Shown one piece after another: positions 1 to 64,000 of a stretch of DNA of 64,000 nt. This DNA is from Spirosoma sp. 48-14. GTDB taxonomy: Bacteria; Bacteroidota; Bacteroidia; Cytophagales; Spirosomataceae. Positions within the stretch are counted from its first letter, which is position 1; each line of letters starts with the position of its first letter. Below the pieces are notes generated by a model. That model did no database searches. It saw nothing but the letters and a program-made list of their open reading frames with translations, and had not been told where the DNA came from. Location: the NCBI RefSeq assembly GCF_001898575.1, contig NZ_MKUD01000058.1, positions 186,001 through 250,000 of the forward strand, in the 5' to 3' direction. The translations under genes and the position numbers were made by a program.

Positions 1-882
1 TTAAGCAACAATGCGGCAACTTCCGTCCGGCGGGATAGCTGGGATTTGGGTTTCTATTCGGGTACCGATTTCCGCGTAATTCTGAACAATACGACCGGAG
101 CAGCCGCTGTTGCCCTGGCTAAAAATGACCTGACCCAGGTAACGGCTGCCGACACGGTTGGCCTATCCTTGAGTATCGGCAATTTTGATCCGGCTGGTTT
201 AAAATGGGTTGATGATGTATCAGGCGATCTTACCAAAACGGTTATCGCCAGCATTTCGGCTACCGATGCCGATAACAAAGTGTATATCATCAATCGGGGC
301 ACCAGCGGGTCAACGCCTGCCAAAGGCTGGGTGAAAGTTCGGATACTTCGCAACGGGACAACAGGTTATACGCTCCAATACGCAGGGATCAAAGAGACAA
401 CTTTCAAGACCGTTTCAATCCCGAAAAACGATGCCTACAATTTCAACTACCTCTCCTTTACCTCAGGTACTTTAGTCGATGTTGAGCCAGCGAAAGCCCG
501 TTGGGATATTGAATGGAGTGGTGGAGTTTACAAAACCAGCGATGGTACCAATGACATCCCCTACTACTTTGCCGATCAGGTCTATATCAATGTATTGGGT
601 GGTGTTACGGCGGCTGAGATCCTTACCTCTACGGTCTCATATGATGCCTACGCTGAAAGCAACATTGCCACCACTACATTCAAGAATGACAAATATGTGA
701 TTGGCTCAAACTGGCGCGTAGCGAGCCAGTCCTCAACGGGAGTTCGAACGGATCGATTCTATGTAGTGAAGGACGCTACAGGCAACGTCTACAAGCTCAA
801 GTTTATCAGCTTCGCTTCGCAGGATGGTGGCGAACGCGGCAAGCCAAAATTCGAATTCAAGCTGGTTAAGAAAGTCTCTTAA
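1..882 (+). CDS. hmuY: HmuY-family heme-binding protein (5' end outside window)
   Basis: The reading frame is open from the first base, so the N-terminus, signal peptide and start lie upstream; 293 residues are visible, ending at TAA 880-882. The opening residues contain SWDLGFYSGTDFRVILNN, which matches the conserved start of the HmuY fold, where a Trp-Asp and an FRVxLN segment form the first strands. Known HmuY proteins are surface lipoproteins that capture heme and hand it to a TonB receptor. Four heme-transport and heme-use genes follow on the same strand, which supports this role. Assignment to the family is good; heme binding itself is inferred from family and context. Confidence 0.85.
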   Translation, partial: LSNNAATSVRRDSWDLGFYSGTDFRVILNNTTGAAAVALAKNDLTQVTAADTVGLSLSIGNFDPAGLKWVDDVSGDLTKTVIASISATDADNKVYIINRGTSGSTPAKGWVKVRILRNGTTGYTLQYAGIKETTFKTVSIPKNDAYNFNYLSFTSGTLVDVEPAKARWDIEWSGGVYKTSDGTNDIPYYFADQVYINVLGGVTAAEILTSTVSYDAYAESNIATTTFKNDKYVIGSNWRVASQSSTGVRTDRFYVVKDATGNVYKLKFISFASQDGGERGKPKFEFKLVKKVS

Positions 883-939
883 GTCTCTGGCAACGTTGGC
901 ACTAAGTCGACGTGACCGTTTCCTTTTACCACAATCGCA

Positions 940-1812
940 ATGAAAAAACTACCCTATCTCCTACTCTGCCTTGGCTGTCTGCTGGGAGTTTTGACCAGCC
1001 ATCAGGCCGTATCAATGCCTGAAAGCCCCAAAGACGAACCCATCCGTATTGTTTCGCTGGATGGCACTGTCAGTGAAATTCTGTGCGATCTGGGTCTACA
1101 GGTGTATCTGGTTGGTGTTGATGTAACCAGCACGTATCCCGAATCCCTACAAAAACTCCCGAAAGTCGGCCATAACCGGAACATATCGGCCGAAGGGGTT
1201 ATCTCGCTAAAACCAACTCTTGTCCTGACGTCGCAAAATGCAGGTACTAAACCCGAAGTGATCGATCAGATCAGATCGGCAGGCATAAAGGTGATTGCAT
1301 TTGGACAGGACTATAGCATTGCCGGATCGAAAAAACTGATTCAGGACGTAGCCAATACCTGTCAGGTTGCTTCGCGTGCCAAAGCCCTGATTAAAAAACT
1401 CGATGCCGATCTGGCGCAGGTCAAAAAAGCGGCTGGCAAGCCAAAAGTTCTGTTCATTTATGCACGGGGAACGGGCACCATGATGGTATCGGGCCGAGGT
1501 ACACAGGTCGACAAAATGATTGAATTAGCCGGAGGGACCAATGCAGCCTCCGACTTCGAGAATTACAAGCCCCTTACAGCCGAAGCCCTCGTTACGGCCA
1601 ACCCTGATGTCATTCTGCTGTTCGACACTGGCCTTGAAAGTCTGGGTGGCGCATCCGGCTTGCAAAAAGTGCAGGGTATTGCCCAGACGAATGCGGGTAA
1701 GACCGGGCAAATCGTCACCATAGATGGGCACTTACTGAGTGGCTTTTCACCTCGTTTAGGCAAAGCACTACAGGAATTAGCCCAGAAAATCAGTCAAAAA
1801 CCTAAGGCCTAA
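940..1812 (+). CDS. hmuT: Heme ABC transporter substrate-binding protein
   Basis: 290 residues with a Sec signal peptide in the first 25 residues (MKKLPYLLLCLGCLLG, then a run ending near AVS). The rest has the TroA/BtuF-type layout: an N-terminal lobe starting IRIVSLDGTVSEIL, a long linking helix (KALIKKLDADLAQVKKA) and a C-terminal lobe with PDVILLFDTG. Length is normal for periplasmic heme or cobalamin binding proteins. It lies between the HmuY gene and a FecCD permease that begins 4 bases after its stop, so it very probably feeds heme to that transporter. Cobalamin or siderophore as substrate is less likely because of the HmuY and HemS neighbours. Confidence 0.88.
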   Translation: MKKLPYLLLCLGCLLGVLTSHQAVSMPESPKDEPIRIVSLDGTVSEILCDLGLQVYLVGVDVTSTYPESLQKLPKVGHNRNISAEGVISLKPTLVLTSQNAGTKPEVIDQIRSAGIKVIAFGQDYSIAGSKKLIQDVANTCQVASRAKALIKKLDADLAQVKKAAGKPKVLFIYARGTGTMMVSGRGTQVDKMIELAGGTNAASDFENYKPLTAEALVTANPDVILLFDTGLESLGGASGLQKVQGIAQTNAGKTGQIVTIDGHLLSGFSPRLGKALQELAQKISQKPKA

Positions 1813-1816
1813 ACCG

Positions 1817-2920
1817 ATGGATACCCTCGCCGTGGTTCGTAATCCTTCGTTGAAAACAGTGTCCTCGCCCTCGTCGATAAAACGATCCGTTAACCCCTGG
1901 CTGATGCCAGCCTTACTTGCTGGGCTAGTGGCAACCGTCGTTTTTTCGATAGGAATTGGTGCTGTACGCGTGTCGTCTTACGAAATCGGGTTAATTATAG
2001 CCCGGTCATTCGGCTACACCGTTGCTGTTGATCCGACGAAGGAAGCCATTCTTTTAGCCATCCGCTTGCCACGCGTTTGTCTGGCTGTACTGATTGGCGC
2101 AGGCCTGGCCATTTCAGGCGCTGCCATTCAGGGGCTTTTTCGAAATCCGCTGGCCGATCCAGGCCTGATTGGCATTTCATCAGGAGCATCGCTGGCGGCT
2201 GTTACGATGATCGTGCTTGAAGTGAGTTTTTTCCAGAAGCTGAGTGGTATGCTGGGGCTGTATGCCTTATCGGTGGTAGCCTTTTCAGGCGCCTGCGTGA
2301 CCGCCTTTCTGGTGTACCGAATTGCGCGAATAGCCGGGAAAGATATCATTACAACCATGCTACTCACGGGTATTGCGATCAATGCGTTATCGGGTGCATT
2401 GACGGGTATTATGACCTATCTGGCTACGGATGAGCAACTTCGCAATATCACCTTCTGGAGCCTGGGCAGTCTGGGCGGTGCTAGCTGGACATCGGTTCTG
2501 GCCATTTTACCCTTTACGATTATTGCGCTGGTTGGCATTCCCCGCCTGGGCAAATCCTTAAATCTGCTGGCGCTGGGCGAAAGCCAGGCGAGTATGCTGG
2601 GTGTGAATCTAAAACTTGTCAAACGGCAGGTCATTCTTTTCTCAACGCTGGCCGTCGGCACCTCAGTAGCTGTTGCGGGCATCATTGGATTCGTCGGGCT
2701 GGTAGTTCCCCACCTGATTCGGATGGGGGCCGGTTCCGACCATCGACGTGTCTTGACCGGCTCTGCGCTGGGTGGCGCCATTATCCTGACACTGGCCGAT
2801 TCTCTTTCCCGAACCCTGGTGGCACCCGCCGAACTGCCAATTGGCATTCTGACAGCTCTAGTCGGAACGCCTGTTTTCTTATGGATTTTAGTTCGTGAAC
2901 GACGTCGCACGCTTGCCTAA
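1817..2920 (+). CDS. hmuU: Heme ABC transporter permease (FecCD family)
   Basis: 367 residues with about ten hydrophobic segments from residue 32 onward, typical of FecCD/BtuC inner-membrane permeases. Family signatures are visible: LRLPRVCLAVLIGAGLAISG, GLFRNPLADPGLIGISSGA, and near the C-terminus GIIGFVGLVVPHLIRM followed by GSDHRR. The first 30 residues are a polar extension longer than usual for the family. It starts 4 bases after hmuT and is followed 11 bases later by the ATPase gene, so translation is probably coupled. It would carry heme across the inner membrane. Confidence 0.9.
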   Translation: MDTLAVVRNPSLKTVSSPSSIKRSVNPWLMPALLAGLVATVVFSIGIGAVRVSSYEIGLIIARSFGYTVAVDPTKEAILLAIRLPRVCLAVLIGAGLAISGAAIQGLFRNPLADPGLIGISSGASLAAVTMIVLEVSFFQKLSGMLGLYALSVVAFSGACVTAFLVYRIARIAGKDIITTMLLTGIAINALSGALTGIMTYLATDEQLRNITFWSLGSLGGASWTSVLAILPFTIIALVGIPRLGKSLNLLALGESQASMLGVNLKLVKRQVILFSTLAVGTSVAVAGIIGFVGLVVPHLIRMGAGSDHRRVLTGSALGGAIILTLADSLSRTLVAPAELPIGILTALVGTPVFLWILVRERRRTLA

Positions 2921-2931
2921 ATCGCCAAACT

Positions 2932-3726
2932 ATGCTGGAAGTCAGAAATATTTCCTACCAGATTCGGGGTCAAAAACTCCTTAACAACGTTTCGTTTCAG
3001 GCAAAACCGGGCGAGTTATTGGCTATCGTAGGGGCGAACGGAGCCGGAAAGTCAACCTTGCTGAAACTGTGTACCCGAGAGATAAAGCCCTCTGGCGGAA
3101 CCGTCAATCTTCTTGGGAAAAATCTGGAAGGCTACGCCGAAAAAGAACTTGCCTTATTTCGGGCGGTGATGCCGCAGCAAAACGCCGTCGTTTTTCCATT
3201 TCTGGTTAGTGAACTCGTGCTCATGGGCCGCTATCCCCATTTCGATTTCTACCCTTCCGAACATGATTATCAGGTTGCCGAATTAGCCCTCAAAAAAGTA
3301 GGGATGTGGGAATTTGCCTCCCGCGTCTTCAACACGCTATCCGGTGGTGAACAGCAACGGGTACAACTCGCGCGGGTACTGGCACAAATCTGGGATGCAT
3401 CGGAAGGGATTTTATTTCTGGATGAACCCATCACGGGCCTCGATCTGCTTCATCAGCATCAGTTACTGGAGATTGCCCGCGAATTCACCCAAAAAGGCTT
3501 TTGTGTCGTTGTCATCCTGCACGATCTCAATCTGGCCGCTCAATATGCCGATCAGATCGTCATGCTACGAGCAGGGCATATAGAAGCTATCGGTACACCG
3601 CAGGAAGTAATTACAGTCGATACGATCCAGCGCGTGTTTAATCTGGCGGTCTGGCTCGTCAGCCATCCTGAGCTTGACTGCCCTATGATCGTTCCCCAGC
3701 AGCATCAATTTTCCGAACATAACTGA
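2932..3726 (+). CDS. hmuV: Heme ABC transporter ATPase
   Basis: 264 residues, a single nucleotide-binding domain. Walker A is GANGAGKST (residues about 34-42), the Q-loop is in VMPQQNAVVFPF, the signature is LSGGEQQRVQLARVL, Walker B is GILFLDEPITGLD, and the switch histidine is in VILHDLNLAAQYAD. Length and the extended SGGEQQRVQLARVLAQI block fit HmuV/FecE-type ATPases. It pairs with the upstream FecCD permease and energises heme import. The final 40 residues after the H-loop are typical for the family. Confidence 0.92.
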   Translation: MLEVRNISYQIRGQKLLNNVSFQAKPGELLAIVGANGAGKSTLLKLCTREIKPSGGTVNLLGKNLEGYAEKELALFRAVMPQQNAVVFPFLVSELVLMGRYPHFDFYPSEHDYQVAELALKKVGMWEFASRVFNTLSGGEQQRVQLARVLAQIWDASEGILFLDEPITGLDLLHQHQLLEIAREFTQKGFCVVVILHDLNLAAQYADQIVMLRAGHIEAIGTPQEVITVDTIQRVFNLAVWLVSHPELDCPMIVPQQHQFSEHN

Positions 3727-3749
3727 CCAATTTACCCCCTCAATAGCAA

Positions 3750-4775
3750 ATGATTACAGCACAAAGCCTGAAAGAACGCTGGGCGATCTTTAAACAGGAA
3801 AACCCCAAAACCAGAATCCGGGATGCCGCCAACCAACTGGGCGTCAGTGAAGCCGAATTAGTAGCTACGCAGGTTGGCGATACAGTCCAACGACTGGAAG
3901 GCGATTTCCGCGAACTGCTCAAAGACGTACCGACGCTCGGTTATGTTATGGCGTTGACACGTAACGATACCATCGTTCATGAGCGTAAAGGTGTTTACGA
4001 AAAGATATCGTTTAAGGATCAGACCGGCCTGGTGCTAGGTCCCGATATTGATCTGCGTTTGTTCATGTCGCACTGGCATTTTGGATTTGCTGTCAATGAA
4101 AACGATCGCAAAAGCCTGCAATTCTTCGATCAGGACGGGATGGCTGTACATAAAATTTATATGACCGACAAATCGGATAGTGCTGCCTATGAAGCGCTAG
4201 TCCAGAAATATCTTGCTACCGACCAAACCGCCCCCGTCGTTACAGTACCATACCCTGAAAAAACGAATGATGTAAACAATGCAGACATTGATATCCAGGC
4301 TTTTCAGGCAGACTGGCTGGCGATGCAGGATACACACGAGTTTTTTAGCTTGTTACGTAAACACAAACTCGAACGTGAACAAGGGCTAAAACTCGCGCCC
4401 GAAGGCCATGCCAAGCAGATTTCTGTCGATCAGCTTAAAAAGCTATTTGAAACGGCTGCTCAGCGTGAATTGCCAATTATGATTTTTGCATCAAGCCCTG
4501 GTTGTATTCAGATTCACACGGGTCCGGTAAAAAAACTGGTGAGCATGGGCCCCTGGTACAACGTGCTCGATCCTGAATTCAATATGCACCTGCGGGAAGA
4601 TCAAATCAACAGCATCTGGGTAACGCGCAAACCCACGAAAGATGGTATCGTGACCGGCCTGGACCTATTCGATAAAGACGGCAACACCATTGCTTTGATT
4701 TTTGGAAAACGTAAACCCGGCGTTCCCGAAATGCGGGAATGGCAAAACGCAGTAAACGAAGCCATTGCCGCCTGA
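3750..4775 (+). CDS. hmuS: Hemin-handling protein, HemS/ChuS family
   Basis: 341 residues, the usual length of ChuS/HemS/HmuS proteins, which are built of two similar halves. The N-half begins with the helical stretch LKERWAIFKQENPKTRIRDA and the phrase GVSEAELVATQVGD. The C-half carries SPGCIQIHTGPVKKL and GPWYNVLDPEFNMHL, both strongly characteristic. Family members bind heme in the cytoplasm and degrade it or pass it on, releasing iron. It is the last gene of the operon, 23 bases after hmuV, with a hairpin terminator downstream. Whether it is a true oxygenase or a carrier cannot be told from sequence. Confidence 0.9.
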   Translation: MITAQSLKERWAIFKQENPKTRIRDAANQLGVSEAELVATQVGDTVQRLEGDFRELLKDVPTLGYVMALTRNDTIVHERKGVYEKISFKDQTGLVLGPDIDLRLFMSHWHFGFAVNENDRKSLQFFDQDGMAVHKIYMTDKSDSAAYEALVQKYLATDQTAPVVTVPYPEKTNDVNNADIDIQAFQADWLAMQDTHEFFSLLRKHKLEREQGLKLAPEGHAKQISVDQLKKLFETAAQRELPIMIFASSPGCIQIHTGPVKKLVSMGPWYNVLDPEFNMHLREDQINSIWVTRKPTKDGIVTGLDLFDKDGNTIALIFGKRKPGVPEMREWQNAVNEAIAA

Positions 4776-4797
4776 CGTTTCTAAACCCCTAAAAACT

Positions 4798-4831
4798 CAG
4801 AAGCCCTACCTGTGAATGGTTAGGGCTTCTG
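4798..4831. terminator. Bidirectional terminator between hmuS and the minus-strand cytochrome-like gene
   Basis: An inverted repeat, CAGAAGCCCTAcC against GTTAGGGCTTCTG, with one mismatch and an 8-base loop. On the minus strand it is followed by GAGTTTTT; on the plus strand by GAATTTAT. It lies between two convergent genes and probably serves both. Confidence 0.75.
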
Positions 4832-4846
4832 AATTTATCGGATGAA

Positions 4847-5341
4847 TCAATGCTCTTCGTGATGATGCTCATGTTCTTCTTCACCTGCCGGAGCCGGAAT
4901 CTGATTTTTTAAGCCCTTGGCCCAGTCAGCCAGCAGTTTCGCATCTTCGGGGCTAACTTTGGCATCGCCGTGAATCCACAGATAAGAACCAATAGGCATT
5001 GACCCTTCCGTAACGACCTCCTCAACTTCGTCAAGTTTATGCCGAGCTCGTTTGGGTTGATAAGTAGCAAACTCTGAGAAATTTAGCTCTCGTTTCCCTT
5101 CATCAATGTGATGGCTTAACCACCAGGCTACAGGCTGAATGTTGTTGTACCAAGGATAGGTCGTATTGTTGGAATGACAGTCGTAGCAGGAACGTTTCAG
5201 TACCGTCTGCACATTGGCAGGTACGGCGTATTTAGTGGTAATGTCGTTGGGCGACATCCCTGAAGCCTGGTTCTTTTCGGGGCGGAAAAACTGGATGAGA
5301 ACCAGGATCACAAGTAGGGCAATGAGAATTTTACGAACCAT
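4847..5341 (-). CDS. Heme-binding domain protein, cytochrome c-like (CxxCH)
   Basis: 164 residues. An N-terminal hydrophobic segment (ILIALLVILVLIQFF, residues 4-18) anchors or exports the protein. One heme c attachment motif, CYDCH, sits at about residue 52 in the block RSCYDCHSNNTTYPWY, which is diagnostic of the Haem_bd family common in Bacteroidota. A later methionine in EGSMPIGSYLWIHGDAK could be the distal heme ligand. The tail is rich in His and Glu and may bind metal. The gene is convergent with the heme uptake operon and shares its terminator, but has no close partner, so the electron-transfer partner is unknown. Confidence 0.8.
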   Translation of the reverse strand: MVRKILIALLVILVLIQFFRPEKNQASGMSPNDITTKYAVPANVQTVLKRSCYDCHSNNTTYPWYNNIQPVAWWLSHHIDEGKRELNFSEFATYQPKRARHKLDEVEEVVTEGSMPIGSYLWIHGDAKVSPEDAKLLADWAKGLKNQIPAPAGEEEHEHHHEEH

Positions 5342-5405
5342 AGTTGTTTAGGATTACGGTTCAATATAGAAAGAAGAACTATTCCTAAATTAACTAATGA
5401 TTAAA

Positions 5406-6128
5406 TCATTCCAGCGACTGCATCAGCGCCTGTGCTTTGCGAATGTTGGCGTTCTGCCGATCAGTTTCGATCAGGCCGTCACGAAGGCGGATAATCCGGT
5501 GGGCATATTCGGCAATATCCTCTTCGTGCGTTACCATAATCACAGTATTGCCTTTGCTGTGAATCTGGTCGAAGAGGTCCATAATCTCGTACGATGTTTT
5601 GGTATCGAGGTTTCCCGTCGGTTCATCAGCCAGCAAAATACTGGGGTCGTTGACCAGTGCCCGCGCCACCGCCACCCGTTGCCGCTGACCGCCCGATAGC
5701 TCATTGGGGCGGTGCCCAGCCCGGTTTTCGAGCCCAACATTTTTTAGAGCCAGCATGGCTTTCTCGATACGGTCAGCTTTGCTATAACCCGCATAGATAA
5801 GTGGAAGCGCTACGTTTTCGAGGGAGGTTTGTCGGGGAAGCAGATTGAACGTCTGGAACACGAAGCCGATTTCTTTATTCCGAACTTCGGCCAGTTCGTT
5901 TTCACCCATACGACTTACATCCTGGTTATTCAGAATATACTGCCCCGACGTTGGTGTGTCCAGACAGCCTACAATATTCATCAGTGTCGATTTACCAGAG
6001 CCGGAAGGCCCCATAAATGCAACATACTCCCCTTTCTGAATACTAATGGTAATGGATTTGAGTGCTTCGATCACTTCGGTACCCATTACGTATCGTTTGG
6101 CAATATTGTGGGTTTCAATAATATTCAT
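5406..6128 (-). CDS. ABC transporter ATP-binding protein, LolD/MacB-like
   Basis: 240 residues: Walker [13 protein letters not shown] (about residues 40-51), Q-loop in [15 protein letters not shown], signature [15 protein letters not shown], Walker [13 protein letters not shown] and H-loop [12 protein letters not shown]. This pattern, especially FQTFNLLPR and ADEPTGNLD, places it in the LolD/MacB/FtsE group that works with MacB-type or LolCE permeases in lipoprotein or substrate export across the periplasm. No permease gene adjoins it, so its partner must be elsewhere. It follows the large TPR membrane protein by 56 bases on the same strand and may share its transcript. Confidence 0.85.
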
Positions 6129-6184
6129 AGAATCCTGATCTGAGCGAACTGAACACTGTCGTTTGGCTTACTAGCAAAGCTACC

Positions 6185-9100
6185 TTATTGTAGGAATTTT
6201 TGACGGCTGTTTTCGATTGACGCCAGTTTTTCCTGATAAGTCCGCAGAAATGCCTGATAATCGGTAGGGTTGGCCGCAGTCCGTAGTTTCTCCAGACCAT
6301 TTCTGGCATAATCGAACAGGCTCATATCCAGGCAAAGCGATACATACGTTTTGAGAAGTTCGGCATTGTCTTCGTTGTAAGGCAACGCCGTCAACACCAG
6401 GCTATAGGCCTGCCTGGTCTGCTTTTGCTGTTGTTCAAACTGAGCAAACGTAGTTGCCATTCGCGCGTTTAGCGGAGCCAGTTGTATCGCCTGTCGATAC
6501 GCTTTGCGGGCCTTGGCAGGCTGTCGCGTACGTTCGTAGGTCTGTCCCAGCCAGTAAAAACGCTCGGCCTGATAATCGGGCAAAATGGGTTGTTTCGCCA
6601 TGATTTCAGCTGCGCCCACGCTCCGTCGGAAAGCCGCCAGCCGAATAGCTGTTACCGTACGCAACGACAAGGCAATCGGACTAACTTTGGATGAATCAGG
6701 TATTCCGGCCAATACCAATTGAGCATTTCGCCATTGCAACTGATCAAGAAAATCGTTCGCAAGGGCAACCCCAGCCACCGATTTTAAACTTGGGTCCTGA
6801 ATGGTTTCCCAATATGCCCCGCGATTGGGATCATCAAGCCGATAGGTAGCATAAAACGCTTTTTCAAGATCGTTTTCGGGTTTGCGTTCCTGATAATATA
6901 CCTGCTTGATTGCCTGCACAGCCGGGTCGCCATGCGCTGCCGTTTCCCAAAGTGACTGCGCCAACACCGGGTCATTCGCTTTAGTCAACGCAATAGCTCG
7001 GTAATAAATAGAAGTCGTATCGGAATTATAACCAAGGATATCAGCCGCCCGGCGATACAGCCCCTGCTCCATCATCCAAAGGCCTGCAATAGCCCGGTAA
7101 GAAGATCCATTTTGCTGATCACCCTCGGCCAATTGAGTCATCAGCCCGAAAGCTGCCGGATGATCATGTCGTTTGTATTCCGCTACAGCAAGCGCCAATA
7201 GAATCTCATCTGTAAAATCCTGATTGGCAGGCTGTGTCGACAGTTGCTGCATGGTTTTGGTCAAGCCAGCATCCGTCTGTCTGGTAGCCAGCGTATAATT
7301 GAACAAGCTGGCAAATCGCCCGATACTCAGACCTTGACCTGCTGGTTTGTCGGCTAACCAGTCAGGTCGTTTCGGTTGAGCTGTGTCGGTCTGAGCCACG
7401 AGCCGGAGGGCCAGCACATTGGCCTGATACGACTCATAAGACGATTCCTTCACCTGTTTGGCCAGCGTAGAATCGGCCCGAAGCACATTAGGATTTCGCG
7501 CATACAAGGCCAGCAGATTCGACTCAGGCACCTCAGTCTGATCGGCATGGTTTGCAGCTGCTGTGAAGTAATAATAGGCTGAATCGGCTACGCTGGTGCG
7601 GGCATAGAGATACCCCAGATTATTCTGCAACTCACCACTTTTCGGAAACGCCCGGATGCCCCGTTGCAGGCTTTTAACGGCTTCGAAGAATAAATTGGTC
7701 TGTAAATACGTCTGACTCAATCCAGCATAAGCCTGCGGGCTGGGCTGTTTGAGTAATGCCTGCTGGAAATAGAAAGCGGCTGCGGTCTGGTTATTCGTTG
7801 CCAGGGCCTGCGTAGCCAGCGAATAATTGGATTTATGGTTTTGGAACTCCTGTTCAAGCGCTAACTGGTAAAAGGCACTGGCCGACGCCGATTCACCACT
7901 AGCCGTATAATAATCCCCCAGGCCATTATAGTAGCCCGCCACTCCCTGCCGAAACGTAATCAGGCCACCCGATGCCAGCAGAACCGCAAAGACGACGACG
8001 CCGACAATCCGAAACAGACTAAGTTCCAGCCGTTTGGGTTTGTATAGAATGCGATATACCGCCAGATTCTGCTGGTAAATGGGCCAGAAATTGATGACAA
8101 CATAGGCCAGAAAAACAAGCCCCATCGCTAAATGGGTATATACAATGACATCCTCAAACAACTCAACAACAGGGTCATTGGCTGTAGCAAACGCATACGC
8201 CATGGTAAGCGTAGTTAGCATGGCCAATCCTACATACAGAAAGGCCCCAGAATCACGAAAGGACACCACATCCTGCTGCTCAATCATCCGGCGAAAGCCC
8301 CAAATGCCAGTGACTAGCGTAATAAGATACAACAGAAAAGGGCTGATTGCCAGCACATCCCAATCAATAGACCGGGTATTCTTAAGCCAGATTAGTGCCA
8401 GATTAATCAGGTACAAAAAGCTGATAACAAGCAGGTTGTTGATACCCAATGCCCGTTTTGAACTTCCGGCGGTGCTCCCTTCTTCAGCCCGTCCAACGGA
8501 GGTTAGCCAAACCAGGCCTGCAATTATTTCGGCCGCCATGAAGAAGATAAAGCCAACACTACACGTAAGCAATACGGGCATCCCGTAGCTTACAATCAAT
8601 AGGCCCGGAAACTTCACCGGCGACACAACTGCCAAACCGGCCGCTACCAAAATCGTCAGCAGGCCAAACGCAGCCATACGTATCAGAATCGGGAAATCGG
8701 AGCGAAAAGCGTGGAAATAATAGCTTACCGATCCAAACAAAAAAGCCAGCAGTAAAAAAATGTAATTACCACCCAGCCCTGGTACTTCGAGCATTTCCCA
8801 GCGAAAAAAGGCCAGGCCCAGAATCAGGATACCCATACTGATCAGATACCGAATCCGGTCGAAATGGGTAACCGCACTCATCACCAGCACAAAAGCGACA
8901 CAGATACCTACCAGAAAAGCAGTAGCCGTCTCGGGTCGTATTTGCATGGCTCCTGCTAAAAATTGCTCCGAAACAGCGTAGGCTTTCCCATTCACGGCAT
9001 AATCGAGCAGGCCATCGGAGAAGTTATAAAAGGTAACAGGTACGTCGGCCAACTCGCTGAGGACATCCCAATGAACAGCATTGCCCAACCCACGTATCCA

Positions 9101-9205
9101 GGCAATGACAAATAGGAACAGGCTGATAATGAATAAGCTGATACTAACTAGATAGGCAAATCGGTAGGACCGATTCCAGTCTTTCCAGAAAAATAAAGAT
9201 GACAT
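6185..9205 (-). CDS. Large polytopic membrane protein with C-terminal TPR repeats
   Basis: About 1006 residues from the ATG at 9205; a GTG five codons upstream (9220) is an alternative start. The N-terminal 430 residues hold about a dozen hydrophobic segments, with a soluble stretch near residues 50-90 (VTFYNFSDGLLDYAVNGKAY). The rest is a long TPR solenoid, seen as repeated units such as GLGDYYTASGESASASAFYQ, YAGLSQTYLQTNLFFEAVKS and LGYLYARTSVADSAYYYFT. The design suggests an inner-membrane protein with a large periplasmic or cytoplasmic scaffold. I do not recognise a characterised family, and the function is unknown. The LolD-like ATPase gene follows directly. Confidence 0.75.
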   Translation of the reverse strand: MSSLFFWKDWNRSYRFAYLVSISLFIISLFLFVIAWIRGLGNAVHWDVLSELADVPVTFYNFSDGLLDYAVNGKAYAVSEQFLAGAMQIRPETATAFLVGICVAFVLVMSAVTHFDRIRYLISMGILILGLAFFRWEMLEVPGLGGNYIFLLLAFLFGSVSYYFHAFRSDFPILIRMAAFGLLTILVAAGLAVVSPVKFPGLLIVSYGMPVLLTCSVGFIFFMAAEIIAGLVWLTSVGRAEEGSTAGSSKRALGINNLLVISFLYLINLALIWLKNTRSIDWDVLAISPFLLYLITLVTGIWGFRRMIEQQDVVSFRDSGAFLYVGLAMLTTLTMAYAFATANDPVVELFEDVIVYTHLAMGLVFLAYVVINFWPIYQQNLAVYRILYKPKRLELSLFRIVGVVVFAVLLASGGLITFRQGVAGYYNGLGDYYTASGESASASAFYQLALEQEFQNHKSNYSLATQALATNNQTAAAFYFQQALLKQPSPQAYAGLSQTYLQTNLFFEAVKSLQRGIRAFPKSGELQNNLGYLYARTSVADSAYYYFTAAANHADQTEVPESNLLALYARNPNVLRADSTLAKQVKESSYESYQANVLALRLVAQTDTAQPKRPDWLADKPAGQGLSIGRFASLFNYTLATRQTDAGLTKTMQQLSTQPANQDFTDEILLALAVAEYKRHDHPAAFGLMTQLAEGDQQNGSSYRAIAGLWMMEQGLYRRAADILGYNSDTTSIYYRAIALTKANDPVLAQSLWETAAHGDPAVQAIKQVYYQERKPENDLEKAFYATYRLDDPNRGAYWETIQDPSLKSVAGVALANDFLDQLQWRNAQLVLAGIPDSSKVSPIALSLRTVTAIRLAAFRRSVGAAEIMAKQPILPDYQAERFYWLGQTYERTRQPAKARKAYRQAIQLAPLNARMATTFAQFEQQQKQTRQAYSLVLTALPYNEDNAELLKTYVSLCLDMSLFDYARNGLEKLRTAANPTDYQAFLRTYQEKLASIENSRQKFLQ

Positions 9206-9253
9206 GCCCAAGTAACGCACGTAACAGCGTGTTAGTGCCTATGTAACATAGAC

Positions 9254-9301
9254 ATCCTGTCCGCAAAGAAAGTCTGAACCGTATCGTCATGCGGACAGGA
9301 T
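9254..9301 (-). terminator. Inverted repeat downstream of malQ
   Basis: A perfect 12-bp inverted repeat, ATCCTGTCCGCA against TGCGGACAGGAT, with a 24-base loop. It lies just past the malQ stop on the minus strand, before the TPR membrane gene. There is no clear U-run, so it may be a transcript-end stabiliser rather than an intrinsic terminator. Confidence 0.5.
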
Positions 9302-9314
9302 ATACACCACCGTG

Positions 9315-10895
9315 TTACGCCCTACCTGTCATTCGAGTAAGTTCCAGCAATTTCTGGGCTACTTTGTCTGTCAGTTGACCGGGTTGTAAGCGCCATTGCC
9401 AGCTTCGACCACCCAGCCCCGGCGTATTCATCCGGTTCGATTCGTCCAGATTTAAAATATCCTGCACTGGAATTATCGCTAATCGGGCAACCGACTGCAT
9501 CGTCAGACGGCAAATTTGATCGACAACATTTTTTTCCGTCACCTTCATGCCCAGGTAGTTATTGATCCGCTGCCGTTGCTCATTATCCGCTTCCCGAAAC
9601 CAGCCCAGTGTGGTATTATTGTCGTGCGTTCCCGAATAGACCACAAAGTTTTCGGTATGGTTATGTACAATATGGGTTGCGGTAGGCATATCTTTTCCAA
9701 AACCGAACTGAAGCACCCGCATTCCCGGAATGCCATAATGCCGCAAATAGGGCTGTATTTCGGCGGCCTTATCGCCTAAATCCTCAGCAATGATAGGTAG
9801 GTTTACAAATTGCCGATACATAGCCTTCATAAACGGTTCAATGGGAGCCTTAACCCATTGACCAACTTTGGCCGTAGGCTCGTGTGCTGGAATTTCCCAA
9901 TATTCGGCAAAGCCTAAAAAATGGTCGAGCCGCGTCAGGCTATACAGCGACATCTGATGCCGGAGCCGGTGCATCCACCAGTCAAATCCGGTTCGCTCGT
10001 GCTCGGCCCAGTCATAAATTGGATTGCCCCAACGCTGGCCGTATTCGCTGAAATAGTCTGGGGGGGCACCTGCAACAAACAAGGGCTGAAAGTTTTCATC
10101 CAGTTTGAACAGACCCGGATTAGCCCACACATCGACGCTATTGAATTGAACATAAATAGGAATATCGCCGATCAGATGAATTTTCTTATCGAAGCAATAC
10201 GCCATCAGTTCATTCCATTGACGCTGAAAAAAATACTGCAGCACCTTATTGGCCTCGATTCGCTCATGCAATAAGTTGGTCTGACGCGCTATCTCCTTAG
10301 GGTCACGCCGGACCAGTTCAACAGGCCACCGAATCCAGCTGGGTTCATTTATTTCCTCCTGTAAGGCCGAAAACAGGGCATAGTCGTCCAGCCAGCGCGC
10401 ATTCCATCCGCAAAAACGATCGTAATCGCTACGTTGTGCCGGACTGGCCTCGTTCAGAAACGTTTGAGCCGCCTGATACAGCAGGGGGCGTTTTTTGATC
10501 CAGGCTGCATGCATCGCATTGGGGGCCATGACGAGCGGCCCTGCCAGAATAGCCGAATTTGTCCGATCTGTAGTAGATGGCTCAGAGATGGTTACATCCT
10601 GAACAGGCTGTTCGTTGAATATGGCCAGATCATCACGGCTAAGCAGCTTTTCGTCAGCCAGTTTTTCCAGACTGATCATCAGTATATTGCCAGCAAAGGC
10701 CGATGGGCTGCTATAGGGCGAAAAACCAGCCCCTGGGTCGACAGGAGCCAGGGGTAAAATTTGCCAGTAGGTTTGTCCGGCAGCTTCCAGAAAATCGGCA
10801 AAACGGTAGGCTTCAGGTCCTAAATCCCCGATACCATGAGCCGAAGGCAATGATGTAATATGAAGTAATAAACCGCTTGAGCGTTGTTGAAGCAT
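9315..10895 (-). CDS. malQ: 4-alpha-glucanotransferase (amylomaltase)
   Basis: 526 residues, the length of the compact amylomaltase type of GH77, shorter than the enterobacterial MalQ of about 690. It opens with RSSGLLLHITSLPS and GIGDLGPEAYRFADFL, the usual GH77 start. Catalytic motifs are present: nucleophile Asp in TRLDHFLGFAEYWEIP, acid/base Glu in IIAEDLGDK, and the third carboxylate in YSGTHDNNTTLGWF. The enzyme transfers alpha-1,4-glucan segments between maltodextrins in the cytoplasm during starch or glycogen metabolism. It appears to stand alone here, with a hairpin after it and a long spacer before it. Confidence 0.95.
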   Translation of the reverse strand: MLQQRSSGLLLHITSLPSAHGIGDLGPEAYRFADFLEAAGQTYWQILPLAPVDPGAGFSPYSSPSAFAGNILMISLEKLADEKLLSRDDLAIFNEQPVQDVTISEPSTTDRTNSAILAGPLVMAPNAMHAAWIKKRPLLYQAAQTFLNEASPAQRSDYDRFCGWNARWLDDYALFSALQEEINEPSWIRWPVELVRRDPKEIARQTNLLHERIEANKVLQYFFQRQWNELMAYCFDKKIHLIGDIPIYVQFNSVDVWANPGLFKLDENFQPLFVAGAPPDYFSEYGQRWGNPIYDWAEHERTGFDWWMHRLRHQMSLYSLTRLDHFLGFAEYWEIPAHEPTAKVGQWVKAPIEPFMKAMYRQFVNLPIIAEDLGDKAAEIQPYLRHYGIPGMRVLQFGFGKDMPTATHIVHNHTENFVVYSGTHDNNTTLGWFREADNEQRQRINNYLGMKVTEKNVVDQICRLTMQSVARLAIIPVQDILNLDESNRMNTPGLGGRSWQWRLQPGQLTDKVAQKLLELTRMTGRA

Positions 10896-10910
10896 GTACG
10901 TTGAGTTGAT

Positions 10911-11027
10911 AGTAGTCAGTAGTGAGAAGCGAGCGATAAGCGGATGAGAATGGGCAGGGTGCGTAGGTAATACTACCGGATGGATTCTCGCTCCTTGCTA
11001 CTCGCTCCTAACTTCTAACTTCTGTTG
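10911..11027. repeat. Degenerate inverted word repeat between malQ and atpD
   Basis: The 324-base spacer 10896-11219 holds this element plus the atpD promoter. The left part repeats words such as AGTAGTGAGAAGCGAGCG; the right part carries their complements, CTCGCTCCTTGCTACTCGCTCC and TAACTTCTAACTTCT in pieces. The pairing is imperfect but obvious by eye. It resembles other reiterated-word hairpins in this window. Confidence 0.5.
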
Positions 11028-11140
11028 GCTTGTTTTTGTACAAATCGGCTTGCGTTAATTTTTGTTTATATTTTTTCGTAAAAAGCTTATTGCCAATAAC
11101 CTTTCCTAACAAATCATTCCGAAAATGAGTGACATGGTTC

Positions 11141-12746
<1,606 letters not shown>

Positions 12747-12760
12747 CCACAAATATAATG

Positions 12761-12809
12761 GTTCGAGCCTACAGTTAATTTAATGGTTAATTAACCGTAG
12801 GCTCGAAAC
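12761..12809 (+). terminator. Hairpin between atpD and the downstream secreted-protein gene
   Basis: Arms TTCGAGCCTACaGTTAATT and AATTAACcGTAGGCTCGAA pair over about 19 bases with one mismatch and a short AT-rich loop. The 3' side continues GAAAACC rather than a U-run. It could attenuate transcription or mark an mRNA 3' end after atpD. Confidence 0.55.
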
Positions 12810-12860
12810 GAAAACCTGTTCCTCAAGTCTAATAGTTGCAATCAAACTACATTCTTGATT

Positions 12861-13496
12861 ATGAAAACGATTCGATTGAGCGCAGGTATCGTTCTACTGC
12901 CATTGACCCTCTTAACAGTCCAGGTAGCATCGGCTAACGATGGAACACCCGTTGCCAAAACGACCTCTGTTATTCTGGTACAGGACAATGCTGTATTAGC
13001 TCATCTGGACAATGCAGTTGCCTCACTTACCAAAGGCGATAAATCAGCTACGACTCAGGAATTACAGGCTGGCATTACCGGGCTGGAATCCCAGGCACAA
13101 GCACAGCCGACCTCGTTCAAGGATAAGCTACTGGCTCAGGCAAGCAAATTAAAAGCCTTGCTTCCACTGATTCCGACAGGCGCTTTAGGCAATGGTGTGT
13201 TGAGTAAAGCCGTCAGTTTAGCTAAACTTGCGTCGGGAGGCAGTCAGCTTGAAGGCATTTTAGCCGCTGGCTCATTGCTCGGCAAAGGTAGTCAGCTAAC
13301 CAGTAGTTTGTCGGGCATTGGCGGTGCTTTGTCGGCATTAGGCGGTAGCACCCAATCCTCTGGTCAGTCACTGGTATCCACAGCACTGGCAACGGTTGGC
13401 AAGCTCGATCAGGGAGGGCTGGTGGCCAAAGCCGCTGAACCTGCCGCCAAGACCCAGGTAAGCAGCGTATTGAATTTCGTAAAAGGAGTCTTATAA
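12861..13496 (+). CDS. Secreted protein of unknown function between atpD and atpC
   Basis: 211 residues from ATG 12861; an in-frame TTG two codons earlier is less likely. A clear Sec signal peptide (KTIRLSAGIVLLPLTLLTVQ, ending near VASA) is followed by a mature part rich in Ala, Gly, Ser and Leu, with helical stretches LDNAVASLTKGDKSATTQEL and glycine-rich repeats such as GGSQLEGILAAGSLLGKGS. No catalytic motif or cysteine is seen and I recognise no family. Its place inside the atpD-atpC pair is odd, since ATP synthase genes encode cytoplasmic or inner-membrane subunits. A role in energy metabolism cannot be inferred from position alone. Confidence 0.7.
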   Translation: MKTIRLSAGIVLLPLTLLTVQVASANDGTPVAKTTSVILVQDNAVLAHLDNAVASLTKGDKSATTQELQAGITGLESQAQAQPTSFKDKLLAQASKLKALLPLIPTGALGNGVLSKAVSLAKLASGGSQLEGILAAGSLLGKGSQLTSSLSGIGGALSALGGSTQSSGQSLVSTALATVGKLDQGGLVAKAAEPAAKTQVSSVLNFVKGVL

Positions 13497-13498
13497 CT

Positions 13499-13580
13499 TA
13501 ATGAATAATGGATAATGTAAAATGAAGAGCTTCACTAGCTACCTGTTTTATCCATTGCTCATTAACCATTATACATTATC
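13499..13580 (+). repeat. Inverted word repeat abutting the atpC start codon
   Basis: GATAATGTA (13511-13519) is complementary to TACATTATC (13572-13580), with further matching words (AATGGAT, ATTAATG) in both halves. The right arm ends on the base before the atpC ATG at 13581, so folding of the mRNA could hide the start. Confidence 0.5.
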
Positions 13581-13826
13581 ATGACATTAGATATCATCAC
13601 TCCCGACCGTAAGGTCTTTTCTGGTGAAGCGAGTGCCGTTACGTTTCCCGGTAGCGAAGGCCAGTTTCAGGTGCTCAACAACCATGCAGCGATGGTGAGT
13701 ACGCTGGATCGTGGACCAATCGTGGTACAGACCACATCCGGGCAGGAAACATTTACTGTCGATGGCGGTGTCGTTGAAGTACTTCAGAATAAAGTGCTTG
13801 TACTGGCCGAATCCATTACAGCATAA
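13581..13826 (+). CDS. atpC: F-type ATP synthase subunit epsilon (short form)
   Basis: 81 residues: only the N-terminal beta-sandwich of epsilon is present (TLDIITPDRKVFSGEASAV, FPGSEGQFQVLNNHAAMVST, VDGGVVEVLQNKVLVLAE). The C-terminal helical hairpin that inhibits rotation in E. coli is absent, as is usual in Bacteroidota, where the subunit is about 80 residues. It joins gamma to the c-ring in the central stalk. It is separated from atpD by a secreted-protein gene and two hairpins. Confidence 0.93.
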   Translation: MTLDIITPDRKVFSGEASAVTFPGSEGQFQVLNNHAAMVSTLDRGPIVVQTTSGQETFTVDGGVVEVLQNKVLVLAESITA

Positions 13827-13870
13827 AACCCATTCTATAAGCGTGCAATAAAACCCGCTTAACCTTCATC

Positions 13871-13905
13871 GAAAGCGTCCTGTTTGTCATGAACGGGTCG
13901 CTTTC
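13871..13905 (+). terminator. Terminator after atpC
   Basis: A stem of 15 pairs with one mismatch and one or two wobbles (GAAAGCGtCCTGTTT against GAACGGGtCGCTTTC) and a 5-base loop, followed by TTTGTG. It lies 45 bases after the atpC stop. Confidence 0.7.
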
Positions 13906-13982
13906 TTTGTGTTAGTTAATGCCTCCTGGGCTTTTTCGTTTCGCTCATTCCTGTTTTCTTTGTTAGTATTCGTAACTTCATC

Positions 13983-14600
13983 ATGAGCTCAAAACCATTT
14001 ATTGTCGGCATTACGGGCGGCAGCGCTTCTGGCAAAACCTCATTTCTAAAAGACATCTTAAATGCTTTTGAGGAAGATGAGATTTGTCTGATTTCGCAGG
14101 ATAATTATTACCGCAGTCGGGATGTGATTCCGGTCGATGATCAGGGCATTCATAATTTCGATCTGCCCGAAACAATCGACCATCATCTCTATGCACAGCA
14201 CATCGGCCAGTTGCATAACGGTGAGATTATAACACAGAAGGAATATACCTTCAATAATCCATCCATTATTCCTAAGATACTGACCTTCAAACCAGCACCG
14301 ATTATTATTGTTGAAGGCATTTTTGTCTTCCATTTCCGCGAATTGGCCGACCAGATGGATTTAAAAATCTTCATCGACGCGAAAAACAGCATTAAACTGG
14401 AACGACGGGTAAAACGCGACGCCGAAGAACGCGGTTACGACCTCGATGATGTGATGTACCGCTGGAAGTACCACGTGAAACCAACCTATCGGCAATTCAT
14501 CAAACCCTACCGCGCCGAAGCCGACATTGTTATTCCGAATAACCATCACTACAAAAAAGGCATGGAAGTAGTGATTGCTTATCTGAAAACGAAAGTGTAA
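13983..14600 (+). CDS. udk: Uridine kinase
   Basis: 205 residues with the P-loop GITGGSASGKTSFL at the N-terminus, then LISQDNYYRSRD and NFDLPETIDHHL, which hold the conserved Asp and the uridine-contacting residues. PAPIIIVEGIFVFHFREL is the Walker B-like strand, and RRVKRDAEERGYD forms the lid. The enzyme phosphorylates uridine and cytidine in pyrimidine salvage. Length is typical. The gene appears to be monocistronic between the atpC terminator and a hairpin shared with the next, convergent gene. Confidence 0.93.
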   Translation: MSSKPFIVGITGGSASGKTSFLKDILNAFEEDEICLISQDNYYRSRDVIPVDDQGIHNFDLPETIDHHLYAQHIGQLHNGEIITQKEYTFNNPSIIPKILTFKPAPIIIVEGIFVFHFRELADQMDLKIFIDAKNSIKLERRVKRDAEERGYDLDDVMYRWKYHVKPTYRQFIKPYRAEADIVIPNNHHYKKGMEVVIAYLKTKV

Positions 14601-14629
14601 GGTAGTGGCCATCCACCACCACCTTACAC
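14595..14629. terminator. Hairpin between convergent udk and the PaaE-like gene
   Basis: GTGTAAGGTAGTGG and CCACCACCTTACAC pair over 14 bases with one mismatch and a 7-base loop. It overlaps both stop codons. No U-run is evident on either strand. Confidence 0.5.
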
Positions 14630-15679
14630 CTCAATCACAATTCCATCACTCTCAGGATACCCCGTACAGGTCAGTACCCAGCCATCGGCCAGATCGTGAT
14701 CGGTGAGTACGTCGTTGATCGTCATGTGGACCCGTCCCGACAGGCAATGGGCTGCACAGGTCGAACAGCGCCCACCCCGGCAGCTGTAAGGCAACATAAC
14801 CCCTTCGTCTAAAGCAGCCTGTAAGATCGACTTATAGGCTGGCACCTGAATTTCTATCTCTCTTCCGCGAAAACGCAGCAATACCGTTCGATCCTCCGCA
14901 ACAATGGGCGGTGGAGAACTAACAACCGGCTCAACCACGAAATTTTCGCGTCGGATCTGGCTTAGCTGAAAGCCGCTGAAGATGAGCGTAAACTGCGCCA
15001 TACGCATATAATCACCGGGACCGCAGATATAAAATCGGAGGGTTTCGGGATTGGAACCGCCAAGTAATGTCGGTAGCAGTCGCTCAAGCATGACATTATT
15101 CAATCGGCCACGGAGACCTACCCAATTGTCTGGCGGATTGCTCAGCAGGTGAAATATCCGAAATCGATCCGGGAATTTTTGCTGTAAATCTGCTAAGGCT
15201 TCGTTGAAAATAATTCGTCGCTCGGTCGAGTTGCTATAGAGTAGCGTTACCCGTCGGTTAGGTTCGTTATACAACGTTTGTTTCAGCAAGGCAAAGAGTG
15301 GTGTGATACCGCTGCCTGCGCCTATTAACACCAGATCACCGCTCTGATTCGAATCCAGCGTAAAACGACCAGCCGGATGCAGACTCGTCAGCACATCGCC
15401 AACCCGAAGTGTATCATGCAGATAGCGTGAGATTTCACCATTTTCTACCCGCTTAATCGTCAGTTGCAACGGTTCGCCCGGAATCGAACTCAGCGAATAC
15501 GACCGACGGACTTCATGAGCATTCGTTCCTCCGTCGCGGTGAGTAAGTAGTAACGTCAGAAACTGTCCAGGCTGATACGCAACTGGACGTCCGTCCACAG
15601 ATTCAAGTATATAACTTCGGGTATCGGCCGTTTCGGAAATGATACGAACGATGCGAAGTTGTAACAAATCGTCAGTCAT
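14624..15679 (-). CDS. PaaE-like ferredoxin reductase (FAD, NAD(P)H and 2Fe-2S domains)
   Basis: 351 residues in three domains: an FAD-binding barrel (about 1-105) with RRSYSLSSIP, an NAD(P)H-binding domain (about 110-235) with LIGAGSGITPLFALL and FYICGPGDYM, and a plant-type ferredoxin domain at the C-terminus. The cluster ligands are in LPYSCRGGRCSTCAAHC, with the fourth Cys in LTCTGYPESD. This order is that of PaaE/HmpX-type reductases that pass electrons to an oxygenase. No phenylacetate genes are nearby, so the partner oxygenase or desaturase is unknown; a lipid desaturase is one possibility. Confidence 0.85.
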   Translation of the reverse strand: MTDDLLQLRIVRIISETADTRSYILESVDGRPVAYQPGQFLTLLLTHRDGGTNAHEVRRSYSLSSIPGEPLQLTIKRVENGEISRYLHDTLRVGDVLTSLHPAGRFTLDSNQSGDLVLIGAGSGITPLFALLKQTLYNEPNRRVTLLYSNSTERRIIFNEALADLQQKFPDRFRIFHLLSNPPDNWVGLRGRLNNVMLERLLPTLLGGSNPETLRFYICGPGDYMRMAQFTLIFSGFQLSQIRRENFVVEPVVSSPPPIVAEDRTVLLRFRGREIEIQVPAYKSILQAALDEGVMLPYSCRGGRCSTCAAHCLSGRVHMTINDVLTDHDLADGWVLTCTGYPESDGIVIEV

Positions 15680-15861
15680 ATAGTCTTAATCCTATACGTC
15701 AAAACTAATCAAATCAGGACGATTGTTTGAAAGCCCAAACGATTTCCTGAAATTCGTCGGCCAGTCCGATCTTGCCGTGGATTCGGCAGTGTGGTGGATT
15801 CACGCAGTGACATTTTCAATCCAACCGTTGTTTAGATTAAAAAACCGAGCATACACTACCA

Positions 15862-16851
15862 ATGGAAGCACTCCTGGAAGAAGTTCAACGAGTCGGGTAC
15901 GTCAATAAGCCCGTTGCTGAAGATATAGATTTAGTAGCTGAAATCAATCGGCTAAAAAAAGAGAAGAATGCCGTCATTCTCGCCCACTACTACGTTGATG
16001 GCGCTATCCAGGATTTAGCCGATTACATTGGTGATAGCCTGGGCCTAAGCCAACAGGCCGCGGCCACTCCTGCCGACATGATTGTGTTCTGTGGAGTCCA
16101 TTTCATGGGCGAAACGGCGAAGATTCTTTCTCCCCAAAAGAAAGTCGTCATTCCCGACCTCAATGCCGGTTGTTCGCTGGCCGATTCGGCCCCAGCCGAC
16201 AAGTTTGCCGCCTTCAAAGCGCAATATCCCGACCATATCGTTTTATCGTACATCAACTGCTCAGCCGACATCAAGGCCTTATCCGACATTATCGTTACGT
16301 CCTCGAACGCGCTGAAAATTGTGGAAAGCCTGCCGAAAGATCAAAAAATCATTTTTGCTCCCGACGCCAATCTGGGCCGCTACATCTCGAAAAAAACGGG
16401 CCGTGATATGGTACTTTGGGACGGTGCCTGCATTGTTCATATTGATATTTCTCTTGAAAAACTTCATAGACTACGGACTGAGTACCCCGACGCTAAGTTT
16501 ATCGCCCACCCCGAATGCCAGGAGCATATTCTGAGCGAAGCCGATTACGTGGGTTCTACCACAGCGCTGTTGAAATACGTAGTCGATAGTCCAGAGCAGA
16601 CCTTCATTGTCGGTACAGAAGCGGGTATTCTGCACAAGATGAAACAGGCCGTACCGCATAAGAAAATTATTCCGGCACCAGCCAGTCAGAACAACACCTG
16701 CGCCTGTTCCGAATGCCCCTACATGAAGATGAATACACTCGAAAAAGTGTACAATTGCATGCTCTATGAACAACCTGAGATCATTGTCCCAGAAGATGTG
16801 CGGCTGAAGGCTTACGAATCCGTAGCACGGATGCTGGAACTGAGCAAGTAA
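15862..16851 (+). CDS. nadA: Quinolinate synthase
   Basis: 329 residues. It condenses iminoaspartate with dihydroxyacetone phosphate to quinolinate, using a 4Fe-4S cluster. The three cluster cysteines are visible in [25 protein letters not shown] and [11 protein letters not shown]. Other signatures are [20 protein letters not shown] and the triad-rich [15 protein letters not shown]. Length fits the group of about 310-340 residues. nadB lies 627 bases downstream after a two-gene toxin-antitoxin-like insertion, so the pathway genes are probably still co-transcribed or nearly so. The 182-base spacer before it shows no clear promoter to my eye. Confidence 0.96.
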
Positions 16852-16884
16852 AATAGACGACAGATACTTGAAAACCGAAAAACT

Positions 16885-17115
16885 ATGAACTGGCGAGATT
16901 ACATTACTTCAGACCCAACCATTATGTTTGGTAAGCCTGTTATAAAAGGTACGCGCGTTCCAGTGGATTTAGTTCTGGAGAAACTAGGTAACGGAGAAAC
17001 AATACCTCAGTTATTGGCATCATACCCACGTGTTCGTGAAGAAGCATTTTACGCCTGTCTGTTATTCGCATCAGAAACAGTAAAAAACGAAGTCGTCTAT
17101 GCCCAAGCGGGATGA
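16885..17115 (+). CDS. DUF433-family antitoxin-like protein
   Basis: 76 residues. The stretch SDPTIMFGKPVIKGTRVPVD is the hallmark of DUF433, a small winged-helix-like family, followed by VLEKLGNGETIPQLLASYP. Members usually act as antitoxins to PIN-like proteins encoded directly downstream, binding DNA to autoregulate. Here the 3' end overlaps the downstream PIN-like gene by 17 bases, which supports such pairing. The pair sits between nadA and nadB. Confidence 0.85.
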   Translation: MNWRDYITSDPTIMFGKPVIKGTRVPVDLVLEKLGNGETIPQLLASYPRVREEAFYACLLFASETVKNEVVYAQAG

Positions 17116-17470
17116 CTATTTCTTTGTAGCCGATGAAAATTTCGACTTTGCTGTCGTTAAACAACTCCGGGAAAGCGGGTTTTCAGTCGTTGCGATAGCT
17201 GAGTCATTTTCTAGTATACCTGACACTCAGGTACTGCAAATTGCGGTAGACAGAAAGGCTATCCTGCTTACAGAAGACAAAGACTTTGGTGAACTCGTCC
17301 ACCGGCTTCGCATGAACCATTGTGGTATTTTACTGGTCAGGCTTTTAAAAATGAATAGCAGCGAAAAGTCTAAACGGGTTATGGACGTCATCATAAAACA
17401 GGGAAATGAACTTATCAACAGCTTCTCTGTACTTAGTAATGAACAGCTACGAATAAGACCCGCCAAATAA
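17099..17470 (+). CDS. DUF5615 PIN-like toxin
   Basis: 123 residues. The start FFVADENFDFAVVKQLRESG provides the first acidic residue of the PIN-like active site; LLTEDKDFGELVHRLRM carries the second acidic cluster; GILLVRL follows, as in the DUF5615/Mut7-C-like group. Such proteins are presumed ribonucleases neutralised by the adjacent DUF433 protein. The start ATG 17099 lies inside the antitoxin gene, suggesting translational coupling. Nuclease activity is inferred from family, not shown. Confidence 0.82.
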   Translation: MPKRDDYFFVADENFDFAVVKQLRESGFSVVAIAESFSSIPDTQVLQIAVDRKAILLTEDKDFGELVHRLRMNHCGILLVRLLKMNSSEKSKRVMDVIIKQGNELINSFSVLSNEQLRIRPAK

Positions 17471-17477
17471 AAAATCA

Positions 17478-19070
17478 ATGCCCCATCAATTTGATTTTCT
17501 GGTTATCGGCTCCGGTATTGCGGGCCTGAGTTATGCCACCAAGCTGGCAATGCATTTTGAAAAAGTAGAACAGCCCGTTCGTATCGGTGTCATCACCAAG
17601 GTACAGGCTGAAGAAACAAATACGAAGTATGCTCAGGGCGGCATTGCGGCCGTATGGTCGGAAGATGACTCGTTCGAGAAACATATTGAAGACACAATGG
17701 TAGCCGGTGATTTTCTGAGCGACCGCCACATTGTCGAGATTGTCGTACGCGAAGCACCCGGACGTATTCAGGAGCTGATCGACTATGGTACACGTTTCGA
17801 CAAAGAGCATGGCGGTACCGACTACGACCTTGCCAAAGAAGGCGGCCATTCCGATTACCGGATTCTTCACTTCAAAGACATTACGGGTGCAGAAATTGAG
17901 CGGGCGCTACTCGAAAAAGCGGCCTCATTGAAATCCATTGAGATCTTCACGCATTTCTACGCCGTCGAACTCATTACACGCCATCAACTGGGCGAAACGG
18001 TTCACCGCTACGACACCGACAACAAATGCTTTGGTGCTTATGTACTGAACACCCAAACGGGCAAAGTCGAGCGGTTTCTGGCTAAAACTACCTTACTGGC
18101 AACGGGTGGCATTGGCAACATTTACCAAAGTACCACCAATCCTAACATTGCCACAGGCGACGGGATTGCGATGGCTTACCGGGCCAAAGGCATTTGCAAA
18201 GACATGGAGTTTATCCAGTTCCACCCAACGGCTCTGTATGAACCCGGCAAAAAACCGAACTTCCTGATTTCGGAAGCCGTACGGGGTTTTGGTGGAGTTC
18301 TCCGCAACAAGAAGGGCGAAACGTTCATGGAAAACTACGACCCTCGTCTATCGCTGGCACCGCGCGATATTGTGGCCCGGGCTATTGACTCCGAAATGAA
18401 AAAAGCAGGGGATTCACACGTTTATCTGGATGTGACCCATTGCGACTATGAGAAGTTTATTGAGCATTTCCCAACCATCACCGCCTATTGCCGTGATCGC
18501 CTGGGCCTCGATTTACGAAAAGATTACATTCCCGTTGTTCCGGCCCAGCATTACCTGTGTGGCGGTATTCGTGTGAACGAATGGGGCCAAACCAACATAC
18601 AATTCCTGTACGCAGTCGGTGAATGCTCCTGTACCGGCCTTCATGGCGCTAATCGTCTGGCCTCCAATTCATTGCTGGAGGCAGTTGTCTTTGGGCACCG
18701 TGCCTACGAAAAAACGGTCGAGATGCTTAGTCAGGCCGTTACACCGAATACGATTCCTGAATGGAACGACGCGGGTACGACTCATCCCGAAGAACTGGTT
18801 CTGGTCACCGAAATGAAAAAAGAGCTGGAATCCATTATGTCGAACTATGTAGGTATTGTTCGCTCAAACCGCCGATTAAAACGGGCTATGGATCGCCTGG
18901 AGCTAATCTATCTCGAACACGAAGAGCTATACCGTCAATCGAAAGTGTCGGTTCCGATTTGTGAGCTTCGAAATATGATTGAGGTGGCTTATCTCGTAAT
19001 TAAAATGGCGATGGCTCGTCGCGAAAATACCGGACTACATTTTAATCTGGACAACGTAAAAGCGGAATAA
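17478..19070 (+). CDS. nadB: L-aspartate oxidase
   Basis: 530 residues, flavoprotein of the succinate dehydrogenase/fumarate reductase group. The FAD-binding GSGIAGLSYATKLA is at the N-terminus; TKYAQGGIAAVW, FIQFHPTALY, SEAVRGFGGVL, VPAQHYLCGGI and GLHGANRLASNSLLEA are the family blocks with the catalytic Arg and His. It oxidises aspartate to iminoaspartate for NadA. It begins 7 bases after the PIN-like toxin gene. nadC, the third enzyme, is about 34 kb further along on the opposite strand. Confidence 0.96.
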   Translation: MPHQFDFLVIGSGIAGLSYATKLAMHFEKVEQPVRIGVITKVQAEETNTKYAQGGIAAVWSEDDSFEKHIEDTMVAGDFLSDRHIVEIVVREAPGRIQELIDYGTRFDKEHGGTDYDLAKEGGHSDYRILHFKDITGAEIERALLEKAASLKSIEIFTHFYAVELITRHQLGETVHRYDTDNKCFGAYVLNTQTGKVERFLAKTTLLATGGIGNIYQSTTNPNIATGDGIAMAYRAKGICKDMEFIQFHPTALYEPGKKPNFLISEAVRGFGGVLRNKKGETFMENYDPRLSLAPRDIVARAIDSEMKKAGDSHVYLDVTHCDYEKFIEHFPTITAYCRDRLGLDLRKDYIPVVPAQHYLCGGIRVNEWGQTNIQFLYAVGECSCTGLHGANRLASNSLLEAVVFGHRAYEKTVEMLSQAVTPNTIPEWNDAGTTHPEELVLVTEMKKELESIMSNYVGIVRSNRRLKRAMDRLELIYLEHEELYRQSKVSVPICELRNMIEVAYLVIKMAMARRENTGLHFNLDNVKAE

Positions 19071-19121
19071 GAATTGCCTTATAGCGTTTAGGCTTAAGCA
19101 GAACTCTGGTTTGGTTTATTA

Positions 19122-19149
19122 TTGTTCTGATCTGAAATAAGTACCTTTG
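19122..19149 (+). promoter_or_regulatory. Bacteroidota-type promoter before the 60-residue gene
   Basis: TACCTTTG at 19142-19149 matches TAnnTTTG exactly; a TTG at 19122-19124 lies 17 bp upstream. The first ATG of the small gene is at 19168, leaving a very short leader. Confidence 0.6.
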
Positions 19150-19167
19150 AATAACTCGATAAGTCAT

Positions 19168-19350
19168 ATGGAATTAGCACATGATCCAACCAGCCGTCCA
19201 AAAGGTGGGGCCGCCTTATTCCGCTGGATTCTGGAACAACGAAAGTTGGAAGAAAGCAAACCCCACGAGCTGACGGAAAGTCAAAAAGCGGCTATCGCTG
19301 AACTGAAGAAACGGAATGCAGAACGAGGAACAACAGTCATTAAAGCATGA
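19168..19350 (+). CDS. Small charged protein, first gene of an overlapping pair
   Basis: 60 residues from ATG 19168. It is hydrophilic and probably helical in its second half (ESQKAAIAELKKRNAERG), with a basic end. I recognise no family. The 3' end overlaps the start of the next gene by 35 bases in another frame, and a consensus promoter lies just upstream, so this is likely a real gene in a two-gene unit. The size, charge and overlap are reminiscent of antitoxin-toxin pairs, but nothing in sequence proves that. Confidence 0.6.
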   Translation: MELAHDPTSRPKGGAALFRWILEQRKLEESKPHELTESQKAAIAELKKRNAERGTTVIKA

Positions 19351-19837
19351 CTTTACGTTTGGCGGTGGTCCTTCAAATTCATATTACTTCGCTAATGGGT
19401 TAGGCATACTTTATGAAGTGATGTTTAAGCCATCGGGTTATTTATTTCCCAATGACCCCGCATTCAATAATGATGTATATGAATTTGTTATTCGTATCGA
19501 GGAAAATATAGTTGGTATCAATCCCCCGCCAGATCCGCTTTTACCGCCAACTATCGCTGCTATTTTTCGCAATTTTTTCAAACGGGAAGGCGCTGTTATC
19601 GTTTACATCTGCGACTCTGCCGATGGTCGACAGGCTGTCCGCTTCCGAAAATTCAATTCCTGGTACAGTTATTTTGAGAGTAAGGGTTCTCCCTTGATGA
19701 AAATAGATCTTGAATTTGATGATAATGGCCACCCTGTTTATACATCATTACTATTACTGGCAAACCACCCTCTGTTTCCGCAAATTATTGCTGCATATCA
19801 GAAGTTAGTTCTATGGGCAGACAACGATACTAAATAA
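19316..19837 (+). CDS. Uncharacterised protein resembling DUF6169
   Basis: 173 residues, soluble, no signal peptide. It begins with KHDFTFGGGPSNSYYFANG, continues with a strand-rich part (YEFVIRIEENIVGINPPPDP), then VIVYICDSADGRQAVRFRKF, and ends with a helical segment. The pattern recalls the DUF6169 family of Bacteroidota; I am not certain of that name. Function is unknown. Lower GC and different codon feel from the neighbouring housekeeping genes suggest it came with the small upstream gene as a mobile unit. Confidence 0.65.
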   Translation: MQNEEQQSLKHDFTFGGGPSNSYYFANGLGILYEVMFKPSGYLFPNDPAFNNDVYEFVIRIEENIVGINPPPDPLLPPTIAAIFRNFFKREGAVIVYICDSADGRQAVRFRKFNSWYSYFESKGSPLMKIDLEFDDNGHPVYTSLLLLANHPLFPQIIAAYQKLVLWADNDTK

Positions 19838-19869
19838 TCGTAACTTCCTCTGCCGAATTTCCCACATTC

Positions 19870-21243
19870 ATGGACCAGCAAGCCATCATCGACTTCATCA
19901 AGCAAAGTGAAAGCCCTAAAATCAAGTATGCCTTTACAGACATCGACGGCGTACTTCGGGGCAAAATTATTCATCGACAAAAATTTCTGGATGGCCTGAA
20001 CGATGGCTTCGGCTTTTGTGATGTAGTCTGGGGTTGGGATTCGTCCGATACGCCTTACGATAATGGCCGCACTACAGGCTGGCATTCGGGCTACCCCGAT
20101 GCGCCTGTCCGAATTGATGTATCGACATTTCGGCAACTCCCCTGGCAAGATAATATTCCATTTTTCCTGGCCGATTTCAGTTCTAAAGCTGGGCAGGAAC
20201 CCAACGCATATGCCTTAGCTTCCTGCCCTCGCAGCCTATTAAAACGAATCGCTGACCAATGCCATCAAATGGGTTTCCATGCCCGATTTGCGCAGGAGTT
20301 CGAATGGTTCAATTTTCGCGAAACCCCCCGCAGCCTACAGGAAAAATCGTTCCTGAATCTGGAGCCACTTACGCCCGGTATGTTTGGTTACTCCATCCTG
20401 CGTCCTTCGCTCGAAAGTGCTTTTTATCATGACCTGTTCGACTTATTAGCCCGTTTCGACATTCCGCTGGAAGGACTCCACACCGAAACCGGGCCTGGTG
20501 TTTATGAAGCGGCTATTATGCACGACGAGGTTGTTCGGGCTGCCGATAAAGCCGTTCTGTTTAAAACGGCGGTCAAAGAAATTGCCTATCGACATGGTAT
20601 TATAGCTACTTTCATGGCAAAGTGGAACGCCGATCTGCCGGGTTGTAGTGGACACATTCACCAAAGCCTTTGGAGTCTGGATCAGAGCCGAAACTTATTT
20701 TTTGATGCCAGCCAGCCGAATCAGATGAGTGAATTGATGCAGCAGTTCATGGCTGGTCAATTGTATTGTTTGCCCCATATTACCCCCATGTTTGCGCCAA
20801 CCATCAATAGCTACAAACGGCTGGTTGAGGGTGCCTGGGCACCAACGACCATTACCTGGTCGGTAGATAACCGAACAACGGCGCTTCGGGTATTAAACCA
20901 CAAGGAAGCTTACACACGCGTAGAGCATCGGGTTTCGGGGTCGGATACCAATCCGTATCTGGCCATTGCGGCTTCGCTGGCTTCTGGTTTGTATGGTATT
21001 CGGCATAAGTTAACGCTCGATATTCCCGCTTCGGCTGGAAATGGCTACGCGGATAAACGAAATGGTATTCTGCCGACAAATCTGGACGAAGCAACCCAGG
21101 CAATGGCCCACTCCCCCGTTGCGGCTGAACTGTTTGGAGCTGAATTTGTTGACCACTTTACACGCACCCGAAACTGGGAATGGCGACAATATCTTCGCCA
21201 GGTCAGCGATTGGGAGTTGAAGCGGTATTTTGAAATAATTTAA
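19870..21243 (+). CDS. Glutamine synthetase family enzyme (GlnA4/PuuA-like)
   Basis: 457 residues with the two-domain glutamine synthetase plan. The N-terminal beta-grasp has KYAFTDIDGVLRGKIIHRQK; catalytic-domain motifs include FAQEFEWFNF (metal-binding Glu), HTETGPGVYEAAI, NADLPGCSGHIHQSL (the conserved His), PTINSYKRLVEGAWAPTT and the Arg in SVDNRTTALRV. The shorter length and the GVLRGK start resemble gamma-glutamyl-amine ligases rather than the canonical assimilatory enzyme. The amine substrate cannot be told. An APH-fold kinase gene follows after a large inverted repeat. Confidence 0.85.
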   Translation: MDQQAIIDFIKQSESPKIKYAFTDIDGVLRGKIIHRQKFLDGLNDGFGFCDVVWGWDSSDTPYDNGRTTGWHSGYPDAPVRIDVSTFRQLPWQDNIPFFLADFSSKAGQEPNAYALASCPRSLLKRIADQCHQMGFHARFAQEFEWFNFRETPRSLQEKSFLNLEPLTPGMFGYSILRPSLESAFYHDLFDLLARFDIPLEGLHTETGPGVYEAAIMHDEVVRAADKAVLFKTAVKEIAYRHGIIATFMAKWNADLPGCSGHIHQSLWSLDQSRNLFFDASQPNQMSELMQQFMAGQLYCLPHITPMFAPTINSYKRLVEGAWAPTTITWSVDNRTTALRVLNHKEAYTRVEHRVSGSDTNPYLAIAASLASGLYGIRHKLTLDIPASAGNGYADKRNGILPTNLDEATQAMAHSPVAAELFGAEFVDHFTRTRNWEWRQYLRQVSDWELKRYFEII

Positions 21244-21245
21244 CC

Positions 21246-21341
21246 TGTAGAGACGCCATACTTGGCGTCTCCTTTGCGTCAGCCTGAGCCGTCTGGAGTT
21301 AAGCCATCCGGTCAGGAGACGCCAAGTATGGCGTCTCTACA
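21246..21341. repeat. Nested inverted repeat with GAGACGCC hairpins
   Basis: Two perfect 28-bp arms (21246-21273 and 21314-21341) are inverted copies. Each arm is itself a hairpin: GAGACGCCA, TACT, TGGCGTCTC. The 40-bp centre is unrelated sequence. It can fold as one long stem or two small hairpins and may be a dispersed REP-like element. Confidence 0.8.
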
Positions 21342-21350
21342 ACCATTACA

Positions 21351-22391
21351 ATGCGTCTCGTAGATTATCATTCTATTATAAAAAAAGCCTGGGCTGATTT
21401 CGACCCATCGGTGCAGATTCATACCATTGAGGACATCAGTGCCCGGGTTTCGACTAACCACGTTTTTCGGGTACGGTTTGAAGATGGTGGCCATATTATT
21501 GCCAAACTATCTTATTTCGGTAGGCACGAACACTTTCTGGAAGATCACCGGATCATTCACGCACTGGCCAATAACTTACTCTACCCGTTCGAAAATGTGC
21601 TGGCTAAATCACTGGTGCGCGATGGTCAGGTTTATACGTATCGGTACAAGAACGGCTATATTGATGCCTGGGTTGTGTTTTACAATCCCATTCGCATTCA
21701 ACAAAAGCTTCCCCGACGGCTGGAAGAGCATCAAATTCAGATGCTGGGCCGCCAAATTGCCAAATTTCACAAGGCCTGTTCACGAGTCAGCCCGGTTTTG
21801 CCCAAGTCCAGCAAAACGCTTCGCTCCGATATCTGGGATTTACTGGACGTACTAGATACCGAAGCTGGCCAGTTTGAGCATCGAATGCACGTAGAAGAAC
21901 TAAAACGGCAGTGCAATCTTTTTCTGGAAAATCGTCAGAAGCTCGTAGCCGGTATTGTTGAGACCATGCCCGTATTTGTGGACTGGAACATTGGTAATTT
22001 TTCGGTAACACGTAATTTTGAGTTGTATTCCCGATGGGATTACGACTGGTTCAGAGTGAGTTATCGGGTTATGGACTTTTATTTTTTCAGCCGGGTTGCT
22101 TCCAATGTTGGTGACCGAACTGTATTTAGCTACGTCATAGGTCCATTGATGGAAGAGCGGTTTCTATTATTTTTGAAGGAGTATCATGCCGTGTATCCGC
22201 TGACGGAGAACGAAATTCGTTTCCTGCCCGAAGCCTATCGATTCTTTATACTCAACTACGTCATAAAATACGGTCGCTACTTCTTCCATCGAACGTATGC
22301 CACCAAATTACAGCGTGAAGCATATCAGACCTATTTCCCATCCATTGAAACCTTCGATGCGGAAAAAATTCTGAAAGCGCTGGGCATTTAA
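21351..22391 (+). CDS. APH-fold phosphotransferase of unknown substrate
   Basis: 346 residues with the aminoglycoside-phosphotransferase/choline-kinase plan. RVSTNHVFRVRFEDGGHIIAK in pieces forms the nucleotide-binding sheet with its Lys; the catalytic segment is VFVDWNIGNFSV, where the usual HGDxHxxN is changed to VDWNIGN but keeps the catalytic Asp and metal-binding Asn; the second metal Asp is in RWDYDWFRVS. It follows the glutamine-synthetase-like gene in the same direction. The substrate is unknown and antibiotic resistance should not be assumed. Confidence 0.75.
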   Translation: MRLVDYHSIIKKAWADFDPSVQIHTIEDISARVSTNHVFRVRFEDGGHIIAKLSYFGRHEHFLEDHRIIHALANNLLYPFENVLAKSLVRDGQVYTYRYKNGYIDAWVVFYNPIRIQQKLPRRLEEHQIQMLGRQIAKFHKACSRVSPVLPKSSKTLRSDIWDLLDVLDTEAGQFEHRMHVEELKRQCNLFLENRQKLVAGIVETMPVFVDWNIGNFSVTRNFELYSRWDYDWFRVSYRVMDFYFFSRVASNVGDRTVFSYVIGPLMEERFLLFLKEYHAVYPLTENEIRFLPEAYRFFILNYVIKYGRYFFHRTYATKLQREAYQTYFPSIETFDAEKILKALGI

Positions 22392-22472
22392 GTCATTTAG
22401 TTGTCATTGATGGTCATTTATTGGATGCACAACGAATGACAAACAATGACCATCAATGACAACTAAATGACT
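22391..22472 (+). terminator. 28-bp perfect inverted repeat between kinase and sigma-factor genes
   Basis: Arms 22391-22418 and 22445-22472 are perfect complements built of the words GTCATTTAGTT and GTCATTGATG, with a 26-base loop that itself contains related words. It begins at the stop codon of the upstream gene. There is no U-run; it may still end or protect the transcript. Confidence 0.6.
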
Positions 22473-22490
22473 ATCGTTCTCTAACGCGCA

Positions 22491-23078
22491 ATGCCTGCTC
22501 TGACCGACCTTTCAACCCTGATTGAATCGATCCAGCAAGGAGACGAAACGGCTTTCCGACAACTGTACGAACTGACTAAAAGCCGTATATTTAATACCGC
22601 CCTCAGTTACGTTCGTTCCCGAGAAGATGCTGAAGAGATCACGCAGGACGTTTTCGTCGATGTTTTCCGCTCGGCAAGCCAGTTTAAAGGAGATGCAGCG
22701 GTTACAACCTGGCTTTATCGAATAACGATCAACAAGTCGCTCGATTTTCAGAAGCGAAAAAAGCGACAGAAGCGGTTTGCCTTTCTGACTAGTTTATTCG
22801 ATAACACTACGGGCGAAGTCATCCACCACCCTACCGACTTTTTTCATCCAGGTGTTGCACTGGAAAATCAGGAAAATGCGTCCCGGCTATTCCAGGCCAT
22901 CGACCAATTACCCGACAAACAAAAAACGGCGTATATCCTAACTCGAATTGAGGGGTTAACGAATATTGAAGCAGCTAACGTTATGACTGTAACCGTTGGA
23001 GCCGTTGAATCACTACTCCAGCGAGCCAATGAAAACTTGCGGAAACGATTGGCCAGCTGGTATTTGCCGGACCGGTGA
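22491..23078 (+). CDS. RNA polymerase ECF sigma factor
   Basis: 195 residues with sigma region 2 (about 20-95: AFRQLYELTKSRIFNTALSY, SREDAEEITQDVFVDVFRS, TTWLYRITINKSLDF) and region 4 (about 125-185: IDQLPDKQKTAYILTRIEGL, then NIEAANVMTVTVGAVESLL). It lacks region 3, as ECF factors do. The next gene encodes a small membrane protein with the look of an anti-sigma factor and the one after a Spy/CpxP-like periplasmic protein, so it probably answers an envelope or metal stress. Confidence 0.93.
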   Translation: MPALTDLSTLIESIQQGDETAFRQLYELTKSRIFNTALSYVRSREDAEEITQDVFVDVFRSASQFKGDAAVTTWLYRITINKSLDFQKRKKRQKRFAFLTSLFDNTTGEVIHHPTDFFHPGVALENQENASRLFQAIDQLPDKQKTAYILTRIEGLTNIEAANVMTVTVGAVESLLQRANENLRKRLASWYLPDR

Positions 23079-23174
23079 AGCATTTTCAGACATCCGTGCC
23101 GTAATTTACCTTACAACTCTACTATTTTTACCCAATAGCCGTAGGAATCAAAACGATTTATCGTCTGTCTTCGT

Positions 23175-23498
23175 ATGAAACCAGAAAAAGATAAATGGAT
23201 AAATAGTGTACTGAACAGCCTGGAAGGTATGCAGCGGGCCGAGCCTAGTCCGTTTTTGTTCGCTAAAATTCAACATCAGCTGGCGACCAGAAATAGCCCC
23301 GTATACATACCTGCCCGAACAGTGTGGCTCACGGTAGCTTCCTTCGCCTTACTTTTACTACTTAACTGGCGAATCATTGACAACAGTTCGACGCCAAAAA
23401 CAAACGATACATCCGATCTTAATACTGTTGTATCAGGCATGCAATTGTATCCGTCTACCAATCAACCATATGATTTATGGAGCGGACAAAACTACTAA
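23175..23498 (+). CDS. Probable anti-sigma factor (single-pass membrane protein)
   Basis: 107 residues. The first 48 are cytoplasmic and include WINSVLNSLEGMQRAEPSPF and LFAKIQHQLA, a pattern common in small membrane proteins next to Bacteroidota ECF sigma genes. One membrane segment follows (VWLTVASFALLLLLNW). The remaining 40 residues would be periplasmic. The 3' end overlaps the next gene by 22 bases. Role as anti-sigma factor is inferred from topology and position; no zinc motif (HxxxCxxC) is present. Confidence 0.7.
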   Translation: MKPEKDKWINSVLNSLEGMQRAEPSPFLFAKIQHQLATRNSPVYIPARTVWLTVASFALLLLLNWRIIDNSSTPKTNDTSDLNTVVSGMQLYPSTNQPYDLWSGQNY

Positions 23499-24028
23499 CC
23501 TTCTCCGTTATTGCTCTACTTCTACTCAACCTGCTGACTATTGGCTTTGTCGTGATTAAATCAGGCCAATTTTCTCAGTCAGAGCAACCTCGAGGTCCAT
23601 TTCCCCGACGGGAAGAGCCAGCACGTATTATTATTGAGCGACTCCATTTCGACGAAGCACAGCAGAAGCAATATCGGGAAATGATCAGGCAGCATCAGCA
23701 GCAAACCCAGCAGTTGAACGATAAGTCCGTTCAGTTATTCCAGGCCTATTACGACTTATTGACCACACCGCAGCCCGATTCGGCAAAGCAGCAAGCGTTA
23801 TCTCAACAAATCGCCGACAACCAGCGGCATCTGGCAGAACTCAATTTCGCCCATTTTAAGCAAATCAAAGCCTTATGTCGGCCCGACCAGCAAGCAGACT
23901 TTATCCAGTTGGTCGACGAACTTGCCCGGCTTTTTGGTCGGCAGCAACGCCCGCCAAGAGGCCCTGGCCATGAGCCACCGGGCGGGCGCCCCGACGAGCC
24001 ACCCAAAAATTTTCCACCCCGACCGTAG
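23477..24028 (+). CDS. Spy/CpxP-like periplasmic protein
   Basis: 183 residues. An N-terminal membrane anchor or signal (LLTFSVIALLLLNLLTIGFV) precedes a helical region starting LHFDEAQQKQYREMIRQHQQ, comparable with the LTxxQ-type helices of Spy/CpxP metal-stress chaperones. The C-terminal 30 residues are a Pro/Gly/Arg-rich tail. The start overlaps the putative anti-sigma gene by 22 bases. In related loci such proteins sense or buffer metals and misfolded proteins. The SCO1 gene further on hints at copper. Confidence 0.75.
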   Translation: MERTKLLTFSVIALLLLNLLTIGFVVIKSGQFSQSEQPRGPFPRREEPARIIIERLHFDEAQQKQYREMIRQHQQQTQQLNDKSVQLFQAYYDLLTTPQPDSAKQQALSQQIADNQRHLAELNFAHFKQIKALCRPDQQADFIQLVDELARLFGRQQRPPRGPGHEPPGGRPDEPPKNFPPRP

Positions 24029-24055
24029 GAATGTGCAAAGCATATCGTCTAAGCG

Positions 24056-24076
24056 GGTAATTAACGACTAATTACC
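24056..24076 (+). promoter_or_regulatory. Inverted repeat abutting the YHYH gene start
   Basis: GGTAATT and AATTACC, 7-base loop, ending on the base before ATG 24077. It could occlude the start in mRNA or be an operator. Confidence 0.35.
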
Positions 24077-24901
24077 ATGAACAGAACCAACGCATTCACT
24101 ACCCTGATCCTATCTTTTGGTATCCTGACATTCATTAGCTGTAACAAGAGCGACGACTCTGTCAACCCAACCACCTCAGGTTCTACGTCGGGAACCAGCA
24201 GTACCACAACAGCCACGGGCAGTACAACTACGTCGGTAGGCACGGGTGTACCTGATGTATTCAAAAAGATTTATGGTGCCACCAGCATTACAACCGATGG
24301 CACTTATGTCTATATAAAAACCTCAGGTGCACCCGATCACAAGAGTATTTATTACGCTGCGTCAAACAGCCTGTACGAAAACTTTACCGGGACTACCTTC
24401 GGTGGGAACAAGTTTTCTAAAAATCCTAACTCCATTGCCGTTCAGAATTACACGTTTAAAATTCCGCTGAACCCCAAAGTAGCTTCTTCTCATTCAGCGA
24501 CCAATCTGGGGCCTATCGGAGTATCGCTGAATGGAGTGGCCTTTTTCAACCAATATGCAGGCCCTAACCAGCCTCTGACGAATGAAGTTGTCTCGTTTGA
24601 CCAATGGTGGGGGCATCCTTCGCCAAGCAGTGAATACCATTACCACGTAGAGCCTCTATACCTGACTACCGTTAAAGGGACTAAATCGTCACTATTAGGC
24701 TTTTTACTGGATGGTTTTCCGGTTTACGGGCCAGAAGAAAATGGAGCGACGGTAGCGGCTTCCTCCTTAGATGCCTACCATGGCCATACACACGCCACGG
24801 CCGATTACCCGAATGGTATCTACCACTATCATATTACGTCAAGCGATCCTTACATCAACGGCAGTGGCTATTATGGTACGCCCGGAACGGCTTCTAAATA
24901 A
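24077..24901 (+). CDS. YHYH-domain lipoprotein
   Basis: 274 residues. The N-terminus is a lipoprotein signal (LILSFGILTFISC, Cys at about 22), followed by a Ser/Thr/Gly-rich linker of some 40 residues. The YHYH domain follows: SSEYHYHVEPLYL, LGFLLDGFPVYGPEE and HGHTHATADYPNGIYHYHIT, the histidine-rich repeats that name the family. Members are secreted and of unknown function; histidine clusters suggest metal binding. The neighbouring Spy-like and SCO1 genes would agree with copper. Confidence 0.88.
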   Translation: MNRTNAFTTLILSFGILTFISCNKSDDSVNPTTSGSTSGTSSTTTATGSTTTSVGTGVPDVFKKIYGATSITTDGTYVYIKTSGAPDHKSIYYAASNSLYENFTGTTFGGNKFSKNPNSIAVQNYTFKIPLNPKVASSHSATNLGPIGVSLNGVAFFNQYAGPNQPLTNEVVSFDQWWGHPSPSSEYHYHVEPLYLTTVKGTKSSLLGFLLDGFPVYGPEENGATVAASSLDAYHGHTHATADYPNGIYHYHITSSDPYINGSGYYGTPGTASK

Positions 24902-25460
24902 GTGGATGGGATTAACCTTCATCATGCTGGCATCTTGTTCGGGTCCTGTAACGTCCGACAAGTTGCCAGCCTTTGAAGCAACCACTGTACATGTGCACTG
25001 GCAGAACGGGCTGGCTGTTGATAATGACCAGCCATTTACGGGTGTGGTTTATACGCTCGCGGAGAATAAAAAAGACACTGTTGAGATCGTTGGTTTTCGG
25101 GATGGGAAAGAACAGGGCGAATGGAAGCGTTTCTACGAGAATGGCAAACTAGCCGAAAAGCGATTTTTCGAGAATGGCCAGAAAGTAGGTGATTTAACCG
25201 CCTGGTGGCCAGATGGTACTCTGAAAATGGCTTATCATTTTGACGATGGCGAATATAACGGCGTTTGTCGGGAATGGGGTCCTACGGGACTATTACTCAA
25301 AGAAATGACCTACAAAAATGGCTACGAGGATGGCCAGCAAAAGCAATTTTACGACAACGGAAAAGTAAAAGCGAACTACATCATCATAGCTGGCCGACGA
25401 TATGGTTTGCTCGGCACAAAAAACTGCGTCAATGCGACAGATAGTCTTTTTAAGCAGTAG
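24873..25460 (+). CDS. YwqK/MORN-like repeat lipoprotein
   Basis: 195 residues from ATG 24873, which gives a good lipoprotein signal (MVRPERLLNKWMGLTFIMLA then SC). ATG 24906 is a second option but leaves only ten residues before the Cys. It overlaps the YHYH gene by 29 bases. The mature part has four to five repeats of the type DGKEQGEWKRFYENGKLAEK, DGTLKMAYHFDDGEYNG and YEDGQQKQFYDNGKVKANY, as in YwqK-type proteins often labelled antitoxin. That label is not supported here; a surface structural or binding role is equally possible. Confidence 0.78.
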   Translation: MVRPERLLNKWMGLTFIMLASCSGPVTSDKLPAFEATTVHVHWQNGLAVDNDQPFTGVVYTLAENKKDTVEIVGFRDGKEQGEWKRFYENGKLAEKRFFENGQKVGDLTAWWPDGTLKMAYHFDDGEYNGVCREWGPTGLLLKEMTYKNGYEDGQQKQFYDNGKVKANYIIIAGRRYGLLGTKNCVNATDSLFKQ

Positions 25461-26091
25461 TCTTTGGGGGCTTCTTATAGGCTGCCTCAGTTGTTCTCAT
25501 CAGCCTACCGAAACCAGACTACCTTACTACAACGCGCCCGACTTCAGCCCAATCTTCCTTGATTCCCAGCAAGATGTAGCTAAGAAAGTGCCACATATGA
25601 TTGGTACCTTTTCGTTTACCGATCAAAACGGAGCCGCGATTACCCAGAAAACTATTGAAGGCAACATTCATGTAGCCGACTTTTTTTTCACATCCTGCGG
25701 AGCCATATGCCCCAAAATGACCAAGCACATGCAGTTGGTCGAAAAGGCTTTCCCCGATGATGACAATCTAGTTTTGTTGTCTTACAGCGTTACCCCCTGG
25801 ATTGACAGCGTAGCCCGGCTGAAAACCTATTGCCGGACGAATGGTATCCAGGCGAAAAACTGGCATTTCCTAACCGGCAACAAATCGGAAATTTATCAGC
25901 TTGCCCGACAGTCGTATTTCGCCGAAGAAGAACTAGGCTTTAGTAAAGACAGTACGAATTTTCTGCATACCGAACATTTCTTACTGGTCGATAAGCACAA
26001 ACGCATTCGGGGTATTTACAATGGCACGCTTGAGCTTGAAATGCAGCAACTTATAGCCGACATTAGGACGTTGAAAAAAGAAACAGATTGA
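25432..26091 (+). CDS. SCO1/SenC-family copper protein
   Basis: 219 residues from ATG 25432, overlapping the previous gene by 29 bases. A signal region ending in IGCLSC indicates a lipoprotein. The thioredoxin-fold domain has the copper-binding pair in FFTSCGAICPKMTKHM (CxxxCP) and the conserved later His in FLHTEHFLLVDKHKR. SCO proteins deliver copper to, or keep reduced, the CuA site of cytochrome c oxidase, in the periplasm. Here the gene ends a run of secreted-protein genes after an ECF sigma unit. Confidence 0.88.
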   Translation: MRQIVFLSSSLWGLLIGCLSCSHQPTETRLPYYNAPDFSPIFLDSQQDVAKKVPHMIGTFSFTDQNGAAITQKTIEGNIHVADFFFTSCGAICPKMTKHMQLVEKAFPDDDNLVLLSYSVTPWIDSVARLKTYCRTNGIQAKNWHFLTGNKSEIYQLARQSYFAEEELGFSKDSTNFLHTEHFLLVDKHKRIRGIYNGTLELEMQQLIADIRTLKKETD

Positions 26092-26177
26092 AAATTCGGC
26101 TTACGGTGTACTATTTAGTATTCACCAATTATACCGTTTGCTGACAGAATTGCTGCTATGGCTACCCGATTGAACAC

Positions 26178-26714
26178 TCATTCTTGAAACCTTCCTGCCG
26201 CTGACGAAGTCAACAACACGATAAATGCAAGCAGCACCGATGAAATAAGTCCACCAATGATATGCGTTTGGATTAAACCTTTGACGCTGAAAAAGTCACG
26301 AAATTTTTGTAGACTTTCGGTCCCATCATCATCAAAAACTACATTCTGTTCTGTTTCAATCTCCATCATTTTTTGTTGACTTGCCTCCAGATTCTTAACT
26401 GCAATTCTATTTTTGTAATCTGTGTCAATGTAATGATGTAAACCTATATCGAAACCCGTTAACAGAATACCACCCAGAATTACCACGCCAAGTACAGCTA
26501 GGACGGTTTTTTCTACAGAAAGCAGAATAGGTTTGGCAAAACGATGAAAGCCGACGACTACACCTCCCCACGAAAGTAGCACACTTAAAAGATTGAAATT
26601 GGGTAAAGCTGTATGCGTCTGCTCGGCTATATAAGCGACCGTTTCCAAAACAATAAGAATCACCGCATACAGCATGGCCAGAAGTAGCACCATCGAAACA
26701 AAACGAGACGGCAT
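26178..26714 (-). CDS. Four-helix membrane protein (DUF4199-like topology)
   Basis: 178 residues with about four membrane segments (VSMVLLLAMLYAVILIVLET, LLSVLLSWGGVVVGF, TVLAVLGVVILGGILLTGF, HIIGGLISSVLLAFIVLLT) and a charged loop in between (NLEASQQKMMEIETEQ). The arrangement of paired helices and a central soluble loop recalls the Bacteroidota DUF4199 proteins, though I cannot confirm membership. It starts 7 bases after the ABC permease gene and is probably in the same operon, where it could be an accessory or immunity protein (inference). Confidence 0.65.
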   Translation of the reverse strand: MPSRFVSMVLLLAMLYAVILIVLETVAYIAEQTHTALPNFNLLSVLLSWGGVVVGFHRFAKPILLSVEKTVLAVLGVVILGGILLTGFDIGLHHYIDTDYKNRIAVKNLEASQQKMMEIETEQNVVFDDDGTESLQKFRDFFSVKGLIQTHIIGGLISSVLLAFIVLLTSSAAGRFQE

Positions 26715-26721
26715 ACAAGAG

Positions 26722-27495
26722 TTAGTTTAGTAGAAAATTTACCAACTTGTTAGGTCTCCAACGACCATATAGCCAGACAGCCAAAGCTACCAACAACACG
26801 TAAACTCCGGCAGTAACATATTGAGCCTGAAGCTCAGGCTGATAAGAAATTAGCCCATTAGCTGAGGCATAACCGATGGCAAGCCGCAACGCAGCAAATG
26901 GATTTGGAAAATGATGGCTAAACCCAGTTAGAATTTGCAACACTAGCAAGACAAGTACGGCAATGGTGGGTGTTCGGATGAGGGAAGATAGTAGGAAAAA
27001 GGTTAGCCACATTGGAACTGTCAATAACATTAAATGAGCCGAAATAGCCATAAGCTTTCCGAAAAACTGACTCATTGTCAAATTATCAATAACATCTGTC
27101 GCATACCCGTACAAAACAAAACCAGCCACTAACAAACTAATCAATAAGACCAACAGACAAAGTAGCCAGGCAGTCAAAAACTTAGCTACGTACCATCGAT
27201 CTGCTCGAATTGGTAAGCGATACAGCCATGAAACCGTCTGATTTTGCCGTTCGCTATATAGAATTACAAAGAAAACAAGGGAGAAAATAGGGAGTGAAAT
27301 GAGTTGAATAGGTAAGAAAAAGCCCAAAAAGTACCCGTCGAAGCTGACGGAGCGCTTACCAGCCATTGATCCCTGTCCAAGAAGCCATGCCCAACCTACC
27401 AGTGTCCAGCCGCCAATCAGTAGTATCCAAACTACCTGCGGCTGTCGGATTAGCTTCATCCATTCATTTTTGAAATAAACGCGCCAGCTATTCAT
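26722..27495 (-). CDS. ABC-2 type permease, second subunit
   Basis: 257 residues with six predicted membrane segments. The N-terminal SWRVYFKNEWMKLIRQPQVV is the usual amphipathic entry helix of ABC-2 permeases. It overlaps the preceding permease gene by 4 bases, showing tight coupling. Two unlike permeases of about 250 residues plus one ATPase is the arrangement of LanE/LanG/LanF immunity exporters. Substrate unknown. Confidence 0.8.
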   Translation of the reverse strand: MNSWRVYFKNEWMKLIRQPQVVWILLIGGWTLVGWAWLLGQGSMAGKRSVSFDGYFLGFFLPIQLISLPIFSLVFFVILYSERQNQTVSWLYRLPIRADRWYVAKFLTAWLLCLLVLLISLLVAGFVLYGYATDVIDNLTMSQFFGKLMAISAHLMLLTVPMWLTFFLLSSLIRTPTIAVLVLLVLQILTGFSHHFPNPFAALRLAIGYASANGLISYQPELQAQYVTAGVYVLLVALAVWLYGRWRPNKLVNFLLN

Positions 27496-28217
27496 GCGGT
27501 GTATTGTTTATACAATAGCCTACTTAATACCACCGTCCAGCCGATTGACACCAACATATCTATCAAATCGAAAGGAGCCGCGTTGACCGGCGAAAACCAA
27601 AATAGGTGCGAATAAGGTAAGGCAGGTACAGCCATCAGGGCAAGGGTGGCCAACATACTTAGGACCAGTACCGCCAGAGGTTTACCAAAGAAACAGGTTG
27701 TGATAAGCGCAGCCAGTAAGGAAACGGGTAGCATAAGCAAAGCCCTCAGCCCATAATGCCAACCTAATTCAACAATGCCTAATCGTTCCTGTGCATTCAT
27801 GTATGATAAGAATGGTTGTTGCAGTAACACCAATAGCGCAGCCATAAAGCTACTACTCATCAATAAAAAGCTCATGCTGTATAAAAGCTTGGCAACCATA
27901 ACTTTCAAACCCGATACCGGCAACAATCGGGTGAGTTGAATTAAGGATTCAGCCGTTTCTGTGTCAAAGACGGCCACTGTAGCCAGACAAGCCAATAAAA
28001 ATTGTAGGAATGATAAAGTAAGGTTTACTTGGTCATAAAAGAAAAAGGCAAATGTGCGTTCTGGATGAGTTTCCGCCCAAAACGTATATACCCGCAAAGC
28101 TGTCTCACAAAATCGTTGAATCATAAAACCGCTCACTACGAAAGCAAGTGCACCAGCCCAAAGTAGGTGTAAGTGGCGATGAAGTTTCAGCCATTCATTT
28201 TGCAGAACCGGAAGCAT
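27492..28217 (-). CDS. ABC-2 type permease, first subunit
   Basis: 241 residues, about six membrane segments, N-terminus PVLQNEWLKLHRHLHLLWAG. It begins at the last base of the ATPase gene (1-base overlap) and runs into the second permease by 4 bases. The conserved soluble piece FDTETAESLIQLTRLLPVSG after segment two is typical of ABC-2 exporters, where a degenerate EEKxxGT-like loop is found. Confidence 0.8.
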   Translation of the reverse strand: MLPVLQNEWLKLHRHLHLLWAGALAFVVSGFMIQRFCETALRVYTFWAETHPERTFAFFFYDQVNLTLSFLQFLLACLATVAVFDTETAESLIQLTRLLPVSGLKVMVAKLLYSMSFLLMSSSFMAALLVLLQQPFLSYMNAQERLGIVELGWHYGLRALLMLPVSLLAALITTCFFGKPLAVLVLSMLATLALMAVPALPYSHLFWFSPVNAAPFDLIDMLVSIGWTVVLSRLLYKQYTA

Positions 28218-28915
28218 CAGGCATATTCATCATATAGGTTGGTCACTGAACGCCCACTTACTCTAACTTCATCCTTCGTCTGGTCGGCAACCAATCGGCC
28301 TGCTTTTAGAAGAAGAATACGGCTGTAGAACGCTTCCACATCGGGCAATGAGTGGCTCGTTAGTACAACAGTTGTCCCGTATTCGCGCTGTAATTCGGCG
28401 AGTAGTCGTAGAATGAACCGTGTGTTGTCTCGGTCAACGGCAGTAAACGGTTCATCAAGAAGTAATAACATGGGTTTGTTGATAAACGCCAATGCCAGCA
28501 GTAGCCGTTGCTTCATGCCCGCCGAAAGCTGATTAGCCGGTCGTTGCTGAACGTCGTACAAGTCAAATTGATGCAGTATTTCGTTCACCGAAAAACGGGT
28601 TACTCCATAGTAACGTTGTGTAAGACGAAGATTCTCAAAGGCTGATAGATAATTGTAAAACGAATTAGAATAAATCGCAGCCCCTATCTCCGGTAATACC
28701 CGTTGACGTTCGGGCTGATGCATATTACAGCCTTGTATTACCGATTGACCTGTTGCTACAGGTTCAGCACCTAGAACGGCTCGCAATAGGGTCGTTTTAC
28801 CGGCTCCGTTGCGCCCCAATACACAAACGGCTTCGCCGGGTTTGACCTCAAAGCTTACCTCTGATACAATATCGTTCTCCCCTTTACGGACAGTTAGGGT
28901 ATCCACTATTAGCAT
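28217..28915 (-). CDS. ABC transporter ATPase, LanF-like
   Basis: 232 residues. Walker A is GRNGAGKTTLLRA (about 33-45), signature LSAGMKQRLLLALAFIN, Walker B LLLLDEPFTAVD, H-loop LTSHSLPDVEAF. The LSAGMKQRL form and short length resemble ATPases of bacteriocin-immunity exporters. In that group the Q-loop glutamine is commonly Glu; here the matching place reads IGAAIYSNSFYNYLSAFENL, with Tyr or Ser instead, which is unusual. It heads the three-gene exporter. A hairpin and a small secreted-peptide gene lie directly upstream. Confidence 0.85.
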   Translation of the reverse strand: MLIVDTLTVRKGENDIVSEVSFEVKPGEAVCVLGRNGAGKTTLLRAVLGAEPVATGQSVIQGCNMHQPERQRVLPEIGAAIYSNSFYNYLSAFENLRLTQRYYGVTRFSVNEILHQFDLYDVQQRPANQLSAGMKQRLLLALAFINKPMLLLLDEPFTAVDRDNTRFILRLLAELQREYGTTVVLTSHSLPDVEAFYSRILLLKAGRLVADQTKDEVRVSGRSVTNLYDEYA

Positions 28916-28942
28916 ACATAAATTTTCTATAAAAGAACTATT

Positions 28943-28983
28943 CTAGTCTCCAGAAAAGCTGAACATGCTCATCTGGAGACTAG
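28943..28983 (-). terminator. Hairpin between small-peptide gene and ABC exporter
   Basis: Perfect 11-bp arms CTAGTCTCCAG and CTGGAGACTAG with a 19-base loop. On the minus strand it is followed by AATAGTTCTTTT. It lies between the peptide stop and the ATPase start, a good place for partial termination that keeps peptide mRNA above exporter mRNA. Confidence 0.6.
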
Positions 28984-29030
28984 CTATTTTAGTTATAATA
29001 ACGCGGTAAACGACGTGTCGACTATTTTAA

Positions 29031-29210
29031 CTATCCAATACCGAGCCACCAAGTATTGCTTTCAGGATTATTACAAGTAGTCCAATAGATTATGAGACCA
29101 GATGGATACCGTGCACCATGCACCTTACATACTGCCTGAGAGAACCCTAATAGAGGCAAGCTAACCAGCAATCCAGACACCAGCAATCGCTTGAAAAAAG
29201 TTGTTTTCAT
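29031..29210 (-). CDS. Small secreted two-cysteine peptide (59 residues)
   Basis: An ATG at 29210 opens 59 codons ending with TAG at 29033-29031. The first 26 residues form an orthodox Sec signal peptide: basic start MKTTFFKR, hydrophobic core LLVSGLLVSLPLLG, and cleavage likely after FSQA. The mature peptide of about 33 residues has two cysteines (28 and 46) that could form a disulfide, three Trp and a C-terminal WWLGIG. I recognise no family. A weak promoter-like pair (TTG, 20 bp, GATTTTTG) lies about 80 bases upstream. It heads a probable operon with an ABC exporter. That it is translated is inferred from signal peptide quality and placement. Confidence 0.6.
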   Translation of the reverse strand: MKTTFFKRLLVSGLLVSLPLLGFSQAVCKVHGARYPSGLIIYWTTCNNPESNTWWLGIG

Positions 29211-29405
29211 AGATGTAATTTTTCATCGTCTCCCAACCCCCCACTTGCTCATCTGTCCCGGGCCAATGGGCGTGCAACGATTGGTTGAGGCAAAAATCTA
29301 ATAGGCTTAAATTTCTTCCAATTCCATTTTAGAATAATCTTATAACTTTTAGGAATTATTCCTATCTAACAAAAAGTGCATTTGCAAACTTTTAAGCAGA
29401 TTTAG

Positions 29406-29458
29406 GTGACAAGATAGGGCGTAATCCGTCTATGACGGATTACGCCCTATCTTGTCAC
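29406..29458 (+). repeat. Perfect 25-bp hairpin at the start of the XRE gene
   Basis: Arms 29406-29430 and 29434-29458 are exact complements (GTGACAAGATAGGGCGTAAT on, to CGTC) with a 3-base loop. An ATG at 29432 lies in the loop and right arm; the more likely ATG is at 29465, just after the stem. It may be an operator, a translation block, or a small mobile remnant. Confidence 0.8.
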
Positions 29459-29464
29459 TATTTT

Positions 29465-29731
29465 ATGATCGACCTAAAAATTCGCATCCGTAAACTTCGT
29501 GAGTTTGCACAGTATACGCAGGAAGCCATTGCGTATGAACTAGGCATAACCCAGTCGGCCTATCACAAACTCGAAAATGGAAATACCCGATTGGATATAG
29601 ACCGCATTCAGCAATTGGCTACTTTCTATGGAATTACCATTACCGACCTCATGCAGAAAGACCTAACTGAGCTATATGCATACCTATTAACAAACTCAAG
29701 TTTTAAAGATAGATTGGCAAAAAGAGAATAA
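29465..29731 (+). CDS. XRE-family transcriptional regulator
   Basis: 88 residues from ATG 29465; an upstream ATG at 29432 would place ten codons inside a perfect hairpin and is less likely. Residues 8-62 form a Cro/CI-type helix-turn-helix: IRKLREFAQYTQEAIAYELG, then ITQSAYHKLENGNTRLDIDR and IQQLATFYGITITDLM. The rest is a short charged tail. It is divergent from the small-peptide and exporter genes, so it may control them. Confidence 0.88.
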   Translation: MIDLKIRIRKLREFAQYTQEAIAYELGITQSAYHKLENGNTRLDIDRIQQLATFYGITITDLMQKDLTELYAYLLTNSSFKDRLAKRE

Positions 29732-29775
29732 GATATGGCAAATCATAGCTTTCATAGCCTTATATTCGTTGCCAT

Positions 29776-30624
29776 ATGCAACTAATTGATTTCAAAACCG
29801 TAGCAACTAACTACAAAGTCATTTTCTTCGATGCGTTCGGCGTTTTGAAAAACTCAGAAGGGATTTTACCTGGCATTGAAAAGACCTTCGACTGGCTTCG
29901 GGAAAATGGTAAAGATTTTTATGTTCTGACCAACGACGCGTCGCGAGGGCCTCACGAACTGGCCGAATCCTACTATCGGCAAGGATTCTACGCCATTACT
30001 CCCGAACGTATTATCTCGTCGGGGATGCTTGCCCGCGAGTACCTCGATCTGAAAGTGCATAATGGAACCGTAGCCTACCTCGGTACCGAAAAGTCGGCCC
30101 ATTATCTGCAAACAACGGGGTTAACGACGCTTCCTATCAGCCATCTTGATTTGAAGGAAATCGACGATATTAATGCCCTTGTCCTGCTCGACGATGAAGG
30201 TTTTGACTGGAATACCGACTTGACTAAAACCGTTAATCTGCTCCGAAAGCGAAATATTCCCGTTATTGTAGCCAATACGGATGCAACTTATCCTGTTTCA
30301 AAAAACCGTATTTCAATAGCCATTGGCGCGGTAGCCAAAATGATTGAAGGTATTGTTGGTAAGCAATTCATTCGATTCGGCAAGCCCGACGCGCAACTGT
30401 TCATGTTCGCCTATGAGCGGCTCGACAATGCAGCCAATATTAGTAAACGAGATATTCTGATGGTCGGCGACACTTTGAAAACGGATATTCTGGGGGGTAA
30501 TAAATTTGGACTCGATACGGCTCTGGTCTTAACCGGAAACACCCAGCCACAGGATGTTGAAGTACAGATTAGGAGTACAGGCATTATTCCTACTTACGTC
30601 TGTAAATCGGTAGTTATACGGTAA
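29776..30624 (+). CDS. HAD-family hydrolase (NagD-like subclass IIA)
   Basis: 282 residues. HAD motif I is in VIFFDAFGVLKNSEG, motif II in FYVLTNDASRGPHEL, and motifs III/IV in FIRFGKPDAQLF and ILMVGDTLKTDILGG. The large cap between motifs II and III marks the NagD/p-nitrophenylphosphatase group, which removes phosphate from sugars or nucleotides. The second Asp of motif I is replaced by Phe (DAF), unusual since DxD is expected for phosphatases, so activity is uncertain. No functional neighbours. Confidence 0.8.
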   Translation: MQLIDFKTVATNYKVIFFDAFGVLKNSEGILPGIEKTFDWLRENGKDFYVLTNDASRGPHELAESYYRQGFYAITPERIISSGMLAREYLDLKVHNGTVAYLGTEKSAHYLQTTGLTTLPISHLDLKEIDDINALVLLDDEGFDWNTDLTKTVNLLRKRNIPVIVANTDATYPVSKNRISIAIGAVAKMIEGIVGKQFIRFGKPDAQLFMFAYERLDNAANISKRDILMVGDTLKTDILGGNKFGLDTALVLTGNTQPQDVEVQIRSTGIIPTYVCKSVVIR

Positions 30625-30763
30625 ACTTTGCTAGTTTTTGCCGATTTCAGGCTTTTTATGACAGACGGTTCATTGACCATTTTTTCACCAATAACGAACT
30701 GTTTATCAAAAACATAGAACAATCAGAGTCGCTATACGAAACGATTTACATCCTAAAAAATTG

Positions 30764-30795
30764 TTTGATAATACCAAGGTAAATACGTTTCTTTG
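30764..30795 (+). promoter_or_regulatory. Probable promoter of acpP
   Basis: TTTG at 30764-30767, a 20-bp spacer and TTTCTTTG at 30788-30795, one base from the TAnnTTTG consensus. The acpP ATG is at 30827. Confidence 0.5.
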
Positions 30796-30826
30796 CGCAG
30801 TTTTTTAACTAGAACAGACTACGAAA

Positions 30827-31066
30827 ATGTCGGACATTGCACAAAAAGTTAAGAATATCATTGTTGAGAAACTAGGTGTTGAAGAATCAGAAGTTACGCC
30901 GGAAGCAAGCTTCACCAACGATCTTGGTGCCGATTCGCTTGATACGGTTGAGCTGATCATGGAATTTGAAAAAGAGTTCAATCTACCTATCCCAGACGAT
31001 GAGGCTGAAAAAATCTCTACGGTGGGTTTAGCTATCGAATATCTCGAAAAACACATCGGCAAATAA
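30827..31066 (+). CDS. acpP: Acyl carrier protein
   Basis: 79 residues, acidic. The phosphopantetheine attachment serine lies in [17 protein letters not shown]. Helix 1 is [15 protein letters not shown], and the helix II-III portion [20 protein letters not shown] is standard. It carries growing acyl chains for fatty-acid synthesis. fabF follows, as in most bacteria, with a terminator-like hairpin between them that could keep acpP mRNA in excess. Confidence 0.97.
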
Positions 31067-31100
31067 GTCGTAGCCGAAAGCAATTTAGTTCCTGAAAGCC

Positions 31101-31139
31101 AGCGCCAACATAAACTAGCTTGGCGTTGTTTTTCTTTTT
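31101..31139 (+). terminator. Hairpin with U-run between acpP and fabF
   Basis: AGCGCCAA and TTGGCGTT pair around an 11-base loop, followed by GTTTTTCTTTTTC. It looks like an intrinsic terminator that probably allows some read-through into fabF. Confidence 0.65.
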
Positions 31140-31159
31140 CATTACGCAGTCTAATCTGT

Positions 31160-32410
31160 ATGACATTCAAGCGAGTAGTAGTGACCGGCCTCGGTGCGTT
31201 GACACCCATTGGCAATGATGTAACCACTTATTGGAACAACTTGGCCGCCGGTGTAAGCGGGGCCGGTCCCATTACGAAGTTTGACGCCAGCAAGTTTCGT
31301 ACGCAATTTGCCTGCGAAGTAAAAGGGCTGGACGTTTCTCAGTATATTCCCCGGCAGGAAGCCCGTAAGATGGATGCATTTACGCATTATGCACTCATCG
31401 CTACCGACGAAGCCGTTCGGGATGCCGGATTGAATCTCGATACGCTCGATAAAAATAAAATCGGCGTTATCTGGGGATCAGGTATCGGTGGTCTTAAGTC
31501 CTTCGAGGATGAAATGATCGACTACGCCAAAGGCGACGGTACACCCCGTATTAACCCCTTCTTCATTGTCCGCATGATTGCCGACAGTGCATCAGGACAA
31601 ATTTCGATGCGCTACGGATTCCGGGGAACCAACTATGTAACAGTTTCGGCCTGTGCTTCAACCAATAACGCCATTATTGATGCCTTCAACTACATTCGAT
31701 TGGGTCGGCTCAATATGTGTGTAGTTGGTGGTTCGGAAGCAGCCGTTACGAAAGCCGGTATTGGTGGTTTCAATGCCAATCGGGCTCTATCGGAACGGAA
31801 CGACTCTCCTCAAACAGCTTCACGCCCGTACGACAAAGATCGCGACGGATTTGTAATGGGAGAAGGCGCAGGCTCTATCATTCTGGAAGAGTATGAGCAC
31901 GCTCAGGCTCGGGGCGCTAAAATTTATGGAGAGTTAATAGGTGGTGGTATGTCGTCGGACGCTTACCATATTACCGCTCCGCATCCTGAAGGCTTAGGCG
32001 CATTTCTGGCCATGCAGGATGCCTTGAATGATGCTGGTATTGCACCAGAAGAGATTGATTACATCAATACGCACGGTACGTCAACGCCTATTGGCGACCC
32101 GCAGGAATTGAAAGCGATCCATCAACTGTTTGGCGAACATTCATTCAAGTTGAATATCAGCTCAACCAAATCTATGACAGGACACCTGCTAGGTGCTGCC
32201 GGAGCCGTTGAAGCTATCGCCTGTATTAAAGCATTGGAACACCAAATCGTTCCGCCGACAATTAATCACTTCACCAACGACGATGAAATTGATCCGCGCT
32301 TCAATTTGACCTTCAATGTAGCTCAAGCTCGTCCGATGACGACTGTTATGAGCAATGCATTTGGGTTTGGAGGCCACAACGCCATCGTCATTTTCCGTAA
32401 ACTTAGCTGA
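31160..32410 (+). CDS. fabF: Beta-ketoacyl-ACP synthase II
   Basis: 416 residues, thiolase fold. The catalytic Cys is in VTVSACASTNNAI, the two His in YINTHGTSTPIGDP and KSMTGHLLGAAGAVEA, and the C-terminal NAFGFGGHNAIVIF is diagnostic. It elongates fatty acids by condensing acyl groups with malonyl-ACP. Length is standard. It lies between acpP and rnc, whose start is 4 bases after the fabF stop. Confidence 0.97.
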   Translation: MTFKRVVVTGLGALTPIGNDVTTYWNNLAAGVSGAGPITKFDASKFRTQFACEVKGLDVSQYIPRQEARKMDAFTHYALIATDEAVRDAGLNLDTLDKNKIGVIWGSGIGGLKSFEDEMIDYAKGDGTPRINPFFIVRMIADSASGQISMRYGFRGTNYVTVSACASTNNAIIDAFNYIRLGRLNMCVVGGSEAAVTKAGIGGFNANRALSERNDSPQTASRPYDKDRDGFVMGEGAGSIILEEYEHAQARGAKIYGELIGGGMSSDAYHITAPHPEGLGAFLAMQDALNDAGIAPEEIDYINTHGTSTPIGDPQELKAIHQLFGEHSFKLNISSTKSMTGHLLGAAGAVEAIACIKALEHQIVPPTINHFTNDDEIDPRFNLTFNVAQARPMTTVMSNAFGFGGHNAIVIFRKLS

Positions 32411-32413
32411 GTC

Positions 32414-33175
32414 GTGCAACTCGCTTTGCCACGTAGTTTATTCAATCCCTTCGCGTGGTTCCGGTCTGGCCACAAAGATCCGCGTAAAAATTTACGCCGG
32501 TCCATTGGTCATATCATTGGGGCCCGTCCATCCAACCTGGGTTTGTACCAACTGGCATTGCGTCATACATCCGCTTCGAAGGCCACAGCGATTGAAGGGT
32601 TCCGGGAATCGAATGAACGATTAGAATACTTAGGTGATGCCGTTCTGGGGATGGTTATTGCCGAGTTCCTGTTCAAAAAATACCCCTACAAAGACGAAGG
32701 GTTCCTAACAGAAATTCGCTCTCGCATTGTTAATCGAGAAACGCTGAACGGTATTTCCCGAAAAATCGGCCTCGACCAGCTCATTGAATACGATGGAAGC
32801 CGTACACGAAGTCTTCCCGCCCGTACGTCGATGTATGGCGATGCGCTCGAAGCATTAGTTGGTGCTATTTACCTGGATAAGGGCTTTCGTTTTTCCCGCC
32901 GATTTATTCTGAAGAACCTATTATCTCATTATGATATTGAGTCGGTCGTTCAGAACAACGGTAATTTTAAAAGCCGTCTGATCGAATGGGCGCAACGCGA
33001 AGGCAAAGAGATTCGCTTTGAGATTGTCTCCGAAAAAGGCAATAGCCACTTCCGCGAATTTATTGCCCAGGTACTTGTTGATGATGAGCCATTCTCGACG
33101 GGTAGTGGTTACAGCAAGAAAAAAGCCGAGCAGGCAGCCGCTGAGAAAGCGTTTGAGCTGCTGGCTATCAAATAA
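32414..33175 (+). CDS. rnc: Ribonuclease III
   Basis: 253 residues from a GTG start 4 bases after fabF, which suggests coupled translation. The RNase III signature NERLEYLGDAVLGMVIAEF holds the catalytic acidic residues, with the second acidic site in GDALEALVGAIYLDKG. A dsRNA-binding domain fills the last 70 residues (FKSRLIEWAQREGKEIRFE, GSGYSKKKAEQAAAEKAFEL). An N-terminal extension of about 30 basic residues precedes the catalytic domain, common in Bacteroidota. It cleaves double-stranded RNA, including rRNA precursors. Confidence 0.95.
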   Translation: MQLALPRSLFNPFAWFRSGHKDPRKNLRRSIGHIIGARPSNLGLYQLALRHTSASKATAIEGFRESNERLEYLGDAVLGMVIAEFLFKKYPYKDEGFLTEIRSRIVNRETLNGISRKIGLDQLIEYDGSRTRSLPARTSMYGDALEALVGAIYLDKGFRFSRRFILKNLLSHYDIESVVQNNGNFKSRLIEWAQREGKEIRFEIVSEKGNSHFREFIAQVLVDDEPFSTGSGYSKKKAEQAAAEKAFELLAIK

Positions 33176-33376
33176 GCCTGCATTATTCTCCAATTTTTCT
33201 TAATTCGCTGACTCGGAAGGCCAACGCTGTTTGGGCAAACCAACCGACGTTGACTTTGTACTCCTGTCATTTTTCGGGTCAAATTGTCTGGTAGTGGCTT
33301 TAGTTACTTGCCGAATAAATGTCAAAATGACCGGATTTGTTATGATTTTTCTATTGGCATGTTGTTTGAAAAAGGA

Positions 33377-33393
33377 TTAACTGAATTAGTTAA
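33377..33393 (+). promoter_or_regulatory. Palindrome upstream of hsp20
   Basis: TTAACT, GAATT, AGTTAA, a perfect 6-bp dyad 32 bases before the hsp20 ATG. It is not a CIRCE element. It contains the TTAAC/GTTAA word also found before htrA, so the same regulator is possible. Confidence 0.4.
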
Positions 33394-33424
33394 CGTATCG
33401 TCTAACACAAAACCAAAGAAAGTC

Positions 33425-33871
33425 ATGAGTACATTAGTGCGCACGAACAGCAACTTTCCGTCGTTGATCGAAAACTTTTTTGGCCGCGATGTGAACGACT
33501 TTTTTAACACAAGCCATTCTGACTTCACCCATGTTCCGGCAGTAAACGTAGCCGAGCATCAGGATGGTTTTCGAATTGAGGTAGCAGCGCCTGGTTTGAA
33601 GAAAGAAAACTTTAAGCTGCACCTAAATCACAACAACCTAACTATTTCAGGGTCGCAGGAGACCAGAACGGAAGAGTCGGAGAAGCTAGTTGAAAAGTAT
33701 ACGCGTCGGGAATTTAGCTATTCCTCGTTTCAGCGGACGTTCACCCTGCCTACCTCCGTTGACGCCGATAGGATTCAGGCAACCTACACGGATGGTATTT
33801 TGAAAATCGACATTCCGAAACGTGAAGAGGCCAAAGTAAAGCCACCTCGTCAAATTGAAATCGGTGGTTAA
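33425..33871 (+). CDS. Small heat-shock protein, Hsp20 family
   Basis: 148 residues from ATG 33425; the frame is open further upstream but only this start gives the family N-terminus (MSTLVRTNSNFPSLIENFFG). The alpha-crystallin domain runs from about residue 38 (VPAVNVAEHQDGFRIEVAAP) to 138, with PGLKKENFKLHL, FSYSSFQRTFTLP and the closing YTDGILKIDIPKRE. The usual C-terminal I-x-I is in RQIEIGG. It is a cytoplasmic holdase. A terminator follows, then the htrA-type protease. Confidence 0.93.
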   Translation: MSTLVRTNSNFPSLIENFFGRDVNDFFNTSHSDFTHVPAVNVAEHQDGFRIEVAAPGLKKENFKLHLNHNNLTISGSQETRTEESEKLVEKYTRREFSYSSFQRTFTLPTSVDADRIQATYTDGILKIDIPKREEAKVKPPRQIEIGG

Positions 33872-33883
33872 TCCAACTTTAAT

Positions 33884-33916
33884 AAAAAGCCTGTGGGAAA
33901 ATCTTACAGGCTTTTT
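33884..33916 (+). terminator. Intrinsic terminator after hsp20
   Basis: Perfect 11-bp arms AAAAAGCCTGT and ACAGGCTTTTT, 11-base loop, U-run inside the 3' arm. It is symmetrical enough to work in both directions, but no minus-strand gene faces it. Confidence 0.85.
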
Positions 33917-33933
33917 ACTAACTTAAAGGCCCT

Positions 33934-33961
33934 TTAACAAAGCCCTGTTAAATTTTGTTAA
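33934..33961 (+). promoter_or_regulatory. GTTAA-type repeat site upstream of htrA
   Basis: TTTAACA (33933-33939) is an inverted match to TGTTAAA (33946-33952), and GTTAA at 33947 is repeated at 33957, that is GTTAA-N5-GTTAA. The boxes touch a TTTG at 33954-33957 placed 20 bp before a poor -7 element (GATTTTTC). A 10-bp direct repeat next to a weak promoter fits an OmpR-type activator. Confidence 0.5.
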
Positions 33962-34065
33962 GGACACACATTACCCGGATTTTTCAGAAGCTCCTTTCCG
34001 TTATACAGGCAGAGTAAACAATAATTCTAACACAAAAAGAAAGCAATTAGATTTCCCAATCAATC

Positions 34066-35589
34066 ATGAAAAGCAACTGGAAATTAATAGCGTTAATAGC
34101 TCTATTTTCGAGTGGCATAACGCTGGCCGCTTACCACCTGTTGGGTTTCAACAACCGGGACGTAATCTTTAACGAATCGTCGCCCATTCAGGCGATCACA
34201 GGTCGTTTAGCATCAATGCCAGGTGGTCCTATGGCTACCCCGGGTGATTTCTCGACTGCTGCCGAAGCAGTGACCCCAACGGTTGTACACATTCGGACTA
34301 CAATGACCCGCACTGTACGTCAACAACAAGTCCCTGATATTTTCCGGGAGTTCTTTGGCGACGATGCCTTTGGCGGTGGACAGCGGCAGCCTCGCCGGCA
34401 ACAAGGACAGGCTTCGGGATCGGGCGTGATCATCAGTAAAGATGGTTATATCGTTACAAACAATCACGTAGTGCAGGATGCCGACGAGGTCGAAGTAATT
34501 ATGACCGACAAGCGTAGCTTTAAAGCGAAAGTTATTGGTACCGACCCACTTACTGACCTGGCAGTCATTAAAGTAGATGCAAACAACCTGCCTGCCATTA
34601 CGCTGGGTGATTCAGACGCACTGAAATTAGGCGAATGGGTACTGGCAGTTGGTTACCCACTTGACCTGGAATCGACGGTAACGGCTGGTATTGTAAGTGC
34701 TAAAGGCCGTCGAATTGGTATTCTGGATCAGAACATCAATAAAAATGATGCAAAACCTGACTCGCCAGTAGAAGCGTTTATCCAGACGGATGCCGCTATC
34801 AACCCTGGTAATTCGGGTGGTGCACTGGTAAACCTGCGCGGTGAACTGGTTGGCATTAACTCAGCCATCGCTTCGGCAACGGGCTACTACAGTGGCTATG
34901 GCTTCGCCGTTCCTGTATCGCTGGTTAAGAAAGTATCAGCCGACCTGCTGAAATACGGCAACGTGCAACGCGGTTATATTGGTATCCTACCAATTGAGCT
35001 AAACAGCACGGTCGCCAAAGAGAAGAATGTTAAAGTTGGTCGTGGTATCTACGTTGATCAAGTAGTTGACAACGGTGCTGCCGAAGCTGCTGGCCTGAAA
35101 AAAGGTGACGTTATCACAAAAATGGAAGGCCAACCACTGGATTCAGATGCTCAGATGCGTGAAATCATCGGTCGTCGTCGCCCAGGTGATGTTCTGACTG
35201 TAACCGTTAACCGTGATGGCACCGAGCGTGACTTTAAAGTAGAGCTTCGCAACCGGAATGGTGGTCGTGACATTATCAAGAAAACCGACATTACGCCATC
35301 AGCCACTTCGCTGAACTCGCTGGGCGCGCAATTTGAAGACCTGTCGGCTCAGGATGCCAAACAGTTAGGTATCAGTGGTGGTGTTCGAGTGAAGAAAATC
35401 ACCGATGGTAAACTGGCCGAAACGGATGTAGAAGAAGGATTCATTATCGTAAAAGCGAATGGTAAAAACGTTAAAACGACAAAAGACCTTCAAACCATTA
35501 TGTCGAGCGTAAAAGAAGGGGAAGGCTTGATGCTGATCGGCATGTACCCCAATAGCTCACGGATGTACTACTACGCGGTGCCTGTATAA
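34066..35589 (+). CDS. htrA: Do/DegP-type periplasmic serine protease
   Basis: 507 residues. An N-terminal signal/anchor (WKLIALIALFSSGITLAAYH) directs export. The trypsin-like domain has the catalytic His in YIVTNNHVVQDADE, Asp in DPLTDLAVIKVD and Ser in NPGNSGGALVNLRGE. Two PDZ domains follow (about 290-390, RGYIGILPIELNS, and 410-505 with DLSAQDAKQLGI). It degrades or refolds damaged envelope proteins. It lies right after hsp20 but has its own upstream site, so the two probably respond to stress separately. Confidence 0.95.
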   Translation: MKSNWKLIALIALFSSGITLAAYHLLGFNNRDVIFNESSPIQAITGRLASMPGGPMATPGDFSTAAEAVTPTVVHIRTTMTRTVRQQQVPDIFREFFGDDAFGGGQRQPRRQQGQASGSGVIISKDGYIVTNNHVVQDADEVEVIMTDKRSFKAKVIGTDPLTDLAVIKVDANNLPAITLGDSDALKLGEWVLAVGYPLDLESTVTAGIVSAKGRRIGILDQNINKNDAKPDSPVEAFIQTDAAINPGNSGGALVNLRGELVGINSAIASATGYYSGYGFAVPVSLVKKVSADLLKYGNVQRGYIGILPIELNSTVAKEKNVKVGRGIYVDQVVDNGAAEAAGLKKGDVITKMEGQPLDSDAQMREIIGRRRPGDVLTVTVNRDGTERDFKVELRNRNGGRDIIKKTDITPSATSLNSLGAQFEDLSAQDAKQLGISGGVRVKKITDGKLAETDVEEGFIIVKANGKNVKTTKDLQTIMSSVKEGEGLMLIGMYPNSSRMYYYAVPV

Positions 35590-35598
35590 GACAAAAGC

Positions 35599-35666
35599 AA
35601 AACGGTCAAAATGAAAACGGTCAAAAGGGTTTAAATCCTTTTGACCGTTTTCATTTTGACCGTTTT
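35599..35666. terminator. 30-bp perfect inverted repeat between convergent htrA and gmd
   Basis: Arms 35599-35628 and 35637-35666 pair without error and end in a U-run on the plus strand; the left side starts with an A-run that serves the minus strand. Each arm is a tandem pair of the word AAAACGGTCAAAA. A strong two-way terminator. Confidence 0.88.
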
Positions 35667-35673
35667 TTAAAAT

Positions 35674-36786
35674 CTATTCGTAATAATTCAGAATTTGGTG
35701 TCCACTTCTGGCAAGAAGCTGATCGCGACGGAAGAGGTCAATATCAGCCATCATCATATCCTTCACAAGGGCAGGCAAATCATATTTAGGCTGCCAGTTC
35801 AGTTGCGTCATCGCTTTGGTTGGGTCACCAAGTAACAGATCTACTTCGGTTGGCCGGTAATAGCGAGGATCAATGCAAACGACGGCTTTACCGATTTCAA
35901 CGGGGAAGTCAGGATTCGTTGAACTAACCACAGTACCGACTTCAGCATCACCTTCGCCCGAAAAAGCCAGCTCAACACCAATTTCGGCAAACGCCATCCG
36001 AATAAAATCACGAACGCTGGTCGTTACGCCCGTAGCGATAACGTAATCTTCGGGTTTGTCCTGTTGCAGAATCAGATACATAGCTTCTACGTAATCCTTG
36101 GCATGCCCCCAGTCACGCAGTGAATCCAGATTCCCCATGTATACTTTATCCTGCAAGCCTAAGCCAATACGGGCAACGGCACGGGTAATTTTACGCGTCA
36201 CGAACGTTTCGCCCCGTAGTGGTGATTCGTGGTTAAACAAAATCCCGTTACAGGCAAACATATCATATGCTTCCCGATAGTTGACCGTAATCCAGTAGCC
36301 ATATAGTTTAGCAACTGCGTAGGGCGAACGAGGGTAGAATGGCGTTGTTTCTGATTGAGCATGTCCCTGAACCCCGCCATACAACTCAGATGTAGAAGCC
36401 TGATAAATGCGTGTCTTTTTAGTTAAGCCCAGCAAACGAACCGCTTCCAGAATCCGTAGCGTACCGATACCATCCACCTGAGCCGTATATTCAGGCTCGT
36501 CGAAACTTACCCGCACATGCGACATAGCGCCGAGGTTATAAATCTCGTCGGGCTGAACTTCCTGAATAATTCGAATGACATTGGTCGAATCAGAAAGATC
36601 ACCATAGTGGAGCTTCAGGTGTACTTTCTTCTCATGCGGATCTTCATACAGGTGGTCAATCCGTTGCGTGTTGAATAACGAGCTACGGCGCTTGATACCG
36701 TGTACTTCATACCCTTTTGCTAACAATAACTCTGTTAAATAGGCACCGTCTTGTCCTGTAATCCCGGTAATTAACGCTTTTTTCAT
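35674..36786 (-). CDS. gmd: GDP-mannose 4,6-dehydratase
   Basis: 370 residues, extended SDR. NADP-binding [20 protein letters not shown] at the N-terminus, [15 protein letters not shown] (substrate and cofactor contact), the active-site Thr/Glu in [13 protein letters not shown], and Tyr-Lys in [11 protein letters not shown]. Length is typical. It makes GDP-4-keto-6-deoxymannose, precursor of GDP-fucose, rhamnose or perosamine sugars in surface glycans. The partner reductase (fcl/rmd) is not in the window. Confidence 0.96.
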
Positions 36787-36868
36787 AAATTCTTACAATC
36801 TAGGTTGAAGCACGTGCAAAGTTTACACATTAGCTTCTAAGTTAACATCTATTTATCTAAATCTTAAA

Positions 36869-37456
36869 TTACTTTATTAATAGGCTACGCCGAATATCCA
36901 CCTTGTCGGGTTGCAACTGGGCTGATGACACAAATCTGTGAATCGATGAATAATACCGTTCCGCATCTAAGCGACGCATAAAGTCGCCTACTTTTAGTTT
37001 ATAAGTTGGCTGATTATAGGTAAGGTAAGGGCTAAGTTCTGGAAAATTCTGAGAAATCAGCAACTTGGCCGCTTCTGCTTCCTGACGCTGATTACCTACA
37101 TAAACCTGAATCCGATAACCAGGCGCATATCGTATTGATCTATTTTGGGTGGCTATTGTATCCAGCACCAGGTCAAGTTTACGATTTATATGTAAAGCTT
37201 CGATAGGTGTATTCGGTTTTCGGGTGTCTGTCCGACGAGGAGCATTTGTTGGATTGGTTGTCGGATTAGTAGAGCGATTCGTTGTTGGGGTAGAGGAAAC
37301 CGGATTCGGATTATATATAGGTCGCACGGAGGCTAAATCTTCGTTATAGCTGTTATAATCGACAGCCGAACTACCTGACGAGACCGAACGACTACTGGCA
37401 CAGCCCGATATTGTCAGTACACTAAGCACCAGTAACGTTCCTAATTTATTGTACAT
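36869..37456 (-). CDS. SPOR-domain lipoprotein
   Basis: 195 residues. A lipoprotein signal ends in LSVLTISGC (Cys at about 19). A Ser/Thr/Pro-rich linker with repeats of TNPTTNP-like sequence follows. The C-terminal 80 residues form a SPOR domain (GYRIQVYVGNQRQEAEAAKL, YNQPTYKLKVGDFMRRLDAE), which binds denuded peptidoglycan at division sites. The protein is probably an outer-membrane lipoprotein reaching into the periplasm. Confidence 0.85.
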   Translation of the reverse strand: MYNKLGTLLVLSVLTISGCASSRSVSSGSSAVDYNSYNEDLASVRPIYNPNPVSSTPTTNRSTNPTTNPTNAPRRTDTRKPNTPIEALHINRKLDLVLDTIATQNRSIRYAPGYRIQVYVGNQRQEAEAAKLLISQNFPELSPYLTYNQPTYKLKVGDFMRRLDAERYYSSIHRFVSSAQLQPDKVDIRRSLLIK

Positions 37457-37547
37457 ATCTTATTCCATGTGATGCAAAAATAGCCATTTTATTCTTTCGA
37501 TTGCTTACCCCTTTATATTCCGGTATAAACCCATGCTGGATTTTAGT

Positions 37548-37555
37548 TAATTTTG
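37548..37555 (+). promoter_or_regulatory. -7 promoter element of murB
   Basis: TAATTTTG matches TAnnTTTG and lies 21 bases before the murB ATG, suggesting a very short leader. No convincing -33 TTG is seen at the usual distance. Confidence 0.4.
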
Positions 37556-37576
37556 GGCTCTTATCAAGTCGAATAC

Positions 37577-38605
37577 ATGCTGAGTATACAGAGCCACGTG
37601 TCGCTAAAACCGTATAATACGTTTCGGATTGACGCCAGCGCACGCTATTGGGTCGACATTAGTAACGAGGACGACCTCCAAACGTTGCTTCAACTAGCAG
37701 AATTTCTCAATACCCCTAAATTAATTCTCGGTGGAGGCAGTAATGTACTTCTTTGCCAGAATTTCGATGGACTGGCTATTAAAATAAGCCTCCAGGGTAT
37801 CGATGTGGTGCGGGAAGATGATACGCATGTGTATGTAAAAGCGGGTGGGGGCGTAAACTGGCACCAACTGGTTATGCACTGTGTCGATCAGGGCTATGCA
37901 GGAATTGAAAACTTATCGCTTATTCCGGGCACAGTGGGTGCAGCCCCTATGCAAAACATTGGTGCTTACGGCGTTGAGTTAGAACAAGTATTCGACTCAT
38001 TAACGGCCGTACATATTCAGACGGGGCATACCCGAACGTTTACCCATGCTGATTGTGCATTTGGCTATCGCGAGAGTGTTTTCAAACGTGAGCTTAAAGG
38101 TCAATATATTATCACCAGCGTTACACTAAGACTCGACAAGGTGCCAACGTTTCATACGCGCTATGGTGCCATTCAGGAGACACTGGCTGACATGGGCGTT
38201 TCGGAAGACAATCTATCGATAAAGGCCATCAGTGAAGCCGTGATCCACATTCGGCGAAGTAAGCTTCCTGATCCGGCTCAAATTGGTAATGCAGGTAGTT
38301 TTTTTAAAAATCCGGAAATCCCTAAGGCTCAGTTCGACCAGCTTAAAACAGAGTACCCAACCTTACCAGGCTATCCCGTCAACGATGACTTTGTGAAGGT
38401 TCCCGCGGGCTGGCTTATTGAGCAGGCTGGCTGGAAAGGTCATCGATCGGGCGACGCAGGTGTTCATGCTAAACAGGCACTTGTCCTAGTCAATTACGAC
38501 AAAGCGACGGGGAACCAGATTCTGGCCCTTGCTCAACAGGTACAGGAATCTGTTCAGAAAAAATATGGCATTACAATATCACCTGAAGTTAATGTTATCA
38601 GGTAG
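37577..38605 (+). CDS. murB: UDP-N-acetylenolpyruvoylglucosamine reductase
   Basis: 342 residues from ATG 37577, the length of the type I (E. coli) form. FAD-binding blocks are NTFRIDASARYWV, LILGGGSNVLL and LSLIPGTVGAAPMQNIGAYG. The catalytic Ser is in NAGSFFKNPEIP and the catalytic Glu in the closing ISPEVNVI. It makes UDP-MurNAc in peptidoglycan synthesis, in the cytoplasm. It appears monocistronic, ending at a strong hairpin. Confidence 0.96.
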   Translation: MLSIQSHVSLKPYNTFRIDASARYWVDISNEDDLQTLLQLAEFLNTPKLILGGGSNVLLCQNFDGLAIKISLQGIDVVREDDTHVYVKAGGGVNWHQLVMHCVDQGYAGIENLSLIPGTVGAAPMQNIGAYGVELEQVFDSLTAVHIQTGHTRTFTHADCAFGYRESVFKRELKGQYIITSVTLRLDKVPTFHTRYGAIQETLADMGVSEDNLSIKAISEAVIHIRRSKLPDPAQIGNAGSFFKNPEIPKAQFDQLKTEYPTLPGYPVNDDFVKVPAGWLIEQAGWKGHRSGDAGVHAKQALVLVNYDKATGNQILALAQQVQESVQKKYGITISPEVNVIR

Positions 38606-38624
38606 ATCCTTATAGCGTTCATAC

Positions 38625-38679
38625 AAGTAGAGCCGTGAATGAAGTAGTTTTTCGCCTACTTTCACTCACGGCTCTACTT
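38625..38679. terminator. Bidirectional terminator between convergent murB and the ROK kinase
   Basis: AAGTAGAGCCGTGA and TCACGGCTCTACTT pair perfectly, extended by GAAGTAG/CTACTTT with one bulge. A U-run follows on the plus strand. Confidence 0.8.
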
Positions 38680-38707
38680 TTTTACGCGCTTATTTCAGTG
38701 ATTTAGC

Positions 38708-39622
38708 TTATTCAAAACAAAGCGATGCAGCACCCAGCAAACCGGCATCGTTACCGAGCGTGGCCCGTTTGATGCTCAAGCCGTTTTTATAATACGGATT
38801 CAGCCAGTAATCGAGCGTTTTATTCACAGCAGGTAAAATATAATCGAAGGAAGCTGATAATCCTCCACCAATCAGTACCTGTTTAATATCCAGAACCTTA
38901 ATCAGGGCGGCTAAGCCTTCACCTAGCATTTCACCTACTTCCGTCCAGATTTGCAGGGCCAGTTCGTCGCCTTCTGCGGCAGCCGCTACTAATCCAGTGG
39001 TCGAAATATTACCATCGTCAGGCAAATGGGTTTCGCCAGTATAGCTTTTCCGGCGCTCGTTAGCCAGTTGGAGCAATTCTACCTTTCCGATGTTACGTTC
39101 CAGTACCCGACCATTCCGCGAAGGAATGTGGCCCGGCTCCATAGCGTTTCCATCGCCCCCGGTAAAAATTTTCTTATTAATGATAGCCGCTCCACCAACA
39201 CCCGTGCCTAGTGTGATGAAGATGTAGTTTTCGGTAATACGCTCTTCGGCAAAATAATACTCGCCTAAAGCAGCAGCGTTAGCATCGTTCGCCAGAAAAA
39301 ACTGAATGCCAGGAAAGCGCTTGGTCAGCAGCTCAACCATCGGCTCTCCATTAATTTCTGGAATCGCCGTAATTTCGAGTGGGATCGTCCGCTCACGATT
39401 CAGCATGCCGGGCAGACCAATACCTACTTTTTTTACGTCTTTGTTATTTAACAGCTGAAGGGCAACGGCATCGCCAAAGCGCTCGATAAAGTGGCCCGAT
39501 TCGCGCCAACTGATGGTGTCGTGGCTGTAGAAGTTTGAAATTTTACCCGTATTGGCATCGACAATGCCCATCTTGACGTTTGTGCCGCCAACGTCAATAC
39601 CTAAATACTCAACGGAAGCCAT
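38708..39622 (-). CDS. ROK-family sugar kinase (glucokinase-like)
   Basis: 304 residues from ATG 39622. The ATP-binding start is YLGIDVGGTNVKMGIVD; the catalytic Asp lies in FFLANDANAAALGEYYF; ITLGTGVGGAAI is the second phosphate loop; GHIPSRNGR follows. The CxCGxxGCxE zinc motif of classic ROK proteins is missing, as in some glucokinases of polyphosphate type. It likely phosphorylates glucose or an amino sugar in the cytoplasm. No sugar operon surrounds it. Confidence 0.85.
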   Translation of the reverse strand: MASVEYLGIDVGGTNVKMGIVDANTGKISNFYSHDTISWRESGHFIERFGDAVALQLLNNKDVKKVGIGLPGMLNRERTIPLEITAIPEINGEPMVELLTKRFPGIQFFLANDANAAALGEYYFAEERITENYIFITLGTGVGGAAIINKKIFTGGDGNAMEPGHIPSRNGRVLERNIGKVELLQLANERRKSYTGETHLPDDGNISTTGLVAAAAEGDELALQIWTEVGEMLGEGLAALIKVLDIKQVLIGGGLSASFDYILPAVNKTLDYWLNPYYKNGLSIKRATLGNDAGLLGAASLCFE

Positions 39623-39775
39623 TCGTAGCAATAATCAGTTTAACAATGAATAATGGTCAGTGTACAAGAACGATGAAGAGCGTGCAAGTTACGAAAGAGT
39701 GGTCAGTCAATAGCCATCAGGGTTAAGGAGTTTAAGCATACTTTGTCCTCAATGAATCATAATTGGCCGTAAATC

Positions 39776-40450
39776 TTAAATATCGCCAAGTTGGGGGCGG
39801 ATTAGAATCTCCTCAACCACAGCATTTTTTGACAACGAATAAGCTGCCCAGGCGCTGTTAGCGACATCTTCAGCTTTCATAAATCGCTCTTCGGGCAAAT
39901 CGGTCCCCTGCCAGCTAGCCGTAAGCGTTGCACCCGGCAAAATAGCCGTAACTTTCACATCGTGGGGTTTCAATTCCTCGCGCAAGACCCGGCTCATGCC
40001 CAGCAGAGCAAATTTTGAAATGCAGTAAGACCCACCATTCGTATAGGCTGTAATGCTGGCTGTAGAGCACATCATAAAAATATGTCCCTGCCGACGCGAA
40101 ATCATATCCCCAACCAGCCCACGCGTCAGGTGGTAAGCGCTGGCCACGTTCGTATTCATCAGCGTCTCAAAGGTCCCTTCAGCTTCCTGATGAATTTCGC
40201 CCGGCAAAAATATCCCGGTATTATTTACTAACACATCGACTGGGCGACCCAACGACTGAATGTAAGTCAACAAAGCATTTACACCCGAACGATTCGATAG
40301 ATCAGCGGCAAAAGGTAGCAGACCAGGCCCTTCTACCCCTTCAACTGATCGGGCACAGACGACCGCATCGAACCCTTCTGTTATAAATCGATCGGCAATA
40401 GCCCGACCAATCCCTTTGGTTCCTCCCGTAACAACAAGTAGTGGATTCAT
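39776..40450 (-). CDS. Short-chain dehydrogenase/reductase
   Basis: 224 residues, classic SDR. The NAD(P) site is TGGTKGIGRAIADRF, the structural motif VLVNNTGIFLPG (NNAG variant) and the catalytic Tyr-Lys GGSYCISKFAL. The family reduces or oxidises many carbonyl substrates; the exact one cannot be read from the sequence. It resembles the 3-ketoacyl-ACP reductase-like SDRs of Bacteroidota but lacks fab neighbours. Confidence 0.85.
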   Translation of the reverse strand: MNPLLVVTGGTKGIGRAIADRFITEGFDAVVCARSVEGVEGPGLLPFAADLSNRSGVNALLTYIQSLGRPVDVLVNNTGIFLPGEIHQEAEGTFETLMNTNVASAYHLTRGLVGDMISRRQGHIFMMCSTASITAYTNGGSYCISKFALLGMSRVLREELKPHDVKVTAILPGATLTASWQGTDLPEERFMKAEDVANSAWAAYSLSKNAVVEEILIRPQLGDI

Positions 40451-40601
40451 GTAAAAAAAGCTATGTCAGGCATTTTCCGGTGCAGAATACAGGCGGTTTA
40501 GCCTACGGCGCAAGTTACGTCAGAAACCATTCTATCTTTACGAGGGTTGTTTCGAATGACTATCATTCACTGTATTCGTCTACGGTTCTGGCCACTGATT
40601 T

Positions 40602-41333
40602 ATGTCACGATTAGGCAGTTATTTTATCTTTCTGGGTACCCTGTTCCGTAACCCGGAGAAATTCCGCGTTTATATGGGCCTCATTATCAACGAGTGTACC
40701 AATATTGGGGTTGGGTCAATTTTTATTGTAGCGCTTGTTAACTCGTTTATTGGTGCTGTCACCTGCGTACAGACGGCTTATAATCTCACCAATCCGTTCG
40801 TTCCAAAAAATATTATCGCGCTTATTGTCCGCGACAGTTCGATTCTGGAATTAGCGCCCACCTTATCCTGCATTGTACTAGCCGGAAAAGTGGGCTCGAA
40901 TATTGCCAGTGAACTGGGTACGATGCGCATTACGGAACAGATCGACGCTCTGGAGGTAATGGGCATCAATTCCAGTTCCTATCTGGTACTACCCAAAGTG
41001 ATTGCTTCTGTACTGATGTTTCCCTTACTGGTAATTATGGCTGGTTTTCTGGCGATACTAGGTGGATACATTGCCGGAACGCTGGCCGGGGTTATTTCTT
41101 CAGAAGATTATATATCGGGCCTTCGTTTTGAGTACAAGCCATTCGGCGTCGCGTTTGCTCTTATTAAAACCGTAGTCTTTGCCTTTTTGATCTCCACGAT
41201 TTCGGCCTACAGAGGGTACAATGTAAGCGGAGGAGCACTCGAAGTTGGCGCAGCCTCTACGGCAGCCGTAACCAACAGTTGCGTAGCGATCGTAGCCGCC
41301 GATTTTATTCTAACACAGATGTTACTCACGTAA
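40602..41333 (+). CDS. mlaE: MlaE-family lipid transport permease
   Basis: 243 residues with five or six membrane segments. Family signatures are present: FIVALVNSFIGAVTCVQTAY, LAPTLSCIVLAGKVGSNIAS, ELGTMRITEQIDALEVMGI and the C-terminal VGAASTAAVTNSCVAIVAAD. MlaE with MlaF moves phospholipids between the membranes to preserve outer-membrane asymmetry. The ATPase gene follows after 93 bases. An MCE (MlaD) gene is expected nearby but none is in this window. Confidence 0.93.
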   Translation: MSRLGSYFIFLGTLFRNPEKFRVYMGLIINECTNIGVGSIFIVALVNSFIGAVTCVQTAYNLTNPFVPKNIIALIVRDSSILELAPTLSCIVLAGKVGSNIASELGTMRITEQIDALEVMGINSSSYLVLPKVIASVLMFPLLVIMAGFLAILGGYIAGTLAGVISSEDYISGLRFEYKPFGVAFALIKTVVFAFLISTISAYRGYNVSGGALEVGAASTAAVTNSCVAIVAADFILTQMLLT

Positions 41334-41337
41334 TTTT

Positions 41338-41420
41338 GAATGATTGAGTGATTGAATGATTGAATTAAGAGGGCTGAATAAAGCCATTCAATCATTCAAT
41401 CATTCAGGCATTCAATCATT
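41338..41420 (+). repeat. Inverted word repeat between mlaE and mlaF
   Basis: The left side repeats AATGATTGA-type words three times, the right side their complement four times, around an inner GGCT/AGCC hairpin. One 8-base word is extra on the right. Runs right up to the mlaF start at 41427. Confidence 0.7.
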
Positions 41421-41426
41421 GAACCG

Positions 41427-42173
41427 ATGATTGAAATCAAAAATATAGCGAAGTCCTTTGGTGGTCGTCAGATTCTGGCGGGCGTCAGCGGTACGTTCAA
41501 ACAGGGCGATACGAGTCTGGTCATTGGCAGTAGCGGCACAGGTAAAAGCGTATTATTAAAGTGCATGATTGGGCTGGTAAAGCCTGATTCGGGCGAGGTT
41601 CTCTACGATGGCCGTAATTTTCTGGAAAGTGACCTGAATCAGCAAAAAGCCATCCGCCGGGAGATGGGCGTTCTGTTTCAGGGATCTGCCCTGTTCGATT
41701 CGAAGACTGTACTTGAAAACGTTCGGTTCCCGCTCGATATGCTTACCGAACAGGCCGAAAGTGAAAAACTGGATCGTGCTCATGAATGCCTGCGCCGGGT
41801 AGGTCTTGCCGAAGCAGCCGATCGGATGCCTTCTGAAATCAGTGGGGGCATGAAGAAACGGGTTGGCATTGCCAGAGCCATCGTCCTGAATCCCAAATAT
41901 TTATTCTGTGATGAACCCAACTCCGGCCTTGATCCGCTCACCTCAATCAAGATTGATCAGCTCATCTCTGAAATCACCGACGAGTTTAAGATCACGACTG
42001 TCGTCATCACGCACGATATGAACTCGATGATGGAAATCGGAGAGAAAATCATGTTTCTATACCAGGGCGAAAAATTGTGGGAAGGCAATAGTACAACCCT
42101 TACGCAGTCGCACGTTCCTGAACTAAACGAATTCATCAACGCCAACAAACTGATTCGGGAAATGGAGAAATGA
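41427..42173 (+). CDS. mlaF: MlaF-type lipid transport ATPase
   Basis: 248 residues. Walker A GSSGTGKSVLLKCM, Q-loop in MGVLFQGSALFDSKTV, signature SGGMKKRVGIARAIV, Walker B YLFCDEPNSGLDPLT and H-loop VVITHDMNSMMEIG. The GSALFDSxTV and SGGMKKRV forms are specific to the Mla/Ttg2 ATPases. It acts with the upstream MlaE permease. A helical spacer repeat lies between the two genes. Confidence 0.93.
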   Translation: MIEIKNIAKSFGGRQILAGVSGTFKQGDTSLVIGSSGTGKSVLLKCMIGLVKPDSGEVLYDGRNFLESDLNQQKAIRREMGVLFQGSALFDSKTVLENVRFPLDMLTEQAESEKLDRAHECLRRVGLAEAADRMPSEISGGMKKRVGIARAIVLNPKYLFCDEPNSGLDPLTSIKIDQLISEITDEFKITTVVITHDMNSMMEIGEKIMFLYQGEKLWEGNSTTLTQSHVPELNEFINANKLIREMEK

Positions 42174-42289
42174 CAGGCTGATTGTGGACGGTCAGATGCG
42201 CTTCTTTGTGGAAGTCGTCCAATTTGACTTTCTTCATCGTCTAAAGATGGGTCATTTAGGTAGAGATAAACGTTTTATTGGTGAATCGG

Positions 42290-44368
42290 TTAAAACCGCC
42301 ATCGGGCCTGTAGCTTCACCTCCGTTTTGTGCGGAGCACTAATCTGATCCAAATCGGAGCCTACGGTGGTCTGGTTAGTATAGTTCGTTCTGGCCCAGCG
42401 CACCCAAATATCCAGATGGCGACTCAGATTGTACTGCGCCAGCAAATAATGGCGAACACCATAATTAAAGTAAGCCGGAAACGAAAACGCATAGAGCACA
42501 TCACGCTCGTACACATATTGTCGACTGTCGTAATCGTCCGTTCCGAATAAAGCGATTCGTCCGCTAAGGCTAACTCGTCGGTAGTCCCACGTAGCGTCCT
42601 GCGCCAACGTGAATCCATTGGAGGTAGGTTGACCTGCATACGCAAAACTGCCCCACTGTATGCGCGACCGCAATGACAAACCCCGTACCAAGGTGTATTC
42701 GGCATTCAGTGCGTAGCTTCTACGGGTAGTACCGACTACATCTTTCCTTTTATCTACCGTCAGATTCTTCTGCTTATGTTCTTCGTGATACACGCCATAA
42801 AACGTGGTTTGCCGATTGGGGGTGTATCGAACCTGAAGCAAATAATCGAAGCCGTTTGAGGACTTATCGACCAGATATTTCAGCCAGGGGAAGTTGAAAT
42901 AATCCACAAAGCCGCCTACGGTCAGTTTCCGGTAAATGGTATATTTTAATCCCAGGTAGGCCCCCTCTTCGTTTATATTCCGGCTGCCCTCGCTGAATGC
43001 ATTTCCGTAAAAGCTATGAAAATTTCGGTCGTAATGCCGCACAACGACCGCCATATCTAATTTTTTAGTCAGGCTAACCAAAGCTCCACCTACCAACCCT
43101 ATACCCCCTGAATTTGTAACCGAGCCACTACTCCGGGCCAATTCAGCGAATAGATTCCAGTTTCGCCAGATGTATCCCCCATGTACGCCCACCACCAGAT
43201 TATGCGTACCTGTGAACTCATACGCGTTGTAAGCCTGACTACGCTTCTGGAAAAATAGATCGTAGGTAGTGCTTAACAGCGTAAGACCAAGCTGTAGTTG
43301 ATGGCGATTCTGGTAAAGCAGATGAGCACCTAGGTTGGTTTCCATCAAACTACCCTGATCGTCTCGTTCAGACTGCGTTCGGTGAAGGCCCGAGGTTTGT
43401 AGTGAAGTAGCAACAAGGCCAATACCTGAGCTATCCCCGTTAGCATCCCGACGAATTCGCGAAGCCAGCAAGGTCATAGTAAGACGTCGATTCAACGCAT
43501 AGGTAGCCACTATGCCCCGAAAGTACCCAACTTCCGTCAAGGATGTGTATGGACGAGCCCCCAACGTTGGGCGACGAACGGTTTGAACTGTTTCGGCACT
43601 TTTTCCAAGTACAAAACCCGCTGATAGAACCAAACCTTGCCCTACCTGCAATTGATAATCACCCAACAGGATGCTTTTCCAACGCCCTCGATTTTGAAGC
43701 TGAGCATGAAATGAAACGTAATCGGCTCCATAACGCCGGCTTTCGGGTTGCCAATCGATCCGCTCACCGGGGTCTTTTTCCAGAGTTAGTCCGAAACTAA
43801 AAGCACGGGGACGACTGTAACGATATCGTAGATACCACTGGCTGGCATCGCCTACATAACGGGTAGGCAGGTTTCCTTTTTTATCGGGCGTTGCTTCTGA
43901 AAACCCTTTCTGTTCTTCCAGCACACGTTCATAACGGGCAATCAGGTAATTATCAGTAGGCGTGGGCAAAGCGCCTAACAAACCCCGACTGCCTGCTACG
44001 GTTATGAAAGGGAGCAAACGTCGGATTGTAGCCAGGTCGAAGTTAGGTACTGCCTGAAGCTCATAAATTGACAGTAAATCCCCAAAGTCAGCCCGATAAG
44101 TGGCTAAACTGGTTAGTTGACGTTCTGAGAGAAGATACGTAGCTTCCAGTTCGTCGCGCGTAGCCGTATTAAGATCGATTGGATTGGCATAGAGCTGTGT
44201 GAGCGCATCATAGATAGCCTGATAATCAACCCCCTCTGTTTGGACAGGGAAAAGATCCTGTATATACCGACTTATATCAGCATCTCGATGTTGGGGTGTG
44301 CTGGTTTGTGAAAAAGCAGCCGACGACGCTAACCATCCGGCTAAACAGAGCAGGTAAACAGTTCGCAA
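42290..44368 (-). CDS. Helix-hairpin-helix plus outer-membrane beta-barrel protein
   Basis: 692 residues, apparently from a TTG start at 44368, since only that retains the signal peptide (VYLLCLAGWLASSAAFSQ). Residues about 55-125 hold two helix-hairpin-helix units (PIDLNTATRDELEATYLLSE, YRADFGDLLSIYELQAVPNF), as in ComEA. The remaining 560 residues are strand-rich with aromatic girdles and end in LQARWRF, a typical outer-membrane barrel closure. Families of this kind are widespread in Bacteroidota, with a suggested but unproven role in DNA uptake or binding at the surface. Confidence 0.78.
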   Translation of the reverse strand: MRTVYLLCLAGWLASSAAFSQTSTPQHRDADISRYIQDLFPVQTEGVDYQAIYDALTQLYANPIDLNTATRDELEATYLLSERQLTSLATYRADFGDLLSIYELQAVPNFDLATIRRLLPFITVAGSRGLLGALPTPTDNYLIARYERVLEEQKGFSEATPDKKGNLPTRYVGDASQWYLRYRYSRPRAFSFGLTLEKDPGERIDWQPESRRYGADYVSFHAQLQNRGRWKSILLGDYQLQVGQGLVLSAGFVLGKSAETVQTVRRPTLGARPYTSLTEVGYFRGIVATYALNRRLTMTLLASRIRRDANGDSSGIGLVATSLQTSGLHRTQSERDDQGSLMETNLGAHLLYQNRHQLQLGLTLLSTTYDLFFQKRSQAYNAYEFTGTHNLVVGVHGGYIWRNWNLFAELARSSGSVTNSGGIGLVGGALVSLTKKLDMAVVVRHYDRNFHSFYGNAFSEGSRNINEEGAYLGLKYTIYRKLTVGGFVDYFNFPWLKYLVDKSSNGFDYLLQVRYTPNRQTTFYGVYHEEHKQKNLTVDKRKDVVGTTRRSYALNAEYTLVRGLSLRSRIQWGSFAYAGQPTSNGFTLAQDATWDYRRVSLSGRIALFGTDDYDSRQYVYERDVLYAFSFPAYFNYGVRHYLLAQYNLSRHLDIWVRWARTNYTNQTTVGSDLDQISAPHKTEVKLQARWRF

Positions 44369-44520
44369 AATCGTTTGGAAGTCCGGTTCAACAATCGCAA
44401 TAAATTACCGCTGCTGATGAGCTGGATTGATAAACCGCTCCCAAAGCCCGGCAATCTATTGGACGAACAGGCGCCCCAAAAGATACATTACCCAGCAAAA
44501 AAGATACTTACGCCTAGAAA

Positions 44521-45783
44521 CTACGCGAACCGGCGTTTTAAAATTTCGACCAATTCACTAACTTCATCACTGCTCATGTCCCACATGTATTGCGAAGCAT
44601 AACGATAGGAGATCAGGTCTAGTGCCTCCCCATAATTGCTCAGCTTATCGATCTCGTCAACAGCCTGATTATAGGCGTTGGAATTACCACTGAAAAGCTG
44701 ATTGATAAACCGGAACTTCTGGTTCAGTGATATACTGCGGGCTACACTTTCGATAGGTGCCCGGTGGAATGTCTCGGCAACCGTTGCTGGTTCTGTCGTT
44801 GCTGTTTCCCGTAATGTATCATTGAGTGTTGCTGGTGCATCATTCGGCACGATACCGGGTTTAACTTCGGTTGTTATAGGCTGACTGATTGCTCCGGTTT
44901 CCAACTGCGAGGGTTGGCTGATGGGCGCTACTGGTTCAGGACCCGACGAACCAGAGAGAAACATAGGCCCAGCAACGCTACCTGCTTCTAAGCGATCAGT
45001 AGCAGGCACAGGATCAGGCTGGGGCGCTACAGCAGGTGGAGCTTCACTTTCGGGAACCGATTCGGCAGGTACCAACGGGGCAGGTGGTATCGACGATTCG
45101 GTGGCTGTATCGAAAAATGAACGGGTCGGCGTAGCTAATAAACTATCATGAACATGACTTCGAAGTAAAGTAGACACGGTCATGGGGAGCTTTTCCGAAA
45201 AGAGAGCCACAAACTTATCATATGGCTCCAGTTCACTTCCTTTCTGAGTTAGCGCTTCATCCAGATAAATCAACGCCTGATTCACATAGATGAACGATTT
45301 CCCGTTCATTCGCTGCGTAATGTACGTCGGAATAAACTGGTTTATTTTCGTGTAACGCGTGATTTGCTTCATGGCAGCCGCTGTTACCGTAAAGTCGGGC
45401 TGGCTCCGCAATACATCATCAAAGTAGGCACGAGGGTCAAAAATCATGATAATCGTGCGTCGGACAGCATCGGCCAGTAAGGGTTCGAGATGTTCGCGTC
45501 GAACAGATATATACTGCGAAACAACGTTCATGAAGTTTTGTAATGCCTCCTGTACTTCTTCGTTCGTAAAGTCGAAATAAGGGCTTCTGAATTTTTCGGC
45601 ATCAGCTTGCCACTTATCAGATAAACTACTGATTATAAATAAGTTTATCTGATTAATGGGCGTTAACGACATGATTTGCTGACCATTGATCGTCGTATGC
45701 TGTTGATAAAAATCAGCAGCAATCCGGCGAGCATAGGACTTGCTATATTCAGAAAGAGCGTTCGCGTTAAACTTGTTCGACAT
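44521..45783 (-). CDS. Unrecognised protein with Pro/Ala/Glu-rich linker
   Basis: 420 residues from ATG 45783; the frame continues upstream to 45939 but that stretch looks non-coding. No signal peptide or membrane segment. The N-terminal 230 residues are helical (ALSEYSKSYARRIAADFYQQ, NEEVQEALQNFMNVVSQYIS). A disordered linker of about 110 residues rich in Pro, Ala, Glu and Ser follows, then a helical C-terminal domain (AYNQAVDEIDKLSNYGEALD). The two-domain-plus-linker plan suggests a scaffold. It lies between the HhH-barrel gene and divergent tdk; I do not recognise a family. Confidence 0.7.
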   Translation of the reverse strand: MSNKFNANALSEYSKSYARRIAADFYQQHTTINGQQIMSLTPINQINLFIISSLSDKWQADAEKFRSPYFDFTNEEVQEALQNFMNVVSQYISVRREHLEPLLADAVRRTIIMIFDPRAYFDDVLRSQPDFTVTAAAMKQITRYTKINQFIPTYITQRMNGKSFIYVNQALIYLDEALTQKGSELEPYDKFVALFSEKLPMTVSTLLRSHVHDSLLATPTRSFFDTATESSIPPAPLVPAESVPESEAPPAVAPQPDPVPATDRLEAGSVAGPMFLSGSSGPEPVAPISQPSQLETGAISQPITTEVKPGIVPNDAPATLNDTLRETATTEPATVAETFHRAPIESVARSISLNQKFRFINQLFSGNSNAYNQAVDEIDKLSNYGEALDLISYRYASQYMWDMSSDEVSELVEILKRRFA

Positions 45784-45991
45784 TAGGAAAAGCCTTTGTT
45801 TTGTAAATATATAGCTTTCAGCCACAAACCGACTGTTGTCACTGAAGAAATCAAATGCTGCGGGCTGTAATCCATAATTTAGTCCGACAACGGGCAATCC
45901 GTGAGGATATATGAAGCAATGTCCTTGCCGGGAATTCATATACGTTTAAGGTACAAGTAGGTTATAGTCGTTACGTTTTTATCGTTTACTC

Positions 45992-46621
45992 ATGTTTATT
46001 GAACCTTCCCGCCGACGTGACCCACCCCATCTACGCACTGGCTGGATTGAAGTCATCTGTGGATCGATGTTTTCCGGAAAAACGGAAGAGCTAATCCGAC
46101 GACTTAACCGTGCCCGGATTGCCAAGCTAAAGGTGCAGATTTTTAAGCCTGCTCTGGACAACCGCTACCACGCAGAAAATATTGTTTCGCACTCGGCCGT
46201 TGCGATTCATTCTACTCCTGTGCAAACAGCGAGCCAAATTTTATTATTGGCTGGTGATTGCGAAGTAGTTGGCGTTGATGAAGCCCAATTTTTTGATAAA
46301 GAAATCGTTTCCATATGCAATGAGCTGGCTAATCAGGGCAAACGAGTTATCGTGGCTGGGCTCGACATGGACTTTGCTGGCAATCCATTTGGCTGCATGC
46401 CTCAGCTTATGGGAATAGCCGAATATGTTACAAAAGTACATGCTATTTGCGTAGTTTGTGGCGACATTGCCCAGTACTCTTACAGGCTTGTGCCTTCGCA
46501 GGAGCGGGTACTCCTGGGCGAAACCGATAGCTACGAAGCCCGTTGTCGCCGGTGTTTTAACCTGGGCGACGATGCCGTACGAAAGGAATGGGCCTACGAA
46601 GACGTTAAGAATGACGAATGA
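45992..46621 (+). CDS. tdk: Thymidine kinase (type II)
   Basis: 209 residues. P-loop [18 protein letters not shown], Walker B-like [14 protein letters not shown] with the catalytic Glu, [19 protein letters not shown], and the zinc pair CVVCGDIAQ with a later CRRCF. It salvages thymidine in the cytoplasm. Length is typical. The next gene begins about 10 bases after its stop. Confidence 0.96.
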
Positions 46622-46757
46622 ACTAGTAGTGATGGCGAATGAAAAATGGATAAGTTATCTCGTTTCGTATAAATGGCCTTCACGTTCATTATCGCTTTTT
46701 CATTGTTCATTATTCATTATCTATTGTCCATTTTTCATTGTTCATTATTCATTTGCG
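46616..46757 (+). repeat. Inverted word repeat covering the start of the T9SS protein gene
   Basis: AATGAAAAATGGA (46638-46650) is the exact complement of TCCATTTTTCATT (46727-46739), and words like GAATGAA on the left recur inverted as TTCATTATTC and CATTGTTC on the right. The element contains the start codons and the whole signal-peptide region of the downstream gene. Confidence 0.7.
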
Positions 46758-48929
46758 CAGATTGGCACCTGGCAAACGCATGTCAGTTACCAATCGGGGC
46801 AGTCGGTAGCCGTAGTTGGCAATAAAGTCTACGCTGCTACGCAAAACGGCTTCTTTTATTATGACAAGGTTACACAGGAGACAACCAGCTTAACCAAGAA
46901 TTCGGGGCTTAGTGACGCCGGTATCAGTCGACTTCTATATCTGGCCGATCAATCCACATTACTGATTGCCTATCGGAGCGGGAACCTTGATTTCATGACG
47001 CTGACCAATGATGGAGAGCCCGGAGCGGTTAGTAATGTCAACACCATTGTAGCGGCTTCTACCCTACCATCCGCCAGAACTATTTATCACATCAATCGCA
47101 TTGGCAACAACGCTTACCTTAGTACCGATTTCGGCCTGGCTGTTTTAGACCTGATCAAGCATGAAATCAAGGATACCTATTTCAGCCAACGTACCGACGG
47201 CACGCCCCTTGCCATTTACCAGACTGTAGCGACTACCGACAGCCTGTATGCACTGACTGGACCTATACGGGCTACTGATATGGGGTTTCGCCTTCGCTCG
47301 ATCCGATTTGCAGCCAATGTAAATATCGTTGACCCAGCTAATTGGCGAAATGTGGTAGAACCTGCCGCAATGATGAGTTCATTGATTGTTGACCAGAACC
47401 GTCTTTATGTTTCTGTAAATGGTACCGGAATTTATCTGAAAAATAATGGCTCCTGGGTGTTGTTCCGTTCCAGCACGGACCCAATCATTCGCTTATTTCC
47501 ATCGGCAGCAGGCCCTATAGTCGCTACCAGTCAATCTATTCTTCTTCCGAATCCAGTAACATTTACTGGCCCCCTCCTAACCAACCCTCGTGAAGTGGTT
47601 GCCGATGGTACCAACGTTTGGGTAGCCGATACGCAGAATGGTTTACTGTATGGCTCTACAGGTCAATTTCAGCGCATTGCTCCTGAAGGCCCTACCCGCG
47701 ATCAGTATGTAGGTCTTTACACCTATCCGCAAACGCTCATAACATTACCCACGGGGCCGCTGGATGCAACAACCCTGTCAACAAACCAGCCTCCCTATGA
47801 GGCCTTTTTGGTTACGAATAACCGTTGGGTAGCTCCTTCAACCAATGGCCTGGCTCGTGGTTTTAACGCTGCGGCCTACCTCCCATCTGAGCAGCGTCTT
47901 TACGTAAGCACGTTTGGTGCCGGGCTATGGAGCCAGTCGGGCGATCAACTACCAACACCCGTTACGCTTCCGGCTACGATTAGCCCATTTATCAGTAGCC
48001 TGGCAACCGATTCGGAAGGCAATTTGTGGATAACAACTGGACGGACGACTTCATCACAATCGGCTACGTTGCATGTACGTAAGCCCGACGGCACCTTCCA
48101 ATCGTTCCCTGTTGTCACGCAAACCAATATTCTTCAGATTGTTCCCGACGACAACGGGTTTCTATGGCTTCGGCCTGATGTCGGCGGGGGGTTGCTGGTT
48201 GTTGATCCTCAAACCAATCGTAGTCGTTACTTGACGACGCAAACAGGACAGGGCGGATTACTCACCAACAGCGTTCGTGCTCTGGTAAAAGACCGGAATG
48301 GAGTTATCTGGGTAGGCACCGACTTAGGCCCAACCCTTTTCGACAATCCAGCGGGCGCGTTCGATGCGGTTATTGATGCCCAGCCGCCTATTCTGAATCG
48401 ACGTCGGCTGTTGGCCAACGAACAGATTACGGCAATCGCAGTCGATGGCGGCAATCGAAAATGGATCGGTACGCAAAAAGGCATTTATCATGTTGCCCCC
48501 GACGGATCACAGTTACTGGACACATTCACGGCCGACAATAGCCCATTGCCCAGCAATACCATTCAGGCGTTAGCCATTGAACCTACGCGTGGGGCACTCT
48601 TTGTTCAGACGCCCAATGGCCTGGTTTCGTATCAGACACCAGCCACCGAGCCTACCGATGTACTGACCAACATTACTATTTTCCCGAATCCGGTCCGACC
48701 TGACTTCTCGGGCAACGTGGGCATACAGGGCCTTACAGAGAATGCAACCGTAAAAATTCTTGACGCAGGTGGCAAACTGGTCTATGAAACCCGCTCACAG
48801 GGCGGAACCGCTACCTGGAATCTGATCGACTATCAAGGTCGTCAGGCACAAACGGGCATTTATCTGATTGTTGTCGTTACAAAAGATGGTGCAGAGGGGC
48901 TGGCGGGTAAACTTGCCGTGGTTCGCTAG
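46632..48929 (+). CDS. Secreted propeller protein with type IX sorting domain
   Basis: 765 residues from ATG 46632; ATG 46611 in frame overlaps the end of tdk. The signal peptide is long, with hydrophobic core FHCSLFIIYCPFFIVHYSFA followed by QIGTW. The body is a beta-propeller with two-component-regulator-propeller type blades (GISRLLYLADQSTLLIAYR, VRALVKDRNGVIWVGTDLGP, ITAIAVDGGNRKWIGTQKGI). The last 75 residues match the type A C-terminal domain for type IX secretion (ITIFPNPVRPDFSGNVGI, TGIYLIVVVTKDG, KLAVVR). It should be exported across the outer membrane. Function unknown. Its N-terminal coding region lies in an inverted repeat. Confidence 0.85.
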   Translation: MANEKWISYLVSYKWPSRSLSLFHCSLFIIYCPFFIVHYSFAQIGTWQTHVSYQSGQSVAVVGNKVYAATQNGFFYYDKVTQETTSLTKNSGLSDAGISRLLYLADQSTLLIAYRSGNLDFMTLTNDGEPGAVSNVNTIVAASTLPSARTIYHINRIGNNAYLSTDFGLAVLDLIKHEIKDTYFSQRTDGTPLAIYQTVATTDSLYALTGPIRATDMGFRLRSIRFAANVNIVDPANWRNVVEPAAMMSSLIVDQNRLYVSVNGTGIYLKNNGSWVLFRSSTDPIIRLFPSAAGPIVATSQSILLPNPVTFTGPLLTNPREVVADGTNVWVADTQNGLLYGSTGQFQRIAPEGPTRDQYVGLYTYPQTLITLPTGPLDATTLSTNQPPYEAFLVTNNRWVAPSTNGLARGFNAAAYLPSEQRLYVSTFGAGLWSQSGDQLPTPVTLPATISPFISSLATDSEGNLWITTGRTTSSQSATLHVRKPDGTFQSFPVVTQTNILQIVPDDNGFLWLRPDVGGGLLVVDPQTNRSRYLTTQTGQGGLLTNSVRALVKDRNGVIWVGTDLGPTLFDNPAGAFDAVIDAQPPILNRRRLLANEQITAIAVDGGNRKWIGTQKGIYHVAPDGSQLLDTFTADNSPLPSNTIQALAIEPTRGALFVQTPNGLVSYQTPATEPTDVLTNITIFPNPVRPDFSGNVGIQGLTENATVKILDAGGKLVYETRSQGGTATWNLIDYQGRQAQTGIYLIVVVTKDGAEGLAGKLAVVR

Positions 48930-48940
48930 GAAAGGCCATG

Positions 48941-51373
48941 CTACCGACGGCCATCGTCATTACTTATTTTTTTGCTCTGCTTACCTCCCGAACTCATCTG
49001 GCCAAACTTATAGCTCAAGGTTAAGCGTACCGAGCGGTTGACAAACAGCGACGTATTTTGTGCCGTGAAAGTAGGTGCAAACTGCTCGCCAGTTTGCCGA
49101 TTACTTCGGTTGAATGGATTATTGAGGTTGAGTGTCAGCGTGATTTTCTTATCCATGAATTCTTTCTTTGCCGACAGGCCGTAATAATACCAGCCCGAAT
49201 TACGGCTTTGTAGCGAAATCCATCCTGAATTAACGTAGCCATTCGCCTGCAAGGTGAAATCTTTGGGTAATTTATACGACGCATTAGGCCCAACGCTCCA
49301 GACCCAACCGCTGGTGCGCTGATTAAGCGCAACGCTTGTTAAATCGACATACGTAAGATCAGCATTCAGGCTGATATTGGTCTGTTTATTAGGCTGAAGG
49401 GTAAAGCTCATATTAGCGCCATAGCTGGCATTTCGCCCAATATTCTGTGGTGCTGATAAGGCTGTACCCTGCGCATCGACCGTTGTCAGCCATTCGATGG
49501 AGTTGTTTGTCTGACGCCAGAATAAAGCCGCATTGAATGAAGAACCTTCTTTCCCAAATGTGCTATACGAGACCTCTGTGGCATGGGTCAATTCGGGATT
49601 TAAAAATGGATTACCCGTCTGTACGTTCTTGGGATCGCTGTAGTTTTTGTATGGATTCAGGTACCAGATCATTGGGCGAGAAATCCGTTGGGTGTAATTA
49701 ACCTTCACAGTATGCTTGTTATAGAAGGTTTTCGCCAGCGTAAAACTCGGAATCAGGTTTTGATACTGGTTGGAGAATCGACTTTGCGTTGTGACAAAAT
49801 CGCCTTGTATAGACGTATTTTCAAGCCGTACCCCTGCTGTTAGATTCCACTTTCGTTTTGAGTCCATTTTCATCGACGCATACCCCGACGTAACCCGTTG
49901 ACTATACGTAAACTCGCTGGATCGATTTGGATCAATCCTGTAATCCTGTTCTAGTCCAGTAGTTGCCTGTTCGATAACATACTCACTTCCGATGTTTCGT
50001 AAGATTGACTTGGCCCCAGCTTCCAGTTTAAAACTAAGCGTATCGTGTTTCGTCCGGGCCGTCAACGGATGGATGTAATCTGTCTGGAACGTGTATTCAT
50101 TGTTACGACTAAGGTTTGTACTTCGTTCCAGATAGGTCGGTATCGTCGATTCAATTCCGGTTTGCTGGATGGTATAGTAATAGTTGTCAGGCATCCGGGC
50201 ATATTGTGTCAAGACCGAAAGCTCCCGCCCTGGCTTCTTAAACGATTTGGTCCAACCAAGATTAAACTCCGTATTACCAAAAGGATTTCGAAACTGAATA
50301 TCACGATGATAAGCCTGCACTACATTTCCCTGTATATCAGTCAGGCGGCTATCTAGTGTGCTATTATTGGGGAAAGTCCCACCCCAAGCGTTGGCCGAAA
50401 AATTGATTCGGTTCGTCGTATCGGGATCGTAATCAAGGCTCAATTCTCCGTAACCGCTCGTTCCTATGTTATCGCGAAAGGTACTTTGCTTTAAAATACT
50501 GGTCGGAATTCCGTTCGTGAGGGCCGTACGCGTGCTGCTGGTTTCGCCAATACCGCGAAACTGATCGCCATTCAATGAAACCGAAACACCTAATTTTTTA
50601 CCTTTTACTGTCAGATTCCCACCAATTGATCGATTTAAATTTCCCCCGGTCAGATTAACAGTACCATTTGTTCCCTGAATAGCCTTCTTGGTAATAATAT
50701 TGATAACCCCTGCCGACCCCTCGGCATCGTATTTGGCACCAGGACTCGTAATGACTTCCACGGATTTAATAATGTTGGCTGGCATCTGTTTAAGTGCATC
50801 GGCCAGATTACGAGCCATAATACTGGACGGCTTTCCATTCACCAGCACTTTAATATTTCCACTGCCCCGCATTTTTAAATTCCCATCCAGATCAACCGTA
50901 AGCATCGGCACTTTACGAAGCACATCAGCGGCCGTACCGCCCGTGTTAGTTGCATCTTTTTCTGCATTATAAACCAGTCGATCGCCTTTATCTTCAACTA
51001 GTGCTTTCTGCCCCACCACGGCTACTTCCTTCAAATTCCGCGTATCGGCGACCAGTTTAATTTGCCCTAAATCGATCCATGGTTTCTCCGTCGTTATTTT
51101 GATAGGCTCCCATGGTTTGGTGCGATACCCTACAAAGGAAATTTCCAGTTTATAGGCACCAACAGCAATTTTTTCAAACAGGAAGTCGCCACTTTCCTTC
51201 GTAGTCACACCCGTAATAAGTTTATTATCTGCGGTTTTAAGCGCTACCGTAGCGAAAGGAATAGGCTTGGTCGTTAGTGAATCAATCAGTACCCCACGAA
51301 TTTGCCCTATACCCGACTGGCTAAAGGAAAGACAAGGCGATAAATAAAAAAGAATCAGGCAAAGGTTTTTCAT
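48941..51373 (-). CDS. TonB-receptor-like outer-membrane protein (OMP_b-brl_3 type)
   Basis: 810 residues. Signal peptide (LCLILFYLSPCLSFSQ), a carboxypeptidase-regulatory-like domain at about 22-105 (GVLIDSLTTKPIPFATVALK), a plug-like domain (GTAADVLRKVPMLTVDLDGN, MRGSGNIKVLVNGKPS), then a large barrel. This layout is the outer-membrane beta-barrel group 3 of Bacteroidota, whose members transport unknown ligands or serve stress roles. A consensus -7 element and a triple 10-bp repeat lie upstream, suggesting activator control. Confidence 0.88.
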   Translation of the reverse strand: MKNLCLILFYLSPCLSFSQSGIGQIRGVLIDSLTTKPIPFATVALKTADNKLITGVTTKESGDFLFEKIAVGAYKLEISFVGYRTKPWEPIKITTEKPWIDLGQIKLVADTRNLKEVAVVGQKALVEDKGDRLVYNAEKDATNTGGTAADVLRKVPMLTVDLDGNLKMRGSGNIKVLVNGKPSSIMARNLADALKQMPANIIKSVEVITSPGAKYDAEGSAGVINIITKKAIQGTNGTVNLTGGNLNRSIGGNLTVKGKKLGVSVSLNGDQFRGIGETSSTRTALTNGIPTSILKQSTFRDNIGTSGYGELSLDYDPDTTNRINFSANAWGGTFPNNSTLDSRLTDIQGNVVQAYHRDIQFRNPFGNTEFNLGWTKSFKKPGRELSVLTQYARMPDNYYYTIQQTGIESTIPTYLERSTNLSRNNEYTFQTDYIHPLTARTKHDTLSFKLEAGAKSILRNIGSEYVIEQATTGLEQDYRIDPNRSSEFTYSQRVTSGYASMKMDSKRKWNLTAGVRLENTSIQGDFVTTQSRFSNQYQNLIPSFTLAKTFYNKHTVKVNYTQRISRPMIWYLNPYKNYSDPKNVQTGNPFLNPELTHATEVSYSTFGKEGSSFNAALFWRQTNNSIEWLTTVDAQGTALSAPQNIGRNASYGANMSFTLQPNKQTNISLNADLTYVDLTSVALNQRTSGWVWSVGPNASYKLPKDFTLQANGYVNSGWISLQSRNSGWYYYGLSAKKEFMDKKITLTLNLNNPFNRSNRQTGEQFAPTFTAQNTSLFVNRSVRLTLSYKFGQMSSGGKQSKKISNDDGRR

Positions 51374-51413
51374 AACTACAGAATTAAACTGCGATGGCTA
51401 ATTAGCTACTGAG

Positions 51414-51421
51414 CAAAAGTA
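51414..51421 (-). promoter_or_regulatory. -7 promoter element of the outer-membrane receptor
   Basis: On the minus strand it reads TACTTTTG, matching TAnnTTTG, 41 bases before the start codon. No TTG is seen at the -33 distance, which suggests an activator-dependent promoter. Confidence 0.5.
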
Positions 51422-51459
51422 GTGCGACAAAAACCATCCGTTGATGATATTAGGATTCG

Positions 51460-51484
51460 TTAACATTCTTTGACAATCTTTAAC
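51460..51484 (-). promoter_or_regulatory. Triple 10-bp direct repeat upstream of the receptor
   Basis: On the minus strand: GTTAA-N5-GTCAA-N5-GTTAA, about 40 bp upstream of the -7 element. The spacing equals one helical turn, as for OmpR/PhoB/CpxR-type regulators. The same word with the same spacing occurs before htrA. The 358-base spacer 51374-51731 otherwise holds the two divergent promoters. Confidence 0.55.
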
Positions 51485-51626
51485 AATTGACGTTGTCTGA
51501 ACTGTATTAATAGCTTGACTCAATCAGCATTGTGGTTTCGCCTATGGGTAAAGACAGACCAAACCAGCTAATTTTTCCTTCGTTATAAGCGTACTGGTTT
51601 AAGATCCGGGAAAGCTTTTGATCGGA

Positions 51627-51658
51627 TTTGACGAATCAGGGCATTTTGCCTAATTTTG
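51627..51658 (+). promoter_or_regulatory. Bacteroidota-type promoter of pdhB
   Basis: TTTG at 51627-51630, exactly 20 bp, TAATTTTG at 51651-51658: both elements perfect. The ATG follows 73 bases later. Confidence 0.75.
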
Positions 51659-51731
51659 GCTGATTTTTAGCCCCTCACCCGATGCAGTAGTGTAATTGGG
51701 TAAGTTACTAACCGAAATTAATGCACTCAAT

Positions 51732-52712
<981 letters not shown>

Positions 52713-52725
52713 TCATCATACGCTA

Positions 52726-52776
52726 TATAAAGCAAAGGAGCGATAGCCTGAGTGGTTATCGCTCCTTTGCTTTATA
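52726..52776 (+). terminator. Terminator after pdhB
   Basis: Perfect 20-bp arms TATAAAGCAAAGGAGCGATA and TATCGCTCCTTTGCTTTATA with an 11-base loop. Strong hairpin; the 3' side is T-rich within the arm. Confidence 0.8.
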
Positions 52777-52952
52777 GGTTAATATCAATAAAAAATCCCG
52801 GCCGTTTTTCACAGTCGGGAGTTGATTAGCTCAATTGTATGTAAAACGCCATTACCGAGTCTTTAGTTCACACCTTGAAAAATAGTTAAATAATTTTTCA
52901 AATTATCCACTCTTTAATTAAATTTATTAGAAAATCAGATCAAAAGGCAAAA

Positions 52953-53285
52953 ATGACAGCTACTGTGAGGCCTACAGGAAAGATAATTTATGAAGTTACG
53001 ATCAATTATGTTGGCTCATTGACAACCCTTCGTCAACGGGAACCAACCGTAATTTTTTTCTCAAACCTACGGAAAGCGGTCGATGCGATTACGGCTGAAC
53101 TGGCACTCAATAACTGGCCACCGAAGGTTAATTATACCGCCGTTTATCGGGGTGTAAAGCAGCGTGATTTTTATAGCTGCGATTTTACAATGGCAGGACT
53201 GCGTGTATTCCGACTGAAAATTGTTCCGCGTATCCTGAACCCAGCCTTACCTCGCCTGGGGATCGATGAAAATCCAGCTAAATAA
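52953..53285 (+). CDS. Uncharacterised small soluble protein
   Basis: 110 residues, basic, no signal peptide. The pattern IIYEVTINYVGSLTTLRQR, a helix with NLRKAVDAITAELALNNWPP and a final strand-rich part suggests a small alpha/beta fold. No family recognised. It sits alone between two hairpins. The 240-base spacer before it holds the pdhB terminator and an AT-rich stretch. Confidence 0.6.
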   Translation: MTATVRPTGKIIYEVTINYVGSLTTLRQREPTVIFFSNLRKAVDAITAELALNNWPPKVNYTAVYRGVKQRDFYSCDFTMAGLRVFRLKIVPRILNPALPRLGIDENPAK

Positions 53286-53357
53286 AAATAGTCAGGGCCA
53301 ATATGGTCACGTATCGCACCTATACACTGCCTGACCACTCTTGCCCCTGACTATTTT
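53285..53357. terminator. Inverted repeat between convergent small gene and nadC
   Basis: AAAATAGTCAGGG and CCCTGACTATTTT pair at the outer ends; inner words GGTCA/TGACC also match. Bidirectional terminator candidate. Confidence 0.6.
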
Positions 53358-53363
53358 CGACCC

Positions 53364-54197
53364 TTAATATGCTTTTAAACTCAAATCCAGGCTTTTGATC
53401 TGGTGTGTCAGAGCCCCAGACGAAATAAAGTCAACCCCTGTTTCGGCGTATGCCCTGAGATTCGTTTCGTCGATACCTCCCGACGCTTCAGTTATGAATC
53501 GGCCATTGATCAGGCGGACCATTTCACGAATGCCTTCAGGGGTGAAATTGTCCAGCAAAATAACATCGACCTGCCCAACCCGTAAAACCTCTTCCACCTC
53601 TGCCCGATTGCGAGTTTCTACTTCGATCCGGAGCGAACGGCCTGTGTCCTTCAAATAAGCAACCGCTTTAGTTATGGCCGCTTCGATACTACCTGCGTAG
53701 TCGACATGATTATCCTTGATCAGAATCATGTCGTACAACCCAAAGCGGTGGTTTACGGCTCCACCGATCTTCGTCGCCATTTTCTCGCAGATGCGGAAGT
53801 TAGGCGTGGTTTTGCGCGTATCCAGCAATTTCGCCCGTGTGCCTTCGAGCAGATTGACTAACTCACGTGTGTGCGTTGCAATACCGCTCATGCGTTGCAT
53901 ACAATTAAGAACCAATCGCTCGGCTGTCAGGATATTTCGAGCGTTTCCGCTGACAGTCAACACAATATCGCCGGGTTTTATGCTGGCTCCATCCTGTATC
54001 AGCACATCAACCACAAACGTTGGGTCAACTTCAGCAAATATGGCTTGGGCAACCTCAACGCCCGCCAGAATACCCGCTTCTTTCACAAGCAACCTCGCTC
54101 GTTTTTGGGCGTCGGCCGGAATCGTGGATAAGGAAGTATGATCGCCATCGCCAACATCTTCGGCTAAGGCCAATTTGATAAATTCATGCAGATTCAT
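53364..54197 (-). CDS. nadC: Nicotinate-nucleotide pyrophosphorylase (carboxylating)
   Basis: 277 residues. Signature blocks are FIKLALAEDVGDGDHTS at the N-terminus, AERLVLNCMQRMSGIATHT, LLDTRKTTPNFRICEKMA (PRPP and quinolinate contacts), LIKDNHVDYAG and IEVETRNRAEVEEVL, ending with GVDFISSGALTH. It converts quinolinate to nicotinate mononucleotide, completing the de novo NAD route with the nadA and nadB genes of this window. Not linked to them in an operon. Confidence 0.96.
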   Translation of the reverse strand: MNLHEFIKLALAEDVGDGDHTSLSTIPADAQKRARLLVKEAGILAGVEVAQAIFAEVDPTFVVDVLIQDGASIKPGDIVLTVSGNARNILTAERLVLNCMQRMSGIATHTRELVNLLEGTRAKLLDTRKTTPNFRICEKMATKIGGAVNHRFGLYDMILIKDNHVDYAGSIEAAITKAVAYLKDTGRSLRIEVETRNRAEVEEVLRVGQVDVILLDNFTPEGIREMVRLINGRFITEASGGIDETNLRAYAETGVDFISSGALTHQIKSLDLSLKAY

Positions 54198-54287
54198 AGT
54201 TGCAAGGTAGCAGATTATTTTTTCAACCGAAAACTACTTGCATTCCTCCCGAATTGGTACGAAATTTGTCATCCGCTAAGGAAATTT

Positions 54288-54674
54288 ATGAACCAACCGC
54301 GAGTCATACAACGCTTTTCGAGCCTGATGCTGGCTACCCTACTGCTGTTTACAGCTATATGGGGGCATAGCAATACCGCTCAGGCAAAGCAGTTGGTGAC
54401 GCCCAAGCCGGTTGCCCAACAGTCGAAATCGGGCAAAGCGACGGATGCATCTTCATCCAATGCCCAACTGAGCGCGGCCCAATTTGAAGCGGTCGTTACC
54501 CCCGCAATAAAAGTAGGCGAATCGGGCCAGACCGCTTTTCTGCTCCCCGAACCGACGCTTGTGATTCTGCTGCTGCTGAGCGTTGTATTGCTTCAGCACT
54601 TTACCCTGCCGCATTTTTATTTCTCGTATTTCAGGCACGTCTTCGGGCACCATATTGCCACCAATGCGCCCTAG
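54288..54674 (+). CDS. Small exported membrane protein of unknown function
   Basis: 128 residues from ATG 54288. A signal peptide (FSSLMLATLLLFTAIWGHSN, ending near TAQA) precedes a polar Ser/Lys/Gln-rich part and one hydrophobic segment (TLVILLLLSVVLLQHFTL). The last 25 residues are aromatic and His-rich (FYFSYFRHVFGHHI). I recognise no family. It is divergent from nadC and precedes secDF by 123 bases. Confidence 0.55.
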   Translation: MNQPRVIQRFSSLMLATLLLFTAIWGHSNTAQAKQLVTPKPVAQQSKSGKATDASSSNAQLSAAQFEAVVTPAIKVGESGQTAFLLPEPTLVILLLLSVVLLQHFTLPHFYFSYFRHVFGHHIATNAP

Positions 54675-54773
54675 TTCTCACCAGGGGCTTCTTCCTTTTT
54701 GTCAGTACCCATCCGTTTTTCGGTCAATCTGATTGGCTGAAGCAATTTTTGTTCTAAATCAATTTATGTCAAA

Positions 54774-54789
54774 ACAGGCGTTTGCCTGT
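54774..54789 (+). promoter_or_regulatory. Small hairpin just before the secDF start
   Basis: ACAGGC, GTTT, GCCTGT, eight bases before ATG 54798. It may affect translation initiation. Confidence 0.35.
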
Positions 54790-54797
54790 GCAAACCA

Positions 54798-57700
54798 ATG
54801 CAAAACAAAACCGGAATTCTAATTCTGACTGGGGTTATTGCGGCTATTTGCCTCTACTTCCTGTCATTTACCTTCGTCTCGCGGAGCATTAAAACGGATG
54901 CTGAGGCTTACGCCACCAATAAGCAGGGGCTTGTTGACCGTAACAAGAAACAGCATTATCTGGATTCGCTGTGGAAAGAGCCCGTTTATCTGGGTAGCAC
55001 GCTCCAGGAAGTAACCGAACGCGAGCTGGGTCTGGGTCTTGACTTACAGGGCGGTATGCACGTCGTTCTCGAAGTGTCTCCGGCCGATATTCTGCGTGGC
55101 CTGTCGGGTAATAACCGCGATCCGAAATTCAACCAGGCGCTGAAACTGGCGCTGGAAGATCAGAAAACCAGCACCGCCAAATTCGTGGATCTGTTTGCGG
55201 ATGAGTTCAAAAAACTGGCTCCAGATACCAAACTGGCAACCGTTTTCGCAACCAGTGCGAACCGCAGCAAAATCAACTTCCAATCGTCGGATACCGAAGT
55301 TCGGAAGTTACTGAATACGGAAGTTGAAGATGCCATCAAACGGGCTTATCAGATCATTCAGGCACGGGTCGACAAATTCGGGGTAGCCAACCCTAACATT
55401 CAGCGTTTGCCGGGTTCTGGCCGTATCCAGATCGAACTGCCCGGTGTCGATAATCCAGAGCGTATTCGTCGTCTGCTGACAGGTGCTGCTAAACTGGAGT
55501 TTACCGAAGTTTACCGCCTGAACGAACTGGCTCCGGCTATTGAAGGCATTGGCGCTTACCTGTTACGCGAAGAAGCCGCCCGGAAAACGGCCCTGAAAAC
55601 TAGCTCGCCAGCCGCAGGCACAGCCACTAAAGGCGCATCGGGCACATCGAGCCTGGAGTCACAATTGGCTCAGGGCAACAAATCGGATTCGGCCAGCAAA
55701 GCGAAAAACGATACGGCTGCCGCAGCTGCTCAGGGCAATGCGCTTACGCAGCTGTTCTTACCAGTTGGCCAGGACCAGTTGGGTGTTTACCTGAAAGATA
55801 CAGCACGGGCCAACGCCGTTCTGAATACGCCTGAGATCCGTAACCTGTTTCCGGCCGACATCGTGTTTGCCTGGGATCGGAAAGCATTCAAAGCAACGGA
55901 TGGTAAAGAGATTCTGCCACTTTATTTCCTGAAAAAATCAGGCGGACGTGCTCCGCTCGAAGGCGATGTGATTACCGATGCTACCAACGACTATGACGAC
56001 CGTGGCCGCCCCGAAGTGACCATGAACATGAATGCCGAAGGTGCTCGTAAATGGCGTAACCTGACAGCTGCCAATGTAGGTCGCCCAGTCGCTATTCTGC
56101 TGGATAACCTGGTTTATACGGCTCCAAACGTACAGAACGAAATTCCAAATGGTCGTTCAAGCATTTCGGGTAACTTCACTGTTGAAGAGACCAAAGACCT
56201 TGCCAACGTATTGAAAGCTGGTAAACTGCCTGCTCCAACCAATATTGTTGAGGAAAGTATTGTCGGTGCTACACTGGGTTCTGAGGCCGTTAGCGCTGGG
56301 GTCCTATCATCTCTTGTTGGTATCCTGCTCGTACTGGGATTTGTCGTATTTTACTACAATCGTGCAGGTTTGATTGCCGACATCGCTCTGATTGTCAACC
56401 TGTTCTTCCTATTGGGTGTTATGGCCTCGCTGGGTGCCGTGCTGACGATGCCAGGTATTGCCGGTATCGTACTCTCGATAGGTATGGCCGTAGATGCGAA
56501 CGTACTGATTTTTGAGCGGATTAAAGAGGAACTCGCAGAAGGCAAAACATTTAAGGTGGCCGTTGCCGATGGCTTTAAAAATGCCATGTCGTCAATTATT
56601 GACTCGAACGTGACGACTTTCCTGACAGGTGTTGTCCTCTTCATTTTCGGTACAGGTCTGATTCTGGGTTTTGCTACGACGTTGATTATCGGTATTCTGA
56701 CATCGCTGTTTGCAGCCATTTTCATTACCCGACTGATTCTGGAATATTATATCCGTAACGGCAAAACGTTAACATTTACATCGTCATGGGCTAAGAACCT
56801 GTTTAAAGATTCTGATTTCGATTTCGTATCGCGCCGGAAGCTGTACTATACTATTTCGTCGGCCATTATCGCAGCGGGTATTATTTCGGTCCTTTTCAAA
56901 GGATTTGGACTAGGAGTAGATTTCAAAGGCGGCCGCTCGTACGTAATCCGTTTTGAGAAATCGGTTAGCACCGACGACGTTCGGAATTCGCTGGAAGGTG
57001 TATTAGGTGCATCGCCCGAGGTGAAAACCTATGGTGGTACGGGTATTGGTGCCAATCAGGTAAAAGTTACCACACCATATCTGGTTGATGATAACTCGCA
57101 GGGCGCTGACAAGAAAGCCGAAGCCACTATCTACAAAGGATTAAGCAGCCTGAAAGGGAATCCGGCTAAAATCGAAAGCTCACAGAAGGTGGGGCCAACT
57201 ATTGCCAACGATATTATGACCTCGGCTGTATGGTCAATTCTGCTGGCGGTAGCGGTCGTGTTCGTCTACATCCTGATCCGATTCAAACGACTGGCGTTTG
57301 GTTACGGTGCGGTGGTTGCCATGTTCCACGACGTTTTGATTATCCTGGCTATCTTCTCGATTTTCAACGGACTGCTACCCTTTTCGCTCGATGTTGACCA
57401 GGCATTTGTTGGTGCTTTGCTGACGATCATGGGGTATTCGATGAACGACACAGTTGTTGTATTCGACCGGGTTCGTGAATACCTGAACGAAAACCGGGGT
57501 AAGAAAGAAAGCATTCCGACCATTATCAACAACGCGTTGAACAGTACGCTGAGCCGAACAGCCGTAACGGGCTTCTCGACCATTCTGGTTCTATTAGTCC
57601 TCTTCATTTTCGGGGGCGAAACTATCCGGGGCTTCTCGTTCGCTATGTTGATCGGTGTCGTTGTCGGTACCTATTCATCGCTATTCGTTGCTACCCCGAT

Positions 57701-57890
57701 TGTGGTTGATGCCCTAAGCCGTGATCAGGATAAAGATACGGCTGCCCCAGCCATCGCCGAAAAGAAAACCGGCTATGACGCTATTCCTGCCGATTTCACA
57801 ACGAAAGAGGCTGCTACGCCTGAAGAATTTACAGCGACCAAAAAGGAAAAGAAAGATAAAAAACCTCTGATTCGCCCTTCGCAATCGTAA
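54798..57890 (+). CDS. secDF: SecD-SecF fusion protein translocase
   Basis: 1030 residues. The SecD part (about 1-640) has the membrane start, GLGLDLQGGMHVVLEV, the P1 head and motifs such as RPEVTMNMNAEGARKWRN, GRSSISGNFTVEETKDL and GMAVDANVLIFERIKEEL. A Ser/Ala/Lys-rich insert near residues 275-320 is unlike typical SecD. The SecF part (about 670-1010) has GLGVDFKGGRSYVIRFE, GYSMNDTVVVFDRVREYL and SRTAVTGFSTILVLL. It uses proton-motive force to pull proteins through SecYEG. Such fusions are usual in Bacteroidota. Confidence 0.96.
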   Translation: MQNKTGILILTGVIAAICLYFLSFTFVSRSIKTDAEAYATNKQGLVDRNKKQHYLDSLWKEPVYLGSTLQEVTERELGLGLDLQGGMHVVLEVSPADILRGLSGNNRDPKFNQALKLALEDQKTSTAKFVDLFADEFKKLAPDTKLATVFATSANRSKINFQSSDTEVRKLLNTEVEDAIKRAYQIIQARVDKFGVANPNIQRLPGSGRIQIELPGVDNPERIRRLLTGAAKLEFTEVYRLNELAPAIEGIGAYLLREEAARKTALKTSSPAAGTATKGASGTSSLESQLAQGNKSDSASKAKNDTAAAAAQGNALTQLFLPVGQDQLGVYLKDTARANAVLNTPEIRNLFPADIVFAWDRKAFKATDGKEILPLYFLKKSGGRAPLEGDVITDATNDYDDRGRPEVTMNMNAEGARKWRNLTAANVGRPVAILLDNLVYTAPNVQNEIPNGRSSISGNFTVEETKDLANVLKAGKLPAPTNIVEESIVGATLGSEAVSAGVLSSLVGILLVLGFVVFYYNRAGLIADIALIVNLFFLLGVMASLGAVLTMPGIAGIVLSIGMAVDANVLIFERIKEELAEGKTFKVAVADGFKNAMSSIIDSNVTTFLTGVVLFIFGTGLILGFATTLIIGILTSLFAAIFITRLILEYYIRNGKTLTFTSSWAKNLFKDSDFDFVSRRKLYYTISSAIIAAGIISVLFKGFGLGVDFKGGRSYVIRFEKSVSTDDVRNSLEGVLGASPEVKTYGGTGIGANQVKVTTPYLVDDNSQGADKKAEATIYKGLSSLKGNPAKIESSQKVGPTIANDIMTSAVWSILLAVAVVFVYILIRFKRLAFGYGAVVAMFHDVLIILAIFSIFNGLLPFSLDVDQAFVGALLTIMGYSMNDTVVVFDRVREYLNENRGKKESIPTIINNALNSTLSRTAVTGFSTILVLLVLFIFGGETIRGFSFAMLIGVVVGTYSSLFVATPIVVDALSRDQDKDTAAPAIAEKKTGYDAIPADFTTKEAATPEEFTATKKEKKDKKPLIRPSQS

Positions 57891-57893
57891 GGT

Positions 57894-57978
57894 AAAGAGC
57901 GAAAGCGCAAAAGAGTGAAAGAGCGAAAGCCATCCGGCAATTTTTTCGCTCTTTCACTCTTTCGCACTTTCGCTCTTT
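57894..57978 (+). terminator. 35-bp inverted word repeat after secDF
   Basis: Arms 57894-57928 and 57944-57978 match in 33 of 35 places and consist of the words AAAGAGCGAAAG and AAAGAGTGAAAG in tandem; a run of T follows. A strong terminator of the reiterated-word type. Confidence 0.8.
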
Positions 57979-58055
57979 TTTTTCGTATCTTTCCAAACGG
58001 TTTTACCCAAGATTCTTTTTCTAAACGACACAATCACCAAACTCTATTTCCCTAC

Positions 58056-59558
58056 ATGGAGACTAAACTAAAGACAGTTGATACCAGCGTGATGCGCAAA
58101 AAGCCGCTTTCGGCTTATGCCGCTGATGCGCAAAAAAGTGAGCTTAAACGTGTACTAACGCGCTGGGGCCTTACCTCGCTGGGTATTGGAGCCGTTATTG
58201 GTGGTGGTATTTTCGTATTGACGGGGATTGCCGCCCGCGAATGGGCAGGACCCGCACTAGCACTAGCTTTCGTCATTGCAGGGGTCGCCTGTACGTTTGC
58301 CGCCTTGTGTTATGCTGAATTTGCGTCGATTCTGCCGGTAGAGGGCTCAGCTTATGCGTATTCTTATGGGACCGTTGGCGAATTGTTTGCCTGGCTCATC
58401 GGCTGGAACCTTATTTTGGAATATATGATGGGCGCTACTACGGTAGCCGTGAGCTGGTCGGGATACTTTGAAAAATTCCTCCATCTATTCCATATAGAAC
58501 CGCCCATATGGCTGATGAACGACCCGGTTACTGCCCACGAAAAGGCCGATGCTCTACGGGCTGCCGGTACTGCCGTCCCTGATTTTACATTTGCCATTAA
58601 CCTACCCGCCCTCCTGATCGTATGGGTCGTGACCTACATCCTAGTGAAGGGTATAAAAGAAGCCGCCAGCACCAATAACCTGATTGTGATGCTGAAAGTA
58701 GCAACAGTCATTTTTGTGATCATTGCCGGGGCTTTCTTTGTCGATACTGCCAACTGGACCCCATTTGTTCCAAATGCCGTTACCGACGATACAGGCCAAA
58801 CCCACTTTGGTGTTCCCGGTATCGTCACAGCAGCCGGTATCGTTTTCTTTGCTTATATTGGCTTTGATGCCGTTTCGACACAAGCTGGTGAGGCTATCAA
58901 TCCGAAAAAAGACGTTCCATTCGCTATCATTGCGTCGCTGCTGATTTGTACGGCTCTATACATTTTGGTTTCGCTGGTACTGACAGGTATGGTTAAGTAC
59001 GATACCCTTGACCTGAAAGCGCCGGTTGCGCAGGCTTTTGCAGACGCTGGCTTAACCTGGGCCGTATATTTAATTACGATTGCTGCTATTGCCGGTCTAA
59101 CCTCTGTAATGCTGGTGATGATGCTGGGACAAACCCGCGTTTTCCTGGGCATGGCCAAAGATGGTCTTTTACCCAAAGGGCTATTCGCGTCGATTCACCC
59201 TACCTTTAAAACCCCCTGGAAGAGTACCATCTTTGTCGGGACCATCGTTTCGATTGTAGCAGCCGTTACTCCTATCGATAAAGTATCGCAGTTAACCAGT
59301 TCGGGGACCCTGTTTGCGTTTGCCATGATTTGTGGAGCCGTTTGGCTGCTACGCGTTCGGGAGCCAAATCTGGAACGCCCCTATCGTACACCAGTTCTGC
59401 CTGTTATTGCTACCTGTGGTATTTTGGCGAACCTGTATCTGATGTGGAACCTACGTACCGATACGAAAATCACCTTCGTCGTTTGGTGTATTATTGGGCT
59501 TATCGTGTATTTCGCCTACAGCCGTAAGCACAGCAATTTGAATAATCCCGAAGAATAA
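58056..59558 (+). CDS. APC-family amino-acid permease
   Basis: 500 residues from ATG 58056, twelve membrane segments. The first segment has GIGAVIGGGIFVLTGIAA, the usual APC substrate-binding break; EGSAYAYSYGTVGELFAWLIGW and FFAYIGFDAVSTQAGEAINP follow. This form is close to the cationic amino-acid transporter/YfnA group. Substrate is uncertain. A TATCTTTC element (-7-like) lies 62 bases upstream. Confidence 0.9.
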   Translation: METKLKTVDTSVMRKKPLSAYAADAQKSELKRVLTRWGLTSLGIGAVIGGGIFVLTGIAAREWAGPALALAFVIAGVACTFAALCYAEFASILPVEGSAYAYSYGTVGELFAWLIGWNLILEYMMGATTVAVSWSGYFEKFLHLFHIEPPIWLMNDPVTAHEKADALRAAGTAVPDFTFAINLPALLIVWVVTYILVKGIKEAASTNNLIVMLKVATVIFVIIAGAFFVDTANWTPFVPNAVTDDTGQTHFGVPGIVTAAGIVFFAYIGFDAVSTQAGEAINPKKDVPFAIIASLLICTALYILVSLVLTGMVKYDTLDLKAPVAQAFADAGLTWAVYLITIAAIAGLTSVMLVMMLGQTRVFLGMAKDGLLPKGLFASIHPTFKTPWKSTIFVGTIVSIVAAVTPIDKVSQLTSSGTLFAFAMICGAVWLLRVREPNLERPYRTPVLPVIATCGILANLYLMWNLRTDTKITFVVWCIIGLIVYFAYSRKHSNLNNPEE

Positions 59559-59576
59559 ACTTCTCACCCCCTGAGT

Positions 59577-59613
59577 AAAAATGCCCCTTGGTCGAGAACT
59601 AAGGGGCATTTTT
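59577..59613 (+). terminator. Intrinsic terminator after the amino-acid permease
   Basis: Perfect 13-bp arms AAAAATGCCCCTT and AAGGGGCATTTTT, 11-base loop, U-run in the 3' arm. Confidence 0.88.
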
Positions 59614-59616
59614 CAT

Positions 59617-59658
59617 TAGTCTATAGACTAAAGATCTAGTATAAGGAGCGTACTTTTG
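59617..59658 (+). promoter_or_regulatory. Palindrome and -7 element before the TauE-type gene
   Basis: TAGTCTATAGACTA at 59617-59630 is a perfect 14-bp palindrome. TACTTTTG at 59651-59658 matches the -7 consensus, 20 bp further on. The palindrome sits where -33 is expected, as an operator would. Confidence 0.5.
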
Positions 59659-59664
59659 TGCTGC

Positions 59665-60462
59665 ATGAGTACACAGGAACTTATTGGCTATGCCTCAGCC
59701 CTTATTATCGGAATCGTGCTTGGCTTAACCGGCGGAGGGGGGTCGATATTGACCGTTCCTATTTTTGTGTACGTTTTCCAGATTTCACCTGTATTAGCCA
59801 CTACCTATTCGCTGTTTGTAGTGGGATCTACCTCATTGGTCGGCTCGGTCAATCATATCTGGAAAGGCCGGGTCGATTTGCGGATTACAGCCGCTTTTGC
59901 GTTTCCCTCGTTTGTTTCCGTTTACCTAAGCCGGCGATTTCTGGTTCCTGCATTACCCGACCCATTGTTTCAGGTTGATCACTTTCAACTCTCGAAAAGC
60001 GATGCTATCCTCTACTTTTTCGCAATTGTCATGGTGCTAGCCGCTCGGTCTATGATTCGGAGTGAACGGCCCGAACAGGGGGAAGCGGCTGATGGAAAGC
60101 CTCGTTACGGCAATCTGGCCCTGGATGGACTCTCGGTAGGTCTATTGACAGGCACAATCGGAGCCGGGGGTGGTTTTCTGATTGTACCGATGCTCGTTCT
60201 GTTAGCCGGTCTACCCATTCACCGGGCTGTAGCCACCTCCATACTGATTATAGCGGTCAACTCGTTCGTAGGCTTTCTAGGCGACATTCACCATACCGAT
60301 CTTAACTGGAATTTTCTGCTGCCCTTTACCGGCTTATCTATTGTCGGCATTTTTATTGGGATGTATTTCACCCGTTTTGTCCCGCCTGACCGTTTAAAAA
60401 AAGGCTTCGGCTGGTTCGTTCTGGCCGTAGCAACCTATATAATCCTGAAAGAGATTCTGTAG
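59665..60462 (+). CDS. TauE/SafE-family sulfite or anion exporter
   Basis: 265 residues from ATG 59665, eight membrane segments. The two family motifs are [19 protein letters not shown] at the N-terminus and [19 protein letters not shown] at about 165. The family exports sulfite, sulfoacetate or related organosulfonates. Substrate here is unknown. A short leader and possible operator precede it. Confidence 0.9.
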
Positions 60463-60533
60463 ATTATTTAGTAGGCAATTGTCAATAATCATCCAGTCCC
60501 CAGCCTATTGCTTTACAAGTCTTGTCTACCAAC

Positions 60534-61436
60534 TTAGTCTTCCCGAACCCGGATATTGGCCTGGTTAACCGTAGCCGTTCGACTACGCACAGCCGATGTA
60601 ATAAAAAATCCGACAGCCGTTCGACCCGACGCATTGGTATTGATGATATTGGTAGGAATGTTGGCAGGTGGCGTAGCAAACAATCCTCCGTTGGTAATCT
60701 GGGTTCGGAACTGCTGCCAGAAGTCGAAAGCTTCCGACGTAAGCGATTGCAATTCTACTTTTACCACATCATTCATATTATATAAACTATCAATATTAAT
60801 TGACCGCCGGATAGGTGCAATAAACATCAGCCCATCCGTAACAGAAGTACCGCTACGAAATCCCCCATCCTGCGATGTGACAATATTGCCCGGCTTATTC
60901 TGTAGTTGCCCATTCTGGAAAAAACGCACCCGGTAGTAGTCGGTTTGGTTAGGAATATCCATCGCATAAAACTCAGCCCGGTATCCTTCAATCTTTGAAA
61001 AAGGGCTACGCTTCCGCTTTACAAAAATGAGTGAATCAATGGATGGCACCCGGTTCATTTTTGAAACAGCCCGATACGTCTCTCCCTGAAAACCAATGGT
61101 AAGCTGATAGGTCCGGCCAATATGCCCTAAGGTATCGTTGCCTGTTGGCTGCCATACGTAATAGCCATCGTTGTCAGGGTCTAGAAACTTATAGGTCTTT
61201 CCGGCATCGTCGATAACATTTACCGTAGCACTGGTAGCGGCTGGCGGTGTACTGTTGTCGAAATAAGCAGCTGTTTGCGTTAATCGGATGGTTTGAGGGC
61301 CGGGCTGGTCGGTCAATGAGGCATCAACAGAAAGCTGCGTTGGGCCCGTATTCAGCTTGGCATCAATGACCGTTGTGCAGCTATCGAGCAACACAATAGT
61401 ACCTAGTAAAGCGAATAGTATTGAAAGTCGTGTCAT
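60534..61436 (-). CDS. DUF4249 lipoprotein
   Basis: 300 residues. Lipoprotein signal FALLGTIVLLDSC (Cys at about 20). The mature part is strand-rich with LSVDASLTDQPGPQTIRLTQ, YYVWQPTGNDTLG and a closing region VGFFITSAVRSRTATV, typical of DUF4249. These proteins are regularly encoded right after TonB receptors in Bacteroidota and are probably their surface partners. Here the receptor gene ends 48 bases upstream. Confidence 0.85.
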   Translation of the reverse strand: MTRLSILFALLGTIVLLDSCTTVIDAKLNTGPTQLSVDASLTDQPGPQTIRLTQTAAYFDNSTPPAATSATVNVIDDAGKTYKFLDPDNDGYYVWQPTGNDTLGHIGRTYQLTIGFQGETYRAVSKMNRVPSIDSLIFVKRKRSPFSKIEGYRAEFYAMDIPNQTDYYRVRFFQNGQLQNKPGNIVTSQDGGFRSGTSVTDGLMFIAPIRRSINIDSLYNMNDVVKVELQSLTSEAFDFWQQFRTQITNGGLFATPPANIPTNIINTNASGRTAVGFFITSAVRSRTATVNQANIRVRED

Positions 61437-61484
61437 TGTAGTAGTGGCCTTTTTAGGATGGCGTTTGGCTACAGATTTGTTGTT

Positions 61485-63917
61485 CTAGAATTTGAAATTG
61501 TAAGTCACCGATGGGATGATGGTCGCAAAAACCGAATACTTAATGGCTTCAGTCACCCTTGGGTTGTCGGCATTGGGCTGGAAATACACCGAGAACGGGT
61601 TTTTCCGAGCGTAGACGTTATAGACCGAGAACACCCAGTTGTCTTCCTTACGCTTACCAGGCCGTTTACGCCCTTGTAAGGTGGCCGCCAGGTCAAGGCG
61701 GTGGTAGGCCGGAATACGGTAGTTGTTACGCCCATCAATGATCGGAGCCACAAAACCCTCATATTCAAATCGGTTTGTGGGGAACGTACCGGGCGTGCCA
61801 CTGGCGAGCGTGAACGTAGCCGAGAAATTCCAGCGTTTGGCTTGTGGCGGGTCGAAGAGCAGCACCGACGTCAGCGTATGCCGTTTATCGAAACGGGTTG
61901 GATACCAGTCACCGTTGCTGATGCCTGCCACCTGTCGCTCAGTTTTGGCCAGCGTGTAGCTAACCCAGCCATTGACAACTCCTGTGTTGCGCTTTACGAA
62001 AAACTCAGCTCCATAAGCCCGCCCTTTTCCACTAAGCAAATCACCCTCCAGATACTTGTTCAGAATCAGGCTGGCCCCGTCGATATAATCAATCTGATTC
62101 TGTAGCCATTTGTAATACACCTCCACCGACGCTTCGAACTCACGACCAGTATGGCCGAAGTTCTTGAAATAGCCAGCCGCAACCTGGTCGGCAATCTGCG
62201 GTTTAACGTTGTTAGTCGATGGTGTCCAGACATCGAGTGGTGTAGACGCTGTTGTGTTCGAAATCAGGTGGATGTACTGCGCCAGTCGGTTGTAACTGAC
62301 TTTTAACGAACTATTGCCCGACAGCTCATACTTAGCCGCCAAACGAGGTTCCCAGTTTCCGTAGGTTTGAATAGTACTCCCACCTTTATAGGCTACCGTT
62401 GTCAGAACCTGCCGCCGGGTCCCTACGGGTACATCGGTCTGGAAGGTATAGGCTTCGCCCGGCCCGGTGTAATTGAAGAGCGAATAACGCAGACCGTATT
62501 GTAACTGAAGTTGTGGGGTTAGCTGTTGTTCATTCCCAACATATAATGCCGTTTCGAGTGCGTGTTTATTCTCTATTCCGAACGAACGTACGACGCCAGC
62601 GCTGGCAGCCGTAGCCGTACCGGGCTGAAAGTCATGAATAATTACCTGACCGCCAAACGTAATCAGATTCTTGCCGAGCGCCAGCGAAAAATCGGGTTTA
62701 AGGCTATAATCCACAATGCGGGAATCGGTACGGAAGAAATCGTTGGGCCTCTTCTGCTTTAAGTCGGTATTCAGCGAGTAGTCATAGTTGCTGTAATAAG
62801 CGGTTGTATTCAGAAACAATCGCTCACTGAAAATGTGGTTCCAGCGAGCCGATACGGTAGCATTTCCCCAGTTAAACCCAAAATCTGACCCAAACACATC
62901 GCGCCCTAAATAGCCCGATAGGAAAACGGTGTTTTTGTCGTTGATCCGGTAATTGCCTTTGGCAGTCAGGTCGTAGAAGTAGAACTTTGCCCCTTTCAGA
63001 TCGCTGTTCAGGAATGGCTGCGCCAGAATATCGGCATAGGAACGACGAGCCGCCACGATGAAGGATCCCTTCCCCTTAAACAAGGGTCGTTCGTACGACA
63101 GTCGACTGAATATCAAACCAATACCGCCATTTAACTCAGGCTTTTTCGCATTTCCTTCTTTCAATCGAACGTCCAGTATCGACGCGATCCGACCACCATA
63201 GTTGGAGGGAATACCACCCTTAATGAGTTTTACATCTTTAACTGCATCGGGATTGAACACCGAAAAGAAGCCAAACAGGTGAGAAGAGTTATAAACCGGC
63301 GCTTCGTCGAGCAGTACTAGATTCTGGTCGATACTACCACCCCGAACGTTAAAGCCGGTAGCTCCTTCACCCACCGTTGTAACGCCTGGCAGTAATTGAA
63401 TACTCCGAATCACATCGACCTCCCCAAGCAATGCCGGAATCCGCTGCAACGTTTTCACATCAATCCGGTTGACACTCATTTCGATGTTCTTCACGTTATC
63501 GTCTTCCCGATTGGCCGAAACGACAACTTCCTGAAGGTCTTTCCCTTCCTGTTTTAGTTCGAGGTCGAGCCGCACGTTTTTATCCGTAAGCTCAACTGTT
63601 CGGGTTTGCTTAGCGTATCCGATATAACTAACAACTAGGTTGTAACCACCAGGAGGCAAGGTAATAGCGTAAAATCCATAACTATTGGTAACCGCTCCTG
63701 TTCCAGTTTCTTTTACATAAACCGATACACCAATCAACCCTTCGCCATTGGCGCCGTCTTTTACATAGCCACTGATGGTTAGCCCGGCTGTTCGGGCTGG
63801 TTTTTCTGGAGTAGTTGCAAGCGTATTGGTTGCTGGTTGGGCCTGCGCTTCATCAGGCTGTAGCGACAGCGTGCCGATAAAAAGGCAACATAGCCAAACG
63901 GGTAAGCCGTGTTTCAT
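61485..63917 (-). CDS. TonB-dependent receptor with carboxypeptidase-regulatory domain
   Basis: 810 residues from ATG 63917. Signal peptide ending near DEAQA, a CarboxypepD_reg-like domain (about 45-125: GLTISGYVKDGANGEGLIGV, then GFYAITLPPGGYNLVVSY), a plug domain (RIPALLGEVDVIRSIQLLPG, GFNVRGGSIDQNLVLLDEAP) and a C-terminal barrel closing with VTYNFKF. It takes an unidentified ligand across the outer membrane. The downstream DUF4249 lipoprotein is the usual companion. Confidence 0.93.
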   Translation of the reverse strand: MKHGLPVWLCCLFIGTLSLQPDEAQAQPATNTLATTPEKPARTAGLTISGYVKDGANGEGLIGVSVYVKETGTGAVTNSYGFYAITLPPGGYNLVVSYIGYAKQTRTVELTDKNVRLDLELKQEGKDLQEVVVSANREDDNVKNIEMSVNRIDVKTLQRIPALLGEVDVIRSIQLLPGVTTVGEGATGFNVRGGSIDQNLVLLDEAPVYNSSHLFGFFSVFNPDAVKDVKLIKGGIPSNYGGRIASILDVRLKEGNAKKPELNGGIGLIFSRLSYERPLFKGKGSFIVAARRSYADILAQPFLNSDLKGAKFYFYDLTAKGNYRINDKNTVFLSGYLGRDVFGSDFGFNWGNATVSARWNHIFSERLFLNTTAYYSNYDYSLNTDLKQKRPNDFFRTDSRIVDYSLKPDFSLALGKNLITFGGQVIIHDFQPGTATAASAGVVRSFGIENKHALETALYVGNEQQLTPQLQLQYGLRYSLFNYTGPGEAYTFQTDVPVGTRRQVLTTVAYKGGSTIQTYGNWEPRLAAKYELSGNSSLKVSYNRLAQYIHLISNTTASTPLDVWTPSTNNVKPQIADQVAAGYFKNFGHTGREFEASVEVYYKWLQNQIDYIDGASLILNKYLEGDLLSGKGRAYGAEFFVKRNTGVVNGWVSYTLAKTERQVAGISNGDWYPTRFDKRHTLTSVLLFDPPQAKRWNFSATFTLASGTPGTFPTNRFEYEGFVAPIIDGRNNYRIPAYHRLDLAATLQGRKRPGKRKEDNWVFSVYNVYARKNPFSVYFQPNADNPRVTEAIKYSVFATIIPSVTYNFKF

Positions 63918-63977
63918 TGCGTTATTGATAATGAGTATCCGATGGGATGGATACGTCAGGTTGTTCAAATGCTTACG

Positions 63978-63985
63978 CAAAGGTA
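63978..63985 (-). promoter_or_regulatory. -7 promoter element of the TonB receptor
   Basis: On the minus strand it reads TACCTTTG (TAnnTTTG), 60 bases before the ATG. The -33 element would lie beyond the window edge. Confidence 0.5.
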
Positions 63986-64000
63986 TGGCTACTAACCCAG

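What the first reader, a model, noticed from the sequence alone, without database searches (positions are those of the whole stretch)
26178..29731. Candidate peptide export or immunity locus: secreted peptide, LanFEG-like exporter, membrane protein, XRE regulator
Four tightly packed minus-strand genes (ATPase, two unlike permeases, small membrane protein; overlaps of 1 and 4 bases, gap of 7) follow a 59-residue secreted peptide gene, and an XRE gene diverges. The ATPase plus two permeases of about 250 residues matches LanFEG-type immunity exporters. No lanthipeptide synthetase, radical SAM enzyme or protease is nearby, so this would be a Sec-exported unmodified peptide with a dedicated transporter, a combination I do not know from Cytophagales.
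Basis: partly seen in the sequence, partly recalled or inferred. Interest (0 to 1): 0.7.

Follow-up and report, generated by a model that had tools for sequence, protein, structure and literature searches.

The report
Secreted-peptide and ABC-pump gene cassette
A small five-gene set, found at different chromosomal places in related bacteria, makes a short secreted peptide with a fast-changing middle together with its own membrane pump; it looks like a bacterial weapon (or signal) with built-in self-protection, but no activity has been tested.

Summary
In detail: six genes at the stated places, overlaps 1 and 4, gap 7. Five of them (secreted peptide, ATPase, two ABC-2 permeases, DUF4199-type protein), with a hairpin after the peptide gene, recur as a unit in two congeners and in Lacihabitans, and in diverged form in another family (G555). 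The peptide frame is real: it accompanies the exporter in 4 of 4 close loci, its signal peptide is under strong purifying selection, the stretch between the cysteines changes fast, the tail CxNxxSNTxW is kept. The cassette lies at three unrelated places in three congeners, with short empty sites in relatives. An XRE gene diverges only in the window and, as a dissimilar XRE protein, in G555. LanFEG membership fails: ATPase far below the LanF cut-off, no NCBIfam hit for either permease, Q-loop residue Tyr/Phe/Gly. Best explanation: a Sec-exported, probably disulfide-bonded bacteriocin-like peptide with its own ABC self-protection pump. A peptide signal or an envelope-lipid role is not excluded.

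The parts
29031..29210 (-). 59-aa secreted peptide: signal peptide 1-26 (conserved), mature about 33 aa with Cys28 and Cys46, conserved tail CNNPESNTWW
   Evidence: homologues in G014, G035, G056; dN/dS by segment; AlphaFold model, residues 31-59 with block pLDDT 86-92, strands 28-34, 39-46, 53-58. Cleavage site judged by eye
28943..28983 (-). stable hairpin between peptide gene and ATPase gene (candidate terminator/attenuator or mRNA 3'-end stabiliser)
   Evidence: I3; intergenic z -4.5 in window; a hairpin in the same place in 5 of 5 peptide-bearing loci (z -2.8 to -7.7)
28217..28915 (-). ABC ATPase (Walker A/B, signature and H-loop present by eye; Q-loop position is Tyr)
27492..28217 (-). 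ABC-2 permease 1 (241 aa)
   Evidence: PF12730 34.2 bits, cut-off 27; alignments
26722..27495 (-). ABC-2 permease 2 (257 aa)
   Evidence: PF12730 39.6 bits, cut-off 27; alignments
26178..26714 (-). DUF4199-type membrane protein with (I/V)D(P/T)DYKNR motif
   Evidence: PF13858 31.3 bits, just below cut-off 32.3; homologues
29465..29731 (+).
   Evidence: PF12844/PF01381; homologues
29406..29458 (.). 53-nt perfect palindrome (25-nt arms, 3-nt centre) between peptide and XRE genes; candidate operator or hairpin
   Evidence: a 450-base query holding it matched only its own place in the genome at E 0.001
26103..29774 (.). the whole inserted segment (3672 bp) relative to relatives that have a 61-63 bp spacer here
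   Evidence: blastn against G004, G021, G005; junction sequences

Best explanation
An accessory, relocatable five-gene cassette that makes a Sec-exported, probably disulfide-bonded, bacteriocin-like peptide of about 33 residues and the producer's own self-protection. Proposed steps: (1) the peptide gene is transcribed strongly and many transcripts end at, or are trimmed to, the hairpin after it, while read-through gives less exporter mRNA (inferred from the recurring hairpin). (2) Sec exports the precursor and signal peptidase removes about residues 1-26 (inferred from sequence). (3) In the periplasm Cys28 and Cys46 bond and the mature peptide forms a small beta sheet whose stretch between the cysteines sets target specificity (fold predicted, bond and specificity inferred). 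(4) The ABC-2 pump with the DUF4199 protein clears the peptide from the producer's inner membrane, as LanFEG-, BcrAB- or Pmt-type pumps do (inferred). (5) In the window an XRE regulator, possibly through the palindrome, controls the locus (inferred). Shown here by computation: gene order, conservation, selection pattern, hairpins, insertion sites.
For: Cassette conserved as a unit in the window, G014, G035 and G056, and diverged in G555. Peptide frame under selection: signal peptide omega 0.03-0.09, stretch 27-45 omega 0.5-1.56, other four genes 0.08-0.25; nonsynonymous change in stretch 27-45 versus signal peptide: Fisher p 7e-4, 4e-10, 2e-9 in the three pairs, counts rounded. A leader more conserved than the product is usual for diversifying toxins or pheromones (recalled). 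A distant locus carries an unrelated six-Cys secreted peptide in the same position. Hairpin between peptide and ATPase genes in 5 of 5 loci. Patchy: 3 of the 36 genus genomes (taking those 36 to be among the 119 searched, whose listing is cut), at three different sites with empty sites in relatives. XRE relatives near double-glycine-type peptides in 8 of 29 loci versus 0 of 50 control pieces, with a pattern written after two of the 29 had been read.
Against: No activity, transcript or mass spectrum. The best solved relatives of the ATPase are ABCA-type lipid exporters, so a lipid substrate is possible. A related ABC/DUF4199 set in G592 shows no peptide, so pump and peptide are separable. XRE is not seen at 3 of the 5 peptide-bearing loci, and the G555 XRE is not detectably similar. 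In G014 and G035 no U-run follows the hairpin, so termination is not secure. The omega of 1.56 rests on a low dS in that stretch (synonymous change lower there, p 0.035), and only three related pairs were compared. The cassette is 81% identical in DNA between the window and G014 and the flanking genes of the G014 site 71-77%, so recent transfer is not shown. No outer-membrane exit route is identified. The mature peptide matches no family.
Confidence: 0.5

Rival explanations
1. A secreted peptide signal: the exported peptide is a pheromone and the ABC/DUF4199 complex (with XRE where present) is its sensor, re-uptake or release system.
For: Conserved leader and tail with a variable stretch fit ligand-receptor co-variation; permease 2 evolves faster than permease 1 (omega 0.22-0.25 versus 0.10-0.14); an XRE-type gene diverges in the window and in G555.
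Against: No kinase or receptor gene was recognised inside the inserts; XRE not seen at G014, G035 and G056; the patchy distribution fits an accessory weapon at least as well.
Confidence: 0.22
2. An envelope function: the ABC-2/DUF4199 pump moves a lipid or cell-surface compound and the small secreted protein is its periplasmic partner.
For: Nearest solved ATPase relatives are ABCA phospholipid exporters; a G592 ABC/DUF4199 set without visible peptide exists.
Against: Patchy occurrence at different sites, a fast-changing stretch and an unrelated peptide in the same position in G555 are unlike a housekeeping partner.
Confidence: 0.18
3. The ABC pump is the exporter of the peptide itself (Pmt-like) and the N-terminal segment is a leader read by the pump, not a Sec signal.
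For: The N-terminal 26 residues are the most conserved part in the three congeners; chain 6xjh matched the ATPase profile at 1.2e-36 (that it is the peptide exporter PmtCD is recalled).
Against: The segment has the n/h/c anatomy of a Sec signal (KR, about 15 hydrophobic residues, FSQA; by eye); G056 keeps only part of the letters and G555 only the anatomy.
Confidence: 0.1

Closest known systems
LanFEG lantibiotic immunity transporters (NisFEG type)
   Same: One small ATPase plus two unlike ABC-2 permeases of about 250 residues next to a secreted peptide gene; a works-like candidate
   Different: ATPase 131.8 bits versus cut-off 309.75 for the LanF model and no NCBIfam hit for either permease; Q-loop residue Y/F/G, whereas LanF is recalled to carry Glu there; no LanB/C/M hit nearby; extra DUF4199 gene
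Bacteroidetocins (class IIa-like peptides of Bacteroidetes; PMC6671954, passages read)
   Same: Short cysteine-bearing secreted peptide in Bacteroidota with a transporter and a membrane protein
   Different: Bacteroidetocins have a 15-16 aa double-glycine leader, a peptidase-ABC exporter and mostly a thiol oxidoreductase, and the authors suggest no immunity protein; here a Sec-type signal peptide and an ABC-2 pump without peptidase domain
Sec-exported class II bacteriocins of Gram-positive bacteria (e.g. enterocin P; recalled)
   Same: Unmodified peptide with ordinary signal peptide
   Different: Their immunity is usually one small protein, not an ABC-2 pump plus DUF4199 (recalled); different phylum
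PmtABCD exporter of staphylococcal peptides (recalled; chain 6xjh matched)
   Same: ABC-2 ATPase/permease set that clears membrane-active peptides
   Different: Two ATPases and two permeases there; no linked secreted precursor with Sec signal (recalled)

Membership tests
LanFEG immunity transporter | ATPase passes LanF/gallidermin model cut-off | tested here: not met
   TIGR03740 131.8 bits, cut-off 309.75
LanFEG immunity transporter | permeases match LanE/LanG families | tested here: not met
   no NCBIfam hit up to E 1 for either permease; Pfam gives general ABC-2 families
LanFEG immunity transporter | Glu in the Q-loop position (E-loop; feature recalled, a literature search for it listed nothing on LanF) | tested here: not met
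   Y, Y, Y, F, G in five homologues; position fixed by alignment to the Gln of ABCA3/ABCA7
LanFEG immunity transporter | linked lanthipeptide synthetase | tested here: not met
   none among 20 neighbouring proteins scanned
ABC-2 type exporter | ATPase plus ABC-2 permease domains | tested here: met
   PF00005 98 bits; PF12730 39.6 and 34.2 bits, all above cut-offs
DUF4199 family | passes Pfam gathering score | tested here: inconclusive
   window 31.3 and G555 29.3 versus 32.3; G056 fragment 38.2 passes
Class II bacteriocin | small secreted peptide precursor without linked modifying enzyme | tested here: met
   59 aa, signal-peptide anatomy by eye; no modifying enzyme among 20 neighbours scanned
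Class II bacteriocin | antibacterial activity | not testable with these tools
   -
Bacteroidetocin | double-glycine leader and peptidase-ABC exporter | tested here: not met
   no GG leader in the peptide and none by pattern in 26.0-30.7 kb; ATPase is 232 aa without a peptidase domain among the families shown

The most novel reading that the evidence does not exclude
A new family of relocatable interbacterial weapon in Bacteroidota: a Sec-exported beta-sheet peptide with one disulfide whose hypervariable inter-cysteine stretch sets the target, paired with a DUF4199-containing ABC-2 immunity pump with a non-canonical Q-loop. This would give the DUF4199 family a first role.
Probability: 0.35. Interest if true: 0.75.

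Novelty: new variant of a known kind. Interest (0 to 1): 0.5.

Why it matters
The bacteroidetocins, known small antibacterial peptides of Bacteroidota, use double-glycine leaders and showed no self-immunity gene (PMC6671954, passages read). A Sec-exported, fast-changing peptide with its own dedicated pump would be a different design, easily missed by searches for leader motifs or modifying enzymes. It would also give a testable role to the DUF4199 family, a word that one full-text search found in a single paper, and offers a compact natural experiment: three congeners, three insertion sites, empty sites in sister species.

Tried and rejected
LanFEG membership: rejected on NCBIfam cut-offs and Q-loop residues. 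Defence system: PADLOC gave hits only for the ATPase (25 of 55 shown) and the XRE protein, of the general ATPase and HTH kind. Viral or plasmid carriage: no relative of the peptide or of permease 2 in viral contigs, no peptide match in plasmids, no PHROG for the peptide, permeases or DUF4199 protein (ATPase not scanned). RNA family near the palindrome: only sub-threshold matches. Structure of the DUF4199 protein: model too poor to use (pLDDT 53). Fold search with the peptide model: best E 0.64, not meaningful. Permease 2 profile against solved structures: no match.

Hits read and dropped: G366, an ABC set with one permease; G573, a permease at a contig end with neither a second permease nor DUF4199 after it and the upstream side cut off; G296, a peptide hit antisense to a larger gene. 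The other seven hits (E 7e-4 to 0.007, three with stops inside) were not read. The XRE-HAD pair as an old neighbourhood: rejected, none of the 29 XRE loci L031-L059 shows the HAD gene within its 1.5-kb flanks; 5 further XRE matches had no locus and were not examined. Promoter: an exact TAnnTTTG search (consensus recalled) upstream of the five peptide genes found none.
Full report
What is there. The six frames are at the stated places. Pfam gives an ABC ATPase, two ABC2_membrane_4 permeases, a near-threshold DUF4199 protein and an XRE/Cro helix-turn-helix protein; the 59-aa peptide has no family above cut-off. The XRE start is probably 29465, since 29432 lies inside a 53-nt perfect palindrome, 29406-29458.

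Conservation. The peptide was searched in 119 relatives and found in 4 (the window's genome G000, G014, G035, G056). Permease 1 as a single sequence was found in 3 of 119 (G000, G014, G035); its profile, searched in 390 genomes of the order, gave 4: G000, G056 and two weak hits, G555 and G573. Reading the loci shows the order peptide-ATPase-permease 1-permease 2-DUF4199 in G014, G035 and G056. G555, in another family, has the same order with an unrelated six-Cys secreted peptide of 81 aa and a diverging XRE-type gene; this XRE gives no tblastn match to the window's XRE at E 1e-4. G573 shows a lone permease at a contig end. In the 13 genomes of G555's family its permease was found in 2, G555 and G592; G592 has an ABC/DUF4199 set in another order with a split ATPase frame and no visible peptide, on a short contig. 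A phylum sample of 395 genomes gave for the peptide only the window and one chance hit, and for the permease 1 profile 9 of 395 including the window: the best of the other eight is a different ABC set, the remaining seven were not read. A scan of the 84,980-species collection with the single peptide found nothing; this scan is insensitive, because it missed the Lacihabitans peptide that the collection holds. The scan with the permease 2 alignment found one locus, Lacihabitans. So the cassette looks rare, within these limits.

The peptide. Aligned sequences share MK, FKR, a hydrophobic core, Cys28, Cys46 and S-N-T-x-W. Nei-Gojobori estimates in the three congener pairs: signal peptide omega 0.05, 0.03, 0.09; stretch 27-45 omega 1.56, 0.5, 0.8; tail dN 0.04, 0.21, 0.20 (omega computable in one pair only, 0.02); ATPase, permeases and DUF4199 0.08-0.25. 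Nonsynonymous change is concentrated in stretch 27-45 relative to the signal peptide in all three pairs (Fisher p 7e-4, 4e-10, 2e-9 on rounded counts). Synonymous change does not differ consistently (lower in the stretch in one pair, p 0.035; p 0.48 and 0.09 in the others), and the value 1.56 rests on that low dS. This suggests diversification but does not prove positive selection. AlphaFold on four sequences puts the mature part in three strands (residues 31-59: block pLDDT 86-92; whole mean 73, pTM 0.43). No solved fold matches. The disulfide was not measured on the model.

The hairpin. In 5 of 5 peptide-bearing loci the gap between the peptide and ATPase genes folds into a long hairpin (z -4.5, -7.7, -5.8, -4.8, -2.8). 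In G555 a U-run follows and in G056 the 3' arm itself ends in a U-run, as in an intrinsic terminator; in the window the tail is U-rich but interrupted; in G014 and G035 there is no U-run after it, so it may be an RNA-stability element there.

Insertion sites. Against G004, G021 and G005 the window has 3672 extra bases (26103-29774) where these have 61-63 bases between the SCO1 and HAD genes. Two other genomes compared, G034 and G014, match up to about 24.0-24.1 kb and again from 29775, with 294 and 216 bases between, so they lack the cassette and some neighbouring genes too. In G014 the cassette lies between a pyruvate dehydrogenase beta gene and a PorZ-like gene; these flanks are 13-74 bases apart in 4 of 8 genomes compared; in 3 the second flank did not align, and the window's own genome has another gene there. 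In G035 it lies beside an Fpg gene; its flanks are 35-300 bases apart in 8 of 8 genomes compared. In the window the original spacer is replaced, with no target duplication seen by eye. In Lacihabitans 104-nt direct repeats (87% alike) bracket the cassette, with four partial matches elsewhere in that genome. Homology between the window and G014 inserts runs from 17 bases before the peptide start to 8 bases after the DUF4199 stop, so the shared unit is the five genes. The cassette is 81% identical in DNA between window and G014, the flanking genes of the G014 site 71-77%: relocation is clear, recent transfer is not shown. None of the window insert's six proteins is a transposase.

The regulator. 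The XRE gene is inside the window insert and not seen at the G014, G035 and G056 loci. Of 29 XRE relatives in the genus with loci (5 further matches had none), 8 have a small double-glycine-leader peptide frame within 1.5 kb, against 0 of 29 HAD loci (one place in 29 genomes) and 0 of 50 control pieces of 3.2 kb (Fisher p 1.6e-4). The pattern was written after two of the 29 had been read, several loci come from the same genomes, and the loci are related, so this is indicative only.

The pump. It is an ABC-2 exporter but not a member of LanFEG by the tests available: LanF score 131.8 against 309.75, no NCBIfam hit for either permease. The Q-loop residue, Gln in ABCA3 and ABCA7 in the alignment, is Tyr, Tyr, Tyr, Phe, Gly in the five homologues. 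It may still work like an immunity pump.

Literature. One paper holds the word DUF4199 (listing only). The bacteroidetocin paper (PMC6671954, passages read) describes GG leaders of 15-16 aa, a peptidase-ABC exporter, a membrane protein, mostly a thiol oxidoreductase, and suggests no immunity protein. A nisin immunity review (PMC4828448, passages read) describes LanI and LanFEG. A lantibiotic survey reports LanB/LanC genes in Spirosoma linguale (PMC3091789, passages read); whether the window's species has such genes elsewhere was not searched. Searches for Spirosoma with bacteriocin, Sec-dependent bacteriocins with Bacteroidota, LanFEG/Bacteroidetes terms and small secreted peptides with ABC operons listed nothing whose title or abstract start describes this cassette; only listings were read.

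Verdict. A real, conserved, relocatable peptide-plus-pump cassette, most likely a bacteriocin-like weapon with self-protection; function untested.

Noticed in passing
window 29406-29458: 53-nt perfect palindrome (25-nt arms) six bases before the probable XRE start; a query holding it matched only its own place in the genome.
   Followed up: partly
L032, L033, L039, L042, L044, L055, L056, L059: XRE relatives in the same genus lie within 1.5 kb of small double-glycine-leader peptide frames, some in clusters of similar copies.
   Followed up: partly
L012 5456-6009: In Lacihabitans the DUF4199 frame is split over two overlapping frames near a run of A: frameshift, sequencing error or recoding.
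   Followed up: no
L012 5319-5422 and 8596-8699: 104-nt direct repeats, 87% alike, bracket the cassette; four partial matches elsewhere in that genome.
   Followed up: partly
window 48941-51373: An 810-aa protein that looks like an outer-membrane barrel (by eye; no family scan was run) lies between the PorZ-like and pyruvate dehydrogenase genes, the slot that holds the cassette in G014: possible insertion hot spot.
   Followed up: no
L010 about 6414-6554 and L011 about 8667-8807: G014 and G035 share about 140 bases upstream of the peptide gene that did not align with the window; possible conserved control region.
   Followed up: no
L062 1436-4321: G592: two ABC-2 permeases, a split ATPase frame and DUF4199-like frames without a visible peptide gene, next to a second DUF4199-like frame (the DUF4199 likeness is by eye).
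   Followed up: partly
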